This document shows positions 1-64,000 of a stretch of 64,000 bases of DNA, piece by piece (the stretch's first letter is position 1; each line of letters starts with the position of its first letter). The notes below the pieces were generated by a model. That model was not told the DNA's origin, did not search any database, and worked only from the letters and a program-made list of their open reading frames with translations. The translations under genes were made by a program, and so were the position numbers. The stretch spans positions 109,394-173,393 of the forward strand of contig DYMU01000005.1 in NCBI GenBank assembly GCA_020721445.1, in the 5' to 3' direction. Source of the stretch: Gemmobacter nectariphilus. Lineage in GTDB: Bacteria; Pseudomonadota; Alphaproteobacteria; Rhodobacterales; Rhodobacteraceae.

Positions 1-77
1 CACCAGCCACCCGCCAAAGTCAGGGCATCGGTCGGACGGGCGGCGTCAGCCACGGGGATGGGGCGAAGATAGGTCAT
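1..77 (-). CDS. folP: Dihydropteroate synthase, N-terminal fragment (gene runs off the left edge)
   Basis: Reverse complement of 1-77 reads MTYLRPIPVADAARPTDALTLAGGW, resembling an alphaproteobacterial FolP N-terminus; lies directly downstream of folB. Confidence 0.6.
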   Translation of the reverse strand, partial: MTYLRPIPVADAARPTDALTLAGGW

Positions 78-116
78 GCCTTGGGATTAGGCCCCAAACT
101 TGGGTCTTGGCAAGCG

Positions 117-1031
117 TCAGCCGATGCCATGTTCGACCAGAACGCGGCTTCCCGCCGGAAGTGCAACAGTGCCGTGAACGACCAGCCCGCGCGCCGCCAT
201 GGTTTCGGCCAGCCACAGCGCCAGCCCCACCGGATCGGCGGCTTTCGGGCCATCGACCGCGTCCAGCACCATCTTGGACGGCGCCCAGACCACCGATTGC
301 CCGCGCTTGATCGCCCAGTCGATCTCGGTCCGGGTCGCCACCACCACGCAACGGGCGTCGCGCGCCGCCAGCGTCCAGGCGTTCTGCTCGATGGCCAGCA
401 GGTCAATCCGGCGTTGCGTGGGTTTGTGCCCCGTGGCCGGGCGCGGGCCGTCCGGCAGCCCGACGGTCAGGATCAAGGGCGCCCCGCGCGCCTGCAAGGC
501 ATCCAGCCGCGCGGCCAGATCGGGGGCGGCGATGGATGCGTTGTCCAGATAGACCACCAGCGGATGCACCGCCGCCTCAACCCCGTCCTGGCCCACCATG
601 CGCAGCGGCACCTCGGCCCGGCTGCGCACGATTTCCACCCCCAGCTTATAGGGGCCGACATCCAGCTTTTCGATCCGCACGAAGACCCGCATCGCCTGCG
701 GTTCGGCCAGAATACGTTCGGCCACGCGTTCGGCCAGCGTTTCCAACAGGTTCAACCGTTCCGCCGCCAGTTCCTGCGCAATCGCCCAGGTGATCCGGTC
801 ATACGACAGGATGCGGTCGACATCGTCGTTCAGGGGTGCCGCCACCGGCGCCACCTCGACCACCACGTTGAACATCACCCGCTGCTTGTGGCCGCGTTCT
901 TGCTGAAACGCGCCGATATCGACCTCGACCACATGATCGCGCAAGGAAATGCGGTCACGCGGATCGGCGCTGGCAGACGCCTGGCTGCGCTCTTCGGGGT
1001 GGGCAAAGGCAAGGCGGATATCGCTGGTCAT
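117..1031 (-). CDS. folB: Dihydroneopterin aldolase family protein
   Basis: MTSDIRLAFAHPEER...ISLRDHVVEVDIGAFQQERGHKQRVMFNVVVEV...; FolB-like. ORF is open further upstream, but ATG 1031 is the likely start. Confidence 0.8.
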   Translation of the reverse strand: MTSDIRLAFAHPEERSQASASADPRDRISLRDHVVEVDIGAFQQERGHKQRVMFNVVVEVAPVAAPLNDDVDRILSYDRITWAIAQELAAERLNLLETLAERVAERILAEPQAMRVFVRIEKLDVGPYKLGVEIVRSRAEVPLRMVGQDGVEAAVHPLVVYLDNASIAAPDLAARLDALQARGAPLILTVGLPDGPRPATGHKPTQRRIDLLAIEQNAWTLAARDARCVVVATRTEIDWAIKRGQSVVWAPSKMVLDAVDGPKAADPVGLALWLAETMAARGLVVHGTVALPAGSRVLVEHGIG

Positions 1032-1117
1032 CTGGCCCCCCATGGCCCGCGCACGGGCAAAGAACCGCCCGCCCCCGATTGCCCCAGCTGGGTCAAGGGC
1101 GCAAGGCCCCCGTCGGC

Positions 1118-1789
1118 TTAGGGCTGGCGATAAAACAGATGCGCCCCGATTGATGCGGTGCGCGGAAAGCGGCGCGCCCAACCCGGCTGCACGGCGCGGG
1201 TGTGGAAATGCGTGGCCCCGACGGTCAGCCCGCGCGGTGCGCCATCCAGCATCAGCCGGGCAATCCGGCCCGCCCGTTCGGCGGCAACGCGGTCGCGCAT
1301 CACATCCTTGTTGCCATCGCAGACATAGCTGAACTGACAGCCATTGCGGTTGCCCTGTTGCACCACACCGCACACGGTTTGCGGATATTCGGGGCTGTCG
1401 ACCCGGTTCAAGATCACCTCGGCCACGGCAAACTGGCCTTTCAGCGTTTCGCCACGGGCCTCGAAATACAGCGCGCTTTGCAGGCATTGCCATTGTGCAT
1501 CGCCCTTTGCGGCGGGTTGCGCGGCCAGGAAGCTGTCGTCATAGCGGATCAGAACCGGGGTGGCCGCATCGCCTTTGGCTTTTGCCTTGGGGCCGGTCGC
1601 AAGGGCGGCGAGGGTCGCCTTGGGAACGGCGCGCACCGTGGCCCGCTCGGCCCCCATCAGCGAGGCAAAATGGTTGACCATGCCTTCGACCGGGCTGTTG
1701 GATTTGCTGATCGTCACATCGGCGATGGCCGCTTCACCCAAGCAAAGGGCCGCCACCGCAGCCATGGCCAAGATTTGTCGCAAACGCAT
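1118..1789 (-). CDS. Cell wall hydrolase, SleB family, with signal peptide
   Basis: MRLRQILAMAAVAALCLGEAAIA signal; QWQCLQSALYFEARGETLKGQFAVAEVILNRVDSPEYPQTVCGVVQQG is typical of the SleB hydrolase domain. Confidence 0.85.
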   Translation of the reverse strand: MRLRQILAMAAVAALCLGEAAIADVTISKSNSPVEGMVNHFASLMGAERATVRAVPKATLAALATGPKAKAKGDAATPVLIRYDDSFLAAQPAAKGDAQWQCLQSALYFEARGETLKGQFAVAEVILNRVDSPEYPQTVCGVVQQGNRNGCQFSYVCDGNKDVMRDRVAAERAGRIARLMLDGAPRGLTVGATHFHTRAVQPGWARRFPRTASIGAHLFYRQP

Positions 1790-1998
1790 GCTAAGGTCCG
1801 TTCTGTTGCCGTGCCGCGAACTCGCTTGATTGCCCAAGGATTGCGCACAGGGGACGTAAGGCACGGCCCCGGCCCGAGTCTATTGTGGTTGCAATTTTGC
1901 AACGCATCTGGGGCAAGGATCGGCGGAAACTTGCGCAAATCTTAATAATTCACAGAAAGATCGCAGCGCATCCACATGATATTGTGGCTGTTTTCGCC

Positions 1999-4584
1999 TT
2001 ATCCACTACGGTCGTTCAGGGCCAGATGTGCTGCGGCCAGCCGTGCAAGCGGCACACGATAGGGTGAACAGGACACATAATCGAACCCGGCCTTGCGGCA
2101 AAAGGCGATTGATTCGGGGTTGCCGCCATGTTCGCCGCAGATCGAAACGGTCAGGTCGGGCCGGGTCAGCCGCCCACGCTCGGCCCCGATCAGCAACAGC
2201 TCACCCACCCCGTCAACGTCCAGAATGTGGAACGGGTCTTCGGGAAACACGCCCTGCTGGACGTAAGTGTTCATGAAGCGCCCGGCGTCATCGCGCGACA
2301 GACCATAGGTCATCTGCGTCAGATCGTTGGTGCCAAAGGACAAGAACGCCGCGTGCTGCGCGATTTCCCCGGCGCGCAGGGCAGCCCTTGGTGTCTCGAC
2401 CATCACCCCCAGCTTGTAGGCAAAGTCCTGCCCCGACTTGATCCGCACCGCCGCCGCGACGGCATCGATCTTGGTCTTGACCAGTTCCACCTCGCGCCGG
2501 GCGCTGACCAGCGGAATCATGATCTCGGGCACCACCGCAGCCCCGCGCCGCGCAACCTCGACCGTGGCTTCAAAAATGGCGCGCGCCTGCATGTCGTAAA
2601 TCTCGGGCAAGACCACGCCCAGACGCACGCCGCGCATGCCCAGCATCGGGTTGAACTCGGTCAGCGCCTCGGCGCGGCGGGTGACTTCAGACAGGGGCTT
2701 GTCCAGCGCCTCGGCCAATTCGCGCAAGCCCTCGCGGCTGTGGGGCAAAAACTCGTGCAAGGGCGGGTCAAACAGGCGGATGCAGACCGGCAGGCCCGCC
2801 ATGATTTCAAACAGTTGCACGAAATCGGCCCGCTGCATCGGCAACAGCCGCGCCAGCGCCGCCGCCCGGTCATGCGAGGTGTCGGCAAAGATCATCTCGC
2901 GCATCACCACCAGACGGTCCTGATCAAAGAACATGTGTTCCGTCCGGCACAGCCCGATGCCTTCGGCGGCGAACTGCCGGGCGGTGGCGGCGTCAGCAGG
3001 CGTGTCGGCATTGGCGCGCACGCCGATATCGCGGAACTGGTCGGCCCAGCCCAGCAGCTTTTGGAAATGCGCATCCAGCGCCGGGGCCAGCATGTCGACA
3101 GCACCGGCCAGCACCTGGCCCGTGGTGCCATCGACGGTGATCAGATCGCCTTCGCCAAACACCCGGTCGCCGGCGTGGATCTTTTTCTCGCGCAGGTCCA
3201 GCCGCATCTCGGCGCCCACCACGCAGGGCAGGCCAAGCCCGCGCGCGATCACCGCGGCATGGCTGGTCATGCCGCCGCGTTCGGTCAGCACGCCGGCCGC
3301 CGAATGCATGCCGCGAATGTCTTCGGGCGCAGTTTCGCGGCGCACGAGGATACACGGCTCACCGCGCGAGGCCGATGCCTGCGCCGCATGGGATGAGAAC
3401 ACGATATGCCCGACCGCAGCCCCGGGGCTGGCGGCAATGCCGCGCGCGACCACGTCGCGCGCCCCGCGCGGGTCAACCTGCGGGTGCAGCAGTTCTGACA
3501 GCGCATGCGGTTCGACCCGCAGCACCGCCTCTTCGCGCCCGATCACCCCATCTTCTGCCAGCGCCACTGCGATGCGCAACCCGGCCCGGGCCGAACGTTG
3601 CACCCGCACCGCATCCAGCACCGCCAGATGGCCGTCTTCGATGGTGAACTCGATCTGCATTTCCTCGCGCAGCTTGGCGCGGCAGGCCACGCCATGGCGC
3701 AGCAGATCGGCATAGATTTCGGGCGCGATATCTTGCAACGACGGCCCGCGCGGGTCGCGCGACAGATACAGTGATTGCGCGGCCTTCAGCGCATCGCGGC
3801 CCTGGCCTTGCGCCAGATAGCGGCCGGTGATCTGCGCCTCGCCGGTCACCGGATCGACGAATTGCATGACACCCGAGCCGGAAATGCCCTGCCCGATGCC
3901 CTGCGCCATGGCCTGCACCACCAGCCCCAGCGGTGCCTCGGCCGGCGCGCCCTTGGCCTGGCGGAGCAGCCGTGCCGTGGTGCCTTCCCAGGCGCGGGCC
4001 ATCGAGCGCAGCACTTCGGACAATTGCCGGGCCGGGTCTTGCGGAAAGGCCTCATCCATCTCTTGCTCGTAGACCAGCAGTGCTGCGCGGATCGCGTCGG
4101 TCGATGGGGCAGAGGTGGCGAACATGTCGGGGTCCAGCCGGGCAACATGGGTGGCATAGCTTTGGATGAAGCGCAGCCAGATCGCATCCGCCGCCTGCTG
4201 GCCGTGGCGCGCGGCCAAGGCGCGGTGCCGGTCGGCGTTCAACCCGATATTGAGCACCGAGGCCGGCCCGCCCCATTCGGGGTTTTCCGGGCTGGGCCGG
4301 ACCGAGACCAGCGGGCTGGGCCCGAAATGCGCCAGAAGTGCCGCACAATCGACGATCTGCCCCGCCGCGATGGCGCGCACCGTGTCACAGGGCAAGGCCA
4401 CGGTCTGCGGCACCGGCAGGTCCAGCCGGATCAGCCGTTGCAGGCATTTTGCCCGCCAGCCATGCGCCGTCCGGTCGATCCGGGCGGCGGTGGTGACTTC
4501 GGTGAACGCGGTCAAAGGGGGGATGTGCTGCACTGCGGCATTCCTTGTTTGCTTTGAACCTACACCGATTTTGCGGGCAGGCAA
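1999..4584 (-). CDS. ppdK: Pyruvate, phosphate dikinase-like protein (divergent N-terminal ATP-grasp)
   Basis: PEP-utilising motif GGMTSHAAVIARGLGLPCVVG and C-terminal CGEHGGNPESIAFCRKAGFDYVSCSPYRVPLARLAAAHL. Confidence 0.85.
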   Translation of the reverse strand: MPARKIGVGSKQTRNAAVQHIPPLTAFTEVTTAARIDRTAHGWRAKCLQRLIRLDLPVPQTVALPCDTVRAIAAGQIVDCAALLAHFGPSPLVSVRPSPENPEWGGPASVLNIGLNADRHRALAARHGQQAADAIWLRFIQSYATHVARLDPDMFATSAPSTDAIRAALLVYEQEMDEAFPQDPARQLSEVLRSMARAWEGTTARLLRQAKGAPAEAPLGLVVQAMAQGIGQGISGSGVMQFVDPVTGEAQITGRYLAQGQGRDALKAAQSLYLSRDPRGPSLQDIAPEIYADLLRHGVACRAKLREEMQIEFTIEDGHLAVLDAVRVQRSARAGLRIAVALAEDGVIGREEAVLRVEPHALSELLHPQVDPRGARDVVARGIAASPGAAVGHIVFSSHAAQASASRGEPCILVRRETAPEDIRGMHSAAGVLTERGGMTSHAAVIARGLGLPCVVGAEMRLDLREKKIHAGDRVFGEGDLITVDGTTGQVLAGAVDMLAPALDAHFQKLLGWADQFRDIGVRANADTPADAATARQFAAEGIGLCRTEHMFFDQDRLVVMREMIFADTSHDRAAALARLLPMQRADFVQLFEIMAGLPVCIRLFDPPLHEFLPHSREGLRELAEALDKPLSEVTRRAEALTEFNPMLGMRGVRLGVVLPEIYDMQARAIFEATVEVARRGAAVVPEIMIPLVSARREVELVKTKIDAVAAAVRIKSGQDFAYKLGVMVETPRAALRAGEIAQHAAFLSFGTNDLTQMTYGLSRDDAGRFMNTYVQQGVFPEDPFHILDVDGVGELLLIGAERGRLTRPDLTVSICGEHGGNPESIAFCRKAGFDYVSCSPYRVPLARLAAAHLALNDRSG

Positions 4585-4623
4585 GCGTGGCGGATCAGCC
4601 GTGGCGCGGGATGGCCGCGGTGG

Positions 4624-4646
4624 AAAAGGGGGGCTGTCTGCCCCCC
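4624..4646 (-). terminator. Intrinsic terminator-like hairpin between glyS and ppdK
   Basis: On the minus strand GGGGGGC-AGACA-GCCCCCC followed by TTTT. Confidence 0.65.
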
Positions 4647-4680
4647 TTCACCCCCCGAGGGTATTTCGGCCAAGAGGAAA

Positions 4681-7152
4681 TCAGCCGTCGAGTTTGGTCA
4701 GATCAGCCACCGACAGGCAGATGGCGCGGATGCGGTGCAACAGGTTCAGGCGGTTGCGGCGCAGGATCGGGTTTTCGGCGTTGATCTGGGTCGCGGTGAA
4801 GAAGGCGTCGATGGGTGCGCGCAGGGTGGCCATGGCCTGCATGGCGCGCGCGAAATCCTCGGCTTGCATCGCGGGGGCGATGGCGGCTTCGGCCTGATCG
4901 AGGGCTTTGAACAGCGCGCGTTCTTCGGGGTTTTCGGCGAATTTGGGGTCGGCGCCGTAGGAATATTCGACGCCGTCCTTTTCTTCGGCCTGGGTCAGGA
5001 TGTTGTTGGCGCGCTTGAAACCCGCGACCAGGTTGGCGCCGTCTTCGGTTATGAGTGTGGCTTGCAGGGCGGTGGCGCGTTTGACGAGGAGGGTGAGGTC
5101 GTCGTTGTTTGGCCCTGCGGCGCTTGTCGCCGCATGCGGCAACGGGGCAAGGCAGGCGTCGATCACGTCGTGGCGGATGCCTTGGTCCTTGAGGTAGACT
5201 TTGAGGCGGTCGTGGAGGAAGGCGAGGAGGTCATTGACAAGCGATTTTGCTGCTCGCTTCCAAATGATCGACAAATCTTCGCTCTGCTCATAGTCGACTA
5301 TTAGACTTTTCTCTTCCTGCCCCATGAACATTGACACCGAAACGAAATGGTCCAGAGCGTCAACCCTTGCTCGAAACTCCTCGAATTGTTTGTAAGCATC
5401 TTTGACTTTGCGGGCATCGTCAGCATCGTGTTCTCGCTCTGCGCCGATGCAGTCAAAAATTGCCCACTCTATTTCATCACTATTTCTGTCTAAGAAGCCA
5501 TCCCAGTTAAGCATTCTCCGAACAGGTTCTTGCTTCCAAACCAAGAGTGTTTCGCTCTCATACTGAGGGTCACGGCTGGAGTGCATCGAATTGACCGGCT
5601 CAATCATCTGAAGATGGTTCAACATGTGAAGTAAATATGATTGCTCGATCAACATTTGCATGTTTCCATGCACGCCATTCCCAAGCACCAACCGAATAAC
5701 CCCCAGTGCCGCCCGTCGCAGCGCGAACGGGTCTTTACTTCCCGTCGGTTTTTCATCAATCGCCCAGAACCCGGTCAGCGTGTCGATCTTGTCGGCCAGC
5801 GCCACGGCGACCGACACCGGCTCGGTTGGCACGTCATCTGACGGACCCAGTGGCGAGTAGTGGTCGCGGGCGGCGTTGGCGACGGCTTCAGGCTCGCCCG
5901 CCGCGAGGGCGTAGTAGCGGCCCATGGTGCCTTGCAGCTCGGGGAACTCGCCCACCATGGCCGAGCGCAGGTCAAGCTTGGCGAGGGATGCCGCGCGCTT
6001 GGCCTGATCGGGGTCGGCGCCGACCAAGGGGGCGATCTCAGCCGCCAAGGCGGCGATGCGGGTGATGCGGTCGGACTGGCTGCCCAGTTTGTTGTGGAAG
6101 GTGACGGATTTCAGGCCCTCGGCCCAGTCCGCCATGCCGGCCTTTGCCACGCGCAGATCGTTTTCCCAGAAGAACTTGGCGTCCGACAGCCGCGCGGTCA
6201 GCACCTTCTGGTTGCCTTTCAGGATGGTCTCGCCATGGTCGGCGGTGATGGTGTTGGCCACCGTCACAAAGCCTTCGATCCGGCCGGTTTTCGGGTTCTT
6301 CGCGGAAAAGAACTTCTGGTGTTCGCGCATGCTGGTTTGCAGCACCTCGGGCGGCAGGTTCAGGAACGCATCGGCAATGCGCCCCATCAGCGGCACGGGC
6401 CATTCTACCAGACCGGCCACCTCGGCCAACAGCGCACGGTCTTCGACCACCTCTAGGCCCGCGGCAAAGGCCAGTGTCTGCGCCTCGGCCCAGATCGCGG
6501 CTTCGCGTTCCGCGGCATCAAGGATCACATGGGCGCGCTTGAGCTTTGCCGCGTAATCCTCGAAGGAGGTTACAGAAAACACGCCCGGCGACAGGAAGCG
6601 GTGGCCGCGCGTTACGTTGCCGGCGGTGATGCCATCCACCGTCAGCGGCACCACCTCATGCCCCGCGTCGTCCGACAAAAGGCACAGGATCGCATGCAGC
6701 GGGCGGACCCAGCGCAACGACCCGTTGCCCCAGCGCATCGACTTGGGCCAAGGGAAGGTGCGGATCACGCCCTCCAGCACCTCGGCAATGATGTCGGGCG
6801 CGCGGCGACCGGGGCGTTCGATCACGGCGAACCAGACCTCGCCCTTCTTGTCGGCGCGACGTTCCAACTGATCCAGCGTCAGGCCGGTGGAGCGCAAAAA
6901 CCCCTCCAATGCGGCGGCGGGCGCGCTGGTGCTGGGGCCCTTGCGTTCTTCGCGCACGGCGCGCGACTCGGCCGTCAGCCCTTCGATGGCCAGCGTCAGC
7001 CGGCGCGGCGTGGAAAAGGCCCCGGCATGGGCATAGGTCAACCCGGCCTGCACCAGACCATCGGTCACCAGCTTTTTCAGATCCTCGCGGGCGCGGGCCT
7101 GCATCCGCGCCGGGATTTCCTCGGAAAACAGTTCGATCAGCAGATCGGGCAT
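4681..7152 (-). CDS. glyS: Glycine--tRNA ligase beta subunit with internal insertion
   Basis: MPDLLIELFSEEIPARMQARAREDLKKLV...; FWAIDEKPTGSKDPFALRRAALGVIRLVL; full-length GlyS. Confidence 0.95.
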   Translation of the reverse strand: MPDLLIELFSEEIPARMQARAREDLKKLVTDGLVQAGLTYAHAGAFSTPRRLTLAIEGLTAESRAVREERKGPSTSAPAAALEGFLRSTGLTLDQLERRADKKGEVWFAVIERPGRRAPDIIAEVLEGVIRTFPWPKSMRWGNGSLRWVRPLHAILCLLSDDAGHEVVPLTVDGITAGNVTRGHRFLSPGVFSVTSFEDYAAKLKRAHVILDAAEREAAIWAEAQTLAFAAGLEVVEDRALLAEVAGLVEWPVPLMGRIADAFLNLPPEVLQTSMREHQKFFSAKNPKTGRIEGFVTVANTITADHGETILKGNQKVLTARLSDAKFFWENDLRVAKAGMADWAEGLKSVTFHNKLGSQSDRITRIAALAAEIAPLVGADPDQAKRAASLAKLDLRSAMVGEFPELQGTMGRYYALAAGEPEAVANAARDHYSPLGPSDDVPTEPVSVAVALADKIDTLTGFWAIDEKPTGSKDPFALRRAALGVIRLVLGNGVHGNMQMLIEQSYLLHMLNHLQMIEPVNSMHSSRDPQYESETLLVWKQEPVRRMLNWDGFLDRNSDEIEWAIFDCIGAEREHDADDARKVKDAYKQFEEFRARVDALDHFVSVSMFMGQEEKSLIVDYEQSEDLSIIWKRAAKSLVNDLLAFLHDRLKVYLKDQGIRHDVIDACLAPLPHAATSAAGPNNDDLTLLVKRATALQATLITEDGANLVAGFKRANNILTQAEEKDGVEYSYGADPKFAENPEERALFKALDQAEAAIAPAMQAEDFARAMQAMATLRAPIDAFFTATQINAENPILRRNRLNLLHRIRAICLSVADLTKLDG

Positions 7153-7156
7153 GGGG

Positions 7157-7633
7157 TCAATCCTTGGCGGCGGAGTTCAACTGGTGCCAGGCATAGGCCC
7201 GGCCATCGGGAAAGACGGCAACAACGCGGTCGACATCGGCGGCGATGTTGGAGTGTGACAGGAAGGCAAGGGCCTCGCCACGGGCCAGCGCGGCAGCGAT
7301 GGTATGGGCATCAAAGCAGGCAAACCAGCCGTGGGCGACCTTGGGTTCGGCGCCGGGATAGGCGACATAGGTTTCCGACAGCATGGCCTGCGTCATCGGC
7401 GTGCTAAAGCAGGCGCGAAAGCCCAAGGCGCCGTTGCCTGCGTCGATGCCTTTGACCGCTTCGGTCAGGATCGGCTCGGGCTGGCCGGACTCAATCGTGG
7501 TCAGGGTGATATCCGGCCCCGGCGGGGCGCTGACCGGCGCGTCAAGCGCAAAGGCCTGCCCGCCCCAGATCGCCACGGCTGCACCCCATGCGATGATCAC
7601 GATACCCCTGCTGCGATCTTGCCGGTCATGCAT
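7157..7633 (-). CDS. DUF6446-like small secreted or membrane-anchored protein
   Basis: Start overlaps the glyQ stop; [31 protein letters not shown] hydrophobic N-terminus. DUF6446 assignment is from memory of the glyQ-glyS neighbourhood. Confidence 0.6.
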
Positions 7634-8624
7634 CGGCAACCGTGGCCCCGGCGTCGGGCGCGGCATCGGCCCCGGCCTCGGTCAGGCGGAAGGCGTCGGC
7701 GCATTTCCGGGCCAAAGCCCGCACCCGGCCGATATAGGCCTGGCGCTCGGTGACAGAAATCACGCCACGCGCATCCAGCAGGTTGAACAGGTGGCTGGCC
7801 TTGATGGTCTGGTCATAGGCGGGATGCGCCATGATGATGCGCTTGCCCGACTTTGGGTCATCCGCCGGAAAGGCCAGAAGCCGGTCACATTCGGCCTCGG
7901 CATCCTCAAAATGGCGCAGCAGTTGCGCGGTATCGGCGGCATCAAAGTTGTGGCGGCTGTATTCTTCCTCGGTCTGGCGGAAGATGTCGGCATAGGTCAG
8001 CGCAATCGGGCTGGCGGGGTCGTTGAACGGCATGGTCATCACATGGTCGATGCCCAGCACATACATCGCCAGCCGTTCCAGCCCATAGGTCAACTCGCCC
8101 GACACCGGGCGGCAGTCATGGCCGCAGACCTGCTGGAAATAGGTGAACTGGCTGACCTCCATCCCGTCGCACCACACCTCCCAGCCCAGACCCCAAGCAC
8201 CAAGGGTCGGGCTTTCCCAGTCATCCTCGACAAAGCGGATGTCGTGCAGGGCGGGGTCAAGGCCGATGGCGCGTAAGGAGCCAAGATACAGGCCTTGCAG
8301 ATCGGGGGGCGAGGGTTTGATGATCACCTGATACTGATAGTAGTGCTGCAAGCGGTTCGGGTTCTCGCCATAGCGCCCGTCGGTCGGGCGGCGCGAGGGC
8401 TGCACATAGGCCGCGGCCCAAGGCTTGCTGCCAAGGCTGCGCAGCGTGGTGGCCGGGTGAAAGGTGCCTGCCCCCACCTCCATGTCATAGGGTTGCAAGA
8501 TCGCGCAGCCCTTGGACGCCCAATAGGCTTGCAGCCGCAGGATCACCTCTTGAAACGACCGGGGGGACGGGTTTGCGCCGGTGTCGGCACCAGTCTTTGC
8601 GCCGGATGGTTGCATCTGTGACAT
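7626..8624 (-). CDS. glyQ: Glycine--tRNA ligase alpha subunit
   Basis: [43 protein letters not shown]... Confidence 0.95.
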
Positions 8625-8857
8625 AGCGATAACCCCCTTGGGCATGGAAGCCCTTGAAATGCTCGGCTGTCATAGGCAAGAGGCGGGCAAGGGTCAATGC
8701 GAAGCCGTGGCGAACCGGCGGCAAAGCCGTGGCGACCTTGGTGCCGCGGGCGCGCCTCGCGGTGGTGTGATGGGGCGGGGGGGTGAAAACCCCTCGCTTT
8801 TGGAGCGGCGGCACCCTTAGGGTGGGCCGGGTTTTGTGTGGTAAGGACGATACAGGC

Positions 8858-10615
8858 ATGGTGCGTTTGAAGTTTGGGCTTTGGATGATGGCGGCCCTGC
8901 TTTGGGCGGGGGTGGCCGCGGCCCAGCAACAGGCCTGGATCCAGGTCGAGGCGCAGCCCTCGCTGGCCGAAGCCGAAAACCGCGCCCGTGCCTATGCCGC
9001 GGCGTTTCCCGACGTGGTGGGCTACCGTCTGGGATCGCGCTGGTATGGCATCGCGCTTGGCCCCTATGCGCCGGACGATGCGGCCCGGCGGCTGGCCGAT
9101 CTGCGGCGCGAAAACCTGATCCCGGCCGACAGCTATCTGTCGGATGGCACCAATTTCCGCGAGCGGTTCTTTCCGGTCGGCACCCCGGCCCCCGCCCCGC
9201 AGCCTGTGACGCGCGCCCCTGTGGCGCCCGCGCCCGCCCCCGTGGCCGAGGCCCCGACAGAACCGTCGGCACCGGTGGTGGCCCCGGATGAAACCCCGGC
9301 GCAGGCCCGCCAGTCCGAGGCCGCGCTGACCCGCGCCGAACGCGAAGACCTGCAACGCGCCCTGCAATGGCAGGGCTTTTATGCCTCGGCCATCGACGGC
9401 GCCTTTGGGCCGGGCACCCGCAAATCCATGGCCGACTGGCAAGCCGCTATGGGGGCAGAGCCGACGGGCATCCTGACCGTGCGCCAGCGTGCCATGCTGG
9501 TGGCAAACTGGCAGGCCGATCTGGCCGCGTTCGGCTTTGAAACGGTGACCGAGGCCGCCTCGGGCATCGAGATCGACCTGCCGCTGGGTCTGGTGCAGTT
9601 CGACCATTACGAGCCGCCCTTCGTGCATTACACCCCCAAGGTGGCGGGCGGGATGCGGCTGATCCTGATCTCGCAGCCCGGCGACCGCGCAGCACTGTAT
9701 GGGCTGTATGATATCTTGCAAACCCTGACCATCATCCCGACCACGGGCGAGCGCAGCCGGGGCGAGCGGTCGTTTGAAATCAATGGTGTGTCCGCCACCA
9801 CGCAAAGCCATGCCTTTGCCGAAACCAAGGCTGGGCTGATCAAGGGCTATCTCCTGGTCTGGTCGCCGGGTCAGGCCGATCAGGCCGCCCGGGTGCTGGA
9901 CCGGATGAAGGCCAGCTTTCGCCCCATCGGCAACCGCGCGCTGGACCCCGGCATGGTGCCGATGACCGATGCCGCGCGGCGTGGCCTGCTGGCCGGGCTG
10001 GAACTGCGCCGCCCGCTGCGGTCCCGCTCGGGGTTCTATGTCGATCCGGTGGGCCATGTCGTCACCGCGGCCGAGGCGGTGGCCGGCTGCGGCCGCATCA
10101 CGCTGGACACGGTGACCGAGGCCACGGTGGCCTTCAGCGATGCCGCCAGCGGTCTGGCCCTCTTGACCCCCAACACCCCGCTGGCGCCGCCGGCGGTTGC
10201 CGGGTTCCAGATCGCGCCCGACCGGATCGGGGCCGAAGTGGCGGTGGCGGGCTATCCCTATGAAGACACCCTGCCCGCCCCGGTGATCACCTTTGGCGTG
10301 CTGGAAGATATCCAAGGCCTGAACGGCGAGGCCGGCCTCAAGCGCCTGGCCATCGGCACCCTGCCGGGCGATGCCGGCGGGCCGGTGCTGGATGGCACCG
10401 GCGCGGTGCTGGGCATGCTGCTGCCGCGCGCCGTGGGTGGCGCGCGGCTGTTGCCCGACGGGGTCGAATTTGCCACCGATGCCGCGACCATCGCGCAAAC
10501 CCTTGCCGCCCAGGGCATCACCGTCACCCTGGCCCCCGCCAGCGGCGGCCTTGCGCCGCAAGACCTGACGCGCAAGGCGATGGGAATGACGGTGCTGGTG
10601 TCGTGCTGGAACTAG
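8858..10615 (+). CDS. Secreted SPOR-like + peptidoglycan-binding + trypsin-fold (probable pseudoprotease) protein
   Basis: Signal peptide; SPOR-like QAWIQVEAQPSLAEAENRARAYA; PG-binding REDLQRALQWQGFYASAIDGAFGPGTRKSMADWQ; C-terminal serine-protease-like fold with GDAGGPVLD. Confidence 0.75.
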   Translation: MVRLKFGLWMMAALLWAGVAAAQQQAWIQVEAQPSLAEAENRARAYAAAFPDVVGYRLGSRWYGIALGPYAPDDAARRLADLRRENLIPADSYLSDGTNFRERFFPVGTPAPAPQPVTRAPVAPAPAPVAEAPTEPSAPVVAPDETPAQARQSEAALTRAEREDLQRALQWQGFYASAIDGAFGPGTRKSMADWQAAMGAEPTGILTVRQRAMLVANWQADLAAFGFETVTEAASGIEIDLPLGLVQFDHYEPPFVHYTPKVAGGMRLILISQPGDRAALYGLYDILQTLTIIPTTGERSRGERSFEINGVSATTQSHAFAETKAGLIKGYLLVWSPGQADQAARVLDRMKASFRPIGNRALDPGMVPMTDAARRGLLAGLELRRPLRSRSGFYVDPVGHVVTAAEAVAGCGRITLDTVTEATVAFSDAASGLALLTPNTPLAPPAVAGFQIAPDRIGAEVAVAGYPYEDTLPAPVITFGVLEDIQGLNGEAGLKRLAIGTLPGDAGGPVLDGTGAVLGMLLPRAVGGARLLPDGVEFATDAATIAQTLAAQGITVTLAPASGGLAPQDLTRKAMGMTVLVSCWN

Positions 10616-10729
10616 GCCTGCGTGGCACGGCCGCGGGGCATGATCTGGCGGCCCGAACCCGCGCGCCTGTGCCCTGACCTTTGCCACGCGCTTGGCCGGG
10701 GCGGGCGATGCGCCCGGGGCTGACCGGCA

Positions 10730-12178
10730 TCAGCCCCGCCAGAACCGCCCCATGAACAGCACATAGACCGACAACAACTCCAGCCGGCCCACCAGCATGC
10801 CGGCCATCATCAGCCATTTGGCGGGTTCGGGAAAGCCGTGCACCGCGCCGGTCGGCCCCACCTCGGGGCCGAACACCGGGCCGATGTTGGCGATTGATGT
10901 CCACGCGGCGGTGACGGCGGTCTTGGCCTCCAACCCGGTCAGTGACAGCGCCACGGCCAACAGGCCGAAGCTGAGGATGAACATGGTGAAGAACACGATC
11001 ACCGAGTCCAGCACATCCTGCCCGACGCTGCGCCCGTCATAGCGCAGCGGGTTGACCGAGCCCGGATTGTGCAGCCGCCGGATCTGCACCTTGATCGCCT
11101 CGAACAGGATCAGATAGCGAAACACCTTGACCGAACAGCCGGTCGAAGACGTGCAGCCGCCGATCAGCCCGACGATGATCAGGATTACAAAGGGAAACGG
11201 GCCCCATGTGGTCAGATCCACGCTAGCAAAGCCGGTGCCGGAAAAGGTGGACACGATATTGAACGTCGCTTCGCGGATCAGGCCGGGCAGCGGAATGTCG
11301 TGCGTGATCGCCTCATAGGCCACCACCCCGGCGATGGCATACAGGTTCCAGCGCAGATAAGCCCGCACCTGCGGGTCGTGCCACAGTGGCCGCAGCGAGC
11401 CTTGCGCCAGTTGCACAAAGCGGATGAAGGGAAGGCTGCCCAGCAGCATGAACACCGCCGCCGCATATTCCAACGGCCCGATGAACACGCCAAAGGATTT
11501 GTCGTAACTGGAAAAGCCCCCCGTCGAAACCGTGGTCAGCGCATGCACCACCGCGTCAAAGCCGGTCATCCCCAAGGCGAAAAACGTCACCGCGCAGGCG
11601 ACCGTCATCCAGACATAGACCTGAATCAGCGCCGATGAGATATCCATCGCCCGCGGCAAGACCTTGCCCAGCGTGTCAAACCCCTCGGACCGGAAGAACT
11701 GCATCCCGCCGACCTTCATCACCGGCAAGAACAGCATGGCGACGATCACGATCCCCAAGCCACCCAGCCATTGCAGGATGCCGCGCCACAGGTTCGCCCC
11801 CATCGGCAAGGCGTCGATGCCTTCTATGGTCGTGGTGCCGGTCGTGGTCATGCCCGACACGCTTTCCAGCAGCGCATCGGTCAGCGACAGGCCGGGTGCA
11901 CCCAGAATCAGCGGCAATGACCCGAAGGCCGGCAGTGCAATCCAGACCCCGGTGGTCAGCAAGAACACCTGCCGCAGGGTCATGGAACGGCCGGCGCCGT
12001 TTGCCGTTGCCAGCGCCACGGCACTGCCAGACACCAGACAGATCACCGAGGCGCCGAAGAACGCCCGCCAGTTGGCATCGCCGGCCGCCAGGTCCAGCAC
12101 CAGCGGAAACAGCATGAACAGCCCCATGGCAACCACCAGAAGGCCGATCACATACAACACGGGGCGCGGATCAATCAT
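10730..12178 (-). CDS. trkH: TrkH-family potassium uptake protein, paralogue 1
   Basis: TrkH pore-loop motifs TTTGTTTI, STGGFS, FSGTGFAS, SIANIGPVFG. Confidence 0.9.
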   Translation of the reverse strand: MIDPRPVLYVIGLLVVAMGLFMLFPLVLDLAAGDANWRAFFGASVICLVSGSAVALATANGAGRSMTLRQVFLLTTGVWIALPAFGSLPLILGAPGLSLTDALLESVSGMTTTGTTTIEGIDALPMGANLWRGILQWLGGLGIVIVAMLFLPVMKVGGMQFFRSEGFDTLGKVLPRAMDISSALIQVYVWMTVACAVTFFALGMTGFDAVVHALTTVSTGGFSSYDKSFGVFIGPLEYAAAVFMLLGSLPFIRFVQLAQGSLRPLWHDPQVRAYLRWNLYAIAGVVAYEAITHDIPLPGLIREATFNIVSTFSGTGFASVDLTTWGPFPFVILIIVGLIGGCTSSTGCSVKVFRYLILFEAIKVQIRRLHNPGSVNPLRYDGRSVGQDVLDSVIVFFTMFILSFGLLAVALSLTGLEAKTAVTAAWTSIANIGPVFGPEVGPTGAVHGFPEPAKWLMMAGMLVGRLELLSVYVLFMGRFWRG

Positions 12179-12251
12179 GCGGCACAATTGAGGCGTTGGC
12201 GGCGCATGTCAACGCGATGTGGCTGGGTTTGGGTGCGACTGTCGCGCAGTC

Positions 12252-13700
12252 CTAATGCCGCCAGAACGACGGCAGCACCAGCACCAGAACCGCAAGCAGC
12301 CCCAGCCGCCCCATCAGCATCGCAAGGATCATGATCCATTTCGCCGCATCCGGAAAGTCGCGGAAGGTGCCGGTTTCCGCCACCATCGGGCCATAGCCAT
12401 AGCCGATATTGCCGATCGAGGTCCAGATGCCGAACAGCGCCGAGATCATGTCGACGCCCACCAGTGTCATCGCCACCGACAGCATGCCAAGCGTCAGGAT
12501 GTAGCCCGTCACATACAGCATCAGGGCATTGATCGTCTCGTCCTCGACCCGGCGCCCGGCATAGCGCAGGGTCACCATGCGGTCGGGGTGCTGGATGCGG
12601 GCGACCTGCGCCGCCACCGCGCGCGCCGCGACCTGCACCCGAAACACCGACAGCGCGCCCGATGATGACCCCGAACAGCCACCGATCAGCCCGACGATGA
12701 ACGCAATGGCCATCGAGAACCCGCCCCAACCGCCGAAACTGCCGGAAAAGAACCCGGTTCCGGTGATCACGGACGACAGGTTGAACAGTGCCTCGCGAAA
12801 CGCAGGCTCCAAGGCCATGTCCGACGTGGCGACCCGCCATGCCGTGACCGCAAGCACCGCAATTGCCGTCCACAGAAACAACGCCCTGACCTGCAGATCG
12901 CCCGCAACGGCCATCGGCTTTCCCGCGGCCATCTGAGCGTAAAGGATATAGGGCAGACTGCCCAGCAGCATGAACAGCGCCCCGAAGTATTCGGCTGGCC
13001 CGGCGTATTTGCCAAAGGACGTGTCAGCCGGCGAAAAGCCCCCGGTCGCGATGGTGGCAGCGCCGTTCACGACAGCGTCGATCCCGGTCATCCCCACGGC
13101 CTGATAGACAAGGATGCAGGCCACCGTCAGCCCAAGATAGACCCCCAGCAGCGCCTTGGCGATGTCGGTGGCGCGCGGCAGCGCCTTGCCCAGGGTATCA
13201 AACCCTTCGGTGCGGAAAAACTGCATGCCACCCACCCGCATCACCGGCAGAAAGATCATCGCCACAAAGGCGATGCCCAGGCCACCGATCCAGTTCAGCG
13301 CACCGCGCCACAGGTTCATTCCCGGCGGCAAGGCATCCAGCCCGACGATCACCGTCGAGCCGGTGGTGGTGATGCCCGACACCGCCTCGAAATATGCATC
13401 GGTAAACGACAGGCCGGGTGCGCCCAGCAGGAATGGCAGACAGCCGAACAGCGGCAGCCCCGCCCAGACCATCACGGTCAGAACATAGGCCTGACGGGTG
13501 TTCAATTGGCGCAAATCTGCGTTTCCCGTAGCAATCCTGACGGCAAGACCCACTCCGCCCGTACTCAGGGCGGATTGCAGAAAGTCGATCCCGTTCGTCA
13601 GCCCCACCGAAAGGTCCAAGGTTGCCGGAACCAGCATTACTGCCGCCAGAAAGACCAGCAAGTTGCCGATCACATAGGCAATGGGCCGGAAATCGACCAT
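12252..13700 (-). CDS. trkH: TrkH-family potassium uptake protein, paralogue 2
   Basis: TTTGSTVI, ATGGFS, ITGTGFFS, SIGNIGYGYG; clearly homologous along its length to the adjacent trkH. Confidence 0.9.
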   Translation of the reverse strand: MVDFRPIAYVIGNLLVFLAAVMLVPATLDLSVGLTNGIDFLQSALSTGGVGLAVRIATGNADLRQLNTRQAYVLTVMVWAGLPLFGCLPFLLGAPGLSFTDAYFEAVSGITTTGSTVIVGLDALPPGMNLWRGALNWIGGLGIAFVAMIFLPVMRVGGMQFFRTEGFDTLGKALPRATDIAKALLGVYLGLTVACILVYQAVGMTGIDAVVNGAATIATGGFSPADTSFGKYAGPAEYFGALFMLLGSLPYILYAQMAAGKPMAVAGDLQVRALFLWTAIAVLAVTAWRVATSDMALEPAFREALFNLSSVITGTGFFSGSFGGWGGFSMAIAFIVGLIGGCSGSSSGALSVFRVQVAARAVAAQVARIQHPDRMVTLRYAGRRVEDETINALMLYVTGYILTLGMLSVAMTLVGVDMISALFGIWTSIGNIGYGYGPMVAETGTFRDFPDAAKWIMILAMLMGRLGLLAVLVLVLPSFWRH

Positions 13701-13759
13701 TATGGCGTTTGTTCTAGCCCTGCCCCCCGGTCACGTCAACACGGGGGGCAAAACGCAGA

Positions 13760-14845
13760 TCAACCGGCGTGGATCAGTGATGCAAACAGCCGCGGGTCAA
13801 GGCTGGTTTGCGCAAATGTCGGGCCTTCGGTCAGCAGGCTGACCGCGTCATGGCTGTGCAGGCTTTCCTGATGGCTGGCCAGCACCCTGAAATCGCCGAT
13901 TCGCGGGTCGCGCTGCAACACCGCACAGAACGACCGCGCGGCATCTTCAACAAAGATCGGGTTGGCGGCGTTCAATTCGGCAAAGGCCTGTTCATCCTCG
14001 CGTTTCACCATCACCTGCGTCTCGGTGACCACGCCTGCGCGGGCCATCTCGATCAGGTCTTCCAACGCCAGATCGCCGGTCAGCACCACCGACAGCCGCG
14101 CGACGGACCGTTGCGAATGTGGTGTGGCCAATTGCCCACGGGTCTGGCGGGCATGCTCCGACAGTTCCAGCGAACACGGGCAGGTGCTGGAATAGACATA
14201 GTCCAGATGCACGATGCGCTGCCGCACGCCCGCCTGTTCCACCAGCTCCAGCGCCACGTCGTAATACTGCCAGCCCGACAGGCCGGATCGCAACGACGCC
14301 ACCTTCATCGGGTAAGACAGCCGCATCTGAATGCGCGCATCAAAACTGCCAAGGTCGGTCTTGTAATCGTCCAGCGCCGCTTCGACTACGTCAAAGCTGA
14401 ACACACGCTCGGCATGGGCATAGAACGACCGCATGATCCGGCTCATGTTGATGCCCTTCTGGTCGGCCTCAAGGCTGACGGTGCCGGTCACGCTGGTTTC
14501 CAGCACCATCGCGGCACCATCGCGGGTAAGGTAACGGATCGGCAGGCGGAAATTGGAAATCCCCACATGCTGAATGCGCTGCCGCGCGCCGACGATCAGG
14601 CTGGCAGGGCCGTTTTGCAGATCGGGCAGACCGGCGCGATAGGCGTCATCGACCGTCAGCGCCTCGGGGTAAGTCCGGCTCAGCGCCGGATAGCCCTGCC
14701 CCGGCAGCAAATGCCCCACCGCACTGTCCAGCGTGGCAATCTCGTCATCCGAGCATTTCCCGGCCCATTGCCGCAGCAGGGCAAGGGCGGACTCGGCCTC
14801 GGCACGGCTGGGTTTGCGGTCAAACTCGGGGGTGTGAATATTCAT
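13760..14845 (-). CDS. folE2: GTP cyclohydrolase FolE2 (type IB)
   Basis: VGISNFRLPIRYL..., SSTCPCSLELSEHARQTRGQLATPHSQRS. Confidence 0.92.
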   Translation of the reverse strand: MNIHTPEFDRKPSRAEAESALALLRQWAGKCSDDEIATLDSAVGHLLPGQGYPALSRTYPEALTVDDAYRAGLPDLQNGPASLIVGARQRIQHVGISNFRLPIRYLTRDGAAMVLETSVTGTVSLEADQKGINMSRIMRSFYAHAERVFSFDVVEAALDDYKTDLGSFDARIQMRLSYPMKVASLRSGLSGWQYYDVALELVEQAGVRQRIVHLDYVYSSTCPCSLELSEHARQTRGQLATPHSQRSVARLSVVLTGDLALEDLIEMARAGVVTETQVMVKREDEQAFAELNAANPIFVEDAARSFCAVLQRDPRIGDFRVLASHQESLHSHDAVSLLTEGPTFAQTSLDPRLFASLIHAG

Positions 14846-14975
14846 GGGGCGTCCTTCCGGTTCGAGTGGGGCGCGCGGCCGTCCACCTTCAATGTCAGCA
14901 GGTTATACGGGGCGTGTCCCCGCATGGATCATATTTAGGCCCCGATTTTTCCCCAGCAAGGGCCACGCCCAGAAA

Positions 14976-16154
14976 TCAGCCGGCCAGCGCGCCCAGCAGG
15001 TCGGCGATCAGGTCACCCGGATCTTCCAGCCCCACCGACAGCCGGATCAGCCCCGGCGTGATGCCCAGCGCATCCTTCTGATCTTGCGGCAGGCGCTGGT
15101 GGGTGGTGGTGGCGGGATGGGTGGCAATGGTCCTGGCATCGCCCAGATTGTTGGAGATCTTGGCGATTTGCAGCGCGTTCAGGAACCGGAAGGCGGCCTC
15201 TTTGCCATCAGCGATGTCAAACGCCACCAAGGTGCCGCCCGACCCCATCTGCGCCATCGCCAGGCCGTGTTGCGGATGGCTTTCCAACCCCGGATAGATC
15301 ACCCGGCCCAGCGCGGGGTGCCCCTCCAGCGCCCGGGCGATTTGCAGCGCACCGTCAGCCATCGCCCGGCAGCGCAGGTCCAGCGTCGCCATGCCGTTCA
15401 GCATGATCCAGGCGGTGAATGGCGACATGCTGCCGCCGGTATGCTTCATGTAGGGTTCCAGCACCTTGCGGACAAAGCTTTGCGTGCCGCAAACCACGCC
15501 GCCCAAGGCCCGGCCCTGACCGTCGATATGCTTGGTGGTGGAATAGACGATGACATCGGCGCCCTGATCCACCGCGCGCGAAAAGATCGGCGTGGCAAAG
15601 ACGTTGTCGACGATGACCAGTGCACCCGCCGCATGGGCAATGTCCGATACCGCGCGGATATCGACCATCTCCAGCGTCGGGTTCGACATCGACTCGAAAA
15701 ACACCGCCTTGGTGCTTGGTGTGATGGCGGCGCGCCACTGGTCCAGATCGGCGCCATCGACAAAGGTCACACGCACGCCATAGCGCGTCAGCACCTCTTC
15801 AAGGACATAAAGGCAAGACCCGAACAACGCCCGCGCCGACACCACATGATCGCCCGCGCGCAAAAGACTGGTCAGCGCGCCATTGACCGCCGCCATGCCG
15901 CTGGCGGTGGCGAAGGCGTCTTCGGTGCCCTCAAGCCCGGCGATCCGCTCTTCGAACATCCGGGTGGTGGGGTTGCCATAGCGGGCATAGATGAACTCAT
16001 CTTCGCCGGGCTGGACAAAGCGCGCCTCGGCGGCCTCGGCCGTGGGGTAGACAAAGCCTTGCGTCAGAAAGATCGCCTCGGCCATCTCGCCATACTGGCT
16101 GCGGCGGCTGCCTTCATGCACCAGTCTGGTGCGGGTTTTCCAGTCTTTGGTCAT
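14976..16154 (-). CDS. metZ: O-succinylhomoserine sulfhydrylase
   Basis: MTKDWKTRTRLVHEGSRRSQYGEMAEAIFLTQGFVYPTAEAAEARF; PLP motif YSTTKHIDGQGR; SAM-II riboswitch upstream. Confidence 0.9.
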   Translation of the reverse strand: MTKDWKTRTRLVHEGSRRSQYGEMAEAIFLTQGFVYPTAEAAEARFVQPGEDEFIYARYGNPTTRMFEERIAGLEGTEDAFATASGMAAVNGALTSLLRAGDHVVSARALFGSCLYVLEEVLTRYGVRVTFVDGADLDQWRAAITPSTKAVFFESMSNPTLEMVDIRAVSDIAHAAGALVIVDNVFATPIFSRAVDQGADVIVYSTTKHIDGQGRALGGVVCGTQSFVRKVLEPYMKHTGGSMSPFTAWIMLNGMATLDLRCRAMADGALQIARALEGHPALGRVIYPGLESHPQHGLAMAQMGSGGTLVAFDIADGKEAAFRFLNALQIAKISNNLGDARTIATHPATTTHQRLPQDQKDALGITPGLIRLSVGLEDPGDLIADLLGALAG

Positions 16155-16179
16155 GGCAACACCCTTCCCGGGCAAAATG

Positions 16180-16213
16180 AAACCCCAAACGCCGATGCAG
16201 GCTTTTGGGGTTT
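16180..16213 (-). promoter_or_regulatory. Attenuator-like hairpin between SAM-II aptamer and metZ
   Basis: Perfect 10-bp inverted repeat AAACCCCAAA / TTTGGGGTTT (16180-16189 and 16204-16213), followed on the minus strand by CATTTT. Confidence 0.6.
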
Positions 16214-16221
16214 TCGCCCAA

Positions 16222-16280
16222 GACCCTTTTAGCGGCATGTTTAACGTGGCCCGCAATCCGGCAACAAAGCACCACGAAAT
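16222..16280 (-). ncRNA. SAM-II riboswitch
   Basis: Minus strand TTTCGTGGTGCTTTGTTGCCGGATTGCGGGCCACGTTAAACATGCCGCTAAAAGGGTC; matches the SAM-II pattern (P1 CGTGG/CCACG, GGATTGC, GTTAAA, GCTAAAA) immediately 5' of metZ. Confidence 0.9.
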
Positions 16281-16493
16281 CCGCTTACGCCTTTGCACGC
16301 AGGTGGTCAACCGGACGGGGCTGCGCCAAGGGGGGAGCCTTTGCGCCATGCCCCCCACCCCATCCCTCCCCACAAGGGGGAGGGTGCGCCCGGCTGCCAC
16401 GGGGTGCGCCAAAGACCCGGCCGACCATCGCCCCCGGATTTGCTGCTTGGCAAATACTCCCGCGCGGAGCGCACTTCACCCCGATGCCACGGG

Positions 16494-17108
16494 TCATGCC
16501 TGCGGCGTGTCGTCCTCGGCTTCGATCAAAAAGCGTTGCAGCGCGAAGATCTGCCACCACAGGAACGCCACCAGCGCCACGGGCATGGCGAATGTCTCCA
16601 GCTTGACCCAGGTCTCGGTCGACAGCGTGCGCCAGATCACCTCGTTGGCCACCGCCAGCGCCACGAACATCGCGGTCAACCGGCGGGTCAGGATCATCCA
16701 GCCCTCGGGCTGCATTGGCAAAAGCTCGCCCATCACCAGCCGCAACCAGCTTTGCCCGCGCAAGAGGCCGATGCCCAGCAAGGCTGCCAGAAAGCCGTAG
16801 ACGATGGTGGTCTTCATCTTGAAGAACCGCTCGTCGTTGAACCAGGCGGTCAGGCCGCCAAAGAAGATCACCATGAAGGCGGTGAAGATCTGCATCCGGC
16901 TGATGGTGCCCGACAGCGCCCACAAGGCCGCCATCGCCGCCAGAAGAATGGGAATGAACACCAGCGCCGCCACGATAAAGCCCGAATACTCGGTGCCAAG
17001 GATCGTGAAGGTCTGCTCCTTGATCTTCAGATAGATCACGAAGAACGCGATCGTCGGCCCCAGTTCCAGCGCCTGCTTCACCACGCCGTTGATCTTTCTT
17101 TCCGCCAT
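16494..17108 (-). CDS. yciB: Inner membrane-spanning protein YciB / septation protein A family
   Basis: KQALELGPTIAFFVIYLK..., LTAWFNDERFFKMKTTIVYGF. Confidence 0.9.
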   Translation of the reverse strand: MAERKINGVVKQALELGPTIAFFVIYLKIKEQTFTILGTEYSGFIVAALVFIPILLAAMAALWALSGTISRMQIFTAFMVIFFGGLTAWFNDERFFKMKTTIVYGFLAALLGIGLLRGQSWLRLVMGELLPMQPEGWMILTRRLTAMFVALAVANEVIWRTLSTETWVKLETFAMPVALVAFLWWQIFALQRFLIEAEDDTPQA

Positions 17109-17112
17109 CGCC

Positions 17113-18012
17113 CTACCCTGCCATTTCCATCATCACCGCGCCCAGCGCGATCAGCGCCATCAACCCTACCTGCACTCGGCCCACCTTTTCGCCCAGCACC
17201 AGCCAGCCGATCAGGGCGGCAAACACGGTCGAGGTTTCGCGCAACACCGCCGCCTCGCCGACCTTGTCCAACCGGGTGGCCATCATGATCGACCCGAAAC
17301 TGAAATAGGCGACAAACGCCCCCAGCACACCCCGTTTGACCAGCGGCACCACATCAGAGGCCACCAGACGCGACCAGCGACGCCATGTCACGAGCGGAAT
17401 GAAAATGCCATCCAGCATGAAAAACCACGCAAGGAACGTGAACGGGTCGGCGGTGGCGCGGATGCCCCAGGCATCATAGGTGGTATAGGCGGCGACAAAG
17501 GCCCCCGTCGCGGTGGCAAAGGCCAGTGCGGGCACCATCCGGTCGCGGTTCAGGGTGATATGGGTCAGGTTCCACGCCGCCAACCCCAAAATGCCCGCGA
17601 CCAGAACCGCCAGACCCAGCCACTGGCCGGGGGCATAGACCTCGCCAAACACCACGCCCGCCGCGAGCACGGTGAATAGGGGCCCGGTGCCGCGCACCAC
17701 CGGATAGACCACGGTATAGGCCCCGCGGGTATAGGTCATCGCCTGCAACACCTTGTAGGCGGAATGGATCACGAAGGCCCCGGCAAAGATCGCCCACATC
17801 CACGCCTCAGGCCAGGGCACCACGAACAGCGCAAACGGGGCCGCGATGAGGCCATAGCTTGCGTCGATGGCCGCGCGCGACAGCCACGGATCATGCCGCC
17901 CCTTTTGCAGCGCGCCAAACAGCGCGTGCAAAAACGCCGCCATCAGCGCCAGCGCCAGCGCAAGATCGGCGCCTTGCGCCGTACCTTCAAGCGAGACCAG
18001 CCACGCACTCAT
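17113..18012 (-). CDS. EamA/DMT-family transporter
   Basis: Multi-TM protein ending VLGEKVGRVQVGLMALIALGAVMMEMAG. Confidence 0.8.
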   Translation of the reverse strand: MSAWLVSLEGTAQGADLALALALMAAFLHALFGALQKGRHDPWLSRAAIDASYGLIAAPFALFVVPWPEAWMWAIFAGAFVIHSAYKVLQAMTYTRGAYTVVYPVVRGTGPLFTVLAAGVVFGEVYAPGQWLGLAVLVAGILGLAAWNLTHITLNRDRMVPALAFATATGAFVAAYTTYDAWGIRATADPFTFLAWFFMLDGIFIPLVTWRRWSRLVASDVVPLVKRGVLGAFVAYFSFGSIMMATRLDKVGEAAVLRETSTVFAALIGWLVLGEKVGRVQVGLMALIALGAVMMEMAG

Positions 18013-18087
18013 CGGCCGTGCGTCCGATGGCACGCGCCGGGGGCCTTGCCCCCGGACCCCCAGGGTATTTCAGCCAAGAAGATGCGA

Positions 18088-19314
18088 CTAATCGTCAAGG
18101 CCGACAAGCGCACGGGCAAAATCATCAGGGTCAAAGGCGGCAAGGTCGTCAATCTGCTCGCCGACGCCGATGGCGTGGATCGGCAGGCCGAACTTGTCGG
18201 CCAGCGCCACCAGCACGCCGCCCTTGGCGGTGCCGTCAAGCTTGGTCATCACCAGGCCCGAGACATCGGCGATCTTGCGGAAAATCTCGACCTGGGTGAT
18301 GGCGTTCTGGCCGGTGGTGGCGTCAAGCACCAAGAGCGTGTTGTGCGGCGCGGTGGGGTCGACCTTGCGCAGGACGCGCACGATCTTGGCCAGTTCCTCC
18401 ATCAGGTCGGCGCGGTTTTGCAGGCGACCGGCGGTGTCGATCATCAAGAGGTCGGCCTTGTCGGCCCGGGCCTTTGTCAGCGCGTCAAATGCAAGGCTGG
18501 CGGGGTCTGATCCTTCGGGCGCGGTCAGCACCGGCACCCCGGCGCGGCTTCCCCAGATCTGCAACTGTTCCACCGCTGCTGCACGGAAGGTATCACCCGC
18601 CGCGATCACCACCGATTTTCCGGCGGCCTTGAACTGGCTGGCCAGTTTGCCGATGGTCGTGGTCTTGCCCGAGCCATTGACCCCCACCACCAGCACCACC
18701 TGCGGCCGGGTCGGATAGATCGGCATCGGCCGTGCCACCGGGGTCATGATGCGCGCGACCTCTTCGGCCAGGGCGTGGCGCAATTCGGTGGTTGAGATCT
18801 TCTTGCCAAAGCGGCCTTCGGCGATGTTGGCGCTGACCCGCAGGGCGGTGTCCACGCCCATGTCGGCCTGGATCAGCACTTCTTCCAGGCTTTCCAGCAT
18901 GGCGTCATCCAGCGTCCGGCGCGGCTCGTCCGCCGGACGGCGGGCGGGGGCGGCGGTCGGGGGTGCCGGTTCGGGCGAGGTGGCTTTGGCCGGAGCGCCG
19001 AACAGGCGCCCCAGCAGGCCGGGGCGGGCCGGTTCGGAAGGGGCGGGTTCGGAAGGGGCCGCGCCCGGTTGGTCGGCGGCATCAGCCACCGGCAGTGCCG
19101 GTTCGGGGCTTTCGGCCTTGGGTTGGGTCTGGGCGGGCGCGGGGGGAACCACCTCGACGACCGGGGCGTCGAGGATCAGCGGGGCTGGCGCGGCTGGCGG
19201 GAGGGACTCGGCAGGGGCGGGCGCGGGCGCATCGGCCACCAGGGCCTCAAGCCCCTCACCGATCTTGTCGGAAGAGCGGAACATCTTTTCGCGCATTTTC
19301 TTGAAGAACGACAT
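18088..19314 (-). CDS. ftsY: Signal recognition particle receptor FtsY
   Basis: GVNGSGKTTTIGKLA, DTFRAAAVEQLQIW, TKLDGTAKGGVLVALADKFGLPIHAIGVGE. Confidence 0.95.
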   Translation of the reverse strand: MSFFKKMREKMFRSSDKIGEGLEALVADAPAPAPAESLPPAAPAPLILDAPVVEVVPPAPAQTQPKAESPEPALPVADAADQPGAAPSEPAPSEPARPGLLGRLFGAPAKATSPEPAPPTAAPARRPADEPRRTLDDAMLESLEEVLIQADMGVDTALRVSANIAEGRFGKKISTTELRHALAEEVARIMTPVARPMPIYPTRPQVVLVVGVNGSGKTTTIGKLASQFKAAGKSVVIAAGDTFRAAAVEQLQIWGSRAGVPVLTAPEGSDPASLAFDALTKARADKADLLMIDTAGRLQNRADLMEELAKIVRVLRKVDPTAPHNTLLVLDATTGQNAITQVEIFRKIADVSGLVMTKLDGTAKGGVLVALADKFGLPIHAIGVGEQIDDLAAFDPDDFARALVGLDD

Positions 19315-19467
19315 CGGGGCCTCGTGACTGAAACAGCGCAGTTGCGCTTATTTAAGGACTTTGCCGTCCAGAGGGAAGCACTAGCGACGCTTGGCCCTGT
19401 TTACCGGCAATCACCGCGCGCCTTTGCCGCCATGAAAAGCGCCAGATCCCGTGCTAGGCTGGCCATC

Positions 19468-20526
19468 ATGATCGACAAACCCCTTCCCATGGCGGCCTTC
19501 GCCGCGGCGTCCCTGTCGCCCCTTGCGCTGATCGCGCTTGGCGTCTGGCTGGGTGGCGGCTGGCTGTGGGCGGCATTCCTGTACATGGCCGTGCTGGTGA
19601 TCATGCTGGACCAGCTTATTCCCTACGTGGCCGGCAATGCGCCCGAGGGGGCCGAGTTTCCCGCCGCCGATACCGTGCTGGTGGCGGTTGGCCTTGGCGC
19701 GGTGGCCTTGCTGCCGCTGACGGTCTGGGCCATCACCTCGGGCCATCTGGGCCTGGGCGAGAAGGTGTTGCTGTTCCTTGGCACGGGCTATTTCCTTGGC
19801 CATGTCGCCCACCCCGCCGCGCATGAGCTGATCCACCGCCCGTCGCGCGGGCTGTTCCGGCTGGGCGCGCTGATCTATGGAATGGTGCTTTACGGCCACC
19901 ATGCCTCGGCGCACCGGCTGGTGCATCACCGGGCGGTCGCCACCCCCGATGACCCCAATTCCGCCCTGCCCGGCGAAAGCTTCTGGCGATTCGCGCCGCG
20001 CGCGTGGATCGGTGGCTTTCGGCAGGGCATGGCCGCCGAGGATGCACTGCGCGCCCGGCGCGGCACGGCGTCCGGGCTGCACCCTTACGTCTGGTATCTG
20101 GGGCTGGCGCTGGCCTCGCTGGGGCTGGCGGCGGCGATCGGCGGGCTTGCTGGCGTGCTGGTCTGGGCGGCGCTGGCGGCCCACACCCAGTTGCAGCAGC
20201 TGCTGGCCGATTATGTCCAGCACTATGGCCTTGCCCGCGCCCGCCTGCCCGATGGCCGGTATGAACCCGTCAGCGACCGCCATTCCTGGAACACGCCGCA
20301 TTGGTTTTCCTCGGCGCTGATGCTGAACGCGCCGCGCCATTCCGACCATCACGCCCACCCCAGCCGCCCCTACCCGGCCCTGCGGCTGAACGCCGATGCC
20401 CCGCTGTTGCCCTGGCCGCTGCCGCTGGCCTGTGCCCTGGCAATGGCCCCGCGACTGTGGCGGCGGCTGATGCGCCCGCATCTGGCGCGCTGGCGGGCGC
20501 TGCACGCGCAGGATCATGCCCACTGA
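19468..20526 (+). CDS. alkB: Alkane 1-monooxygenase-like (AlkB family) di-iron membrane protein
   Basis: AlkB signatures HELIHR, HRLVHHRAVATPDDPNSALPGE, DYVQHYGLAR, RHSDHHAHPSRPYPALR. Confidence 0.85.
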   Translation: MIDKPLPMAAFAAASLSPLALIALGVWLGGGWLWAAFLYMAVLVIMLDQLIPYVAGNAPEGAEFPAADTVLVAVGLGAVALLPLTVWAITSGHLGLGEKVLLFLGTGYFLGHVAHPAAHELIHRPSRGLFRLGALIYGMVLYGHHASAHRLVHHRAVATPDDPNSALPGESFWRFAPRAWIGGFRQGMAAEDALRARRGTASGLHPYVWYLGLALASLGLAAAIGGLAGVLVWAALAAHTQLQQLLADYVQHYGLARARLPDGRYEPVSDRHSWNTPHWFSSALMLNAPRHSDHHAHPSRPYPALRLNADAPLLPWPLPLACALAMAPRLWRRLMRPHLARWRALHAQDHAH

Positions 20527-20595
20527 CAGCGTTTGCTGCTGGTGCCACGCCCGCGGTCGTGGCATATTCAGGATATCAACGTCAAAGGTGGTGCG

Positions 20596-20997
20596 ATGCG
20601 TGCGCTTGGCCTGTGCCTGACCCTTCTGCCCTGTGCGCTGGCGGCGGCAGAACCGTCGTCCCCGATGACCGGGGCCGAGTTTGAGGCCTATACCACCGGC
20701 AAGACCCTGACGTTCAGCCAGCTTGGCACGGTCTATGGGGCCGAGCAGTATTTGCCGGGGCGCAAGGTGCGCTGGGCCTTCAAGGGCGATGTCTGCCGCT
20801 ATGGCGACTGGTATGAAGACGCCGGGCTGATCTGCTTTACCTATGATTACGACCCCAATCCGCAGTGCTGGACCTTCTGGCGTCAGGACGGGCGGCTGAC
20901 CGGGCTTTTCACCGGCGACGCCCCCGGCGCCGAGCTTTCGGAAGTGACGCAATCGCCCGATCCGCTGGTCTGCGCCGGGCCGGATGTCGGGGCCTGA
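20596..20997 (+). CDS. Hypothetical secreted protein
   Basis: MRALGLCLTLLPCALAAAEPS signal peptide; Cys-containing mature domain. Confidence 0.6.
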   Translation: MRALGLCLTLLPCALAAAEPSSPMTGAEFEAYTTGKTLTFSQLGTVYGAEQYLPGRKVRWAFKGDVCRYGDWYEDAGLICFTYDYDPNPQCWTFWRQDGRLTGLFTGDAPGAELSEVTQSPDPLVCAGPDVGA

Positions 20998-21001
20998 AGG
21001 C

Positions 21002-21043
21002 CGGACTTGAGGACCGGGGCTTGAAGACCGGGGCTTGAAGACC
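21002..21043. repeat. Three-unit 14-bp tandem repeat
   Basis: CGGACTTGAGGACC / GGGGCTTGAAGACC / GGGGCTTGAAGACC. Confidence 0.8.
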
Positions 21044-21112
21044 GGACCCAAAGGGCTTCGGGCCTGCTTGGCCCCGGCGTGCATCGCGCGCCGTGCCGTA
21101 CGGATCGCAGGG

Positions 21113-22678
21113 TCAGAACAGGCTTCCCTGCTCGGGTGGCTTTGTGCCCGCGGGCTTTCTGCCCGCCGCCTTGCCCCCCACCATGAACCTGCCATCGGCA
21201 AACTCAATCTCCAGCAGCGTGGCCTTTTCGGCCACCGCCCTTGCCGTGACCACCGCGCCATCGCCCCGCACAATGGCAAAGCCGCGTTTCAGCGTCTGCG
21301 CATGACCCAAGGTCTGACGCGTTCGGTCCAGCGCCTCCAGCCGCCGCGCCAGATCGGCCAGCCGCACCGTTGGGGCCAGATCCAGCCGCTGCGACAGGGC
21401 CGCGACCTTTCCGCGCCGGTCGGCAATCGCGCGCGCGGCATCGGAAATCAGCCGTGACAGCGCCGGGGCCAGCCGCGCCGCCCGGGCCTGCGCCAGATCG
21501 CGCGCGCGTTCACACCGCCGCGCCATTGCCGCGTCCAGCCGGCTGCCCAGATGCGCGCCCCGGTCGCGCCGCAACCGCAGCATGCCGATCAGTGCCGCGG
21601 GCGACACCCGGCCTGCCTGCCGCTCATACAGCCCGCGCTTGCGGCTGACCGCCAGCGACAGTGCCGCCAACAGCCGCCCCGTCGCCGCATCCAGCCGCTG
21701 CACCGGGGTGGCAAGCAACCCCTCGGGCCGGGGCAAGGCGCGGGCCAGATCGCGCATCCGTTGCCCGCGCAGGCCCACGCCCTGCGCCAAGGCCCGGCTC
21801 AGCCGCGCGCCAAGGGCATCGACGCTGGCCAAAAGCACCAGCCGCACCGGCACCGCCATTTCCGCCGCCGCCGTCGGGGTCGGCGCGCGCCGGTCTGCGG
21901 CATGGTCGATCAGCGTGGTGTCGGTTTCATGCCCGACCGCCGAGATCAGCGGTATCGCACTTTCCGCCGCCGCCCGGACCACGATTTCCTCGTTGAACCC
22001 CCACAAATCCTCAAGACTGCCACCACCGCGCGCCACGATCAGCAGATCGGGCCGCGGGATCGCCCCGCCCACCGGCAAGGCGTTGAAGCCCCGGATCGCC
22101 GCCGCCACCTGCGCCGCACAGTCCTGGCCCTGCACCGCCACCGGCCAGATCAGCACATGGCGCGCAAACCTGTCGCGCAACCGGTGCAGGATATCGCGGA
22201 TCACCGCGCCCGAAGGCGAGGTCACCACCCCGATCACCTGCGGCAGATAGGGCAGCGGCTTCTTGCGGCTGGCATCAAACAGCCCTTCCGCCTGCAAGGC
22301 CGCCCGGCGCTTTTCCAGCATCGCCATCAAGGCCCCGGCACCCGCGGGGGCCACATCCTCGACGATCAGCTGGTATTTTGACTGCCCGGGAAAGGTGGTC
22401 AAGCGCCCGGTCGCGACGACCTCCATCCCCTCTTCCGGGCGGACCTGCATCTTGGCGACCTGCCCTTTCCACGAGATCGCGGCAATCACGCTGCGGTCGT
22501 CCTTCAGGTCGAAATACAGATGCCCCGAGGCCGGGCGCGACACCCGCCCCACCTCGCCGCGCACCCGCACAAGGCCGAACTCGCCCTCGATCACCCGTTT
22601 GACCGCGCCCGAAAGCTCGGACACGGTGTATTCGGGCTGGTTGCCGGGGGGGGCTATGTCGTCGTCAAAAAGCTCCAT
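21113..22678 (-). CDS. xseA: Exodeoxyribonuclease VII large subunit
   Basis: YTVSELSGAVKRVIEGEFGLVRVRGEVGRVSRPASGHLYFDLKDD; RGGGSLEDLWGFNEE. Confidence 0.93.
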   Translation of the reverse strand: MELFDDDIAPPGNQPEYTVSELSGAVKRVIEGEFGLVRVRGEVGRVSRPASGHLYFDLKDDRSVIAAISWKGQVAKMQVRPEEGMEVVATGRLTTFPGQSKYQLIVEDVAPAGAGALMAMLEKRRAALQAEGLFDASRKKPLPYLPQVIGVVTSPSGAVIRDILHRLRDRFARHVLIWPVAVQGQDCAAQVAAAIRGFNALPVGGAIPRPDLLIVARGGGSLEDLWGFNEEIVVRAAAESAIPLISAVGHETDTTLIDHAADRRAPTPTAAAEMAVPVRLVLLASVDALGARLSRALAQGVGLRGQRMRDLARALPRPEGLLATPVQRLDAATGRLLAALSLAVSRKRGLYERQAGRVSPAALIGMLRLRRDRGAHLGSRLDAAMARRCERARDLAQARAARLAPALSRLISDAARAIADRRGKVAALSQRLDLAPTVRLADLARRLEALDRTRQTLGHAQTLKRGFAIVRGDGAVVTARAVAEKATLLEIEFADGRFMVGGKAAGRKPAGTKPPEQGSLF

Positions 22679-22719
22679 AGGCCCTTTGTGCCAGCGCCCA
22701 TCGACGCACGCAACCGGCC

Positions 22720-23070
22720 TCAGCCTTCATAACCATCGTCGTAAAGCTGATTCATGTATTCGCCATTGGCCATGCGTTTCAAATAGGCCCGCGCCCCCGC
22801 AAGCGTGCTGACATCGGGCTTGCCCCGCCGTCCATCTGCCGCAATCATCTTTGCCGCCGCGATCAGCCCCGCGCGCGTGCCCTTGCCGTAAGCGCCATCC
22901 ACCGCACCGCCATACAGTCCGGCCAATTGCATCTCGACCTGGCAGGCTCTGCGCGCCTGTGTCGGCAGCTCGGCAAAGGCCGCGCCAAGCGGGTCCGTTT
23001 GCGCCAGAACGCCTCCGGCATGGGCCACAAGACCAGCCGTCAAGGCAATAAGCAGTTCACGACGATTCAT
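22720..23070 (-). CDS. Peptidoglycan-binding-like secreted protein
   Basis: MNRRELLIALTAGLVAHAGGVLAQ signal; CQVEMQLAGLYGGAVDGAYGKGTRAGL resembles a PG-binding repeat. Confidence 0.65.
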   Translation of the reverse strand: MNRRELLIALTAGLVAHAGGVLAQTDPLGAAFAELPTQARRACQVEMQLAGLYGGAVDGAYGKGTRAGLIAAAKMIAADGRRGKPDVSTLAGARAYLKRMANGEYMNQLYDDGYEG

Positions 23071-23241
23071 GCTCAACACTCCGAAAAACATACAACTGCT
23101 GCTGTTGTAATCAGAAGTATGGCACAACCATGACGGGATGCGCCCGCTTTGGCGGCGATTTGACCGCCTCACCTCTTGTCGCGCACCGGGCCGCGGGCTA
23201 AGGCGCGGTGGCGTCAGAACGGCAATGGGGGCACCTGAACC

Positions 23242-24504
23242 ATGAACATCCTTATCCTGGGGTCTGGCGGGCGCGAACATGCGCTGGCCTGGGCGGTGAA
23301 GCAAAACCCCAAGACCGGCCGTCTGATCGTGGCGCCGGGCAATGCGGGCACAGCGACGCTGGCCGATTGCGCCGACATCGACATTCTGGACGGCGCGGCC
23401 GTGGTCAGCTTTTGCGAGGAAAACAGCGTCGATTTCGTGATCATCGGACCCGAGGCCCCGCTGGCCGCCGGCGTGGCCGATGCCACCCGCGCGGCCGGCA
23501 TCCTGACCTTCGGCCCCTCGGCCGCCGCCGCAAGGCTCGAGGCGTCAAAGGCCTTTACCAAAGAGATCTGCGACGCCTGCGCCGCCCCCACCGCCGCCTA
23601 TGCCCGCTTTGCCCAGGCCGCCCCCGCCCGCGCCTATGTTCAGGCCAAGGGCGCGCCGATCGTGATCAAGGCCGATGGTCTGGCCGCGGGCAAGGGGGTG
23701 ATCGTCGCCGAGACGCTTGATCAGGCCCTTGCCGCCATCGACGACATGTTCGATGGCGCCTATGGTGCCGCCGGGGCCGAGGTGGTGGTCGAAGAGTTCA
23801 TGTCGGGCGAAGAGGCCAGCTTCTTTGTGCTGACCGATGGCACCCACGCCCTGCCGATCGGCACCGCGCAAGACCACAAGCGCCGCGATGACGGCGACAC
23901 CGGCCCCAACACCGGCGGCATGGGTGCCTATTCCCCGGCCCCGGTGCTGACGCCCGCGCTGCAAGCCCAGGCGATGGCGCAGATCATACTGCCCACCATC
24001 CGCGAAATGGCCCGCCGCGGCACCCCCTATCAGGGCGTGCTTTACGCCGGGCTGATGATCAAGGACGGCCAATGCCGTCTGGTGGAATACAACGCCCGCT
24101 TCGGTGACCCCGAAACCCAGGTCCTGATGATGCGGCTTGGCGCGCAGGCGCTGGACCTGCTGCTGGCCTGCGCCACAGGCCGGCTGGATCAGGCCCACAT
24201 CGCCTGGGCCCAGGATCATGCGCTGACGGTGGTGATGGCCTCCCGCGGCTATCCCGGAGCTTATGCCAAGGGCAGCGTGATCCGGGGGTTGGCCGCCTTG
24301 CCCGAAACCTCGTCCCAGATGGTGTTTCATGCCGGCACCACCGCGGTCGACGGCACCCTGACTGCCACCGGCGGCCGGGTGCTGAACGTCACCGCCCGGG
24401 GTGCCACTCTGGCCGAGGCGCAAAGCCGCGCCTATGCCCTGGTCGATGCCATCGACTGGCCCGAAGGCTTTTGCCGCCGCGACATCGGCTGGCGGGCGCT
24501 TTGA
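23242..24504 (+). CDS. purD: Phosphoribosylamine--glycine ligase
   Basis: MNILILGSGGREHALAWAVKQNPK; DHKRRDDGDTGPNTGGMGAYSP; NARFGDPETQ. Confidence 0.97.
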   Translation: MNILILGSGGREHALAWAVKQNPKTGRLIVAPGNAGTATLADCADIDILDGAAVVSFCEENSVDFVIIGPEAPLAAGVADATRAAGILTFGPSAAAARLEASKAFTKEICDACAAPTAAYARFAQAAPARAYVQAKGAPIVIKADGLAAGKGVIVAETLDQALAAIDDMFDGAYGAAGAEVVVEEFMSGEEASFFVLTDGTHALPIGTAQDHKRRDDGDTGPNTGGMGAYSPAPVLTPALQAQAMAQIILPTIREMARRGTPYQGVLYAGLMIKDGQCRLVEYNARFGDPETQVLMMRLGAQALDLLLACATGRLDQAHIAWAQDHALTVVMASRGYPGAYAKGSVIRGLAALPETSSQMVFHAGTTAVDGTLTATGGRVLNVTARGATLAEAQSRAYALVDAIDWPEGFCRRDIGWRAL

Positions 24505-24538
24505 CCGGATGCCGCGGCACCCGGCTTCGGCGTCGGAT

Positions 24539-24571
24539 GCCTCCGGCGGGGGTATTTCTGCCAAGAGGAAA
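24539..24571 (-). repeat. Dispersed intergenic element, subtype B copy
   Basis: Minus strand TTTCCTCTTGGCAGAAATACCCCCGCCGGAGGC. Confidence 0.75.
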
Positions 24572-24588
24572 TCGCAAGGAAACCTGCG

Positions 24589-24640
24589 TTTCCTCTTGGT
24601 GAAAATACCCTCGGGGGGTCCGGGGGGCAGACAGCCCCCC
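24589..24640 (+). repeat. Dispersed intergenic element, subtype A copy
   Basis: TTTCCTCTTGGTGAAAATACCCTCGGGGGGTCCGGGGGGCAGACAGCCCCCC. Confidence 0.75.
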
Positions 24641-24771
24641 GGCGGGTTCGTCACGGCCGCCGGTTCCGACGGGGACTGGGCAGGACAGACGGGGGCTTGC
24701 ACCTGCCTGCGGCGGCGCATAAAGAAGCGCGCGGTCTGCGCGTGACCCTTGACCGGGGGGAGGATTGATTG

Positions 24772-26028
24772 ATGCCGCTTCTGGTGATGAAATTCGGCGG
24801 CACATCGGTGGCCGACCTGTCGCGGATCGAAAACGCCGCCAAGAAGGTGCAGCGCGAGGTGGCGCGCGGCTATGACGTGATCGTCATCGTCAGCGCGATG
24901 TCGGGCGAGACCAACAAGCTGGTCAGCTTTGTCGAAGGCACGTCCAAGCTCTATGATGCGCGCGAATATGATGCGGTCGTGACCGCCGGCGAGAATGTGA
25001 CCGCCGGGCTGATGGCGCTGCGCCTGCAGGAAATGGGCATACCCGCCCGGTCATGGCAGGGCTGGCAGGTGCCGATCAACACCACCAGCGCGCATGGCAG
25101 TGCGCGTTTTGTCAGCATCCCGCGTGATCATATCGACCAGAAGTTCGCCGAAGGCTTCAAGGTGGCGGTGGTCGCGGGCTTTCAGGGCGTGTCGGCCGAG
25201 GGCCGGCTGACGACGCTGGGCCGGGGCGGATCGGACACCACCGCCGTCGCCTTTGCCGCCGCCTTCGGGGCCGAGCGTTGCGATATCTACACCGATGTCG
25301 ATGGCATCTACACCACCGATCCGCGCATCGCCTCCAAGGCGCGCAAGCTGGAAAAGATCGCGTTTGAGGAAATGCTGGAACTGGCCTCGCTGGGGGCCAA
25401 GGTCTTGCAGACCCGGTCGGTCGAACTGGCGATGCGCTACAAGGTGCGCCTGCGCGTCTTGTCCTCGTTCGAGGATACCGACGAGAACTCTGGAACCCTG
25501 GTCTGCGACGAGGAGGAAATCATGGAATCGAAAGTCGTCTCTGGTGTGGCCTACAGCCGCGATGAAGCGAAAATGACCCTTGTCACCGTCGAGGACCGCC
25601 CCGGCGTCGCCAGCGCCATCTTCGGCCCCTTGGCCGAGGCCGGGGTCAACGTCGACATGATCGTTCAGAACATCTCGGAAAAGAACTACGGCAGCCACCC
25701 CGGCGCCGTGACCGACATGACCTTTTCGGTTCCGGTCAATCAGGTCGCCCGCGCGCAAAAGGCGATGGAAGACGCCCGCAGCGCGGGCCTGATCAATTAT
25801 GACGAACTGGTCGCCGATACCGAAGTGGCCAAGGTTTCGGTCGTCGGCATTGGCATGCGCAGCCAGGTCGGGGTTGCCGCCAAGATGTTTCAGGCCCTGT
25901 CGTCGGAAAACATCAACATCAAGGTCATCGCCACGTCCGAGATCAAGATCTCGGTGCTGATCGACCGCAAGTATATGGAACTGGCGGTGCAGGCGCTGCA
26001 CGATGCGTTCGAGTTGGACAAGGCCTGA
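24772..26028 (+). CDS. lysC: Aspartate kinase
   Basis: MPLLVMKFGGTSVADLSRIENAA; GRGGSDTTAVAFAAAF; C-terminal ACT domains. Confidence 0.95.
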   Translation: MPLLVMKFGGTSVADLSRIENAAKKVQREVARGYDVIVIVSAMSGETNKLVSFVEGTSKLYDAREYDAVVTAGENVTAGLMALRLQEMGIPARSWQGWQVPINTTSAHGSARFVSIPRDHIDQKFAEGFKVAVVAGFQGVSAEGRLTTLGRGGSDTTAVAFAAAFGAERCDIYTDVDGIYTTDPRIASKARKLEKIAFEEMLELASLGAKVLQTRSVELAMRYKVRLRVLSSFEDTDENSGTLVCDEEEIMESKVVSGVAYSRDEAKMTLVTVEDRPGVASAIFGPLAEAGVNVDMIVQNISEKNYGSHPGAVTDMTFSVPVNQVARAQKAMEDARSAGLINYDELVADTEVAKVSVVGIGMRSQVGVAAKMFQALSSENINIKVIATSEIKISVLIDRKYMELAVQALHDAFELDKA

Positions 26029-26219
26029 CCCACCCCGCGCCGCCTGGACCACCTGCGCCCTTGCATTTACGGCCTGCGCAAAGCATAGGCACCCTGCCCG
26101 CCGCCCGGGCAGCAGCCACCGCCCGTGCGCCTTCGGGCCGGTTTCGGCCGGCTGCGCACTGCCCTTTCCCCGCCGCCGGGCCTCGCCTATAGAGAGAGGA
26201 GCACAAAGGACAGCACGCC

Positions 26220-28463
26220 ATGCCAGAACGGTCAGAAAGTGACAGCCGCAAGCTTTTGCGTCGCCTGCGTGATGTTCTGGGCGCGCAGTCCAAGGGCCAG
26301 GAACGGCTGGACCGCATCACCCATCTGATCGCCGACTCGATGCAGACCGAGGTCTGCTCGATATACCTGTTCCGCGACCCCGAAACGCTGGAACTGTGCG
26401 CCACCGAAGGGCTGAAGCCCGAAGCCGTGCACCAGACCCGGATGAAGCTGGGCGAAGGTCTGGTCGGCCGCGTCGCGCGCACCAACACGCCCGTCAACAC
26501 CGCCGATGCGCCCGGCGAAAAAGGGTTTCGCTACATGCCCGAAACCGGGGAAGAGCTGTTCTCCAGCTTCCTTGGCGTTCCCATCCAGCGGGTTGGCGAA
26601 AAGCTGGGCGTGCTGGTGGTGCAGTCAAAGACCGCGCGGCAATATTCCGATGACGAGATTTACGCGCTGGAAGTCGTGGCCATGGTGCTGGCCGAGATGA
26701 CCGAACTGGGCGCCTTCACCAGCGATGAAGACGGCATGCGCGCCCTGCACCGCCAGCCGGTGATGTTTCGGGGCAGCACCGGCCAGGAAGGCGCTGCCGA
26801 AGGCAATGTCTGGCTGCACGAACCCCGCGTGGTGGTCACCAACCCGGTGGCCGACGATCCGCTGACCGAGATTGACCGCATCCGCGAGGCGGTGGGCAAG
26901 CTGCGCGTGTCGGTCGATGACCTGCTGTCGGCGGCCAGCCTCGACAAGGAGCAGAAACAGGTGCTCGAGGCCTACCGGATGTTTGCCAACTCGCGCGGCT
27001 GGCTGCGCCGGATGGAGGAAGACATCCACAGCGGCCTGTCCGCCGAAGCCGCGGTGGAAAAGGAACAATCCGCCGCCCGCGCCCGGCTGGAACAGGTGCC
27101 CGACGCCTATCTGCGCGACCGCCTGCATGATCTGGACGACCTGTCGAACCGGCTGTTGCGCATCCTGACCGGGCAAGGCGCCGATACCGGGGCGGAAATG
27201 CCGGAAAACCCGGTGCTGGTCGCGCGCAACATCGGCCCGGCCGAACTCTTGGACTACGGCCGCAAACTGCGCGGCGTGGTGCTCGAAGAAGGCTCGGTCG
27301 GCAGCCATGCCGCCATCGTCGCCCGCGCGCTGGCGATCCCGCTGGTGATCCATGCCAGAAAGATCACCACCGAGGCGCTGAACGGCGACCATATCCTTGT
27401 CGATGGCGATCAGGGCATTGCGCATCTGCGCCCCGAAGAAACCGTGGCCCGCGCCTTTCGCGACAAGATCGCCATGCAGGCCGAGGCGCAAAAGCGCTAT
27501 GCCTCGCTGCGCGCCCTGCCCGCCACCACCTTGTGCGGCACCACGGTGTCGCTGCAGATGAACGCAGGCCTGATGGCCGACCTGCCCAGTCTGGAAAACT
27601 CGGGCGCCGACGGGGTGGGGCTGTTTCGCACCGAATTGCAGTTTCTGGTGCGCAACAAGATGCCGCAACGCGCCGAACTGGCCGCGCTTTATGCCCGGGT
27701 GATCGACGCAGCCCGTGGCCGCCGCGTGGCCTTCCGCACCCTTGATATCGGCTCCGACAAGGTGCTGCCCTACATGAAGCCGAATGACGAGCCGAACCCC
27801 GCCATGGGCTGGCGCGCCATTCGCGTCGGGCTGGACAAGCCGGGGGTGTTGCGCATGCAGATGCAGGCGCTGATCCGGGCCTCGGGCGAACGGCCCTTGA
27901 CCGTGATGTTCCCGTTCGTCTCGGAATTTTCCGAGTTTCAGCAGGCCCGCAGCCATGTCTTGCGTGAGATGCACCGCGAACGCTTGCTGGGCCACCCGGT
28001 GCCGGCGCGGCTTGACATCGGGGCCATGCTGGAAACCCCCAGCCTCGCCTATGCCCCCAAGGCGTTTTTCGATCTGGCAGATTTCGTCTCGATCGGCGGC
28101 AATGACCTCAAGCAGTTCTTCTTTGCCGCCGATCGCGAAAACGAACGGGTCCGCCGCCGCTATGACATGCTGAACCTGACGTTTCTTGATTTCCTGCAAG
28201 GCATCATCGCGCGCTGCGCGGCCTCGGGCACGCCCTTGTCGTTTTGCGGCGAAGATGCCGGGCGCCCGATCGAGGCTTTGGCGCTGGTCGCCCTTGGCCT
28301 GCGCAGCCTGTCGATGCGCCCGGCCTCGATCGGCCCGGTCAAGGCGCTCTTGCGCCGGGTGAACATCGCACAGGCCCGGGCGGTCATTGACGATGCCCGC
28401 CGCCGCGGCGATGAAAGCGCCCGCCCCGCGCTGATGGATTGGCTGGCCACCCAAGGCACCTGA
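26220..28463 (+). CDS. ptsP: Phosphoenolpyruvate--protein phosphotransferase, GAF + enzyme I (PTS-Ntr)
   Basis: GAF domain then GSVGSHAAIVARALAIPLV; GADGVGLFRTELQFL; LSFCGEDAGRPIEALALVALGLRSLSM. Confidence 0.93.
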   Translation: MPERSESDSRKLLRRLRDVLGAQSKGQERLDRITHLIADSMQTEVCSIYLFRDPETLELCATEGLKPEAVHQTRMKLGEGLVGRVARTNTPVNTADAPGEKGFRYMPETGEELFSSFLGVPIQRVGEKLGVLVVQSKTARQYSDDEIYALEVVAMVLAEMTELGAFTSDEDGMRALHRQPVMFRGSTGQEGAAEGNVWLHEPRVVVTNPVADDPLTEIDRIREAVGKLRVSVDDLLSAASLDKEQKQVLEAYRMFANSRGWLRRMEEDIHSGLSAEAAVEKEQSAARARLEQVPDAYLRDRLHDLDDLSNRLLRILTGQGADTGAEMPENPVLVARNIGPAELLDYGRKLRGVVLEEGSVGSHAAIVARALAIPLVIHARKITTEALNGDHILVDGDQGIAHLRPEETVARAFRDKIAMQAEAQKRYASLRALPATTLCGTTVSLQMNAGLMADLPSLENSGADGVGLFRTELQFLVRNKMPQRAELAALYARVIDAARGRRVAFRTLDIGSDKVLPYMKPNDEPNPAMGWRAIRVGLDKPGVLRMQMQALIRASGERPLTVMFPFVSEFSEFQQARSHVLREMHRERLLGHPVPARLDIGAMLETPSLAYAPKAFFDLADFVSIGGNDLKQFFFAADRENERVRRRYDMLNLTFLDFLQGIIARCAASGTPLSFCGEDAGRPIEALALVALGLRSLSMRPASIGPVKALLRRVNIAQARAVIDDARRRGDESARPALMDWLATQGT

Positions 28464-28540
28464 CGCCCCCCAACACCGTCGCAAGATGCCGCCTTGGGTT
28501 TCCTCTTGGCCCAAATACCCCCGCCGGAGGCTCCTGCCCG

Positions 28541-29314
28541 TCAGGCGCGGCGCAACCGTGGCGCTTCGACCGCCTGACCAAAGGCCGCCAGCACCTCGTC
28601 CTCGCCATAGATCCGCGACAGGCGCAGCAGGGCAAAGCGGATGCGGGCCACCTCGACATAATACTGCAAGAACGCGGCATTCAGCCCGGCCCCGGTCACC
28701 GCCCCCAAGACCGGCACCGCTTGCGCCGCCAGCTTCTGCCCCAGGGCCAGCGCCAGTTTCGGCGCGACAGTGGCAATGATCTTGTGCACCGCAGGCCCGG
28801 TCAGGGTGATGCGCGCCGACAGAAAGCTGGTGTTGATGCCGTCATCGCTGGCCAGCGGGCTGCCCGCACCAAACACGCGAATGCACTCGGCCCGGATCGC
28901 GGGCTCATCGGGGTCAAAGCCCTCGGCGCGGGCCGCCTGGCGGATGGCATGCAAGATCAGCGTGATCGTCACCGGCAGTTCGGCCAGCGCTGTGGGCAGC
29001 CCCCCGGCCCCGCCGGCCGCACCCGATGCCATCACCGCCACCAGTGACCCGCGCGCGCCGGGGTCGGGCAGACGCTCGCCCTGCCCCGCCATCGCATAGG
29101 CGGCGGCAAGGCCCTGTTCGGCCAGCCGGTCCAACTGCCCGCGGGTGGTCGCAGGCAACAGCTTCATCTGCTTTTCCAGGCTGCCGCCCAGCCGGTTGAC
29201 CAGCGCCATGACCGGCCCATTGGCCCGCCGATAGCGCAGCCCCAAGGCAGCGATTTCGGGGCCAAAGGCATCAACCGGGTCATAGACCACAACGGGATTC
29301 GGGTTTTGCTCCAT
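28541..29314 (-). CDS. EcsC family protein
   Basis: GGSLEKQMKLLPATTRGQLDRLAEQGLAAAY...; architecture resembles EcsC-family proteins. Confidence 0.75.
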   Translation of the reverse strand: MEQNPNPVVVYDPVDAFGPEIAALGLRYRRANGPVMALVNRLGGSLEKQMKLLPATTRGQLDRLAEQGLAAAYAMAGQGERLPDPGARGSLVAVMASGAAGGAGGLPTALAELPVTITLILHAIRQAARAEGFDPDEPAIRAECIRVFGAGSPLASDDGINTSFLSARITLTGPAVHKIIATVAPKLALALGQKLAAQAVPVLGAVTGAGLNAAFLQYYVEVARIRFALLRLSRIYGEDEVLAAFGQAVEAPRLRRA

Positions 29315-29356
29315 ACCCGATGATATGGGTTTGCCCGCGCGCGGTGCAATGGGCGC

Positions 29357-29911
29357 CTAGACGGCTTTTGTCACCGCACCCGCCACACCGGCCCAGGCCC
29401 CGGCCTTCAGCTCCAGCCCCAGCACCCGGTCGGGGTTCGTGGGCGGCGGCATCACCACACCGTCCAGCCTGCGAAAGCCAAAGCGGCTGTAATAGGGCGC
29501 GTCCCCCACCAGCAACACCCGCTCCCACCCCAGACGCCGCGCCTCGGCCAGACTTTCGCGAATCAGCAGCCCGCCCAGCCCTTCCCCCTGCCGGGTCGGG
29601 TGAACGGCGACCGGCCCCAACAGCAGCACATCCTTGCCCGCCACCCGGGCCGGCCAATAGCGGATCACCGCCGCCAGGGCATTTTCGTCATCGCGCAAGG
29701 TCAGGCACAGCGCCGCCACCGTGGGCACCCCGTCGCGCAACCGGTAAGAAGACAGCGCCGTGCGACCGGGGGAAAAGCACAGGTCATACAGCGCCTCGAC
29801 CTCCCACCAGTCGTCTTCGGTCTCTTCCTCCAGCTTGAACACGGCGACAGATCCCCTTGGCCCCAAGAAACACCGAAACAGCAGGCGATTCCGCCGCAAT
29901 GCCCGTGGCAT
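29357..29911 (-). CDS. GNAT family N-acetyltransferase
   Basis: LLGPVAVHPTRQGEGLGGLLIRESLAEARRLGWERVLLVGDAPYYSRFGF. Confidence 0.85.
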   Translation of the reverse strand: MPRALRRNRLLFRCFLGPRGSVAVFKLEEETEDDWWEVEALYDLCFSPGRTALSSYRLRDGVPTVAALCLTLRDDENALAAVIRYWPARVAGKDVLLLGPVAVHPTRQGEGLGGLLIRESLAEARRLGWERVLLVGDAPYYSRFGFRRLDGVVMPPPTNPDRVLGLELKAGAWAGVAGAVTKAV

Positions 29912-29961
29912 GCGCCCGTAACATGCGTTTATGTCAGGTTCAAATCCAGAAAGGCCCGCCC

Positions 29962-30546
29962 ATGTTCTACCGCCCCGAAGACGGCCACGGTCTGCCGCAC
30001 AACCCGTTTGGCGCCATCGTCACCCCGCGCCCGATCGGCTGGATTTCGACGACCGGCGCACAGGGCGACAACCTCGCCCCCTATTCGTTCTTCAATGCGG
30101 TGGCCTACGCCCCGCCGCAGGTGATGTTCGCCTCGACCGGGGTCAAGGACAGCCTGACCAACATCCGCGATACCGGGGCGTTTGCCGTCAACATCGTCGC
30201 CGCAAACCAGTTGCGGCAGATGAGCGACACCTCCGCCGCCCTGCCGCATGGCGAGGATGAGTTCACCCGCGCCGGTGTCGCCAAGGCCGCCTGCACCACC
30301 ATTCCCTGCCCGCGCGTGAAGGGCAGCCCCGCCACGCTGGAATGCCGGATGACGCAGATCATCGCCTTGCAGGGCCGCGACAATTTCCTGATCCTTGGCA
30401 CGGTGACCGGCATCCACCTGCGCGATGATTGCCTTGTGGATGGCCGGTTTGACGTGACCCGGTTTCAGCCGGTCGGGCGGTTGGGCTACCGCGACTATGT
30501 GGTGGTGCGCGATGTGGTGGAACTTGCGCGACCGGGGGAAAGCTGA
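29962..30546 (+). CDS. Flavin reductase family protein
   Basis: NPFGAIVTPRPIGWISTTGAQGDNLAPYSFFNAVAYAPPQVMFA. Confidence 0.88.
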   Translation: MFYRPEDGHGLPHNPFGAIVTPRPIGWISTTGAQGDNLAPYSFFNAVAYAPPQVMFASTGVKDSLTNIRDTGAFAVNIVAANQLRQMSDTSAALPHGEDEFTRAGVAKAACTTIPCPRVKGSPATLECRMTQIIALQGRDNFLILGTVTGIHLRDDCLVDGRFDVTRFQPVGRLGYRDYVVVRDVVELARPGES

Positions 30547-30583
30547 GCACACTGTCGCCAGACCGTCCCTTGGCAGGTGACCC

Positions 30584-31573
30584 ATGCTGGTGTTGCGCGT
30601 CCTTCGATCCCTCCGCCTGGCCGTGGCGTTGTGCGCGCTGGGGTCTGAAGCATCGGCGCAGACATGGCAGGTTTCGACCTTTGACAACGGCGCGTGGTTC
30701 GAGGCCTGGGTCACGGCGGCCGAGAACTGGCCCGAGTTTCATTGTGGCGGTGTGTCGCCCCGCGGCCTGCCGCTGCCCGAGTCGGATGAAGCCATGCTGA
30801 CCCAGCCCGGCACGCTGGGGCTGATCATGCCAGACCGCCCCGGGCTTGGATATTACGATCCCCCGCCGCGCAGCGACCTGCGGCTGGTGACAGATCGCAA
30901 CGCCTTTGGCCTGCCCCATGCCACCTATGATCTGCTCAATGCCGACGGCTGGACTCATCCGATCGGCACAAAAGACGCGGCCATTGCTGCCCTGTCCTCC
31001 AGCCAATCCTGGGCCATCGACGGCGCGCATGGCCGCTGGGGTCCGTTCCCCTCAACGGGCCTTGGCCCGGCCCTGACGGCGATGATCGCCTATTGCGAGG
31101 CCAGATGGGCCACCCCGCCACAGGCACAGACCCCGGCCCCTGCGGCAGCGCCCGATGTGACCGCGCTGATGCAGGCCGCCCTGGCCCGCGACCTTGCCCG
31201 GACCTGCGAAGGGCGCGGATACCTTGTCGACCCCGGCAATCCGCTTTCTGCCGACCTTGACGCCGATGGCCAGCCCGACCTTGTGATGGATTTCCGCGCC
31301 GTCACCTGCCCGGGCGAGACCCATCAAAGCCATTGCGGCGCAGCGCTGTGCAGCCTCTCGGTCTATCTGTCCAGCCGCTATCCGCTGACCGGCACCTCTG
31401 ACGATATTCTGGGGATCGGCACCACGCTGGTGCAGGGCACCGATGGCAAGGTCTGGATCGGCACCGGCAACACGGCGGCTTCTTGCCCCGATGCCTATGA
31501 TCCGGCCACCTGCACCTTCTATTGGCGTGTGGGGGCCGACGGGCTGGAGGTTGTGCCCCGCCCCGCCCCCTGA
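30584..31573 (+). CDS. Hypothetical secreted protein with an EF-hand/FG-GAP-like DxDxDG segment
   Basis: N-terminal hydrophobic signal; ADLDADGQPDLVMDF; multiple Cys in the C-terminal half. Confidence 0.6.
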   Translation: MLVLRVLRSLRLAVALCALGSEASAQTWQVSTFDNGAWFEAWVTAAENWPEFHCGGVSPRGLPLPESDEAMLTQPGTLGLIMPDRPGLGYYDPPPRSDLRLVTDRNAFGLPHATYDLLNADGWTHPIGTKDAAIAALSSSQSWAIDGAHGRWGPFPSTGLGPALTAMIAYCEARWATPPQAQTPAPAAAPDVTALMQAALARDLARTCEGRGYLVDPGNPLSADLDADGQPDLVMDFRAVTCPGETHQSHCGAALCSLSVYLSSRYPLTGTSDDILGIGTTLVQGTDGKVWIGTGNTAASCPDAYDPATCTFYWRVGADGLEVVPRPAP

Positions 31574-31644
31574 TGCGCCGCGACATCCGCCTGTCACACC
31601 ACCAGCTTAAGTGATTGATTAACCAACAACAGCGAGGTGCCCCA

Positions 31645-33609
31645 ATGCTTTCCCTGTCCCGCCGTCAGTTCCTCTTGACCACCACCGCCAGCACCCTTGT
31701 GGCGCTGCACCCCTTTGCCGCCCGCGCGCAGGCGGGGCAAGCACATCTGCGCATCCTTGCCACCACCGACCTGCATTGCCACGTCCAGTCCTATGATTAC
31801 TACGCCGACAAACCCAACGACACGATGGGCCTTGCCCGCACCGCCAGCCTGATCGCCGCCATCCGGGCCGAGGCCGGCAACAGCATCACCGTCGACAACG
31901 GCGACTACATGCAGGGCAACCCGATGGCCGACTTCATCGCCTATTCCAAGGGCATGAAAGACGGCGACCTGCACCCGGTGATCGCCGGCATGAACGCGCT
32001 TGGCTTTGACGCAGGCACCCTTGGCAACCATGAATTCAACTATGGCGTGCCCTTCCTTGATCTGGTCAATGCACGGGCCGAATTTCCCATCGTCTGCGCC
32101 AACTTTGCCAAATCGCTGGGCGCCAGCCCGCGCGAAGACCTGCTTTACACCCAACCCTACGTCATCCTTGACCGCGAGCTGACCGACGGTGCTGGGGCCA
32201 AACTGCCGATCCGCATCGGCCTGATCGGCTTTGTGCCGCCGCAGATCCTGCAATGGGACCGCAGCCATCTAGAGGGCAAGTTCGCCGTGCGCGACATCGT
32301 GACGGCGGCACAGGCCTGGGTGCCGCAGATGCGCGAAGACGGCGCCGACATCGTGGTGGCGCTGTGCCATTCCGGCATCGACGCCGGGCCTTACGCCGAG
32401 GGCATGGAAAACGCCGCCCTGCATCTGGCCGCCGTGACGGGCATCGACGCGGTGGTCACCGGCCACCATCACCGCCAATTCCCCGGCAAGGATTTTGAGG
32501 GCGAAGGCATCGACAACGCCAACGGCACCCTGATGGGCAAGCCCGCCGTGATGGCCGGCTTCTGGGGCAGCCACATGGGGATGATCGACCTCTTGCTGGC
32601 GCAAGACGGCGGCACATGGACCATCGCTGCCCACGAATCAACCCTCCGCCCGATCTATGAACGGCTCGAAGACCGCTCGATCAAGCCGCTGGCGACCGAC
32701 TTCGCCCCGGCGATTGCCGCCACCGCAACCACGCATGACGAAACCCTGGCTTACGTCCGCGCCGAAGTGGGCAAGACCGAGGCCCCCTTGCACAGCTACT
32801 TTGCCCTCGTGGCCGATGACCCTTCGGTGCAGATCGTCAGCCTCGCACAGGTCTGGTATGTCACCCAACTGCTGAAAGGCACCGCGCATGAAGGCCTGCC
32901 GATCCTGTCGGCCGCGGCCCCCTTCAAGGCGGGCGGGCGTGGCGGGCCGGACTATTACACCGATGTCGCCACAGGCCCGGTCGCCATCAAGAACGTCGCC
33001 GACCTCTACCTTTACCCCAACACGCTGCAAGCGGTGCGGGTCACCGGCGCGCAGCTGAAAGACTGGCTGGAACGCAGCGCGGGCCTGTTCAACCAGATCA
33101 CGCCCGGCGCGGCCGATCAGCCCCTGATCAACCCCGATTTCCCCAGCTACAATTTCGACGTGATCGACGGGCTGACCTATCAGATCGATGTGACGCAACC
33201 GTCGAAATACGCCCCCGATGGCGCGCTGGCCAACAAGGACGCGAACCGCATCGTGAACCTGATGTTCAACGGCGCGCCGGTTGATCCGGCGGCCGAATTC
33301 ATCGTGGCGTCGAACAACTACCGCGCCGGCGGCGGCGGCACCTTCCCCGGGGCCGATGGCAGCACCACCATCCTGCGCGCGCCCGACACCAACCGCGACG
33401 TGATCGTGCGTTACATCGTTGATCAGGGCACCATCCGCCCCGCCGCCGATGCGAACTGGAGCTTCGCCCCCGCAGGTGGTGCCACCGTCACCTTCGACAC
33501 CGGCCCCAAAGCCGCCGCCTACCTGCCCGAGGTGCAAGCCCGTGGGTTGAAGATCGAAGCCGCCGGTGAAGGCGAAGGCGGCTTCGCCCGCTTCCGCATC
33601 ACGCTGTAA
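31645..33609 (+). CDS. cpdB: Bifunctional 2',3'-cyclic-nucleotide 2'-phosphodiesterase / 3'-nucleotidase
   Basis: Tat-like [72 protein letters not shown]. Confidence 0.88.
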
Positions 33610-33641
33610 ACGCCACGCCCTTCGGCGCCCCCTCCCCCAAA

Positions 33642-33862
33642 GCGCACCTCCCCTCCCCTCGTGGGGGGGGTCGGGGGTGGGGGGCGGCGTTGCCGATCTT
33701 GTCACCCAGCCCCCCCTCCCCAGCCCTCCCCCACAAGGGGGGAGGGAGGCGCAGCACGAACCGTTACCCACGTCTCGCCCTCAAAAAGCGCACCCTCACC
33801 GCACCGCACCTCCCCTCCCCCCCGTGGGGAGGGGATGGGGGTGGGGGGCCGCGTTGCCGCGC
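33642..33862. repeat. Cluster of three C-rich/G-rich palindromic modules with G-quadruplex potential
   Basis: cgcacctcccctccc...gtgggg...gggggtggggggc modules at about 33642-33695, 33709-33754 and 33805-33862. Confidence 0.75.
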
Positions 33863-34224
33863 GACGGGTGGGTTAGCCTCCGCCTCGCGTCACAAATCCA
33901 GCGCGCCCTGTGCCGTGCCGTCCACCTCGCGCGCCGCGCGCTTGAAGCTGTCTTGCCGCAGCGCGGGCAGGTTCACCGCGCAGGTGCGCAGTTCCAATGC
34001 CGTTACGATTTGAACGGTCTGGATGCGCGACACCGCCCCAAAGCCCCGGCAAGCCTTTATGCCGCAGGGGGTGGGGGCCTCAATGCGTTGCCAAAAGCTT
34101 AATCTCTTGCAGTCAAGCCCTTGATTTCCTTGGATCCGACAGCCTGTCTCACAGCGGGCAGCGCCCCCCTTTTCCCCGCCCGCAACCCGGCCTAAGATCG
34201 GCGCAACCAGCACGGGGGCAGCGC

Positions 34225-35100
34225 ATGGAAACGATGATCGGCATCATTGGTGGGTCGGGGATCTATCAGGTGGAAGGGCTGGAAGGCGCCTCCTGGGTCA
34301 AGGTGGCAACCCCCTGGGGCAAGCCGTCGGACGAGATCCTGGTCGGGCGGCTGGACGGGGTGGCGATGGCCTTTTTGCCGCGACACGGCCGCGGCCATGT
34401 GCAATCGCCCAGCACGGTGAACTACCGCGCCAACATTGACGCACTCAAGCGGCTTGGCTGCACCGATGTGGTGGCGCTGTCGGCGGTGGGGTCGCTGCGC
34501 GAAGACTATGCGCCGGGCGATTTCGTCATCGTCGACCAGTATATCGACCGCACCTTCGCGCGCGAAAAGTCGTTCTTCGGCGCGGGCTGCGTGGCCCATG
34601 TCGGCCTGTCGCACCCGACCTGCCCGCGGCTGTCGGCCCATGCCGCCAAGGCCGCGCGCGAAACCGGGGCGCGGGTGCATCTGCACGCCACCTATGTCGC
34701 GATGGAGGGGCCGCAGTTTTCCACCCTTGCCGAAAGCCGGCTTTACCGCGCATGGGGGGCCGATCTGATCGGCATGACCGGGATGCCCGAGGCCAAACTC
34801 GCCCGCGAGGCCGAGCTTTGCTATGCCTGCGTCGCCATGGTCACCGATTACGACTGCTGGCACGACAGCCATGGCGCGGTGGATGTGGCGCAGGTGATGG
34901 CGACGATGGCGGCCAATGCCGGCCATGCCCGCGCGCTGGTGTCGCGCCTGCCCACGCTCTTGGGCCGCGACCGCGCCCCCTGCCCGCATGGCTGCGACCG
35001 CGCGCTGGAGCATGCGATCATGACCGAGCCCGCGATGCGCGACCGTGAGCTGCTGGAAAAACTTGACGCGGTGGCTGGCCGCGTTCTGAAAGGTGAATGA
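34225..35100 (+). CDS. mtnP: S-methyl-5'-thioadenosine phosphorylase
   Basis: [86 protein letters not shown]. Confidence 0.95.
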
Positions 35101-35633
35101 TGAGCAAGACCGTCAAGGACTATATCCGAACCATCGTAGACTTCCCGCATGTAGGCATCATGTTTCGCGATGTGACAACCTTGTTTGCCGATCCACGGGG
35201 CTTGCGGATGTGTGTTGACCAGTTGCTTGCCCCCTATGCCGGGATGCGCATCGACAAGGTGGTGGGGCTGGAGGCGCGCGGCTTTATCCTGGGCGGGGCG
35301 GTCGCGCACCAGTTGTCCACCGGCTTTGTGCCGATCCGCAAGAAGGGCAAGCTGCCGGGCCAGACGATTTCACAGGCCTATACGCTGGAATATGGCGAAG
35401 CGGTGGTCGAGGTGCATGACGATGCGATGCAGCCCGGCGAAAAAATCCTTGTGGTCGATGACCTGCTGGCCACCGGCGGCACCGCCGAGGCCGGGATCAA
35501 GCTGATCGAACGCTTGGGCGGGCAGGTCGTTGGCTGCGCCTTTGTGGTCGATCTGCCCGAGCTTGGGGGGCGTAAAAAGCTGGAAGCCATGGGGATGGAG
35601 GTGCACGCGCTGTGCGCTTTTGACGGGCTTTGA
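35097..35633 (+). CDS. apt: Adenine phosphoribosyltransferase
   Basis: [43 protein letters not shown]. Confidence 0.95.
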
Positions 35634-35672
35634 CGGCTGACAGCGGCTTTTGCGACGGGGCGGGGGCGGCGG

Positions 35673-35687
35673 TTAACCGTCGGTTAA
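35673..35687. promoter_or_regulatory. Candidate CtrA-type box (TTAA-N7-TTAA)
   Basis: TTAACCGTCGGTTAA, perfect palindrome with exact CtrA spacing. Confidence 0.45.
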
Positions 35688-35801
35688 AGAATCAGCCTTA
35701 AGCAAGGAATTGCGCGGCCTATGGTTTCGCTGTTGCTTGCACGGGGTGCAAAAGCCCCCGATTGACGTGCTGCTTGCAAACACACGTCATACTGACCCCC
35801 C

Positions 35802-35830
35802 TCCCCGCCGGGCAAAATACCCGGCGGGGA
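35802..35830. repeat. Perfect 11-bp inverted repeat / hairpin
   Basis: TCCCCGCCGGG-CAAAATA-CCCGGCGGGGA. Confidence 0.8.
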
Positions 35831-35872
35831 AACCGTCTTGCGGGCGTCACAGGGCTTGCATAGCCTGCCCCG

Positions 35873-37126
35873 ATGCAACCCAGCCTGTCTGATCTGACCC
35901 GCACCTTCGCCCGTATCGGGGTTTTGTCCTTCGGCGGCCCGGCGGCACAGATCGCGCTAATGCACCGGGTGCTGGTAGAGGACCGCAAGTGGCTGACCGA
36001 GAAAGACTATCTCTCGGCCCTGTCGTTCTGCATGCTGCTTCCGGGGCCCGAGGCGATGCAGCTTGCCACCTGGGCGGGCTGGCGGCTGCATGGCACCCTT
36101 GGCGGGCTGATCGCGGGCGGGCTGTTCGTGCTACCGGGCGCGGTGGTGGTGCTGGCGCTGTCGATGGCCTATGCGGCCTGGGGCGAGGTGCCGTTGATGC
36201 AGGCGCTGTTTCTGGGGGTGCAGGCGGCGGTGATCGCCATCGTGGTTCAGGCGCTGATCCGCGTCGCACGCAAGGCGCTGCGCGACCGTGCGGCCTATGT
36301 GATTGCCGGGCTGGCGCTTCTGGGCCTTCTTGCACTGAACCTGCCGTTTCCGGTGATCATCCTTGCCGCCGGGGTCTGGGGCTTGCTGACCGCCGCCCCC
36401 GGCACCGCGCCGTTGCCGCAGATCGCCGCCCCGCGCACGGCACAGACGCTGGCCGTCTGGCTGGGCGTCTGGCTGGTGCCGCTGGCCGCCTTGTGGGCCA
36501 TGGGCGGCATCCTGTTCGACATCGCGTGGTTCTTCTCAAAGCTTGCCGTGGTCACCTTTGGCGGGGCCTACGCAGTGCTGGCCTGGATGACGCAAGAGGT
36601 GGTGGCGGTGCAGGGCTGGCTGACCACCGAACAGATGATGGCGGGGCTAGGTCTTGCCGAAACCACCCCCGGCCCGCTTATACTGGTGACCGAGTTCGTC
36701 GGATTCATGGCGGGCTATGGCGCGGGCGGCTGGGGCCTTGGCCTTGCAGGCGCCATTGTCACCCTTTGGATGACCTTTGTGCCCTGCTTTTTGTGGATCT
36801 TCGTGGCCGCCCCCTATCTGGCCCGCATCACCGCCGACCCGCGCCTTGCCGGGGCCTTGCAGGCGATCATGGCCGCGGTGGTCGGCGTCATTGCCAATCT
36901 GTCGCTGTGGTTTGCCATGACATTGCTGTTTCGGGACACCAGCATCACCCGCAGCGGCCCGCTGCACCTGATGACGCCAGATCTGTCCAGCCTCAACCTG
37001 TGGGCCTTGGGCCTGTCGGCGCTGTCGGCGTTGCTGCTGATCGGCCTGCATCGCCCGATCTGGTTGGTGCTGGCGGTATCTTGCGCAGTCTCTGTCGCGG
37101 TCTCTGTCGCGCTCGGTGCTCTGTGA
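35873..37126 (+). CDS. chrA: Chromate transporter (two-domain ChrA)
   Basis: RIGVLSFGGPAAQIALMHR...WLTEKDYLSALSFCMLLPGPEAMQLATWAGWRLHG; second half FFSKLAVVTFGGAYAVLAWM. Confidence 0.92.
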   Translation: MQPSLSDLTRTFARIGVLSFGGPAAQIALMHRVLVEDRKWLTEKDYLSALSFCMLLPGPEAMQLATWAGWRLHGTLGGLIAGGLFVLPGAVVVLALSMAYAAWGEVPLMQALFLGVQAAVIAIVVQALIRVARKALRDRAAYVIAGLALLGLLALNLPFPVIILAAGVWGLLTAAPGTAPLPQIAAPRTAQTLAVWLGVWLVPLAALWAMGGILFDIAWFFSKLAVVTFGGAYAVLAWMTQEVVAVQGWLTTEQMMAGLGLAETTPGPLILVTEFVGFMAGYGAGGWGLGLAGAIVTLWMTFVPCFLWIFVAAPYLARITADPRLAGALQAIMAAVVGVIANLSLWFAMTLLFRDTSITRSGPLHLMTPDLSSLNLWALGLSALSALLLIGLHRPIWLVLAVSCAVSVAVSVALGAL

Positions 37127-37195
37127 GCCCCGCCTTGCCCCTTCCCTTCGGGGTCAAAACCCCTATGCTGCGTGCACGAAAGTTTGAGGTTTGTT

Positions 37196-37651
37196 ATGGC
37201 GCGCTCCATTGACTACGGCAATTTGATGCATCGCGCGATGCGCAGCCTGATCCAATCGGTGCTGCAGGACGTGTCTGAAAACGGTCTTCCCGGCGCGCAT
37301 CATTTCTTCATCACCTTTGACACCACCCACCCCGAGGTGGAAATGGCCGACTGGCTGAAGGCCCGCTATCCGGCGGAAATGACCATCGTCATCCAGCATT
37401 GGTTCGAAAACCTGAATGTCGATGACGACGGTTTCACCATCACGCTGAACTTCGGCAACCAACCCGAACCGATGGTCATTCCGTTTGATGCGGTGCGCAC
37501 CTTCGTTGATCCTTCGGTAGAATTCGGCCTGCGCTTTGAAAGCCACGTCGAAGACGACGACGCGGAAGACGATGACGATGATGGCGACGACGATCCGCCG
37601 CCGCATCACGACGCCGAAGTGGTCAGCCTGGACAAGTTCCGCAAGCAATAG
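37196..37651 (+). CDS. sspB: SspB-type ClpXP adaptor protein
   Basis: MARSIDYGNLMHRAMRSLIQSVLQDVSENGLPGAHHFFITFDT; acidic linker and C-terminal VVSLDKFRKQ (ClpX-binding-like tail). Confidence 0.88.
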   Translation: MARSIDYGNLMHRAMRSLIQSVLQDVSENGLPGAHHFFITFDTTHPEVEMADWLKARYPAEMTIVIQHWFENLNVDDDGFTITLNFGNQPEPMVIPFDAVRTFVDPSVEFGLRFESHVEDDDAEDDDDDGDDDPPPHHDAEVVSLDKFRKQ

Positions 37652-37732
37652 TCGCGGTATGCGCCGGTATGCCAATTGATTTCGCCGGTTGCCTCCCGTA
37701 TGGGAAACCGAGCAAAAAAACGAGGCTTGCAG

Positions 37733-39127
37733 ATGACCAGCACCCGCACCGAAACCGACAGCTTTGGCCCGCTTGAGGTTCCCGCCGACAAATACTGGGG
37801 CGCGCAGACCCAGCGGTCAATCCTGAACTTCCCGATTGGCTGGGAACGTCAGCCGGTCGCGATCATCCGCGCGCTTGGCGTGATCAAGAAGGCCTGTGCG
37901 TTGGTCAACATCGACCAAGGCGATATTTCGGCCGAGCTGGGCCGGGCCATCGCCGCCGCCGCGCAAGAGGTGGTCGACGGGCGGTTTGACGACAACTTTC
38001 CGCTGGTGGTCTGGCAGACCGGATCGGGCACCCAAAGCAACATGAACGCCAACGAGGTGATCAGCAACCGCGCGATTGAAGTGCTGGGTGGCGTGATGGG
38101 CAGCAAGACGCCGGCCCACCCGAATGATCACGTCAACATGGGCCAGTCGTCAAACGACACCTTCCCCACCGCGATGCACGTCGCCATCGGCATGATGGCG
38201 CGCGATGTGCTGCTGCCGGGCCTGCACAAGCTGCATGCGGCACTGGTCAATAAATCCATCGAGTTCAAGGATATCATCAAGATCGGCCGCACCCACACCC
38301 AGGATGCCACCCCCCTGACGCTGGGGCAGGAGTTTTCGGGTTACGCGCATCAGGTCAGCCAAGGCATCTTGCGCATCCACAAGGTGCTGCCCGAGATCTA
38401 TGAGCTGGCACAGGGCGGCACCGCCGTTGGTACCGGGCTGAACACCCGGGTCGGCTGGGACGTTCGGGTGGCGGCGCAAATCGCCCAGATCACCGGCCTG
38501 CCCTTCGTCACCGCCCCCAACAAGTTCGAAGCCCTGGCCGCGCATGACGCGATGGTGATGTTTTCAGGGGCGCTGAAAACCGTTGCGGTCAGCCTGTTCA
38601 AGATCGCCAATGACATGCGGCTCTTGGGGTCCGGCCCGCGCTCGGGCCTTGGCGAATTGATCCTGCCGGAAAACGAACCGGGCAGTTCCATCATGCCGGG
38701 CAAGGTCAACCCGACCCAGGCCGAGGCCCTGACCATGGTCTGCGCGCAGGTCATGGGCAATGATGCGGCGGTGGGGTTTGCCGGAAGCCAAGGGCATTTC
38801 GAGCTGAACGTCTACAACCCGATGATGTCGTATAACGTGCTGCAATCCATGCAGCTTCTGGGCGATGCCGCCGGGTCGTTCACCGACAACATGGTGGTCG
38901 GCACCCAGGCCAATATTCCGCGCATCGACAAGCTGATGAAGGAATCGCTGATGCTGGTCACCGCGCTTGCCCCCACCATCGGTTACGACGCCGCCACCAA
39001 GGTGGCCAAGACCGCCCACAAGAACGGCACCACCCTGCGGCAAGAGGCGATTGCCCTGGGCTATGTCGATGGCGAGACCTTTGACCGCGTGGTGCGCCCC
39101 GAAGACATGATCGGGCCGAAGGGCTGA
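37733..39127 (+). CDS. fumC: Class II fumarate hydratase
   Basis: [39 protein letters not shown]. Confidence 0.97.
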
Positions 39128-39138
39128 TCGGGGGGCGG

Positions 39139-39315
39139 ATGGCCGAAATCGTCAACCTTCGCACCGCGAAAAAGCAGGCCGCCCGCAAGGCGGCCCGCGC
39201 CAAGGCTGATGAAAACGCCGCCAAGTTTGGCCAGACCAAGGCGACGCGCGACCAGCAGAAGGCGCAGGCGGAGAAAGCCGCCCGCGACCATGCCGCCCAC
39301 AAGCGCGACCCGTAG
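39139..39315 (+). CDS. DUF4169 family small basic protein (58 aa; below the ORF-track cutoff)
   Basis: MAEIVNLRTAKKQAARKAARAKADENAAKFGQTKATRDQQKAQAEKAARDHAAHKRDP; starts 11 nt after the fumC stop. Confidence 0.8.
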   Translation: MAEIVNLRTAKKQAARKAARAKADENAAKFGQTKATRDQQKAQAEKAARDHAAHKRDP

Positions 39316-39411
39316 CACGGGGTTCATCCCGCCGTTCCGGGCGCAACTGCCGGCGCAATGCGCCCCACCCCACCCCTTGCGACACGGTCCCCCGCCTGCT
39401 AGGCCACCGGG

Positions 39412-40191
39412 ATGCTGTCGTATCAACACCTCTATCACGCCGGGAACCTGGCTGATGTCCACAAGCACGCGCTTCTGGCGTGGACGCTGGATTACCTGAC
39501 GCAAAAGGACAAGCCGGTCACCTATTTCGAAACCCACGCCGGCCGGGGCCTTTATGATCTGACCGCGCCCGAAGCGGTGAAAACCGGCGAGGCCGCCAAG
39601 GGCATTGCGCTGACCGAGCACTGGTTTCCGGCCGGCCACCCCTACCGGCGCGCCCTGCATCTGACGCGGGGCCAGCGTGGCCCCAACGCCTACCCCGGCA
39701 GCCCGCTGATCGCAGGCCACCTGCTGCGCGATATCGACACGATCCATCTATGCGAACTGCACCCGCAGGAACATGCCGCGCTCGAATATGCCGCGGCCCC
39801 GTTTGGTGCCAAGATCTACCGCGAAGACGGCCTTGCCAAGGCGCTGTCGATCTGCCCGCCAACCCCCCGGCGTGGGCTGCTGCTGATCGACCCGTCCTAT
39901 GAGGTCAAGACCGACTATGAGACCATTCCGCGCGTCATCGGCCAGTTGCACCGCAAGTGGAATGTCGGTCTGATCTATCTGTGGTATCCGATCCTGCGCG
40001 ACGGGTTGCACAAACCGATGCTGGCCGAATTGCGCGTCGCCATCCCCGACGCGCTGGTGCACGAGGTGCGCTTTGCGCCGGTGCGCGACGGCCACCGGAT
40101 GGAAGGCTCGGGCATGGTGATGATCAATCCGCCGTTTGGCATCGAGGCCGAGGCCAAGCGCCTGACCGCATTGTTCCGCAAACTGGGCTGA
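39412..40191 (+). CDS. rlmJ: 23S rRNA (adenine(2030)-N(6))-methyltransferase RlmJ
   Basis: MLSYQHLYHAGNLADVHKHALLAWTLDYL; YFETHAGRGLYDL; LLLIDPSYE. Confidence 0.93.
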   Translation: MLSYQHLYHAGNLADVHKHALLAWTLDYLTQKDKPVTYFETHAGRGLYDLTAPEAVKTGEAAKGIALTEHWFPAGHPYRRALHLTRGQRGPNAYPGSPLIAGHLLRDIDTIHLCELHPQEHAALEYAAAPFGAKIYREDGLAKALSICPPTPRRGLLLIDPSYEVKTDYETIPRVIGQLHRKWNVGLIYLWYPILRDGLHKPMLAELRVAIPDALVHEVRFAPVRDGHRMEGSGMVMINPPFGIEAEAKRLTALFRKLG

Positions 40192-40211
40192 TCGACTTTC
40201 CCCGGCCACAG

Positions 40212-40234
40212 ACGAATTTTCGCCGAAAATTCGT
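40212..40234. terminator. Bidirectional hairpin between convergent rlmJ and pepN
   Basis: ACGAATTTTCG-C-CGAAAATTCGT, perfect 11-bp arms around a single base. Confidence 0.55.
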
Positions 40235-40249
40235 GCCCAGTCGCGGGGC

Positions 40250-42808
40250 CTAGTCCCCCAGCATCCGCCCCGCCATCTCGGTCAGATCGCGGCTTAGGCC
40301 TTCGGTCGCCAGCATCCGCCGCAGCACGTCGCGCACCATGCCCTGACGGTCGCCGTCATAGCGCGGCCAGGTTTCAAACGCGGTCGACATCCGCGCTGCC
40401 GTTTGCGGGTTCAGCGGGTCCAGCTGCAAAAGCCAATCGGCCACAAGGGCATAGCCTGCGCCACTGATGTGGTGGAACCCGGCATGATGGCCCGACAAGG
40501 CACCGATGACGCTGCGAAAGCGGTTCGGGTTCTTCCAGTCGAAATCCGGGTGCGCCGTCAAGGCCTGTGTGACCGCCGCCGCCTGATCGGGCCGGGCATA
40601 AGCGATTTGCAGGGCAAACCACTTGTCCATCACGTTGCGGTCGGCCTTCCAACTCGCCTCGAACCGCACCAGTTCTTCGCCGCCCTGACCGATGTCCAAA
40701 AGGCATGACAGCGCGCCCACCTCTTCGGTCATGTTGTCTGCCGCACGACAGGCCGCCCGGGCCGACGCCCCGCCATCGCAGCGCGACACCAGCGACAGTG
40801 CCGCCAACCGCAGCGCCCGCCGCCCCGCCGCGCGGGCATCCGGGGTGAATGGACCCGGTTCGGCCAGCGACGCCATCAGCCCCGGCAAAACGCCGGACAG
40901 CCGTTGCGCCAAAGCATCGGCCATCCGCCTCCGCGCGACATAAATCGCCGCCGGGTCAGGCACATGGCCCGATGCATGCAGCGTCTGCGCCATGTCATCA
41001 TCCGATGGCAGCCGCAGACACAGCGCCCGGAACGCCGGGTCAAGCTGGTCGTCCACCGCCACCCGCGCCAGTGCATCCAGCCAGTCCGGCCCCGGCGCGG
41101 CATTTTCCGTGACCATCCGCGTCAGCAGATCCTTGGCCAAGGCCCGCCCTGCCTCCCATTTGTTGAATGGGTCGGTGTCATGCGCCAGAAGGAAGGCGCG
41201 TTCTTCGGGGCTTGCGTCCCGCTCCAGCACCACGGGGGCGGAAAACCCGCGCAGGATCGACGGGATCGGTCGCGCGCCCAGCCCGCCGAAGGCAAAGCTT
41301 TGGCGGGCCTCGGTCATTTCCAGCACCGTGGTTGGCACCACCTCGCAGCCATTGGGGTTCAGTAACCCCACCGCAATCGGCAGCACTTTGGCGCCCTTGA
41401 TCGGCTGGCCCGGAGTTTTCGGGTTTTTCTGTTCGAAATGAAGGGTATATACGCCATTGTTAAAGTCGTCTGTCACCGTTAATCGCGGCGTGCCCGCCTC
41501 GGTATACCAGCGTTTGAACTGGGTCAGATCGCGGCCGGTGGCGTCTTCAAACACCTTGAGCCAGTCTTCAATCGTTGCCGCCTGCCCGTCGTAGCGGTCA
41601 AAATACAGATCCAGCGCGCCGGCGTAGCCCTCATCCCCCACGAGGCGCTTGAGCATGCCGATCACCTCGGCGCCCTTTTCATAGACCGTTGCAGTGTAGA
41701 AGTTGTTGATCTCAATATAGGACTCCGGTCGCACCGGGTGGGCCAGCGGCCCCTGATCCTCGCGGAACTGCCGGGCGCGCAACATCAGCACGTCCTCGAT
41801 GCGCTTCACCGCGTGGGACCGCATATCGCCGGAAAACTGCTGGTCGCGGAAGACCGTCAGCCCCTCTTTCAGGCACAGCTGAAACCAGTCGCGGCAGGTG
41901 ATGCGGTTGCCGGTCCAGTTGTGAAAATACTCATGCGCGATGATCGCCTCGATCCGGGCAAAGTCATCGTCGGTCGCGGTCTCGGGGCTGGCCAGAACGT
42001 ATTTGGAGTTGAAAATGTTCAAGCCCTTGTTCTCCATCGCGCCCATATTGAAGTCATCAACGGCAACAATGTTGAAAATGTCCAAGTCGTATTCGCGACC
42101 GTAAACCCGTTCATCCCAGGCCATCGACCGGATCAGGCTGTCCATCGCATAGGCGCAGCGCGCCTCATCGCCCGGGCGCACCCAGATGTTCAGCGCCACG
42201 TCGCGGCCCGACAGGGTACGAAACAGGCCGGAGTGGGCGCGCAGGTCGCCCGCCACCAGCGCGAACAGATAGGCAGGCTTGGGCCAGGGGTCATCCCAGT
42301 CGGCCCAGCCCGGCCCTTGCCAGATCAGGTTGCCGTTGGACAAAAGCACCGGCATGTCGCCTTCCAGCCGGACCCGAAAGCGCGCCATCACGTCGGGACG
42401 GTCCGGGTAGAAGGTGATCTTGCGAAAGCCCTCGGCCTCGCATTGCGTGCAATACATGCCGCCCGACATGTAAAGCCCCTCCAGCGCGGTATTGCCTTCA
42501 GGGGCGATCTCGACCTCGGTTTCCAGCACGAAAGGCGCATCGAGCAGGGCCAGCGCGGGCACCGTCAGCCCCATGGCATCGGGCTGCACCGTCAGCGGTT
42601 GGCCATCCAGCGTCAGCGACAAAAGCCGCAAGCCTTCGCCATCCAGACGCAGATCCTGCCCCGCAAGTGCGGCCGGATTGGGCCGCATCTCAAGCCGCGC
42701 CAGAACCCGCGTCGCCCGTGGCGACAGCCGGAACGTCAGGGTAACCTGATCCAGCAGATGCGAAAACGGCTGATAATCGGCAAGATGAATGGCGCGGGCT
42801 TCGGTCAT
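40250..42808 (-). CDS. pepN: Aminopeptidase N
   Basis: GAMENKGLNIFNSKYVLA; HEYFHNWTGNRITCRDWFQLCLKEGLTVFRDQQFS. Confidence 0.96.
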   Translation of the reverse strand: MTEARAIHLADYQPFSHLLDQVTLTFRLSPRATRVLARLEMRPNPAALAGQDLRLDGEGLRLLSLTLDGQPLTVQPDAMGLTVPALALLDAPFVLETEVEIAPEGNTALEGLYMSGGMYCTQCEAEGFRKITFYPDRPDVMARFRVRLEGDMPVLLSNGNLIWQGPGWADWDDPWPKPAYLFALVAGDLRAHSGLFRTLSGRDVALNIWVRPGDEARCAYAMDSLIRSMAWDERVYGREYDLDIFNIVAVDDFNMGAMENKGLNIFNSKYVLASPETATDDDFARIEAIIAHEYFHNWTGNRITCRDWFQLCLKEGLTVFRDQQFSGDMRSHAVKRIEDVLMLRARQFREDQGPLAHPVRPESYIEINNFYTATVYEKGAEVIGMLKRLVGDEGYAGALDLYFDRYDGQAATIEDWLKVFEDATGRDLTQFKRWYTEAGTPRLTVTDDFNNGVYTLHFEQKNPKTPGQPIKGAKVLPIAVGLLNPNGCEVVPTTVLEMTEARQSFAFGGLGARPIPSILRGFSAPVVLERDASPEERAFLLAHDTDPFNKWEAGRALAKDLLTRMVTENAAPGPDWLDALARVAVDDQLDPAFRALCLRLPSDDDMAQTLHASGHVPDPAAIYVARRRMADALAQRLSGVLPGLMASLAEPGPFTPDARAAGRRALRLAALSLVSRCDGGASARAACRAADNMTEEVGALSCLLDIGQGGEELVRFEASWKADRNVMDKWFALQIAYARPDQAAAVTQALTAHPDFDWKNPNRFRSVIGALSGHHAGFHHISGAGYALVADWLLQLDPLNPQTAARMSTAFETWPRYDGDRQGMVRDVLRRMLATEGLSRDLTEMAGRMLGD

Positions 42809-42909
42809 GCGTCTGGTCCTCCTGAGAGCTTCAAGCTAGACGCCCTGACGCCCGGCGCAAGCCCCCAAAAGGCCGTGTCCGCCGCAGAACACCATCCCGG
42901 CAAAGCACC

Positions 42910-44718
42910 TTACGCGCGCCGCCCGACCTTTGGCACAATGCGCAGTGCCCGCAGCGCGTTCAGGATCACCGCCACGTCGATCACCTCTTGCAGCAGTGCG
43001 CCCTGCACCGGCGACAGATAGCCAAAGGCCGCCGCGATCATCCCCAGAATGGAAAGGCCGATCCCCGCCACCACGCTTTCCAGCGCAATCTTGCGGGCGC
43101 GTTGCGCCACCTCCAGCCCGGTCAGCAGCGGGTTCAGCCTGTCCACCAGCAGCACCACATCGGCGGCTTCGGCAGAGGCCGCGGCCCCGCGCGCGCCCAT
43201 GGCCACGCCCACATCGGCGGCGGCCAAAGCGGGCGCGTCGTTGACGCCGTCACCCACCATCATCACCGGGCCGTTCTTGCGTTCCGACAGCACCAAAAGC
43301 ACCTTCTGGTCGGGGGTCAGATCGGCGCGCACGCCGTCCAGCCCCAGCCCATGGGTCACCGCCATGGCCACCGCCTGACGGTCGCCGGTGGCCATCACGA
43401 TGCGCCCCACCCCCAGGCGGCGCAGGCCCGCCAGCAGCTCGGCGGTGCCATCGCGCAGCGCATCGGCCATCACCAGATGGCCCACCAGCGCGCCATCCAC
43501 CGCCACCGCCACAACGACCGACCCGGCCTGATGCACCGCAGGTTCGGCCTGTGCCGCGCCAAGCTGGCCCGCCACAAAGCCAAGCCCACCTACCACCACG
43601 GCCCGACCGTCCACCTGCCCCACCACACCGCCACCAGCGGTTTCGACCACCGCTTGGGGGATCGGCAAGATCAGGCCGCGCGCGCGGGCGGCCTGAACAA
43701 TCGCCTGTGCGATCGGGTGTTTCGACGCCTGATCCAGGGCTGCCGCGTGGCGCAGCACCTCGGCTTCGGACAGATGCGCCGCGGTGGTGATCGACACGAT
43801 CTGCGGGCGGCCGTCGGTCAGGGTGCCGGTCTTGTCAAGGATCAGCGTCTTGATGCGGGCCAGTGACTCCAGCGGTTTGGCGCCCTTGATCAGCACCCCG
43901 AAATGCGCCGCGCGCGACAGTCCCGCCACCAAAGCCACCGGCACGGCCAGGATCAGCGGGCAAGGCGTGGCCACCACCAGCACCGCCACCGCGCGGATCG
44001 GATCGCCGGTAAACCACCACGCGGCGCCGGCAATGACCACCGTCAACGCCAGAAACAGCAGCGAATAGCGGTCGGCCAACCGGGCCATCGGTGCCTTGGA
44101 GGCCTGCGCCGCCGCCACCAGCCGCAAGATCCCGGCATAGGTGCTGTCGGCGGCGCGGCGTGCGGCGCGCAGATCGAACGGCTCGCCCGCGTTGGTGGAC
44201 CCGCTCATCACCTCGGCCCCGCGCGCCAGCCGCGCCGGCATCGCTTCGCCGGTCAGCGCCGATTGGTCCAGCAGGGCCTGATCGCTTTCCACCGCACCAT
44301 CGACCGGCGCCATTTCACCTTGACGGATCAGCAACAGGTCACCGGGGGCGATGGCATCCAGCGGCACCTCTTCCAGCGCATCGCCGTTGCGCCGGGTGGC
44401 GCTGCGCGGCACACGCGACAGAAGGTCGGTCATTTCACGTCGGGCACGGCCTTCGGCAAAGCTTTCCAGAAAGCTGCCGCCGGAATACATCAGCGCCACC
44501 ACCGAGGCCGCCAGTGCCTCGCCCACCAGCAGGGCGGCGGTCATCGACAGGGCGGCAACGATGTCCAGCCCGACCTCGCCCTGCCAAAGGCTGCGCACGA
44601 TCTCGACGCACAGCGCAAGCAGCACCGGCACCACGCCCGCGGCCCAGGCAAGCGCCGCCAGATCCGGTTGCCCGGACAGCGTCAGCCCAAGACCGCACAA
44701 CAGGCCCAGTAGGGCCAC
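42910..44718 (-). CDS. Heavy-metal-type P-type ATPase with TPCP membrane motif
   Basis: DKTGTLTDGR, VATPCPLILAVPVAL, MVGDGVNDAPALAAADVGVAMG; no N-terminal HMA domain visible; start codon uncertain. Confidence 0.85.
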   Translation of the reverse strand: MALLGLLCGLGLTLSGQPDLAALAWAAGVVPVLLALCVEIVRSLWQGEVGLDIVAALSMTAALLVGEALAASVVALMYSGGSFLESFAEGRARREMTDLLSRVPRSATRRNGDALEEVPLDAIAPGDLLLIRQGEMAPVDGAVESDQALLDQSALTGEAMPARLARGAEVMSGSTNAGEPFDLRAARRAADSTYAGILRLVAAAQASKAPMARLADRYSLLFLALTVVIAGAAWWFTGDPIRAVAVLVVATPCPLILAVPVALVAGLSRAAHFGVLIKGAKPLESLARIKTLILDKTGTLTDGRPQIVSITTAAHLSEAEVLRHAAALDQASKHPIAQAIVQAARARGLILPIPQAVVETAGGGVVGQVDGRAVVVGGLGFVAGQLGAAQAEPAVHQAGSVVVAVAVDGALVGHLVMADALRDGTAELLAGLRRLGVGRIVMATGDRQAVAMAVTHGLGLDGVRADLTPDQKVLLVLSERKNGPVMMVGDGVNDAPALAAADVGVAMGARGAAASAEAADVVLLVDRLNPLLTGLEVAQRARKIALESVVAGIGLSILGMIAAAFGYLSPVQGALLQEVIDVAVILNALRALRIVPKVGRRA

Positions 44719-44840
44719 GGCAACCAGCGCGATGTTCAGGCGATCAGCAACGATGGCAGGCCTCCATTTCCCGGCAAGGGCCGATGCGACATTCGTATGG
44801 CCTGCCTTGTCAACGCCGAAAGACCTGAGAACAGGCCGGA

Positions 44841-46325
44841 CTAAAGACGATAAATCGCCGCGAACTTCGCCTCCAGATAGTCCAGCAACGGGCCTTCGTC
44901 GGGATCAAAGCCGCAGGCGCGGGCGACCACGCCGCGCGGTTCATACAAGCCGCCATGGCGTTGCAGGTTTTCGCGCAGCCAGTCGGTGGCAGGCGTCGCA
45001 TCGCCACGCGCCAGATGGTCATCCAGATCGGGCACCGCCCTGCGCAAGGCCAGGTTCAGGCAACCGGCATAGACATTGCCCAGCGTATAGGTCGGGAAAT
45101 AGCCAAACAGCCCGCAAGACCAATGCACGTCTTGCAGCATGCCATGGCTGGGGCGGTCTACCGCCACGCCAAAGTCGGCCTTAAAGCGGTCATTCCACGC
45201 CGCCTCAAGATCGTGGGGGCCCAGATCGCCGCGGATCAGAGCGCGTTCCAGATCAAAGCGCAGCATCACATGCAGGTTATAGTGCACCTCATCGGCCTCG
45301 GTGCGGATAAAGCCCGACTGCACCCGGTTGACCGCGCCATAAAAGGCATCGGCGTCGGTGATCCCGAAGGCATCGAACCGGTCCTGCATCTGGCCCAGCA
45401 TCCAGCCGGTAAAGGCGCGGCTGCGGCCAAGCTGGTTTTCATAGATCCGGCTTTGGCTTTCATGCACCCCCATGCTGACGCCTTGGCCCAGCGGGGTCAG
45501 CCGGTAATCGGGGTCGATGCCCAATTCATAACAGGCATGGCCGACTTCGTGGATGGTGGAATAAAAACAGTTGAACGGATCGCTTTCCACCACCCGCGTG
45601 GTGATGCGCGCATCATCGCCCGAACCGGAACTGAACGGATGCACCGCCAGATCCAGCCGCCCGCGCGACCAGTCATAGCCAAAGGCGGTGGCCAGATCGC
45701 GCGCCATGCGCAACTGTGCATCCTGCCCGAAATGCCCGGTCAGCTTTGGCGGCTGATATGCGGCCCCCAGAACGGCAGACCGCAAGGCCACCAGCCTTGG
45801 CCGCATCGCATCAAACATCGCACTCAAGGACGCGGCCGTGGCACCCGGTTCGTAATCGTCGATCAGCGCGTCGTAAAGATCGCCGCCCTGCGCCAGACAG
45901 GCCGCCTCTTCGCGCCGCAGCCGGATCACCTCGGTCAGCATCGGCAGGAAGGCCTGCACATCGTCCTGCGCGCGGGCCTCGGCCCAGATGCCTTGCGCCC
46001 GGCTGGTGACGCGGGCCAGGTCCTGCGCCAGGGCTGCGGGCACCTTGGTCTGCCGGTCAAAGGATCGCCGGATGTGGCGCAGGTTGGCTGTCGCCACCGC
46101 GTCGGTGGCATCTGCCGCCTCAAGCCAATCGGCGATGCGCGGATCGGTGCGGCGGGCGTGCAACACGCCTTCGATCGCCGACATTTCCTCGGATCGTTGC
46201 TCAGCCGCCCCGCGCGGCATCTGGGTTTCCTGATCCCAGCCAAGGCGACCGGCAACCTGCGCCAACGCCTCGGTCTCGCGCTGGAACGCCATCAGATCGG
46301 CATAGGCCGTGTTGTTCAAGGTCAT
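44841..46325 (-). CDS. Carboxypeptidase M32
   Basis: STIHEVGHACYELGID (HExxH-like), VGMGVHESQSRIYENQLGRSRAF-like context. Confidence 0.92.
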   Translation of the reverse strand: MTLNNTAYADLMAFQRETEALAQVAGRLGWDQETQMPRGAAEQRSEEMSAIEGVLHARRTDPRIADWLEAADATDAVATANLRHIRRSFDRQTKVPAALAQDLARVTSRAQGIWAEARAQDDVQAFLPMLTEVIRLRREEAACLAQGGDLYDALIDDYEPGATAASLSAMFDAMRPRLVALRSAVLGAAYQPPKLTGHFGQDAQLRMARDLATAFGYDWSRGRLDLAVHPFSSGSGDDARITTRVVESDPFNCFYSTIHEVGHACYELGIDPDYRLTPLGQGVSMGVHESQSRIYENQLGRSRAFTGWMLGQMQDRFDAFGITDADAFYGAVNRVQSGFIRTEADEVHYNLHVMLRFDLERALIRGDLGPHDLEAAWNDRFKADFGVAVDRPSHGMLQDVHWSCGLFGYFPTYTLGNVYAGCLNLALRRAVPDLDDHLARGDATPATDWLRENLQRHGGLYEPRGVVARACGFDPDEGPLLDYLEAKFAAIYRL

Positions 46326-47536
46326 GCAGTGCCCTTACGGATAGACCCGGCCAGCGGGTATTGCGACAAATGGCGGGCGCGCAGGATCAGCACCCACAGG
46401 AAAATTGCGCCCACCTGATGCGTGATGGCAAGTGACAGATGCGCGGCCGTCAGCACGGTGACAACGCCAAGCCCGACCTGCACCAGCAGCATCGCCATCA
46501 TGGCGTGAAAGGCAAAGCGGGTGTTGCCATGCACCGACCGCAGGCCAAAGGCCCAGACGATCAGGCCAAAGCCGGCCAGCCCATAGCCCGCCATCCGGTG
46601 TATGAACTGCACCAGACCGGGGTTTTCAAAGAACGCGCGCCAGATCGGCAAAGTGCCGCCCTGCCCGTCCGGCACGCGCAGCGCATCCGCCGGGAAAAAT
46701 GGCCCGTTCATGTCGGGCCATGTCGCAAACGCCTGTCCGGCATTCAGACCCGCGACCATTCCCCCCGACACGATCTGCACAAAGGCCACCGCCATCAGCG
46801 CGGTGGACAGGCCAAACAGCCGCGCCTCGCGCGCGCGTCGGGCCTGCAACAGCGCCGAGTCGCTGCGACCCAGCAGAAAGACCGCCCCCGCGACACCGCC
46901 CAAGATGACGAAGGCCAGACCCAGATCCAGCATCAGCGGATACGGGTCCATCAGCAGCCGCCAAGGTGCCACATAAGCCGACATCAGGGCCGATACCTCG
47001 GGTATCGCTGACCAGACGCCGCTTGTGGCGTGCAGGGCCCCCAGCACGGCAAGGCCAAACAGCCGCCCCGTCCAACCCCGGGGGATCTTTCGCAAGGCAA
47101 GAAAGACCAGAAAGCCCAGCAGCCAGACCGCGGCAATCGCCGGGCCCAACAGCCTGAGCCCCCAGTCCCACCAATAGACCTGCTTGAAGGCGGCCATCTC
47201 GACGGTCTTGCCCGCTGCCAGATACTGCGGGCTGGCCTGATAGTCTTGCAACGCGGCCAGCCATTCGCCATCGCTCAGCGGCGGCAGCGACCACAGCGTC
47301 GGCCAGTCCTGGCTGGCCAATGGCAGCGCGAGATCGGCAAGCCGGATCAGCCCGCCCAGCATGACAGATGCCATGACCAGCAGGAACAGCACGATCAGCC
47401 ACCCCCTGACCGGCCCGCGCCAGCCTTGCGAGCGGGCCGCGATCATGCCGCCTTGCGGGGCCACGGGCACGCCTGTTGTGCCGACCTCTTCAAAGATGCT
47501 GCGCTTCTTGGCCGCCAAACTGTTCTTTTTCGCCAT
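46322..47536 (-). CDS. ctaA: Heme A synthase
   Basis: MAKKNSLAAKKRSIFEEVG...; RGWLIVLFLLVMASVMLGGLIRLADLAL; FVQIVSGGMVAGLNAGQAFATWPDMNG. Confidence 0.92.
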   Translation of the reverse strand: MAKKNSLAAKKRSIFEEVGTTGVPVAPQGGMIAARSQGWRGPVRGWLIVLFLLVMASVMLGGLIRLADLALPLASQDWPTLWSLPPLSDGEWLAALQDYQASPQYLAAGKTVEMAAFKQVYWWDWGLRLLGPAIAAVWLLGFLVFLALRKIPRGWTGRLFGLAVLGALHATSGVWSAIPEVSALMSAYVAPWRLLMDPYPLMLDLGLAFVILGGVAGAVFLLGRSDSALLQARRAREARLFGLSTALMAVAFVQIVSGGMVAGLNAGQAFATWPDMNGPFFPADALRVPDGQGGTLPIWRAFFENPGLVQFIHRMAGYGLAGFGLIVWAFGLRSVHGNTRFAFHAMMAMLLVQVGLGVVTVLTAAHLSLAITHQVGAIFLWVLILRARHLSQYPLAGSIRKGTA

Positions 47537-47732
47537 GCCAGCCTCGTGCTCCGCCCGTGCCTTGACATGCCGGACACTATGCCCCTGCCCTGACAGCTTC
47601 AAGGGCCTGCGGCAAAGCGGGCATTCCGGGGTCGGGGTGCTTGCGGTTCCCCCACCCCAGCGCCCGGCGGTTCACCAACAGACAAGCGCGGGCGCTGCCT
47701 TCTGGTGCCACAGGGCGGCCCATCAGCTTTGG

Positions 47733-48194
47733 TCAGCCTTCGCCGCAAAACCCTTTGGGCCCGCGCCGAGTATGGCCGGGGGGCAGCCCCGCGTCGTCCA
47801 GCATGTCGCGCAGCATCGCATCGGCGTTGACCCCGGCCCCCAACAGCGCGGCCCAGATATCGCGCACGGGCGGCATCAGCCTTGGTTCGGTGATGGCGCG
47901 GGCGGTGTGCAGCCAGATGGCAAGGCCATCGCTACTGGCGTAATCGCGGGCCTTGCGCAGCGCCGCGATTCTGGTCTGGGTGTCGCGGACAAAACGCGCC
48001 ACCATTGCGGGCTTCCAATCGACGATGGCCCACAGATCCTGATCGCGGATCAGATGCTCGACGCCCCAGAACTGCGCCGCCGCCGCGTGGGTTTCCACGA
48101 AATGCGGCTTGGCGCTGACCAGTTTGTCGGCCAGATCCTGCGCCGCATCAATCAGCGCGACGGTGGCTTTTTCTGTCTTCCAGTCGTTGAACAT
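47733..48194 (-). CDS. Hypothetical protein
   Basis: MFNDWKTEKATVALIDAAQDLADKLVSAKPHFVETHAAAAQFWGVEHL; looks coding, no family recognised. Confidence 0.6.
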   Translation of the reverse strand: MFNDWKTEKATVALIDAAQDLADKLVSAKPHFVETHAAAAQFWGVEHLIRDQDLWAIVDWKPAMVARFVRDTQTRIAALRKARDYASSDGLAIWLHTARAITEPRLMPPVRDIWAALLGAGVNADAMLRDMLDDAGLPPGHTRRGPKGFCGEG

Positions 48195-48243
48195 GTCACC
48201 CTTTTTTACACAGCGGCCTGCCGCAACCGGCCCGAACTGGCCC

Positions 48244-49593
48244 CTAGCTGCGGCGGATGTCGCCGCCCAGCCCGTTCATCAATGCCTCGAACATCGGAAA
48301 CGAGGTCACGATGGGGGCGGCGTCATCGACCGAAATCGCCGCCTTTGCCGCCATCCCGGCCACCAGAAAGGCCATCGCGATCCGGTGGTCCAGATGGGTG
48401 GCGCAGGTGGCCCAGCCCGGCACCCCGCCCGGGCCCATGCCGTGCACGGTCAGGGTATCGGCGTCCTCTTCCACCGTCACGCCGCAAGCCTCCAGCCCGC
48501 GCGCCATGGCGTCGATCCGGTCGCTTTCCTTGACCCGCAATTCCTTGACCCCGCGCATCACGGTCCGACCGGTGGCAAAGGCCGCAACCACCGCAAGGAT
48601 CGGATATTCGTCGATCATGCTGGGCGCGCGTTCGGGCGGCACCTCGATGCCCTGCATCGCGCCCGAAAACCGCACCCGCAGGTCGGCCACCGACTCGCCG
48701 CCCTCTTCGCGCGGGTTCAGGAACTCGATCTCGGCCCCCATCTCGGCCAGCGTGATATACAACCCGTTGCGCGTCAGGTTCTGGCTGACGCCGGGCACCG
48801 TGATGTCTGACCCTTCGACGATCAGCGCGGCACAGGTCGGAAACGCGGCCGAGGACGGATCGCGCGGCACGGCCACGCTTTGCGGCCGCAATTCGGGGCG
48901 GCCTTGCAGGGTGATGATCTGGCCTTCGTTGCCGTTGCGCTCGACCGAAAGCTGCGCGCCAAAGCCCAGCAGCATCCGTTCGGAATGGTCGCGCGTCGGT
49001 TCACGTTCGATCACCACCGTCTCGCCGGGCGCGTTCAGCCCGGCCAGCAGCACCGCCGATTTCACCTGCGCCGATGCCACCGGCAGCGCATAGCGCACCG
49101 GCACCGGTTTGGCCGCCCCCACCACCGTCATCGGCAACCGCCCGCCGCGGCGACCATAGGCTTGCGCGCCAAACAGCGACAAAGGGTCGGTCACCCGGCC
49201 CATCGGGCGCTTGCGCAAGGACGCATCGCCGGTGAAGGTGGCGGTCATCGCCGTGGTGGCCATGGTGCCCATGATCAGCCGCACCCCGGTGCCGGAATTG
49301 CCGCAGTCGATCACATCCGAGGGTTCCGAAAACCCGCCCACGCCCACACCATGCACCGACCATGCGCCGGGGCCGTGCTGGATGACGGTGGCGCCAAAGG
49401 CCCGCATCGCGCGGGCGGTGTCCAGCACGTCTTGCCCTTCCAGCAGGCCGGTGATCCGGGTTTCCCCCACCGCCATCGCGCCAAAGATCAGCGCGCGGTG
49501 CGAAATCGACTTGTCGCCCGGCACCAGCGCCGTGCCGCGCAAGGCCCCGCATTTGCCAGAGGTCATCGGGTGTGCATCGCCGTGGCCGGACAT
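48244..49593 (-). CDS. aroA: 3-phosphoshikimate 1-carboxyvinyltransferase
   Basis: [55 protein letters not shown]. Confidence 0.96.
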
Positions 49594-49661
49594 TGTCTTC
49601 TCCGCTGTGTAAACGAACGCCTGATAGCCTATGCCGGTCGGGCGGTCCATGGGGCTGCGGC

Positions 49662-50360
49662 TTAGGCCGCGCGCACAAAGGACAGGTAGTTCGGACTGCG
49701 ACCCTCGCGCAGCGCCTTTTGTTCATAGCGGGTGGACAGCCAATCCGGCCATGCCTCGCCTTGCCCGCCCTGATGCGTCAGCACAAAGCCCGCCTTCGGC
49801 ACCTCTTCCAACGTCTGGCGCACATAATCGGCAATATCGGTGGCGACCCGAAACTCGGCCCCCGGCTTCATCACCCGCGCCAGAAGCGCCAGATAGCCCG
49901 GCGTCACAAAGCGGCGGCGGTGGTGGCGGGCCTTGGGCCAGGGGTCGGGATAGTTCAGGAAAACCTTGTCGACCGAGGCCGCCGGCAGCACGTCAAACAG
50001 ATCGCGTGCGTCACCGGGGTGGATCCACAGGTTGCGCACCCGTGCCTGCCGGATCTTGCCCAACAGCATGGCAACGCCGTTCACGAACGGCTCGCAGCCG
50101 ATGATGCCGACCTCGGGGTAAAGTGCTGCCATGTGGACCAGATGTTCACCGCCACCAAAACCGACCTCGACCCAGATCGGTCGCGGGGTGGCAAACAGCA
50201 TCGCCGGATCAAGCGGAGCGCGGCGCGGGTTTTCCCATGCCACCACACCGCGCAGGCGCAGGCTTTCCAGATCGCGGGCAAGATAATCCTTCTGGCTGGC
50301 GCGCAGGGTCTTGCCATGCACCCGTCCATAGAAATTGCGGCGTTCCGGCGGTTCTGTCAT
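49662..50360 (-). CDS. trmB: tRNA (guanosine(46)-N7)-methyltransferase
   Basis: [35 protein letters not shown]. Confidence 0.94.
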
Positions 50361-50459
50361 GGCTGCGGCCCCGTCTTGTCGGTTTCGCGCCTGAGTGTCA
50401 GGCGCGGGCGGCGCGGTCAAGCGCGCGGCAGAGCCTAACCGCGACGGAGCATCGGGACA

Positions 50460-50486
50460 AGACGCCCCCGGAATGCGGGGGCGTCT
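50460..50486 (-). terminator. Terminator hairpin downstream of metK
   Basis: AGACGCCCCCG-GAATG-CGGGGGCGTCT, perfect 11-bp stem about 10 nt after the metK stop. Confidence 0.75.
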
Positions 50487-50495
50487 GGCCTTGGC

Positions 50496-51662
50496 TCAGA
50501 CCGCTGCCTTCAACGCGGCGGTCAGATCGATCTTTTCCCAACTGAAGCCTCCATCGGATTCCGGTTCCCGGCCAAAATGGCCATAAGCACTGGTGCGGGC
50601 ATAGATCGGCCGGTTCAGCCCCAGATGGGTGCGGATGCCGCGCGGCGTCAGGTCCATGCATTCGGCCACGGCGCGTTCAATCTGCGCCGCATCCACCTGC
50701 CCGGTGCCATGGGTATCGACATAGATCGACAACGGCCGTGCCACACCGATGGCATAGGACACCTGCAAGGTGCAGCGGTCGGCCAGACCCGAGGCCACCA
50801 CGTTCTTGGCCAGATAGCGCGCGGCATAGGCGGCCGAGCGGTCAACCTTGGTCGGATCCTTGCCGGAAAACGCGCCGCCGCCATGCGGGGCAGCCCCACC
50901 ATAGGTATCGACAATGATCTTGCGCCCGGTCAGGCCCGCATCCCCGTCAGGCCCGCCGATCACGAAGGTGCCGGTCGGGTTGACCCACCATTCGGTGGCC
51001 TCGGTTATCCAGCCCGAGGGCAGAACCTCGCGGATATAGGGCTCGACAATGGCACGGATATCGTCCGAGCTTTGGCTTTCATACTTGTGCTGCGTTGACA
51101 GCACGATCGAGGTGACCTCGACCGGCTTGCCATCTTCATAGCGCAACGACAGCTGCGATTTGGCGTCCGGCCCCAGGGTCGGCTCGGCCCCCGATTTGCG
51201 CACCTCGGCAAGACGGCGCAGGATCGCGTGGGCATACTGGATCGGGGCCGGCATCAGCTCTGGCGTGTCGCGGCAGGCATAGCCGAACATGATGCCCTGA
51301 TCGCCGGCACCGTCGCGGTCAACCCCTTGGGCAATATGCGCCGACTGTTCGTGCAGGTAATTCTGAACGCTGAGCGTGTTCCAGTGGAACGCATCCTGTT
51401 CATAGCCGATGTCCTTGACGCAGTGACGCACGATGGCGTCCACCCGCTCCAGCATAGCATGGGTCGCGTCCTTGGTCGACAGCCCAACCTCGCCGCCGAC
51501 GACCACGCGGTTTGTGGTGGCAAAGGTCTCGCAGGCGACGCGGGCGTTGGGCTCCTCGGCCAGAAAGGCATCAAGGATCGCATCGGACACACGGTCACAG
51601 ACCTTGTCTGGATGCCCCTCGGACACGGATTCCGAGGTAAAGGTATAATTCTTGCGGGTCAT
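50496..51662 (-). CDS. metK: S-adenosylmethionine synthase
   Basis: [46 protein letters not shown]. Confidence 0.97.
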
Positions 51663-51669
51663 TGGGTAG

Positions 51670-51716
51670 CGCTCCGTTGGGGTTATCCCTGTCACGCCAG
51701 GAAGCCGTTGTGACAG
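51670..51716 (-). ncRNA. SAM/SAH riboswitch
   Basis: Minus strand CTGTCACAACGGCTTCCTGGCGTGACAGGGATAACCCCAACGGAGCG directly before metK; matches the Rhodobacterales SAM/SAH aptamer core GUCACAACGGCUUCCUGGCGUGAC...GGAGC. Confidence 0.92.
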
Positions 51717-51730
51717 TTCGGTATCGGTCG

Positions 51731-53248
51731 CTACTCTTGCGGTGCAGGAACGTCAAGCTGTGGCCGGGCGATGCGACGCCATGACCACAACAGCACGCCA
51801 CCAAGCCACAGCAGCACCGGCAGATCGCCAAGCCGGGCAAAGGGTGTGGCAGGCAAGGCACCGGGCAGCGCCGCGACATCCAGAAAGCCCGCCGTGCCAA
51901 AGCCAAGCCGTTGCAACACCCGCCCGCGGGCGTCGATCACCGCGGTGACACCGGTATTGCCCACCCGCACCAAGGGCAGACCCATCTCGATGGCACGCAG
52001 GCGCGACAGCTCAAAATGCTGGAATGGCCCGGTCAGGGTGCCGAACCAGGCGTCATTGGTGACTTGCAGCATCCAGTCGGACCGGGTTGCCGCCATGCGC
52101 GGGATCTGCGGGAAAACCGCCTCGTAGCAGATCAGCGGCAATGCGCGGCCCAACACCGGCCCAAGGTCAAGCACCACCGGCCCCGGCCCCGCCGAATAGC
52201 CATTGCCCACTTGCGCGGCAAAGGCCCCGATGCCGAACCAGTCCTGCATCAGATCGCCCAGCGGCATGTATTCGCCAAACGGCACCAGATGGAACTTGTC
52301 GTAGGTCGCAGTCACCGCGCCCGCGCCTTCGATCACCCGCAGGCTGTTCCAGCCCCGGTCACCTTCCACCCGCTGGATGCCGACCGCCACCTTGTTGCCA
52401 TCCGCCGCAGCGGCGATGATCGGGGCCACCTCGGGCGCATATTCCAGCAGATAGGGCACTGCGGTTTCGGGCCAGATCGTCAGATCGGCGGGGCTGCCCG
52501 CACGGGTGAAATCCAGTTGGCGCTGAAACAGCACACGCGCCTGATCGGGGTCCCATTTCAGATGCTGCTCGGCATTGGGCTGCACCAGCCGCAACCGCGC
52601 CACCCGGTCCGGCGGGTCGGGCTGCGCCATGCGCTGCCAGCCCCACAGGCTGCCCGCCACCAGCAGCGCAAGCGCCGCCACGCTGCCCCAGCCGCGGCTG
52701 ACCAAAGGCAAGGCTGCCGCAAACAGCGTCAACGCGGTCAAGCCCGTGGCACCAAACAGCGCCACCGTCTGCACCAGCGGCCAGTCGTGCCAGAAATGCC
52801 CGACCATCGCCCAGGGAAAGCCGGTCAGCACCACCCCGCGCGCCAGCTCGGCCAACCCCAGCAGCGCCGCAAGGGCCAGGGCGCGCTGGCCAAACCGTGA
52901 CGCCAGACCTGCGGCAAGCGCCCAGAACAGCCCAAGGCCAAACCCCATCAGCAGCACGGCAAACGGGGCCATCCAGCCATGCCGGACCGGATCGACGAAA
53001 AACGGTGACACGATCCATGTCAGCGAGGCGGCAAAATACCCTGCCCCTACAAACCACCCCGCCCAGGCCGCCCCGCGCATGTCCGCAGGCCGAAGCATGC
53101 GCGACAGCGCCCAGATCAGCGCCGGAAACGCGACATACCACGCCGACAGCGGTGCCTGCCCCAAGGCCACGCAGGCCCCGGCCACGGCATCAAGGCCCGC
53201 CCCGCGCCAACCGGCAAACCCGGACCGCCGCCCGGCACGCGGCGTCAC
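51731..53248 (-). CDS. lnt: Apolipoprotein N-acyltransferase
   Basis: [76 protein letters not shown]. Confidence 0.93.
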
Positions 53249-54165
53249 GATGGCTTGCGCTCTGGCTCGGGCAGGCTGACGGCACCCGGCAGGCGGACCC
53301 GCAGCCGCTTGATCCGGCGCGGGTCGGCATCGACAATCTCGAACTCGGCCCCGGTTTCATGCGGCACGATCTCGCCGCGCGCCGGCACCCGGCCAATGCG
53401 CAGGAATACCAGCCCCCCCAGCGTGTCGATTTCCTCATCCTCGTCGCCGCTGTGCAGGCTCAGACCGATCGCGGCCTCAAACTCGTCCAGCGGCGCTGTG
53501 GATTGCGCCAGAAACACGCCGGGCTTTTCTTCCTTCCACAAGGCACCTTCGTCCTCGTCATGCTCATCCTCGATCTCGCCGATCACGGTCTCGATCAGGT
53601 CCTCGATGGTGACAAGGCCATCCACCCCGCCATATTCGTCGATCACCAGCGCCATGTGCACCCGCTCGCGCTGCATCTTTTGCAGCAAGACACCCACCGG
53701 CATCGACGGCGGCGCAAACAGCAAGGGCCGCAGCAGTTTGCGCAAGGAAAACCGCCCCGACGCCCCAAAGCCATGCTGCAACGCCAGATCTTTCAGCAGC
53801 ACCAAGCCCTGCGGATGGTCCAGAGTACCCTTGTAGACCGGCAAACGCGAAAAGCCCTGCTCGCGAAACACCTCAACCAGCTCATCGCGGCCGATATCCA
53901 GCGGCACGGCCGCGATCTCCACCTTGGGAATGGCCACGTCGTCCACCCGCAACCGGCGCAGGTTGCCAAGGCCAGGCACCGACCCGACCCCCGACAAAGG
54001 CGGTGCCGCCGGGGCTGCACCTTGTCCATCCTTGTGATTGGCGGTTCCCGAAACCCTGCCAAACAGCCGTCCGACCAAGTCGCGCAATCCGGGCTGATCG
54101 GGGTCGGTCTGGCTGCCCCCTTGCGCGCCTTGCGCCGCACCAGACCCGTCGTTGCTACTGTCCAT
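53245..54165 (-). CDS. CBS-domain hemolysin/CorC family protein
   Basis: VDDVAIPKVEIAAVPLD...FSRLPVYKGTLDHPQGLVLLKDL; VIDEYGGVDGLVTIEDLIETVIGEIEDEHD. Confidence 0.92.
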   Translation of the reverse strand: MDSSNDGSGAAQGAQGGSQTDPDQPGLRDLVGRLFGRVSGTANHKDGQGAAPAAPPLSGVGSVPGLGNLRRLRVDDVAIPKVEIAAVPLDIGRDELVEVFREQGFSRLPVYKGTLDHPQGLVLLKDLALQHGFGASGRFSLRKLLRPLLFAPPSMPVGVLLQKMQRERVHMALVIDEYGGVDGLVTIEDLIETVIGEIEDEHDEDEGALWKEEKPGVFLAQSTAPLDEFEAAIGLSLHSGDEDEEIDTLGGLVFLRIGRVPARGEIVPHETGAEFEIVDADPRRIKRLRVRLPGAVSLPEPERKPS

Positions 54166-54206
54166 CTGTCCTTTTCCGGCCATGCCCCGGCCACCCGGGA
54201 GCCACG

Positions 54207-54710
54207 TCAATATGGGTCATCCAACCCCAGGGTTACAAGTATCGCCACCTCATGCCGTTCCATCAGGGCGGCATCGGCGTCGTGGATGTGATCATAACCC
54301 AACAAATGCAAAATGCCATGAACCACAAGGTGCGTCACATGATCCGCCAGCGGCTTGCCCGCCTCCTGGGCTTCGCGCGCGCAGGTGTCATAGGCCAAGG
54401 CGATATCCCCCAGCGACCAAGGTTCTTGCGCCGTGCCCGGCAAGGGCGTCGCAGGGGCCAGACCCGGGGTGTCTTCGGCCAGCGTTTCCGACGGCCAACT
54501 CAGCACATTCGTGGGCACCGGCTTGCCGCGAAACTCGGCATTCAACAGCGCAATGCGCGCATCATCGCAGCCCATCACGCAAACGCCAAAGCCCACATCA
54601 GGCAACCCCAGATGCGCCAAGCTTGCCTGAACTGCGCGCGCAGCCAAAGGCTCCAGCCCGAAGGCCTCCCAGCGGGGGTCCTCAATCACACAGTCCACAA
54701 TCGGTTCCAT
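54207..54710 (-). CDS. ybeY: rRNA maturation RNase YbeY
   Basis: NAEFRGKPVPTNVLSWPS; HLVVHGILHLLGYDHIHDADAALME. Confidence 0.94.
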   Translation of the reverse strand: MEPIVDCVIEDPRWEAFGLEPLAARAVQASLAHLGLPDVGFGVCVMGCDDARIALLNAEFRGKPVPTNVLSWPSETLAEDTPGLAPATPLPGTAQEPWSLGDIALAYDTCAREAQEAGKPLADHVTHLVVHGILHLLGYDHIHDADAALMERHEVAILVTLGLDDPY

Positions 54711-54760
54711 GCCCGCGCCCTAGCCGAAATCCGCCCGCCAAACAAGCGCGAACCTCTGGG

Positions 54761-54808
54761 TTTCCTCTTGGCCGAAATACCCTGGGGGTCCGGGGGCAAC
54801 GCCCCCGG
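54761..54808 (+). repeat. Dispersed intergenic element copy
   Basis: TTTCCTCTTGGCCGAAATACCCTGGGGGTCCGGGGGCAACGCCCCCGG. Confidence 0.75.
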
Positions 54809-54843
54809 GTGCCAGCCTCCGCACCAAACCTCGGGCACAGGTC

Positions 54844-55851
54844 TCAGACCTGCGGGGCCTCATCGGACTCGTAGGCTTCGATGATCTTGGCCACCAGCGG
54901 GTGACGCACCACATCCTTGGCGGTGAAGTAATTGAAGCTGACCCCCTTCACGCCCTTCAGGATACGCTCGGCATCCTGCAAGCCTGACGGCACCCCGCGC
55001 GGCAGGTCGATCTGGGTGCGGTCGCCGGTGATCACCATGCGCGAGCCCTGCCCCAGACGGGTCAGGAACATTTTCATCTGCATTGTGGTGGCGTTTTGCG
55101 CCTCGTCCAGCACCACAAAGGCGTTCGACAGCGTGCGCCCGCGCATGAAGGCCAAGGGCGCAATCTCTATCCGCTTGTCCTGCATCAGCTTTTCCAACTG
55201 CTTGGCGGGCAGGAAGTCGTTCAGCGCGTCATACAGCGGCTGCATGTAGGGATCGACTTTTTCCTTCATGTCGCCGGGCAGAAAGCCCAGACGCTCACCG
55301 GCCTCGACCGCCGGGCGAGACAGGATGATCTTTTCGACCGCGCCGGAAATCAGCATGGTGACACCGACCGCCACCGCCAGATAGGTCTTGCCGGTGCCCG
55401 CAGGGCCGATGCCAAAGCCCAGTTCATGCGCGAACAGGTTGGCGACATAGGCCTTTTGCGCCTCGGTCCGCGGCTCGACCGGCTTCTTGCGGGTGCGCAG
55501 TTCCACGCCGGGGTTGAACAGCTCGATCTGCTCGCCCTCGGGGTTGACGCTGCCCATCCTCATCCGCAGCGCGCCGTCAACATCGCCGGCAGCAACCGCA
55601 CGGCCAGACTCAAGCCGGGCATAGAGACTGCGCAGCACTGCTGCCGCCTGCTCTCGCGCCGCCTTGTCCCCGATCACCGCAAGGCGGTTGCCCCGCCGCA
55701 GAACATGCACACCCATCTGATGTTCGATCTGCGCCAGATTGCGGTCAAACTCGCCGCACAGGTCGATCAGCAAACGGTTGTCTGGAAATTCAAGGATGCT
55801 TTCAACAAGATCCTCGGCTTTGGTCGGGGGGGTCAGCGCGCTGATGCCCAA
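54844..55851 (-). CDS. phoH: PhoH family protein (probable TTG start)
   Basis: GFGIGPAGTGKTYLAVAVGV; FVVLDEAQNATTMQMKMFLTRLGQGSRMVITGD; AAAGGAG ribosome-binding site just upstream of TTG 55851. Confidence 0.92.
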   Translation of the reverse strand: MGISALTPPTKAEDLVESILEFPDNRLLIDLCGEFDRNLAQIEHQMGVHVLRRGNRLAVIGDKAAREQAAAVLRSLYARLESGRAVAAGDVDGALRMRMGSVNPEGEQIELFNPGVELRTRKKPVEPRTEAQKAYVANLFAHELGFGIGPAGTGKTYLAVAVGVTMLISGAVEKIILSRPAVEAGERLGFLPGDMKEKVDPYMQPLYDALNDFLPAKQLEKLMQDKRIEIAPLAFMRGRTLSNAFVVLDEAQNATTMQMKMFLTRLGQGSRMVITGDRTQIDLPRGVPSGLQDAERILKGVKGVSFNYFTAKDVVRHPLVAKIIEAYESDEAPQV

Positions 55852-56069
55852 TGAGGTCTCCTTTGATCTAGGGCCTGTAGGTATGGTGCCCGCGGTCACA
55901 TGATCTGGCAAGCACCGATTTCCCATGGGCATAAGATTGCGCCAGCGCTTTCGTCAGAATTATGACATCTGCCCAAATAATCAACCGCGCGCAGACATCA
56001 ACTCGCCGTGCAAAATGCCAAAGGGCCACGGTGTCCCGCGGCCCTTGACGACGTGTGTGCTGTGCCGTC

Positions 56070-56459
56070 TCAGTAGGCCGGGGCCTTGCGCACCACGGTG
56101 CGGATGCCGGGACCGGACACGCGGTCGCCGATGCCTTCGGTGCCGGTCTGATAGTTTTTCAGAACCGTTCCCGGGGGATAGCGGTTGTTGCAGACCGGCA
56201 GGCCGGACACCGGGTCATAGCGCGGCGTGGAATAGCCTTCCAGACCGTCATCCATGATCCAGTTCTGGCAGCCGTCCGGGTCATAGGCGATGGCCGCGTG
56301 GCCATTGCGCAGAACGCCGGGATCGCTGCCCTGATCCTGCCCGGTCGCGATCACCGAGTCGGCACCGCGATAGCGTTCCGTGCCCTCGAAGGTCTCGGTC
56401 ACACAACCGCTCAGCGCCATGGCGGACAAGGCCGCCCCGATTTTGACTATGCTGTTCAT
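56070..56459 (-). CDS. Lipoprotein carrying a DGC-EGY-PVC module
   Basis: MNSIVKIGAALSAMALSGC lipobox; shares a motif block with the adjacent OmpA-family protein. Confidence 0.7.
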   Translation of the reverse strand: MNSIVKIGAALSAMALSGCVTETFEGTERYRGADSVIATGQDQGSDPGVLRNGHAAIAYDPDGCQNWIMDDGLEGYSTPRYDPVSGLPVCNNRYPPGTVLKNYQTGTEGIGDRVSGPGIRTVVRKAPAY

Positions 56460-56464
56460 GTTGC

Positions 56465-57025
56465 TCACCACCGATAGCAGACGACTTCGACCCGACGATT
56501 CTTCTGCATTCCGGCAGCCGAATTGTTCGAGGCGACGGGCTGACGCTCACCATAGCCGATTTCGCGTTCAACATGCGCGCCGACCGAGCGCGCCACATTG
56601 GCCACGGCAGAGGCACGGCGCTTGGACAGACCCATGTTGTATTCATCCGACGCGCGGCTGTCGGTGTGGCCATAGATGGCATAGCCAAAGGCCCCGGCGT
56701 TCTGGAAGAACGATTGCAGCCGCTGGCGCCCGTGCGCGGTCAGACGGGCGCTGTCGGTGGCAAACAACTGATCGGTATTTTCCACCAGACAGGTGTTGCG
56801 CTTCAGGCAGACCGGCTTGCCGGTCTTGGGGTTGCGACGCGGGACCATATAGCCCTCGATCCCGCCATCCGCCCACCAGTGCATGCAACCGTCATCGTCG
56901 ATCCACACACCCCATTCGATCTTGCCGGTGACCTGCGGGGCCTCTTGCGCCATGGCGGTTGTCGCACCCGACACACCGACCGCGAGCGCCGCCCCCCCCA
57001 GGATCATCCGCAATGCCTTGGACAT
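56465..57025 (-). CDS. OmpA-family outer membrane protein
   Basis: Signal peptide; IYGHTDSRASDEYNMGLSKRRASAVANV...GYGERQPVASNNSAAGMQKNRRVEVVCY. Confidence 0.9.
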   Translation of the reverse strand: MSKALRMILGGAALAVGVSGATTAMAQEAPQVTGKIEWGVWIDDDGCMHWWADGGIEGYMVPRRNPKTGKPVCLKRNTCLVENTDQLFATDSARLTAHGRQRLQSFFQNAGAFGYAIYGHTDSRASDEYNMGLSKRRASAVANVARSVGAHVEREIGYGERQPVASNNSAAGMQKNRRVEVVCYRW

Positions 57026-57241
57026 ACGTTCCACAGCAGCAGCCCCCTTTTCTTGACCAATAAACAGCAAACCTATGCCACCAGAGTTGCCGTCGAGAAA
57101 AAGTGAAGTAAAGCGAAATCTGAACAATTCAGGGCGTTTATGTGGTGTTCTCTTGCCTGCAAGGATCAATATGCAGCGTGTCACTTGCAGATCGCGGCCA
57201 TGGCCGACCCCGGTGGCAGCCGGCGGGGCGGCGCATTGAGA

Positions 57242-58552
57242 TCACGAAATCCTGACTGCCGACAGAGAGTTGGACGACGAAGCTAACACGCGCACCCGCA
57301 CCAGTTGGCCAACCTTGCCCGCCGGATCGTCGACATGAACAGCATGCAGATGGTCGGATTTGCCAACCATCTGGCCAGTCTGGCGACCGATCTTTTCGTA
57401 AAGCACACCGATCTCGCGGCCCACCATCGCCTCTTGGATCGCCCTTTGCTGCGCGGTCAGCAAGGCTTGCAGCTGTTGCAACCGCGAATCTGCGATGCTG
57501 GCCTCGACCGCCGGTTTTTCGGCGGCGGGGGTGCCGGGGCGGGCCGAGTAGCGGAACGAATAGGCCTGGCCAAAACCCACCGCGCGGATCAGGTCCAGCG
57601 TGGCGGCAAAGTCTGCATCGGTTTCGCCGGGAAAGCCCACGATGAAATCGGACGACAGCAGAATATCGGGCCGCGCCGCGCGGATACGGTCAATCACCCG
57701 CAGATAGTCATCGCGGGTGTGCTTGCGGTTCATCGCCTTCAGGATGCGGTCGCTGCCCGATTGTACCGGCAGATGCAGATAGGGCATCAGCTGCGGCAGA
57801 TCGCCGTGTGCTGCGATCAGATCATCGTCCATGTCATTGGGATGGCTGGTGGTATAGCGGATGCGGTCCAGCCCGTCGATTTGCGCCAACCCACGGATCA
57901 GCCGCGCCAGTGTCCACGTCCCGCCCTCGCCCGCGCCATGATAGGCGTTGACGTTCTGGCCCAGCAGCGTGACCTCGCGCACCCCGCGCGCCACCAGATC
58001 GCGCGCCTCGGCCAGAATGCGGTCCACCGGGCGGCTGACCTCGGCCCCGCGGGTGTAGGGCACCACGCAAAACGCGCAGAACTTGTCACAGCCTTCCTGC
58101 ACGGTCAGGAACGCGCAGGGCCCGCGCAGGGCAAGGCGCTTGGGCAGATGGTCGAACTTGTCTTCGGCCGGGAACTCGGTGACGACTTGCGCGCCGCCCG
58201 CCCGCACCAGCTGCGGCAGACGGTGATAGGCTTGTGGGCCGACGACGATATCGACCAGCGGCATCCGGCGCTGAATCTCGGCCCCTTCGGCCTGCGCCAC
58301 GCAGCCCGCGACGGTGACAATCAGGCCGGGCTTGTCATTCTTCAGCGGGCGCAGGCGTCCAAGGTCGGAAAACAGCTTCTCGCTGGCCTTTTCGCGGATA
58401 TGGCAGGTGTTGAGCAGCACCATGTCGGCGTCTTCCACCACATCGGTCAGCACATAGCCATCAGCGCCCATGGCCTCGACCATGCGTTCGCTGTCATAGA
58501 CGTTCATCTGACAGCCATAGGTCTTGATGAACAGTTTCTTGGCTTCGGTCAT
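57242..58552 (-). CDS. miaB: tRNA-2-methylthio-N6-dimethylallyladenosine synthase
   Basis: [53 protein letters not shown]. Confidence 0.96.
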
Positions 58553-58757
58553 CGCCTGCCCCGCCCCCGCCCCGCCATGGATCAGCGCGCCTTCTAACGC
58601 GAACCGCCGCCCGGCGCAACGCAGGCTGGCGCGCAACGGTGCGTTGCCCATCCCCCGCGCCACGACACGGCATCCGCCCGAAACTGCGCCATCACCGGGG
58701 CTTGCATTGCGCGCGGCCTTGGCCGACCCTGCGCCTGACCGGCCGCACGGGGACATG

Positions 58758-59627
58758 ATGCGTTACGCCAGCCTTTCCGACTTTCTGAGCACCTCCAGAA
58801 CCGCCTTTGCCAAAGGCCCCGTCGCCATCATCATGGCCGAGGATGAGGTCGAGGTGGACACCACCCTGCGCCACCACCAAAGCGCGGAATTTCCGGTCGT
58901 GTTGCTGCTGGCGCCGCCCGAAATCAGCCTGCCCGACGCGCTGGAACAGACCATCCACCGCATTGACCACGACGTTCACGCCGAAGGCGCGCTGGCGGAT
59001 GCGGTGACACGGGTGATCGACGCCGCCGCGGGTCTGTGGCTGTTTTACTGCTTCAACGCCGAATACCTGTTTCACCCGTTCTGCGAGACCCGCAATGTGC
59101 GCGAACTGCTGGCGTTTCACAGCGAAGAGCGGCGTCAGGCGCTGCTGACCTATGTGATCGACCTTTATGCGGGCGATCTGACCCAGCACCCCAACGCGGT
59201 GTCACTGCACGATGCGCATCTGGACAAGTCGGGCTATTATGCGCTTGGCCGCCCGGACCCGGCCAACCACAACCACCCCAAGGAGCGCCAGCTTGATTTC
59301 TTTGGCGGGTTGCGCTGGCGGTTTGAAGAACACATCTCGCCACAGCGGCGCAAGATCGACCGGATCAGCCTGTTCAGGGCCAAACCCGGCCTGCGGTTGA
59401 ACCGTGATTTCACCCTGTCGGATGAAGAGATGAACACCTATGCCTGCCCGTGGCACAACAACATCACCACGGCGCTTGCCTCGTTCCGCACCGCCAAGGC
59501 CCTGCGCACCAACCCCGGATCACGCTTTGACATCCACGATTTCCGCTGGCGCAACTCGACCCCGTTCGAATGGCACAGCCAGCAGTTGATGGACCTTGGC
59601 CTGATGGAACCGGGCCAGTGGTTTTGA
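58758..59627 (+). CDS. Conserved-looking hypothetical protein, possibly glycosyltransferase-like
   Basis: Long ORF with coherent composition; [41 protein letters not shown]; family not certain. Confidence 0.6.
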
Positions 59628-59730
59628 GGCATGCATCCCCTGCGCCAAATCGGCCATCCGCATACGTGGCCAGCCTTGGTGCGCGGCCCCCCGTGCAAGG
59701 GCGTCCGGTCCGAAACGCGGGGCTTTACAA

Positions 59731-59746
59731 AACCAGAATTCCGGTT
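59731..59746. promoter_or_regulatory. Operator-like palindrome in the arsR promoter
   Basis: AACCAGAATTCCGGTT (one mismatched pair) between TTTACA (59724-59729) and TATGTT (59746-59751). Confidence 0.5.
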
Positions 59747-59757
59747 ATGTTGGGCGC

Positions 59758-60075
59758 ATGACGGTGACCAGCCCCCCTGCCCGCGCCCTTGCAGCCCTTG
59801 GCCATGATGCGCGCCTGTCGATCTTTCGGCTTCTGGTCAGGGCCGGGGATGTGGGCCTGCGCGTCGGCGACATCGGTGCGCATCTGGGCCTTGCGCCTTC
59901 GACCCTGGCGCATCACCTGTCGACGCTGGTCGATGCCGGGCTGGTGCTGCAAGACAAACAGGGGCGTGAGGTGTTCAACCGGGTCGATTTCCCGGCGATG
60001 CATCGGGTGCTTGGCTTTCTGACCTCGGAATGCTGTTCAGGCGTCACAGCACAGCCTGCCGAGGATGCGGCATGA
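59758..60075 (+). CDS. arsR: ArsR-family metalloregulator
   Basis: ALAALGHDARLSIFRLLVRAGDVGLRVGDIGAHLGLAPSTLAHHLSTLVDAGLVLQDKQGREVFNRVDF; C-terminal SECCSG. Confidence 0.88.
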   Translation: MTVTSPPARALAALGHDARLSIFRLLVRAGDVGLRVGDIGAHLGLAPSTLAHHLSTLVDAGLVLQDKQGREVFNRVDFPAMHRVLGFLTSECCSGVTAQPAEDAA

Positions 60076-60129
60076 AGCCGACACGATTTTTTTTGGACCT
60101 GAAACAACCGAAAAACCAGAGGTTTAGGG

Positions 60130-61179
60130 ATGACTGATACCAACGTTTCCGCGCCCGGGCTGTTGTCCACCCTTCGGCATCTTTGGCGCGATCAGCGGAT
60201 CTGGCTGATCTCGGCCGCGATCCTTGCCGCGCTTGCGGTGTTTGACCCCGGTCAGGCGCGTGACAGCGCCGTGTTCGCGGGCAGCGCCCTGCTGCACACC
60301 GGGCCCTACCTGATCGCGTCGATTGCCATCGCCGCATGGGCAGGGGCCACAGGGGCCGACAACCTGATCGCCAAAGCGTTCACCGGCGCACCGCTGTTGA
60401 TGATCGCGTTTGGCGCACTGGCGGGCGGCATCTCGCCGTTTTGTTCCTGTGGCGTGATCCCGCTGATCGCGGCGCTGTTGGCGATGGGGGTGCCGCTGTC
60501 GGCGGTCATGGCGTTCTGGTTGGCCTCGCCGATCATGGACCCGTCGATGTTCGTGCTGACAACCGGCGTGCTGGGGCTGGAGTTTGCGGTGGCCAAGACG
60601 ATCGCCGCCATCGGCTTGGGCCTGTTCGGCGGGCTTGTGGTGCATCTGCTGTCGCGCAGTGGCGCGCTGGCGGACCCGCTGCGCGACGGGGTGGGCAACG
60701 GCGGTTGCGGCGGGGTAAAGGTGCGCGCGCCAAAGCCCGTGGTCTGGCGCTTTTGGCAAGATCCCGCCCGAAGCACCAGATTTGGCAAGACGGCGCTGAC
60801 CACGACGCTGTTTCTGGCCAAGTGGCTGACGCTGGCATTCTTGCTTGAAAGCCTGATGCTGGCCTGGATTCCGACCGAAACCGTGACGGCTGCCCTGGGG
60901 GGCACAGGCCTGCTGCCCATCATCACGGCGACACTGGTGGGGATCCCGGCCTATCTGAACGGTTATGCCGCGCTGCCGCTGGTCGGTGGCCTGCTTGAAC
61001 AGGGCATGGCGCCGGGCGCGGGCATGGCCTTTCTGGTGGCCGGGGGTGTCACCTCGATCCCGGCGGCGATGGCAGTCTGGGCTTTGGCCAAACCGCAGGT
61101 GTTTGCGCTTTATATCGCCCTGTCGGTGACCGGGGCCTTTGCTGCGGGCCTGTTGTTCCAGGCCTGGAGCATGGCCTAG
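60130..61179 (+). CDS. ArsP/DUF318-like permease
   Basis: GALAGGISPFCSCGVIPLIAALLAMGVPLSAVMAFWLASPIMDPSMF; adjacent to arsR. Confidence 0.85.
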   Translation: MTDTNVSAPGLLSTLRHLWRDQRIWLISAAILAALAVFDPGQARDSAVFAGSALLHTGPYLIASIAIAAWAGATGADNLIAKAFTGAPLLMIAFGALAGGISPFCSCGVIPLIAALLAMGVPLSAVMAFWLASPIMDPSMFVLTTGVLGLEFAVAKTIAAIGLGLFGGLVVHLLSRSGALADPLRDGVGNGGCGGVKVRAPKPVVWRFWQDPARSTRFGKTALTTTLFLAKWLTLAFLLESLMLAWIPTETVTAALGGTGLLPIITATLVGIPAYLNGYAALPLVGGLLEQGMAPGAGMAFLVAGGVTSIPAAMAVWALAKPQVFALYIALSVTGAFAAGLLFQAWSMA

Positions 61180-61443
61180 CGCTTGGGCAGGGCTCTGGCA
61201 ACGTAACACCCGCAGGCAACGCTGCGCGTCGGGCGGATATGCCGCCCGCAGGCGGAGCAGCCTTGCCTGCCGGCTTTCGGGTTGCCAAGGATGCCTGTTT
61301 GCGCGTAAAAAAATCGCAAACCACTTGGACCCGGTGCAAGCCCGGGTGGCTCTTTCGGCCGCTGATCCGCCGGACAACCCGAACCCAGACCCAGATCACA
61401 ATCTGGCGCGCGGACGTTTCTCCGGCTCGATCAGGATAGACAC

Positions 61444-62934
61444 ATGATTTCCCTAAACGCATACCGCGCCCAATGGCTGGGCAACATCCGCGGTGACCTG
61501 ATGGCAGGCCTTGTCGTGGCGCTTGCCCTGATCCCCGAAGCCATCGCCTTTTCGATCATCGCCGGGGTTGACCCCAAGGTCGGGCTTTACGCCAGCTTTT
61601 CCATCGCGGTCATCCTTGCGATCACCGGCGGTCGGCCGGGCATGATCTCGGCGGCCACCGCAGCCACGGCCGTTCTGATGGTCACGCTGGTCAGGGATCA
61701 CGGGCTGCAATATCTGCTGGCAGCCACCGTTCTGGCGGGTCTGATCCAGATCGCCGCAGGTTTGGTCAAGCTGGGCTTTGTGATGCGCTATGTGTCGAGG
61801 TCGGTGATGACCGGCTTTGTCAACGCCTTGGCGATCCTGATCTTCGTGGCACAATTGCCGGAACTGGACCCAAGCAAGGTGACTTGGCTGACCTATGTTC
61901 TGGTCGCGGCGGGCCTTGCCATCATCTACCTGTTCCCGCTGTTGACCAAGGCGATCCCGTCGCCGCTGATCACCATTCTGGTGCTGACCGGGTTGACGCT
62001 GGTCTTCGGTTGGGACGTGCGCACCGTAGGCGACATGGGCGCCCTGCCCGACACGCTGCCGGTCTTTCTGATCCCGCAGATTCCGCTGACGGTCGAGACG
62101 CTGACGATCATCCTGCCCTATTCCATCGCGGTGGCGGTGGTGGGCCTGCTGGAAAGCCTGATGACGCAGAACATCGTCGATGACCTGACCGACACCAAGT
62201 CGGACCGCAATCAGGAATGCATCGGCCAAGGCATCGCCAATACCGCCACCGGCTTTATCGGCGGCATGGCGGGCTGCGCGATGATCGGGCAGTCGATCAT
62301 CAACGTCAAATCCGGCGGGCGCGGGCGGCTGTCGACGTTTACAGCCGGCTTCGTGCTGCTGATCCTGGTGGTGTTTCTGGGCGACTGGGTTGCCCTTATT
62401 CCGATGCCTGCGCTGGTGGCGATCATGATCATGGTGTCGGTCGGCACCTTCTCGTGGTCGTCGCTCAAGAACCTCTCGACGCACCCACGTTCGTCGTCGA
62501 TCGTGATGATCGCAACCGTGGCCACCGTGGTCTATACTCACAACCTTGCCATCGGCGTGCTGGTGGGCGTGCTGTTGTCAGGGATCTTCTTTGCCGGCAA
62601 GATTGCGCAACTGTTCAACGTTTCCAGCACCATCTCGAAGGACGGCCGCGTGCGGACCTATGTTGTCGAGGGCCAGTTGTTCTATGGCTCGGTCGAAGAC
62701 TTCATGAACGCCTTCGACTTCAAGGAAGCCTTGGACAAGGTCGTGATAGATGTCAGCGCAGCCCATATCTGGGACATCAGTTCGGTGCAGGCACTGGACA
62801 TGGCGGTGCTGAAGTTCCGCCGCGACGGGGCCGAGGTCGAGATCGTCGGCATGAACGCCGCATCCGAGACCATCGTCGACAAGCTTGCCATCCATGACAA
62901 GCCGGGCGCGATGGACCAGTTGATGTCGCACTGA
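61444..62934 (+). CDS. SulP-family inorganic anion transporter with STAS domain
   Basis: [61 protein letters not shown]-terminal STAS. Confidence 0.93.
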
Positions 62935-62948
62935 AAGAGGGCAAGGAC

Positions 62949-63827
62949 ATGACGCACCCCCCACACACCGCCGCTGGCGAAAAGATCGTGGCCCTTGTCG
63001 ATGGCTCGGCCTATGCGGCCTCGGTCTGCGACCATGCCGCCTGGATGGCGCAGCGCACCGGCGCGCCGGTCGAGTTGATCCATGTTCTGGGTCGCCGCGA
63101 AGCCGCCGATACGCATGACCATTCGGGCGCAATCAGGCTGGGCGCGCGCACCGCCCTGCTGAACGAGTTGGCCGAACTGGATGCACAACGCGCCAAGCTG
63201 ATCAGCCACCGCGGCCGGGCCATCCTGGACGACGCCCGCGCCCTTGTTGACCGTGACGGCGTCACCGACATCACCACCCGCCTGCGCCATGGCGATGTTG
63301 TCGAAGCGGTGGCCGAGGTGGAAGCCGAAGCCCGGGTCATCATGATCGGCAAGCGCGGCGAAGATGCCGACCTTGCCAAGGGCCATCTGGGGTCAAACCT
63401 GGAACGCATCGTGCGCGCCAGCCACAAGCCGGTGTTCGTGGCCTCGCGTGCCTTCAGGCCGATCTCGAAGGTGCTGGTGGCCTATGATGGCGGCACATCG
63501 GCGATGAAGGCGGTGGATCACATCGCCCGCAGCCCGCTGTTTCAGGGGCTGGAGCTGCGTGTCGTGACCGTCGGCACGGCCACCACCGAGGTGACCAAGG
63601 GTCTGGAGACCGCGCAAGCGATGCTGAAAGCGGCGGGGATCGTGGCCGAAACCGCCATCCTGCCCGGTCAGCCCGACACCGCCTTGGCCCGGCTGGTGGA
63701 CGAGGCACAGTTTCACCTGCTGGTGATGGGCGCCTATGGCCACAGCCGCATCCGCAGCCTGATCATCGGCTCTACCACCACCGCGATGATCAGGTCCTGC
63801 AAGGTGCCCGTCATGCTGATGCGCTGA
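62949..63827 (+). CDS. Universal stress protein with two Usp domains
   Basis: EKIVALVDGSAYAASVCDHAAWMAQ...; SKVLVAYDGGTSAMKAVDHIARSPLF...LLVMGAYGHSRIRSLIIGSTTTAMIRSCKVPVMLMR. Confidence 0.9.
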   Translation: MTHPPHTAAGEKIVALVDGSAYAASVCDHAAWMAQRTGAPVELIHVLGRREAADTHDHSGAIRLGARTALLNELAELDAQRAKLISHRGRAILDDARALVDRDGVTDITTRLRHGDVVEAVAEVEAEARVIMIGKRGEDADLAKGHLGSNLERIVRASHKPVFVASRAFRPISKVLVAYDGGTSAMKAVDHIARSPLFQGLELRVVTVGTATTEVTKGLETAQAMLKAAGIVAETAILPGQPDTALARLVDEAQFHLLVMGAYGHSRIRSLIIGSTTTAMIRSCKVPVMLMR

Positions 63828-64000
63828 CGCGAGGGGCGCCGGGTCGGTCTTGTGAACTGATGCGGATTTGCCGGAGGCTTTACCGCCTGTGCAGCATGAA
63901 GCAGCACGGACAAGACAGCAATCAAACCGTACCGATTCCCTGCCCTGCCAGAAATCTTGGTCTGCACTACTAGGTTAGCCTGTCACGATGACTTTCGATC

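Follow-up and report, generated by a model that had tools for sequence, protein, structure and literature searches.

The gene at positions 8858-10615 (+) of the window, the 64,000 nucleotide stretch of Gemmobacter nectariphilus DNA analysed here, encodes an exported-type protein of 585 aa that is well supported, through sequence comparison, as a non-catalytic pseudoprotease whose catalytic triad was lost long ago, a loss now fixed throughout the Rhodobacteraceae. On balance, it seems likely that this is an exported, peptidoglycan-associated protein, the domains of which dock and regulate another envelope enzyme. Pseudoproteases of the chymotrypsin fold are already known; the literature searched yielded no description of this particular family, of its domain architecture or of how widely it is distributed.

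The gene and its chromosomal context

The open reading frame is judged to be real. An AAGGA sequence lies approximately 11 bases upstream of the ATG, nearly all orthologues begin in the same manner as the signal peptide of the window protein, and the C-terminal residues are Cys-Trp-Asn. The gene is flanked by a divergent and a convergent neighbour, which we take, by recognition, to be glyQ and trkH:

7626..8645 (-), glyQ, for the alpha chain of glycyl-tRNA synthetase; divergent, and the anchor for synteny
10730..12187 (-), trkH-like gene for a K+ transporter; convergent

A second trkH-like gene (12252-13700, -) stands in tandem with that at 10730-12187; many relatives have a single one. A 714 aa open reading frame (8543-10687, -), antisense to the whole of the pseudoprotease gene, is most likely a GC-rich shadow frame. 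Scanning the pseudoprotease gene for a sigma-70 promoter and a terminator revealed no signal exceeding chance, and the neighbouring glyQ, trkH and folE2 give no clue to its function.

Matches to the protein were found in 215 of 249 sampled Rhodobacteraceae genomes. Five were dropped, as they comprised only a peptidoglycan-binding domain, a triad-bearing paralogue or a form lacking the trypsin domain, leaving orthologues in approximately 210 genomes; a second draw of 150 genomes agrees. At 86 of 93 loci the gene adjoins a divergent glyQ, with several of the remainder lying at a contig end, and a trkH-like gene is nearby at 59 of the 93. Annotated plasmid records yielded one near-full-length match, itself in an unannotated record. 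The window's genome harbours one copy of the dead form, and a close triad-bearing paralogue was not found there. Also encoded there are two Do-like proteases, both retaining the triad, and two trypsin-like proteins in tandem (G000:C52:329-1575; L300 and L302), the latter pair displaying the motifs AAHC, FDVALL and GSSGAP.

Domain organisation and predicted structure

The protein consists of a signal peptide, a SPOR-like domain, a linker, a PG_binding_1 domain, a PsbP-like domain and a dead trypsin domain, arranged as follows:

8858..8923 (+), signal peptide, residues 1-22, MVRLKFGLWMMAALLWAGVAAA, predicted from the sequence pattern of a basic start, hydrophobic stretch and A-x-A end
8933..9172 (+), SPOR-like domain, residues 26-105 (PF05036 at 26-81, E 5e-4)
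9173..9307 (+), Pro/Ala-rich linker, residues 106-150 (pLDDT <50 at 115-126; mean identity 34%)
9308..9517 (+), peptidoglycan-binding domain PG_binding_1, residues 151-220 (PF01471 at 159-214, E 2.4e-11)
9521..9931 (+), PsbP-like alpha/beta domain, residues 222-358 (Foldseek and AlphaFold; no Pfam family)
10010..10612 (+), pseudoprotease domain of chymotrypsin fold, residues 385-585 (PF13365, model and Foldseek)

The PF05036 match scores 20.7 bits in the window protein against a Pfam cut-off of 21, and the SPOR domain is matched at E<=0.01 in 18 of 44 orthologues, with a best E of 3e-7. By contrast with this borderline score, PF01471 lies well over its threshold (44.1 bits against a cut-off of 23) and is matched in all 44. 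The signal peptide and these two peptidoglycan-binding-type domains bear out, as a prediction from sequence, the earlier proposal of a periplasmic or peptidoglycan-located protein.

The middle domain, approximately residues 222-358, had been missed by that sequence-only reading, as had an invariant pair of cysteines (C411 and C583). Modelled alone with AlphaFold, it reached a pLDDT of 93.1 and a pTM of 0.87, and Foldseek places CyanoP and PsbP at the top of the list of matches (E 1.2e-5, TM 0.6-0.7 on the query). It thus has the fold of PsbP, CyanoP and DcrB (PsbP/Mog1-like), with no detectable sequence similarity to these proteins and no link to a photosystem. Pfam leaves the region unmatched in the window member, with two weak single-member matches among 21 members, and searching the PDB by sequence returned no match. 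The domain is common to dead and triad-bearing proteins.

The C-terminal domain is matched by PF13365 (Trypsin_2) at residues 391-520 (E 3.9e-14, 54 bits against a cut-off of 27.6), as it is in 44 of 44 orthologues. Its model has a pLDDT mostly above 90 and is matched by Foldseek to DegS, MarP and HtrA (E 1e-9 to 1e-8, TM 0.6-0.68 on protease-domain targets). Neither a PDZ nor a TauE domain was found in a Pfam scan of the window protein. For the full-length protein, AlphaFold gives a mean pLDDT of 89.9 and a disordered linker; the pTM of 0.51 suggests no fixed arrangement of the domains relative to one another.

Replacement of the catalytic triad

The positions of the triad were mapped by alignment to Mycobacterium tuberculosis MarP, the catalytic residues of which are His235, Asp264 and Ser343 (PMC6628586). 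MarP, also known as Rv3671c, is the best sequence relative of the trypsin domain in the PDB (3lt3 and 3k6y), the top match, 3lt3, being the S343A mutant. The residues concerned, along with the two cysteines, are:

10073..10075 (+), Glu406, at the catalytic His position (aligned to MarP H235)
10088..10090 (+), Cys411, invariant both within the clade and among its triad-bearing relatives
10151..10153 (+), Gly432, at the catalytic Asp position (aligned to MarP D264)
10373..10375 (+), Ala506, at the catalytic Ser position within a retained G-D-x-G-G-P loop (aligned to MarP S343)
10604..10606 (+), Cys583, in the CW motif at the C-terminus, likewise invariant in the clade and in those relatives whose C-terminus is present

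It had been claimed from the sequence that all three motifs were substituted while the surrounding fold was kept. The three strings quoted in support prove correct letter for letter, the alignment to MarP confirms the replacement at each position, and the Trypsin_2 and Foldseek matches attest to the fold. The domain accordingly lacks the His-Asp-Ser triad that defines an active S1 serine protease, having E406, G432 and A506 instead. It also falls outside the HtrA/Deg type, which combines a triad with a C-terminal PDZ domain, both being absent here. Nor is it a member of the MarP family NF033740, for which it scores 31.6 bits against a cut-off of 250; MarP possesses its triad and four transmembrane helices, whereas the window protein has a signal peptide and no triad.

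The same substitutions extend through the clade. Among 164 distinct sequences, the His site is occupied by E in 101, D in 30, A in 14 and H in one; the Asp site by G in 151 and D in four; and the Ser site by A in 119, V in 19, T in nine and S in five. Triad residues are entirely absent from 154 members, one is kept in ten, and none retains two or three. Conservation of the particular replacements E, G and A, proposed as a check, holds in part: the glycine at the Asp site is found in 92% of sequences, the His site is Glu or Asp in 80%, and alanine at the Ser site reaches 73%.

A recent pseudogene or a sequencing error was ruled out, as the reading frames are intact and dN/dS is low across the family. 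The domain might still act as an enzyme through other residues, such as Cys411 and Cys583 or an acid-based site, given that it retains the G-D-x-G-G-P loop together with two invariant cysteines. This is scarcely credible: a 44-sequence alignment of the domain contains no invariant His, Asp, Ser, Lys or Glu, the invariant positions being C411, C583, W584 and R496, so that R496 aside there is no invariant catalytic-type side chain and alternative catalytic residues could be ruled out, while the Ser site tolerates A, V, T, M, I, E, W, Y and F. The cysteines, being equally conserved in triad-bearing relatives, are probably structural, and a Cys411-Cys583 disulfide is probable.

Triad-bearing relatives and a second dead lineage

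Relatives outside the clade were drawn both from the Rhodobacteraceae themselves (for example, L219-L224 and L234) and from further families of Alphaproteobacteria (L136-L161). These Trypsin_2 proteins are direct homologues in which the triad is present: of 53 sampled, 52 have HDS and one HDT at the catalytic positions, and nearly all have the same two cysteines. Several of the triad-bearing paralogues in the Rhodobacteraceae carry the peptidoglycan-binding and PsbP-like regions; in L234 and L220 a SPOR domain is present as well. This domain arrangement was therefore at one time combined with a triad. The locus of L234 was checked and lies away from glyQ. The dead proteins form one clade when the triad columns are masked (support 100/99), and again in a three-domain tree (100/100). 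The earlier proposal that the protein is non-catalytic is upheld by this deep single clade, by the family-wide loss of the triad, by the lack of alternative invariant catalytic residues and by purifying selection; the natural absence of the trypsin domain from one genus lends further support.

The existence of triad-bearing proteins with peptidoglycan-binding, PsbP-like and trypsin domains (L219-L224) in the same genomes as the dead form raises the prospect that the latter is a decoy or inhibitor of an active paralogue, in the manner of iRhoms. Such paralogues (L219-L224, L234 and L239-L252) are sporadic, however, with approximately 15 full-length examples in 249 genomes and none in that of the window, while the dead form is near-universal, making this role very improbable. 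Strict pairing of the dead form with an active paralogue was ruled out on the same distribution.

A second alphaproteobacterial family (f70) encodes proteins combining peptidoglycan-binding, PsbP-like and trypsin domains in 24 of 60 genomes, nearly all of them without the triad. The broken triads of this group (L269, L270 and L273-L296) include GGG, AGA and SGM, and one genome (G677) has both a dead form and a triad-bearing relative (L297). In the best tree, the dead groups of the Rhodobacteraceae and f70 are placed apart; a common origin is not rejected (p-AU 0.152).

Constraint on the dead domain

The dead domain is under purifying selection and, judged from its sequences, as tightly kept as the SPOR and PsbP-like domains. 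In 13 close pairs dN/dS ranges from 0.04 to 0.29, mostly 0.04-0.2, and mean pairwise identity is 49% in the dead domain, 50% in SPOR, 49% in the PsbP-like domain and 59% in the peptidoglycan-binding domain, the most conserved of the four. Certain conserved residues are new in the dead clade, namely R390, S391, T415, P438, R496 and D505; relatives have Gly at 390, Gln at 496 and Asn at 505. The first of these is placed as follows:

10025..10027 (+), Arg390, where GSGF/GTGF has its conserved Gly (84% R within the dead clade; 98% G among triad-bearing relatives)

Covariation links columns 390 and 406, which are mutually best partners with a z of 6.2 and rank 15th of 20,706 column pairs. Counted per sequence, R390 is present in 124 of 131 sequences with an acidic residue at 406 and in 14 of 33 with a non-acidic one. 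Once kinship is corrected for, 4.7 of 13 independent pairs change in the same direction against 0.5 in the opposite (median p 0.125), and the coupling is only suggestive. Other high-coupling pairs (425-437, 423-439 and 420-440) show the pattern of neighbouring antiparallel strands. The covariation suggests that Arg390 and Glu406 form an ion pair in place of the former His centre; in most members, this pair may fix the former active site in a non-catalytic shape.

Several natural variants of the architecture exist. In one genus (g24, L225-L229), the gene at the glyQ/trkH locus encodes SPOR, SPOR, peptidoglycan-binding and PsbP-like domains with no trypsin domain, and hence that domain is not always needed. 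One copy (L237/L272, G576) is truncated to 388 aa and also lacks it, and in L169 (G115) the copy is split across two frames. L231 retains the PsbP-like and trypsin domains and has lost SPOR and peptidoglycan binding. The genus with a second SPOR in place of the trypsin domain, together with the truncated L237, would fit a structural protein bound to the sacculus, in which function resides in the SPOR, peptidoglycan-binding and PsbP-like domains, with the dead domain serving as a cap that stabilises or spaces. Yet elsewhere the dead domain matches the conservation of its SPOR and PsbP-like partners, with low dN/dS and new clade-specific charged residues, and L231 represents the converse case; a purely structural role is therefore considered unlikely.

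A proposed role in the cell envelope

The old loss of the triad, combined with strict preservation of the domain, probably marks a docking part attached to the cell wall rather than an enzyme. In the favoured reading, that of a peptidoglycan-associated regulator, the SPOR and PG_binding_1 domains would tether the protein to the sacculus, with SPOR directing it toward denuded, septal peptidoglycan. The PsbP-like and dead protease domains would act as protein- or peptide-binding modules docking a partner envelope enzyme, which the pseudoprotease may then regulate. The sensor or adaptor role suggested by the sequence-only reading is a reasonable inference.

DipM and MamO provide precedents for such working logic. 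DipM is a periplasmic pseudoenzyme of the peptidoglycan machinery: its inactive LytM domain is a docking site for autolysins and stimulates them (PMC10336132), and a docking function is likewise proposed here for the dead trypsin domain. The LytM metallopeptidase fold is unrelated to trypsin, so the likeness is in working logic only; a DipM-like role is preferred, with moderate confidence and by analogy, because of the two peptidoglycan-binding-type domains. MarP, from which the triad was mapped, itself acts on a peptidoglycan hydrolase, RipA (PMC6628586).

MamO, a Trypsin_2-type pseudoprotease of Magnetospirillum, is needed for proteolysis by MamE (PMC4794232). It resembles the window protein in kind, both being alphaproteobacterial Trypsin_2-type domains with a degenerate triad that form a clade of their own. 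The function of MamO has been shown to be non-catalytic. Its TauE transporter domain, di-His metal site and location in the magnetosome island contrast with the SPOR, peptidoglycan-binding and PsbP-like domains, lack of any invariant His and family-wide presence seen here. Of the characters of the MamO type, the protein therefore has the degenerate triad and separate clade and lacks TauE and the di-His site. This precedent, and the two Do-like proteases and tandem trypsin-like pair in the window's genome, could be taken to indicate that the protein activates or regulates a true periplasmic protease, such as a DegP-like enzyme, by direct contact and away from the peptidoglycan machinery. Against this, the gene is linked to no protease gene, and only a minority of genomes have a full-length paralogue that shares the architecture and bears a triad; such a role appears improbable. 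DegP-like proteins are in any case very widespread, so that their co-occurrence with the pseudoprotease says little.

A wider reading, advanced tentatively, is that a peptidoglycan-tethered protease has recurrently been converted into a non-catalytic envelope regulator, a history recorded at the glyQ - gene - trkH locus. Its elements would be the surviving triad-bearing paralogues, the Arg-Glu pair, the genus without the domain and the separate loss in a second family.

Significance

A literature search found no paper on the Rhodobacteraceae pseudoprotease; searching the main text of a Tn-seq paper on R. sphaeroides revealed no mention of the gene, and the protein was not found in papers on DalA and on D. 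shibae vesicles. Automatic annotation probably treats it as nothing more than a trypsin-like or a peptidoglycan-binding protein. To our knowledge, few bacterial trypsin-fold pseudoproteases have a known role, MamO being one. The present protein, with two peptidoglycan-binding-type domains, is near-universal in a large family that includes Rhodobacter and the roseobacters. It would offer a testable dead-enzyme regulator of the envelope in genetically tractable hosts, for which the triad-bearing paralogues, the genus without the domain and the second dead lineage may serve as natural controls.
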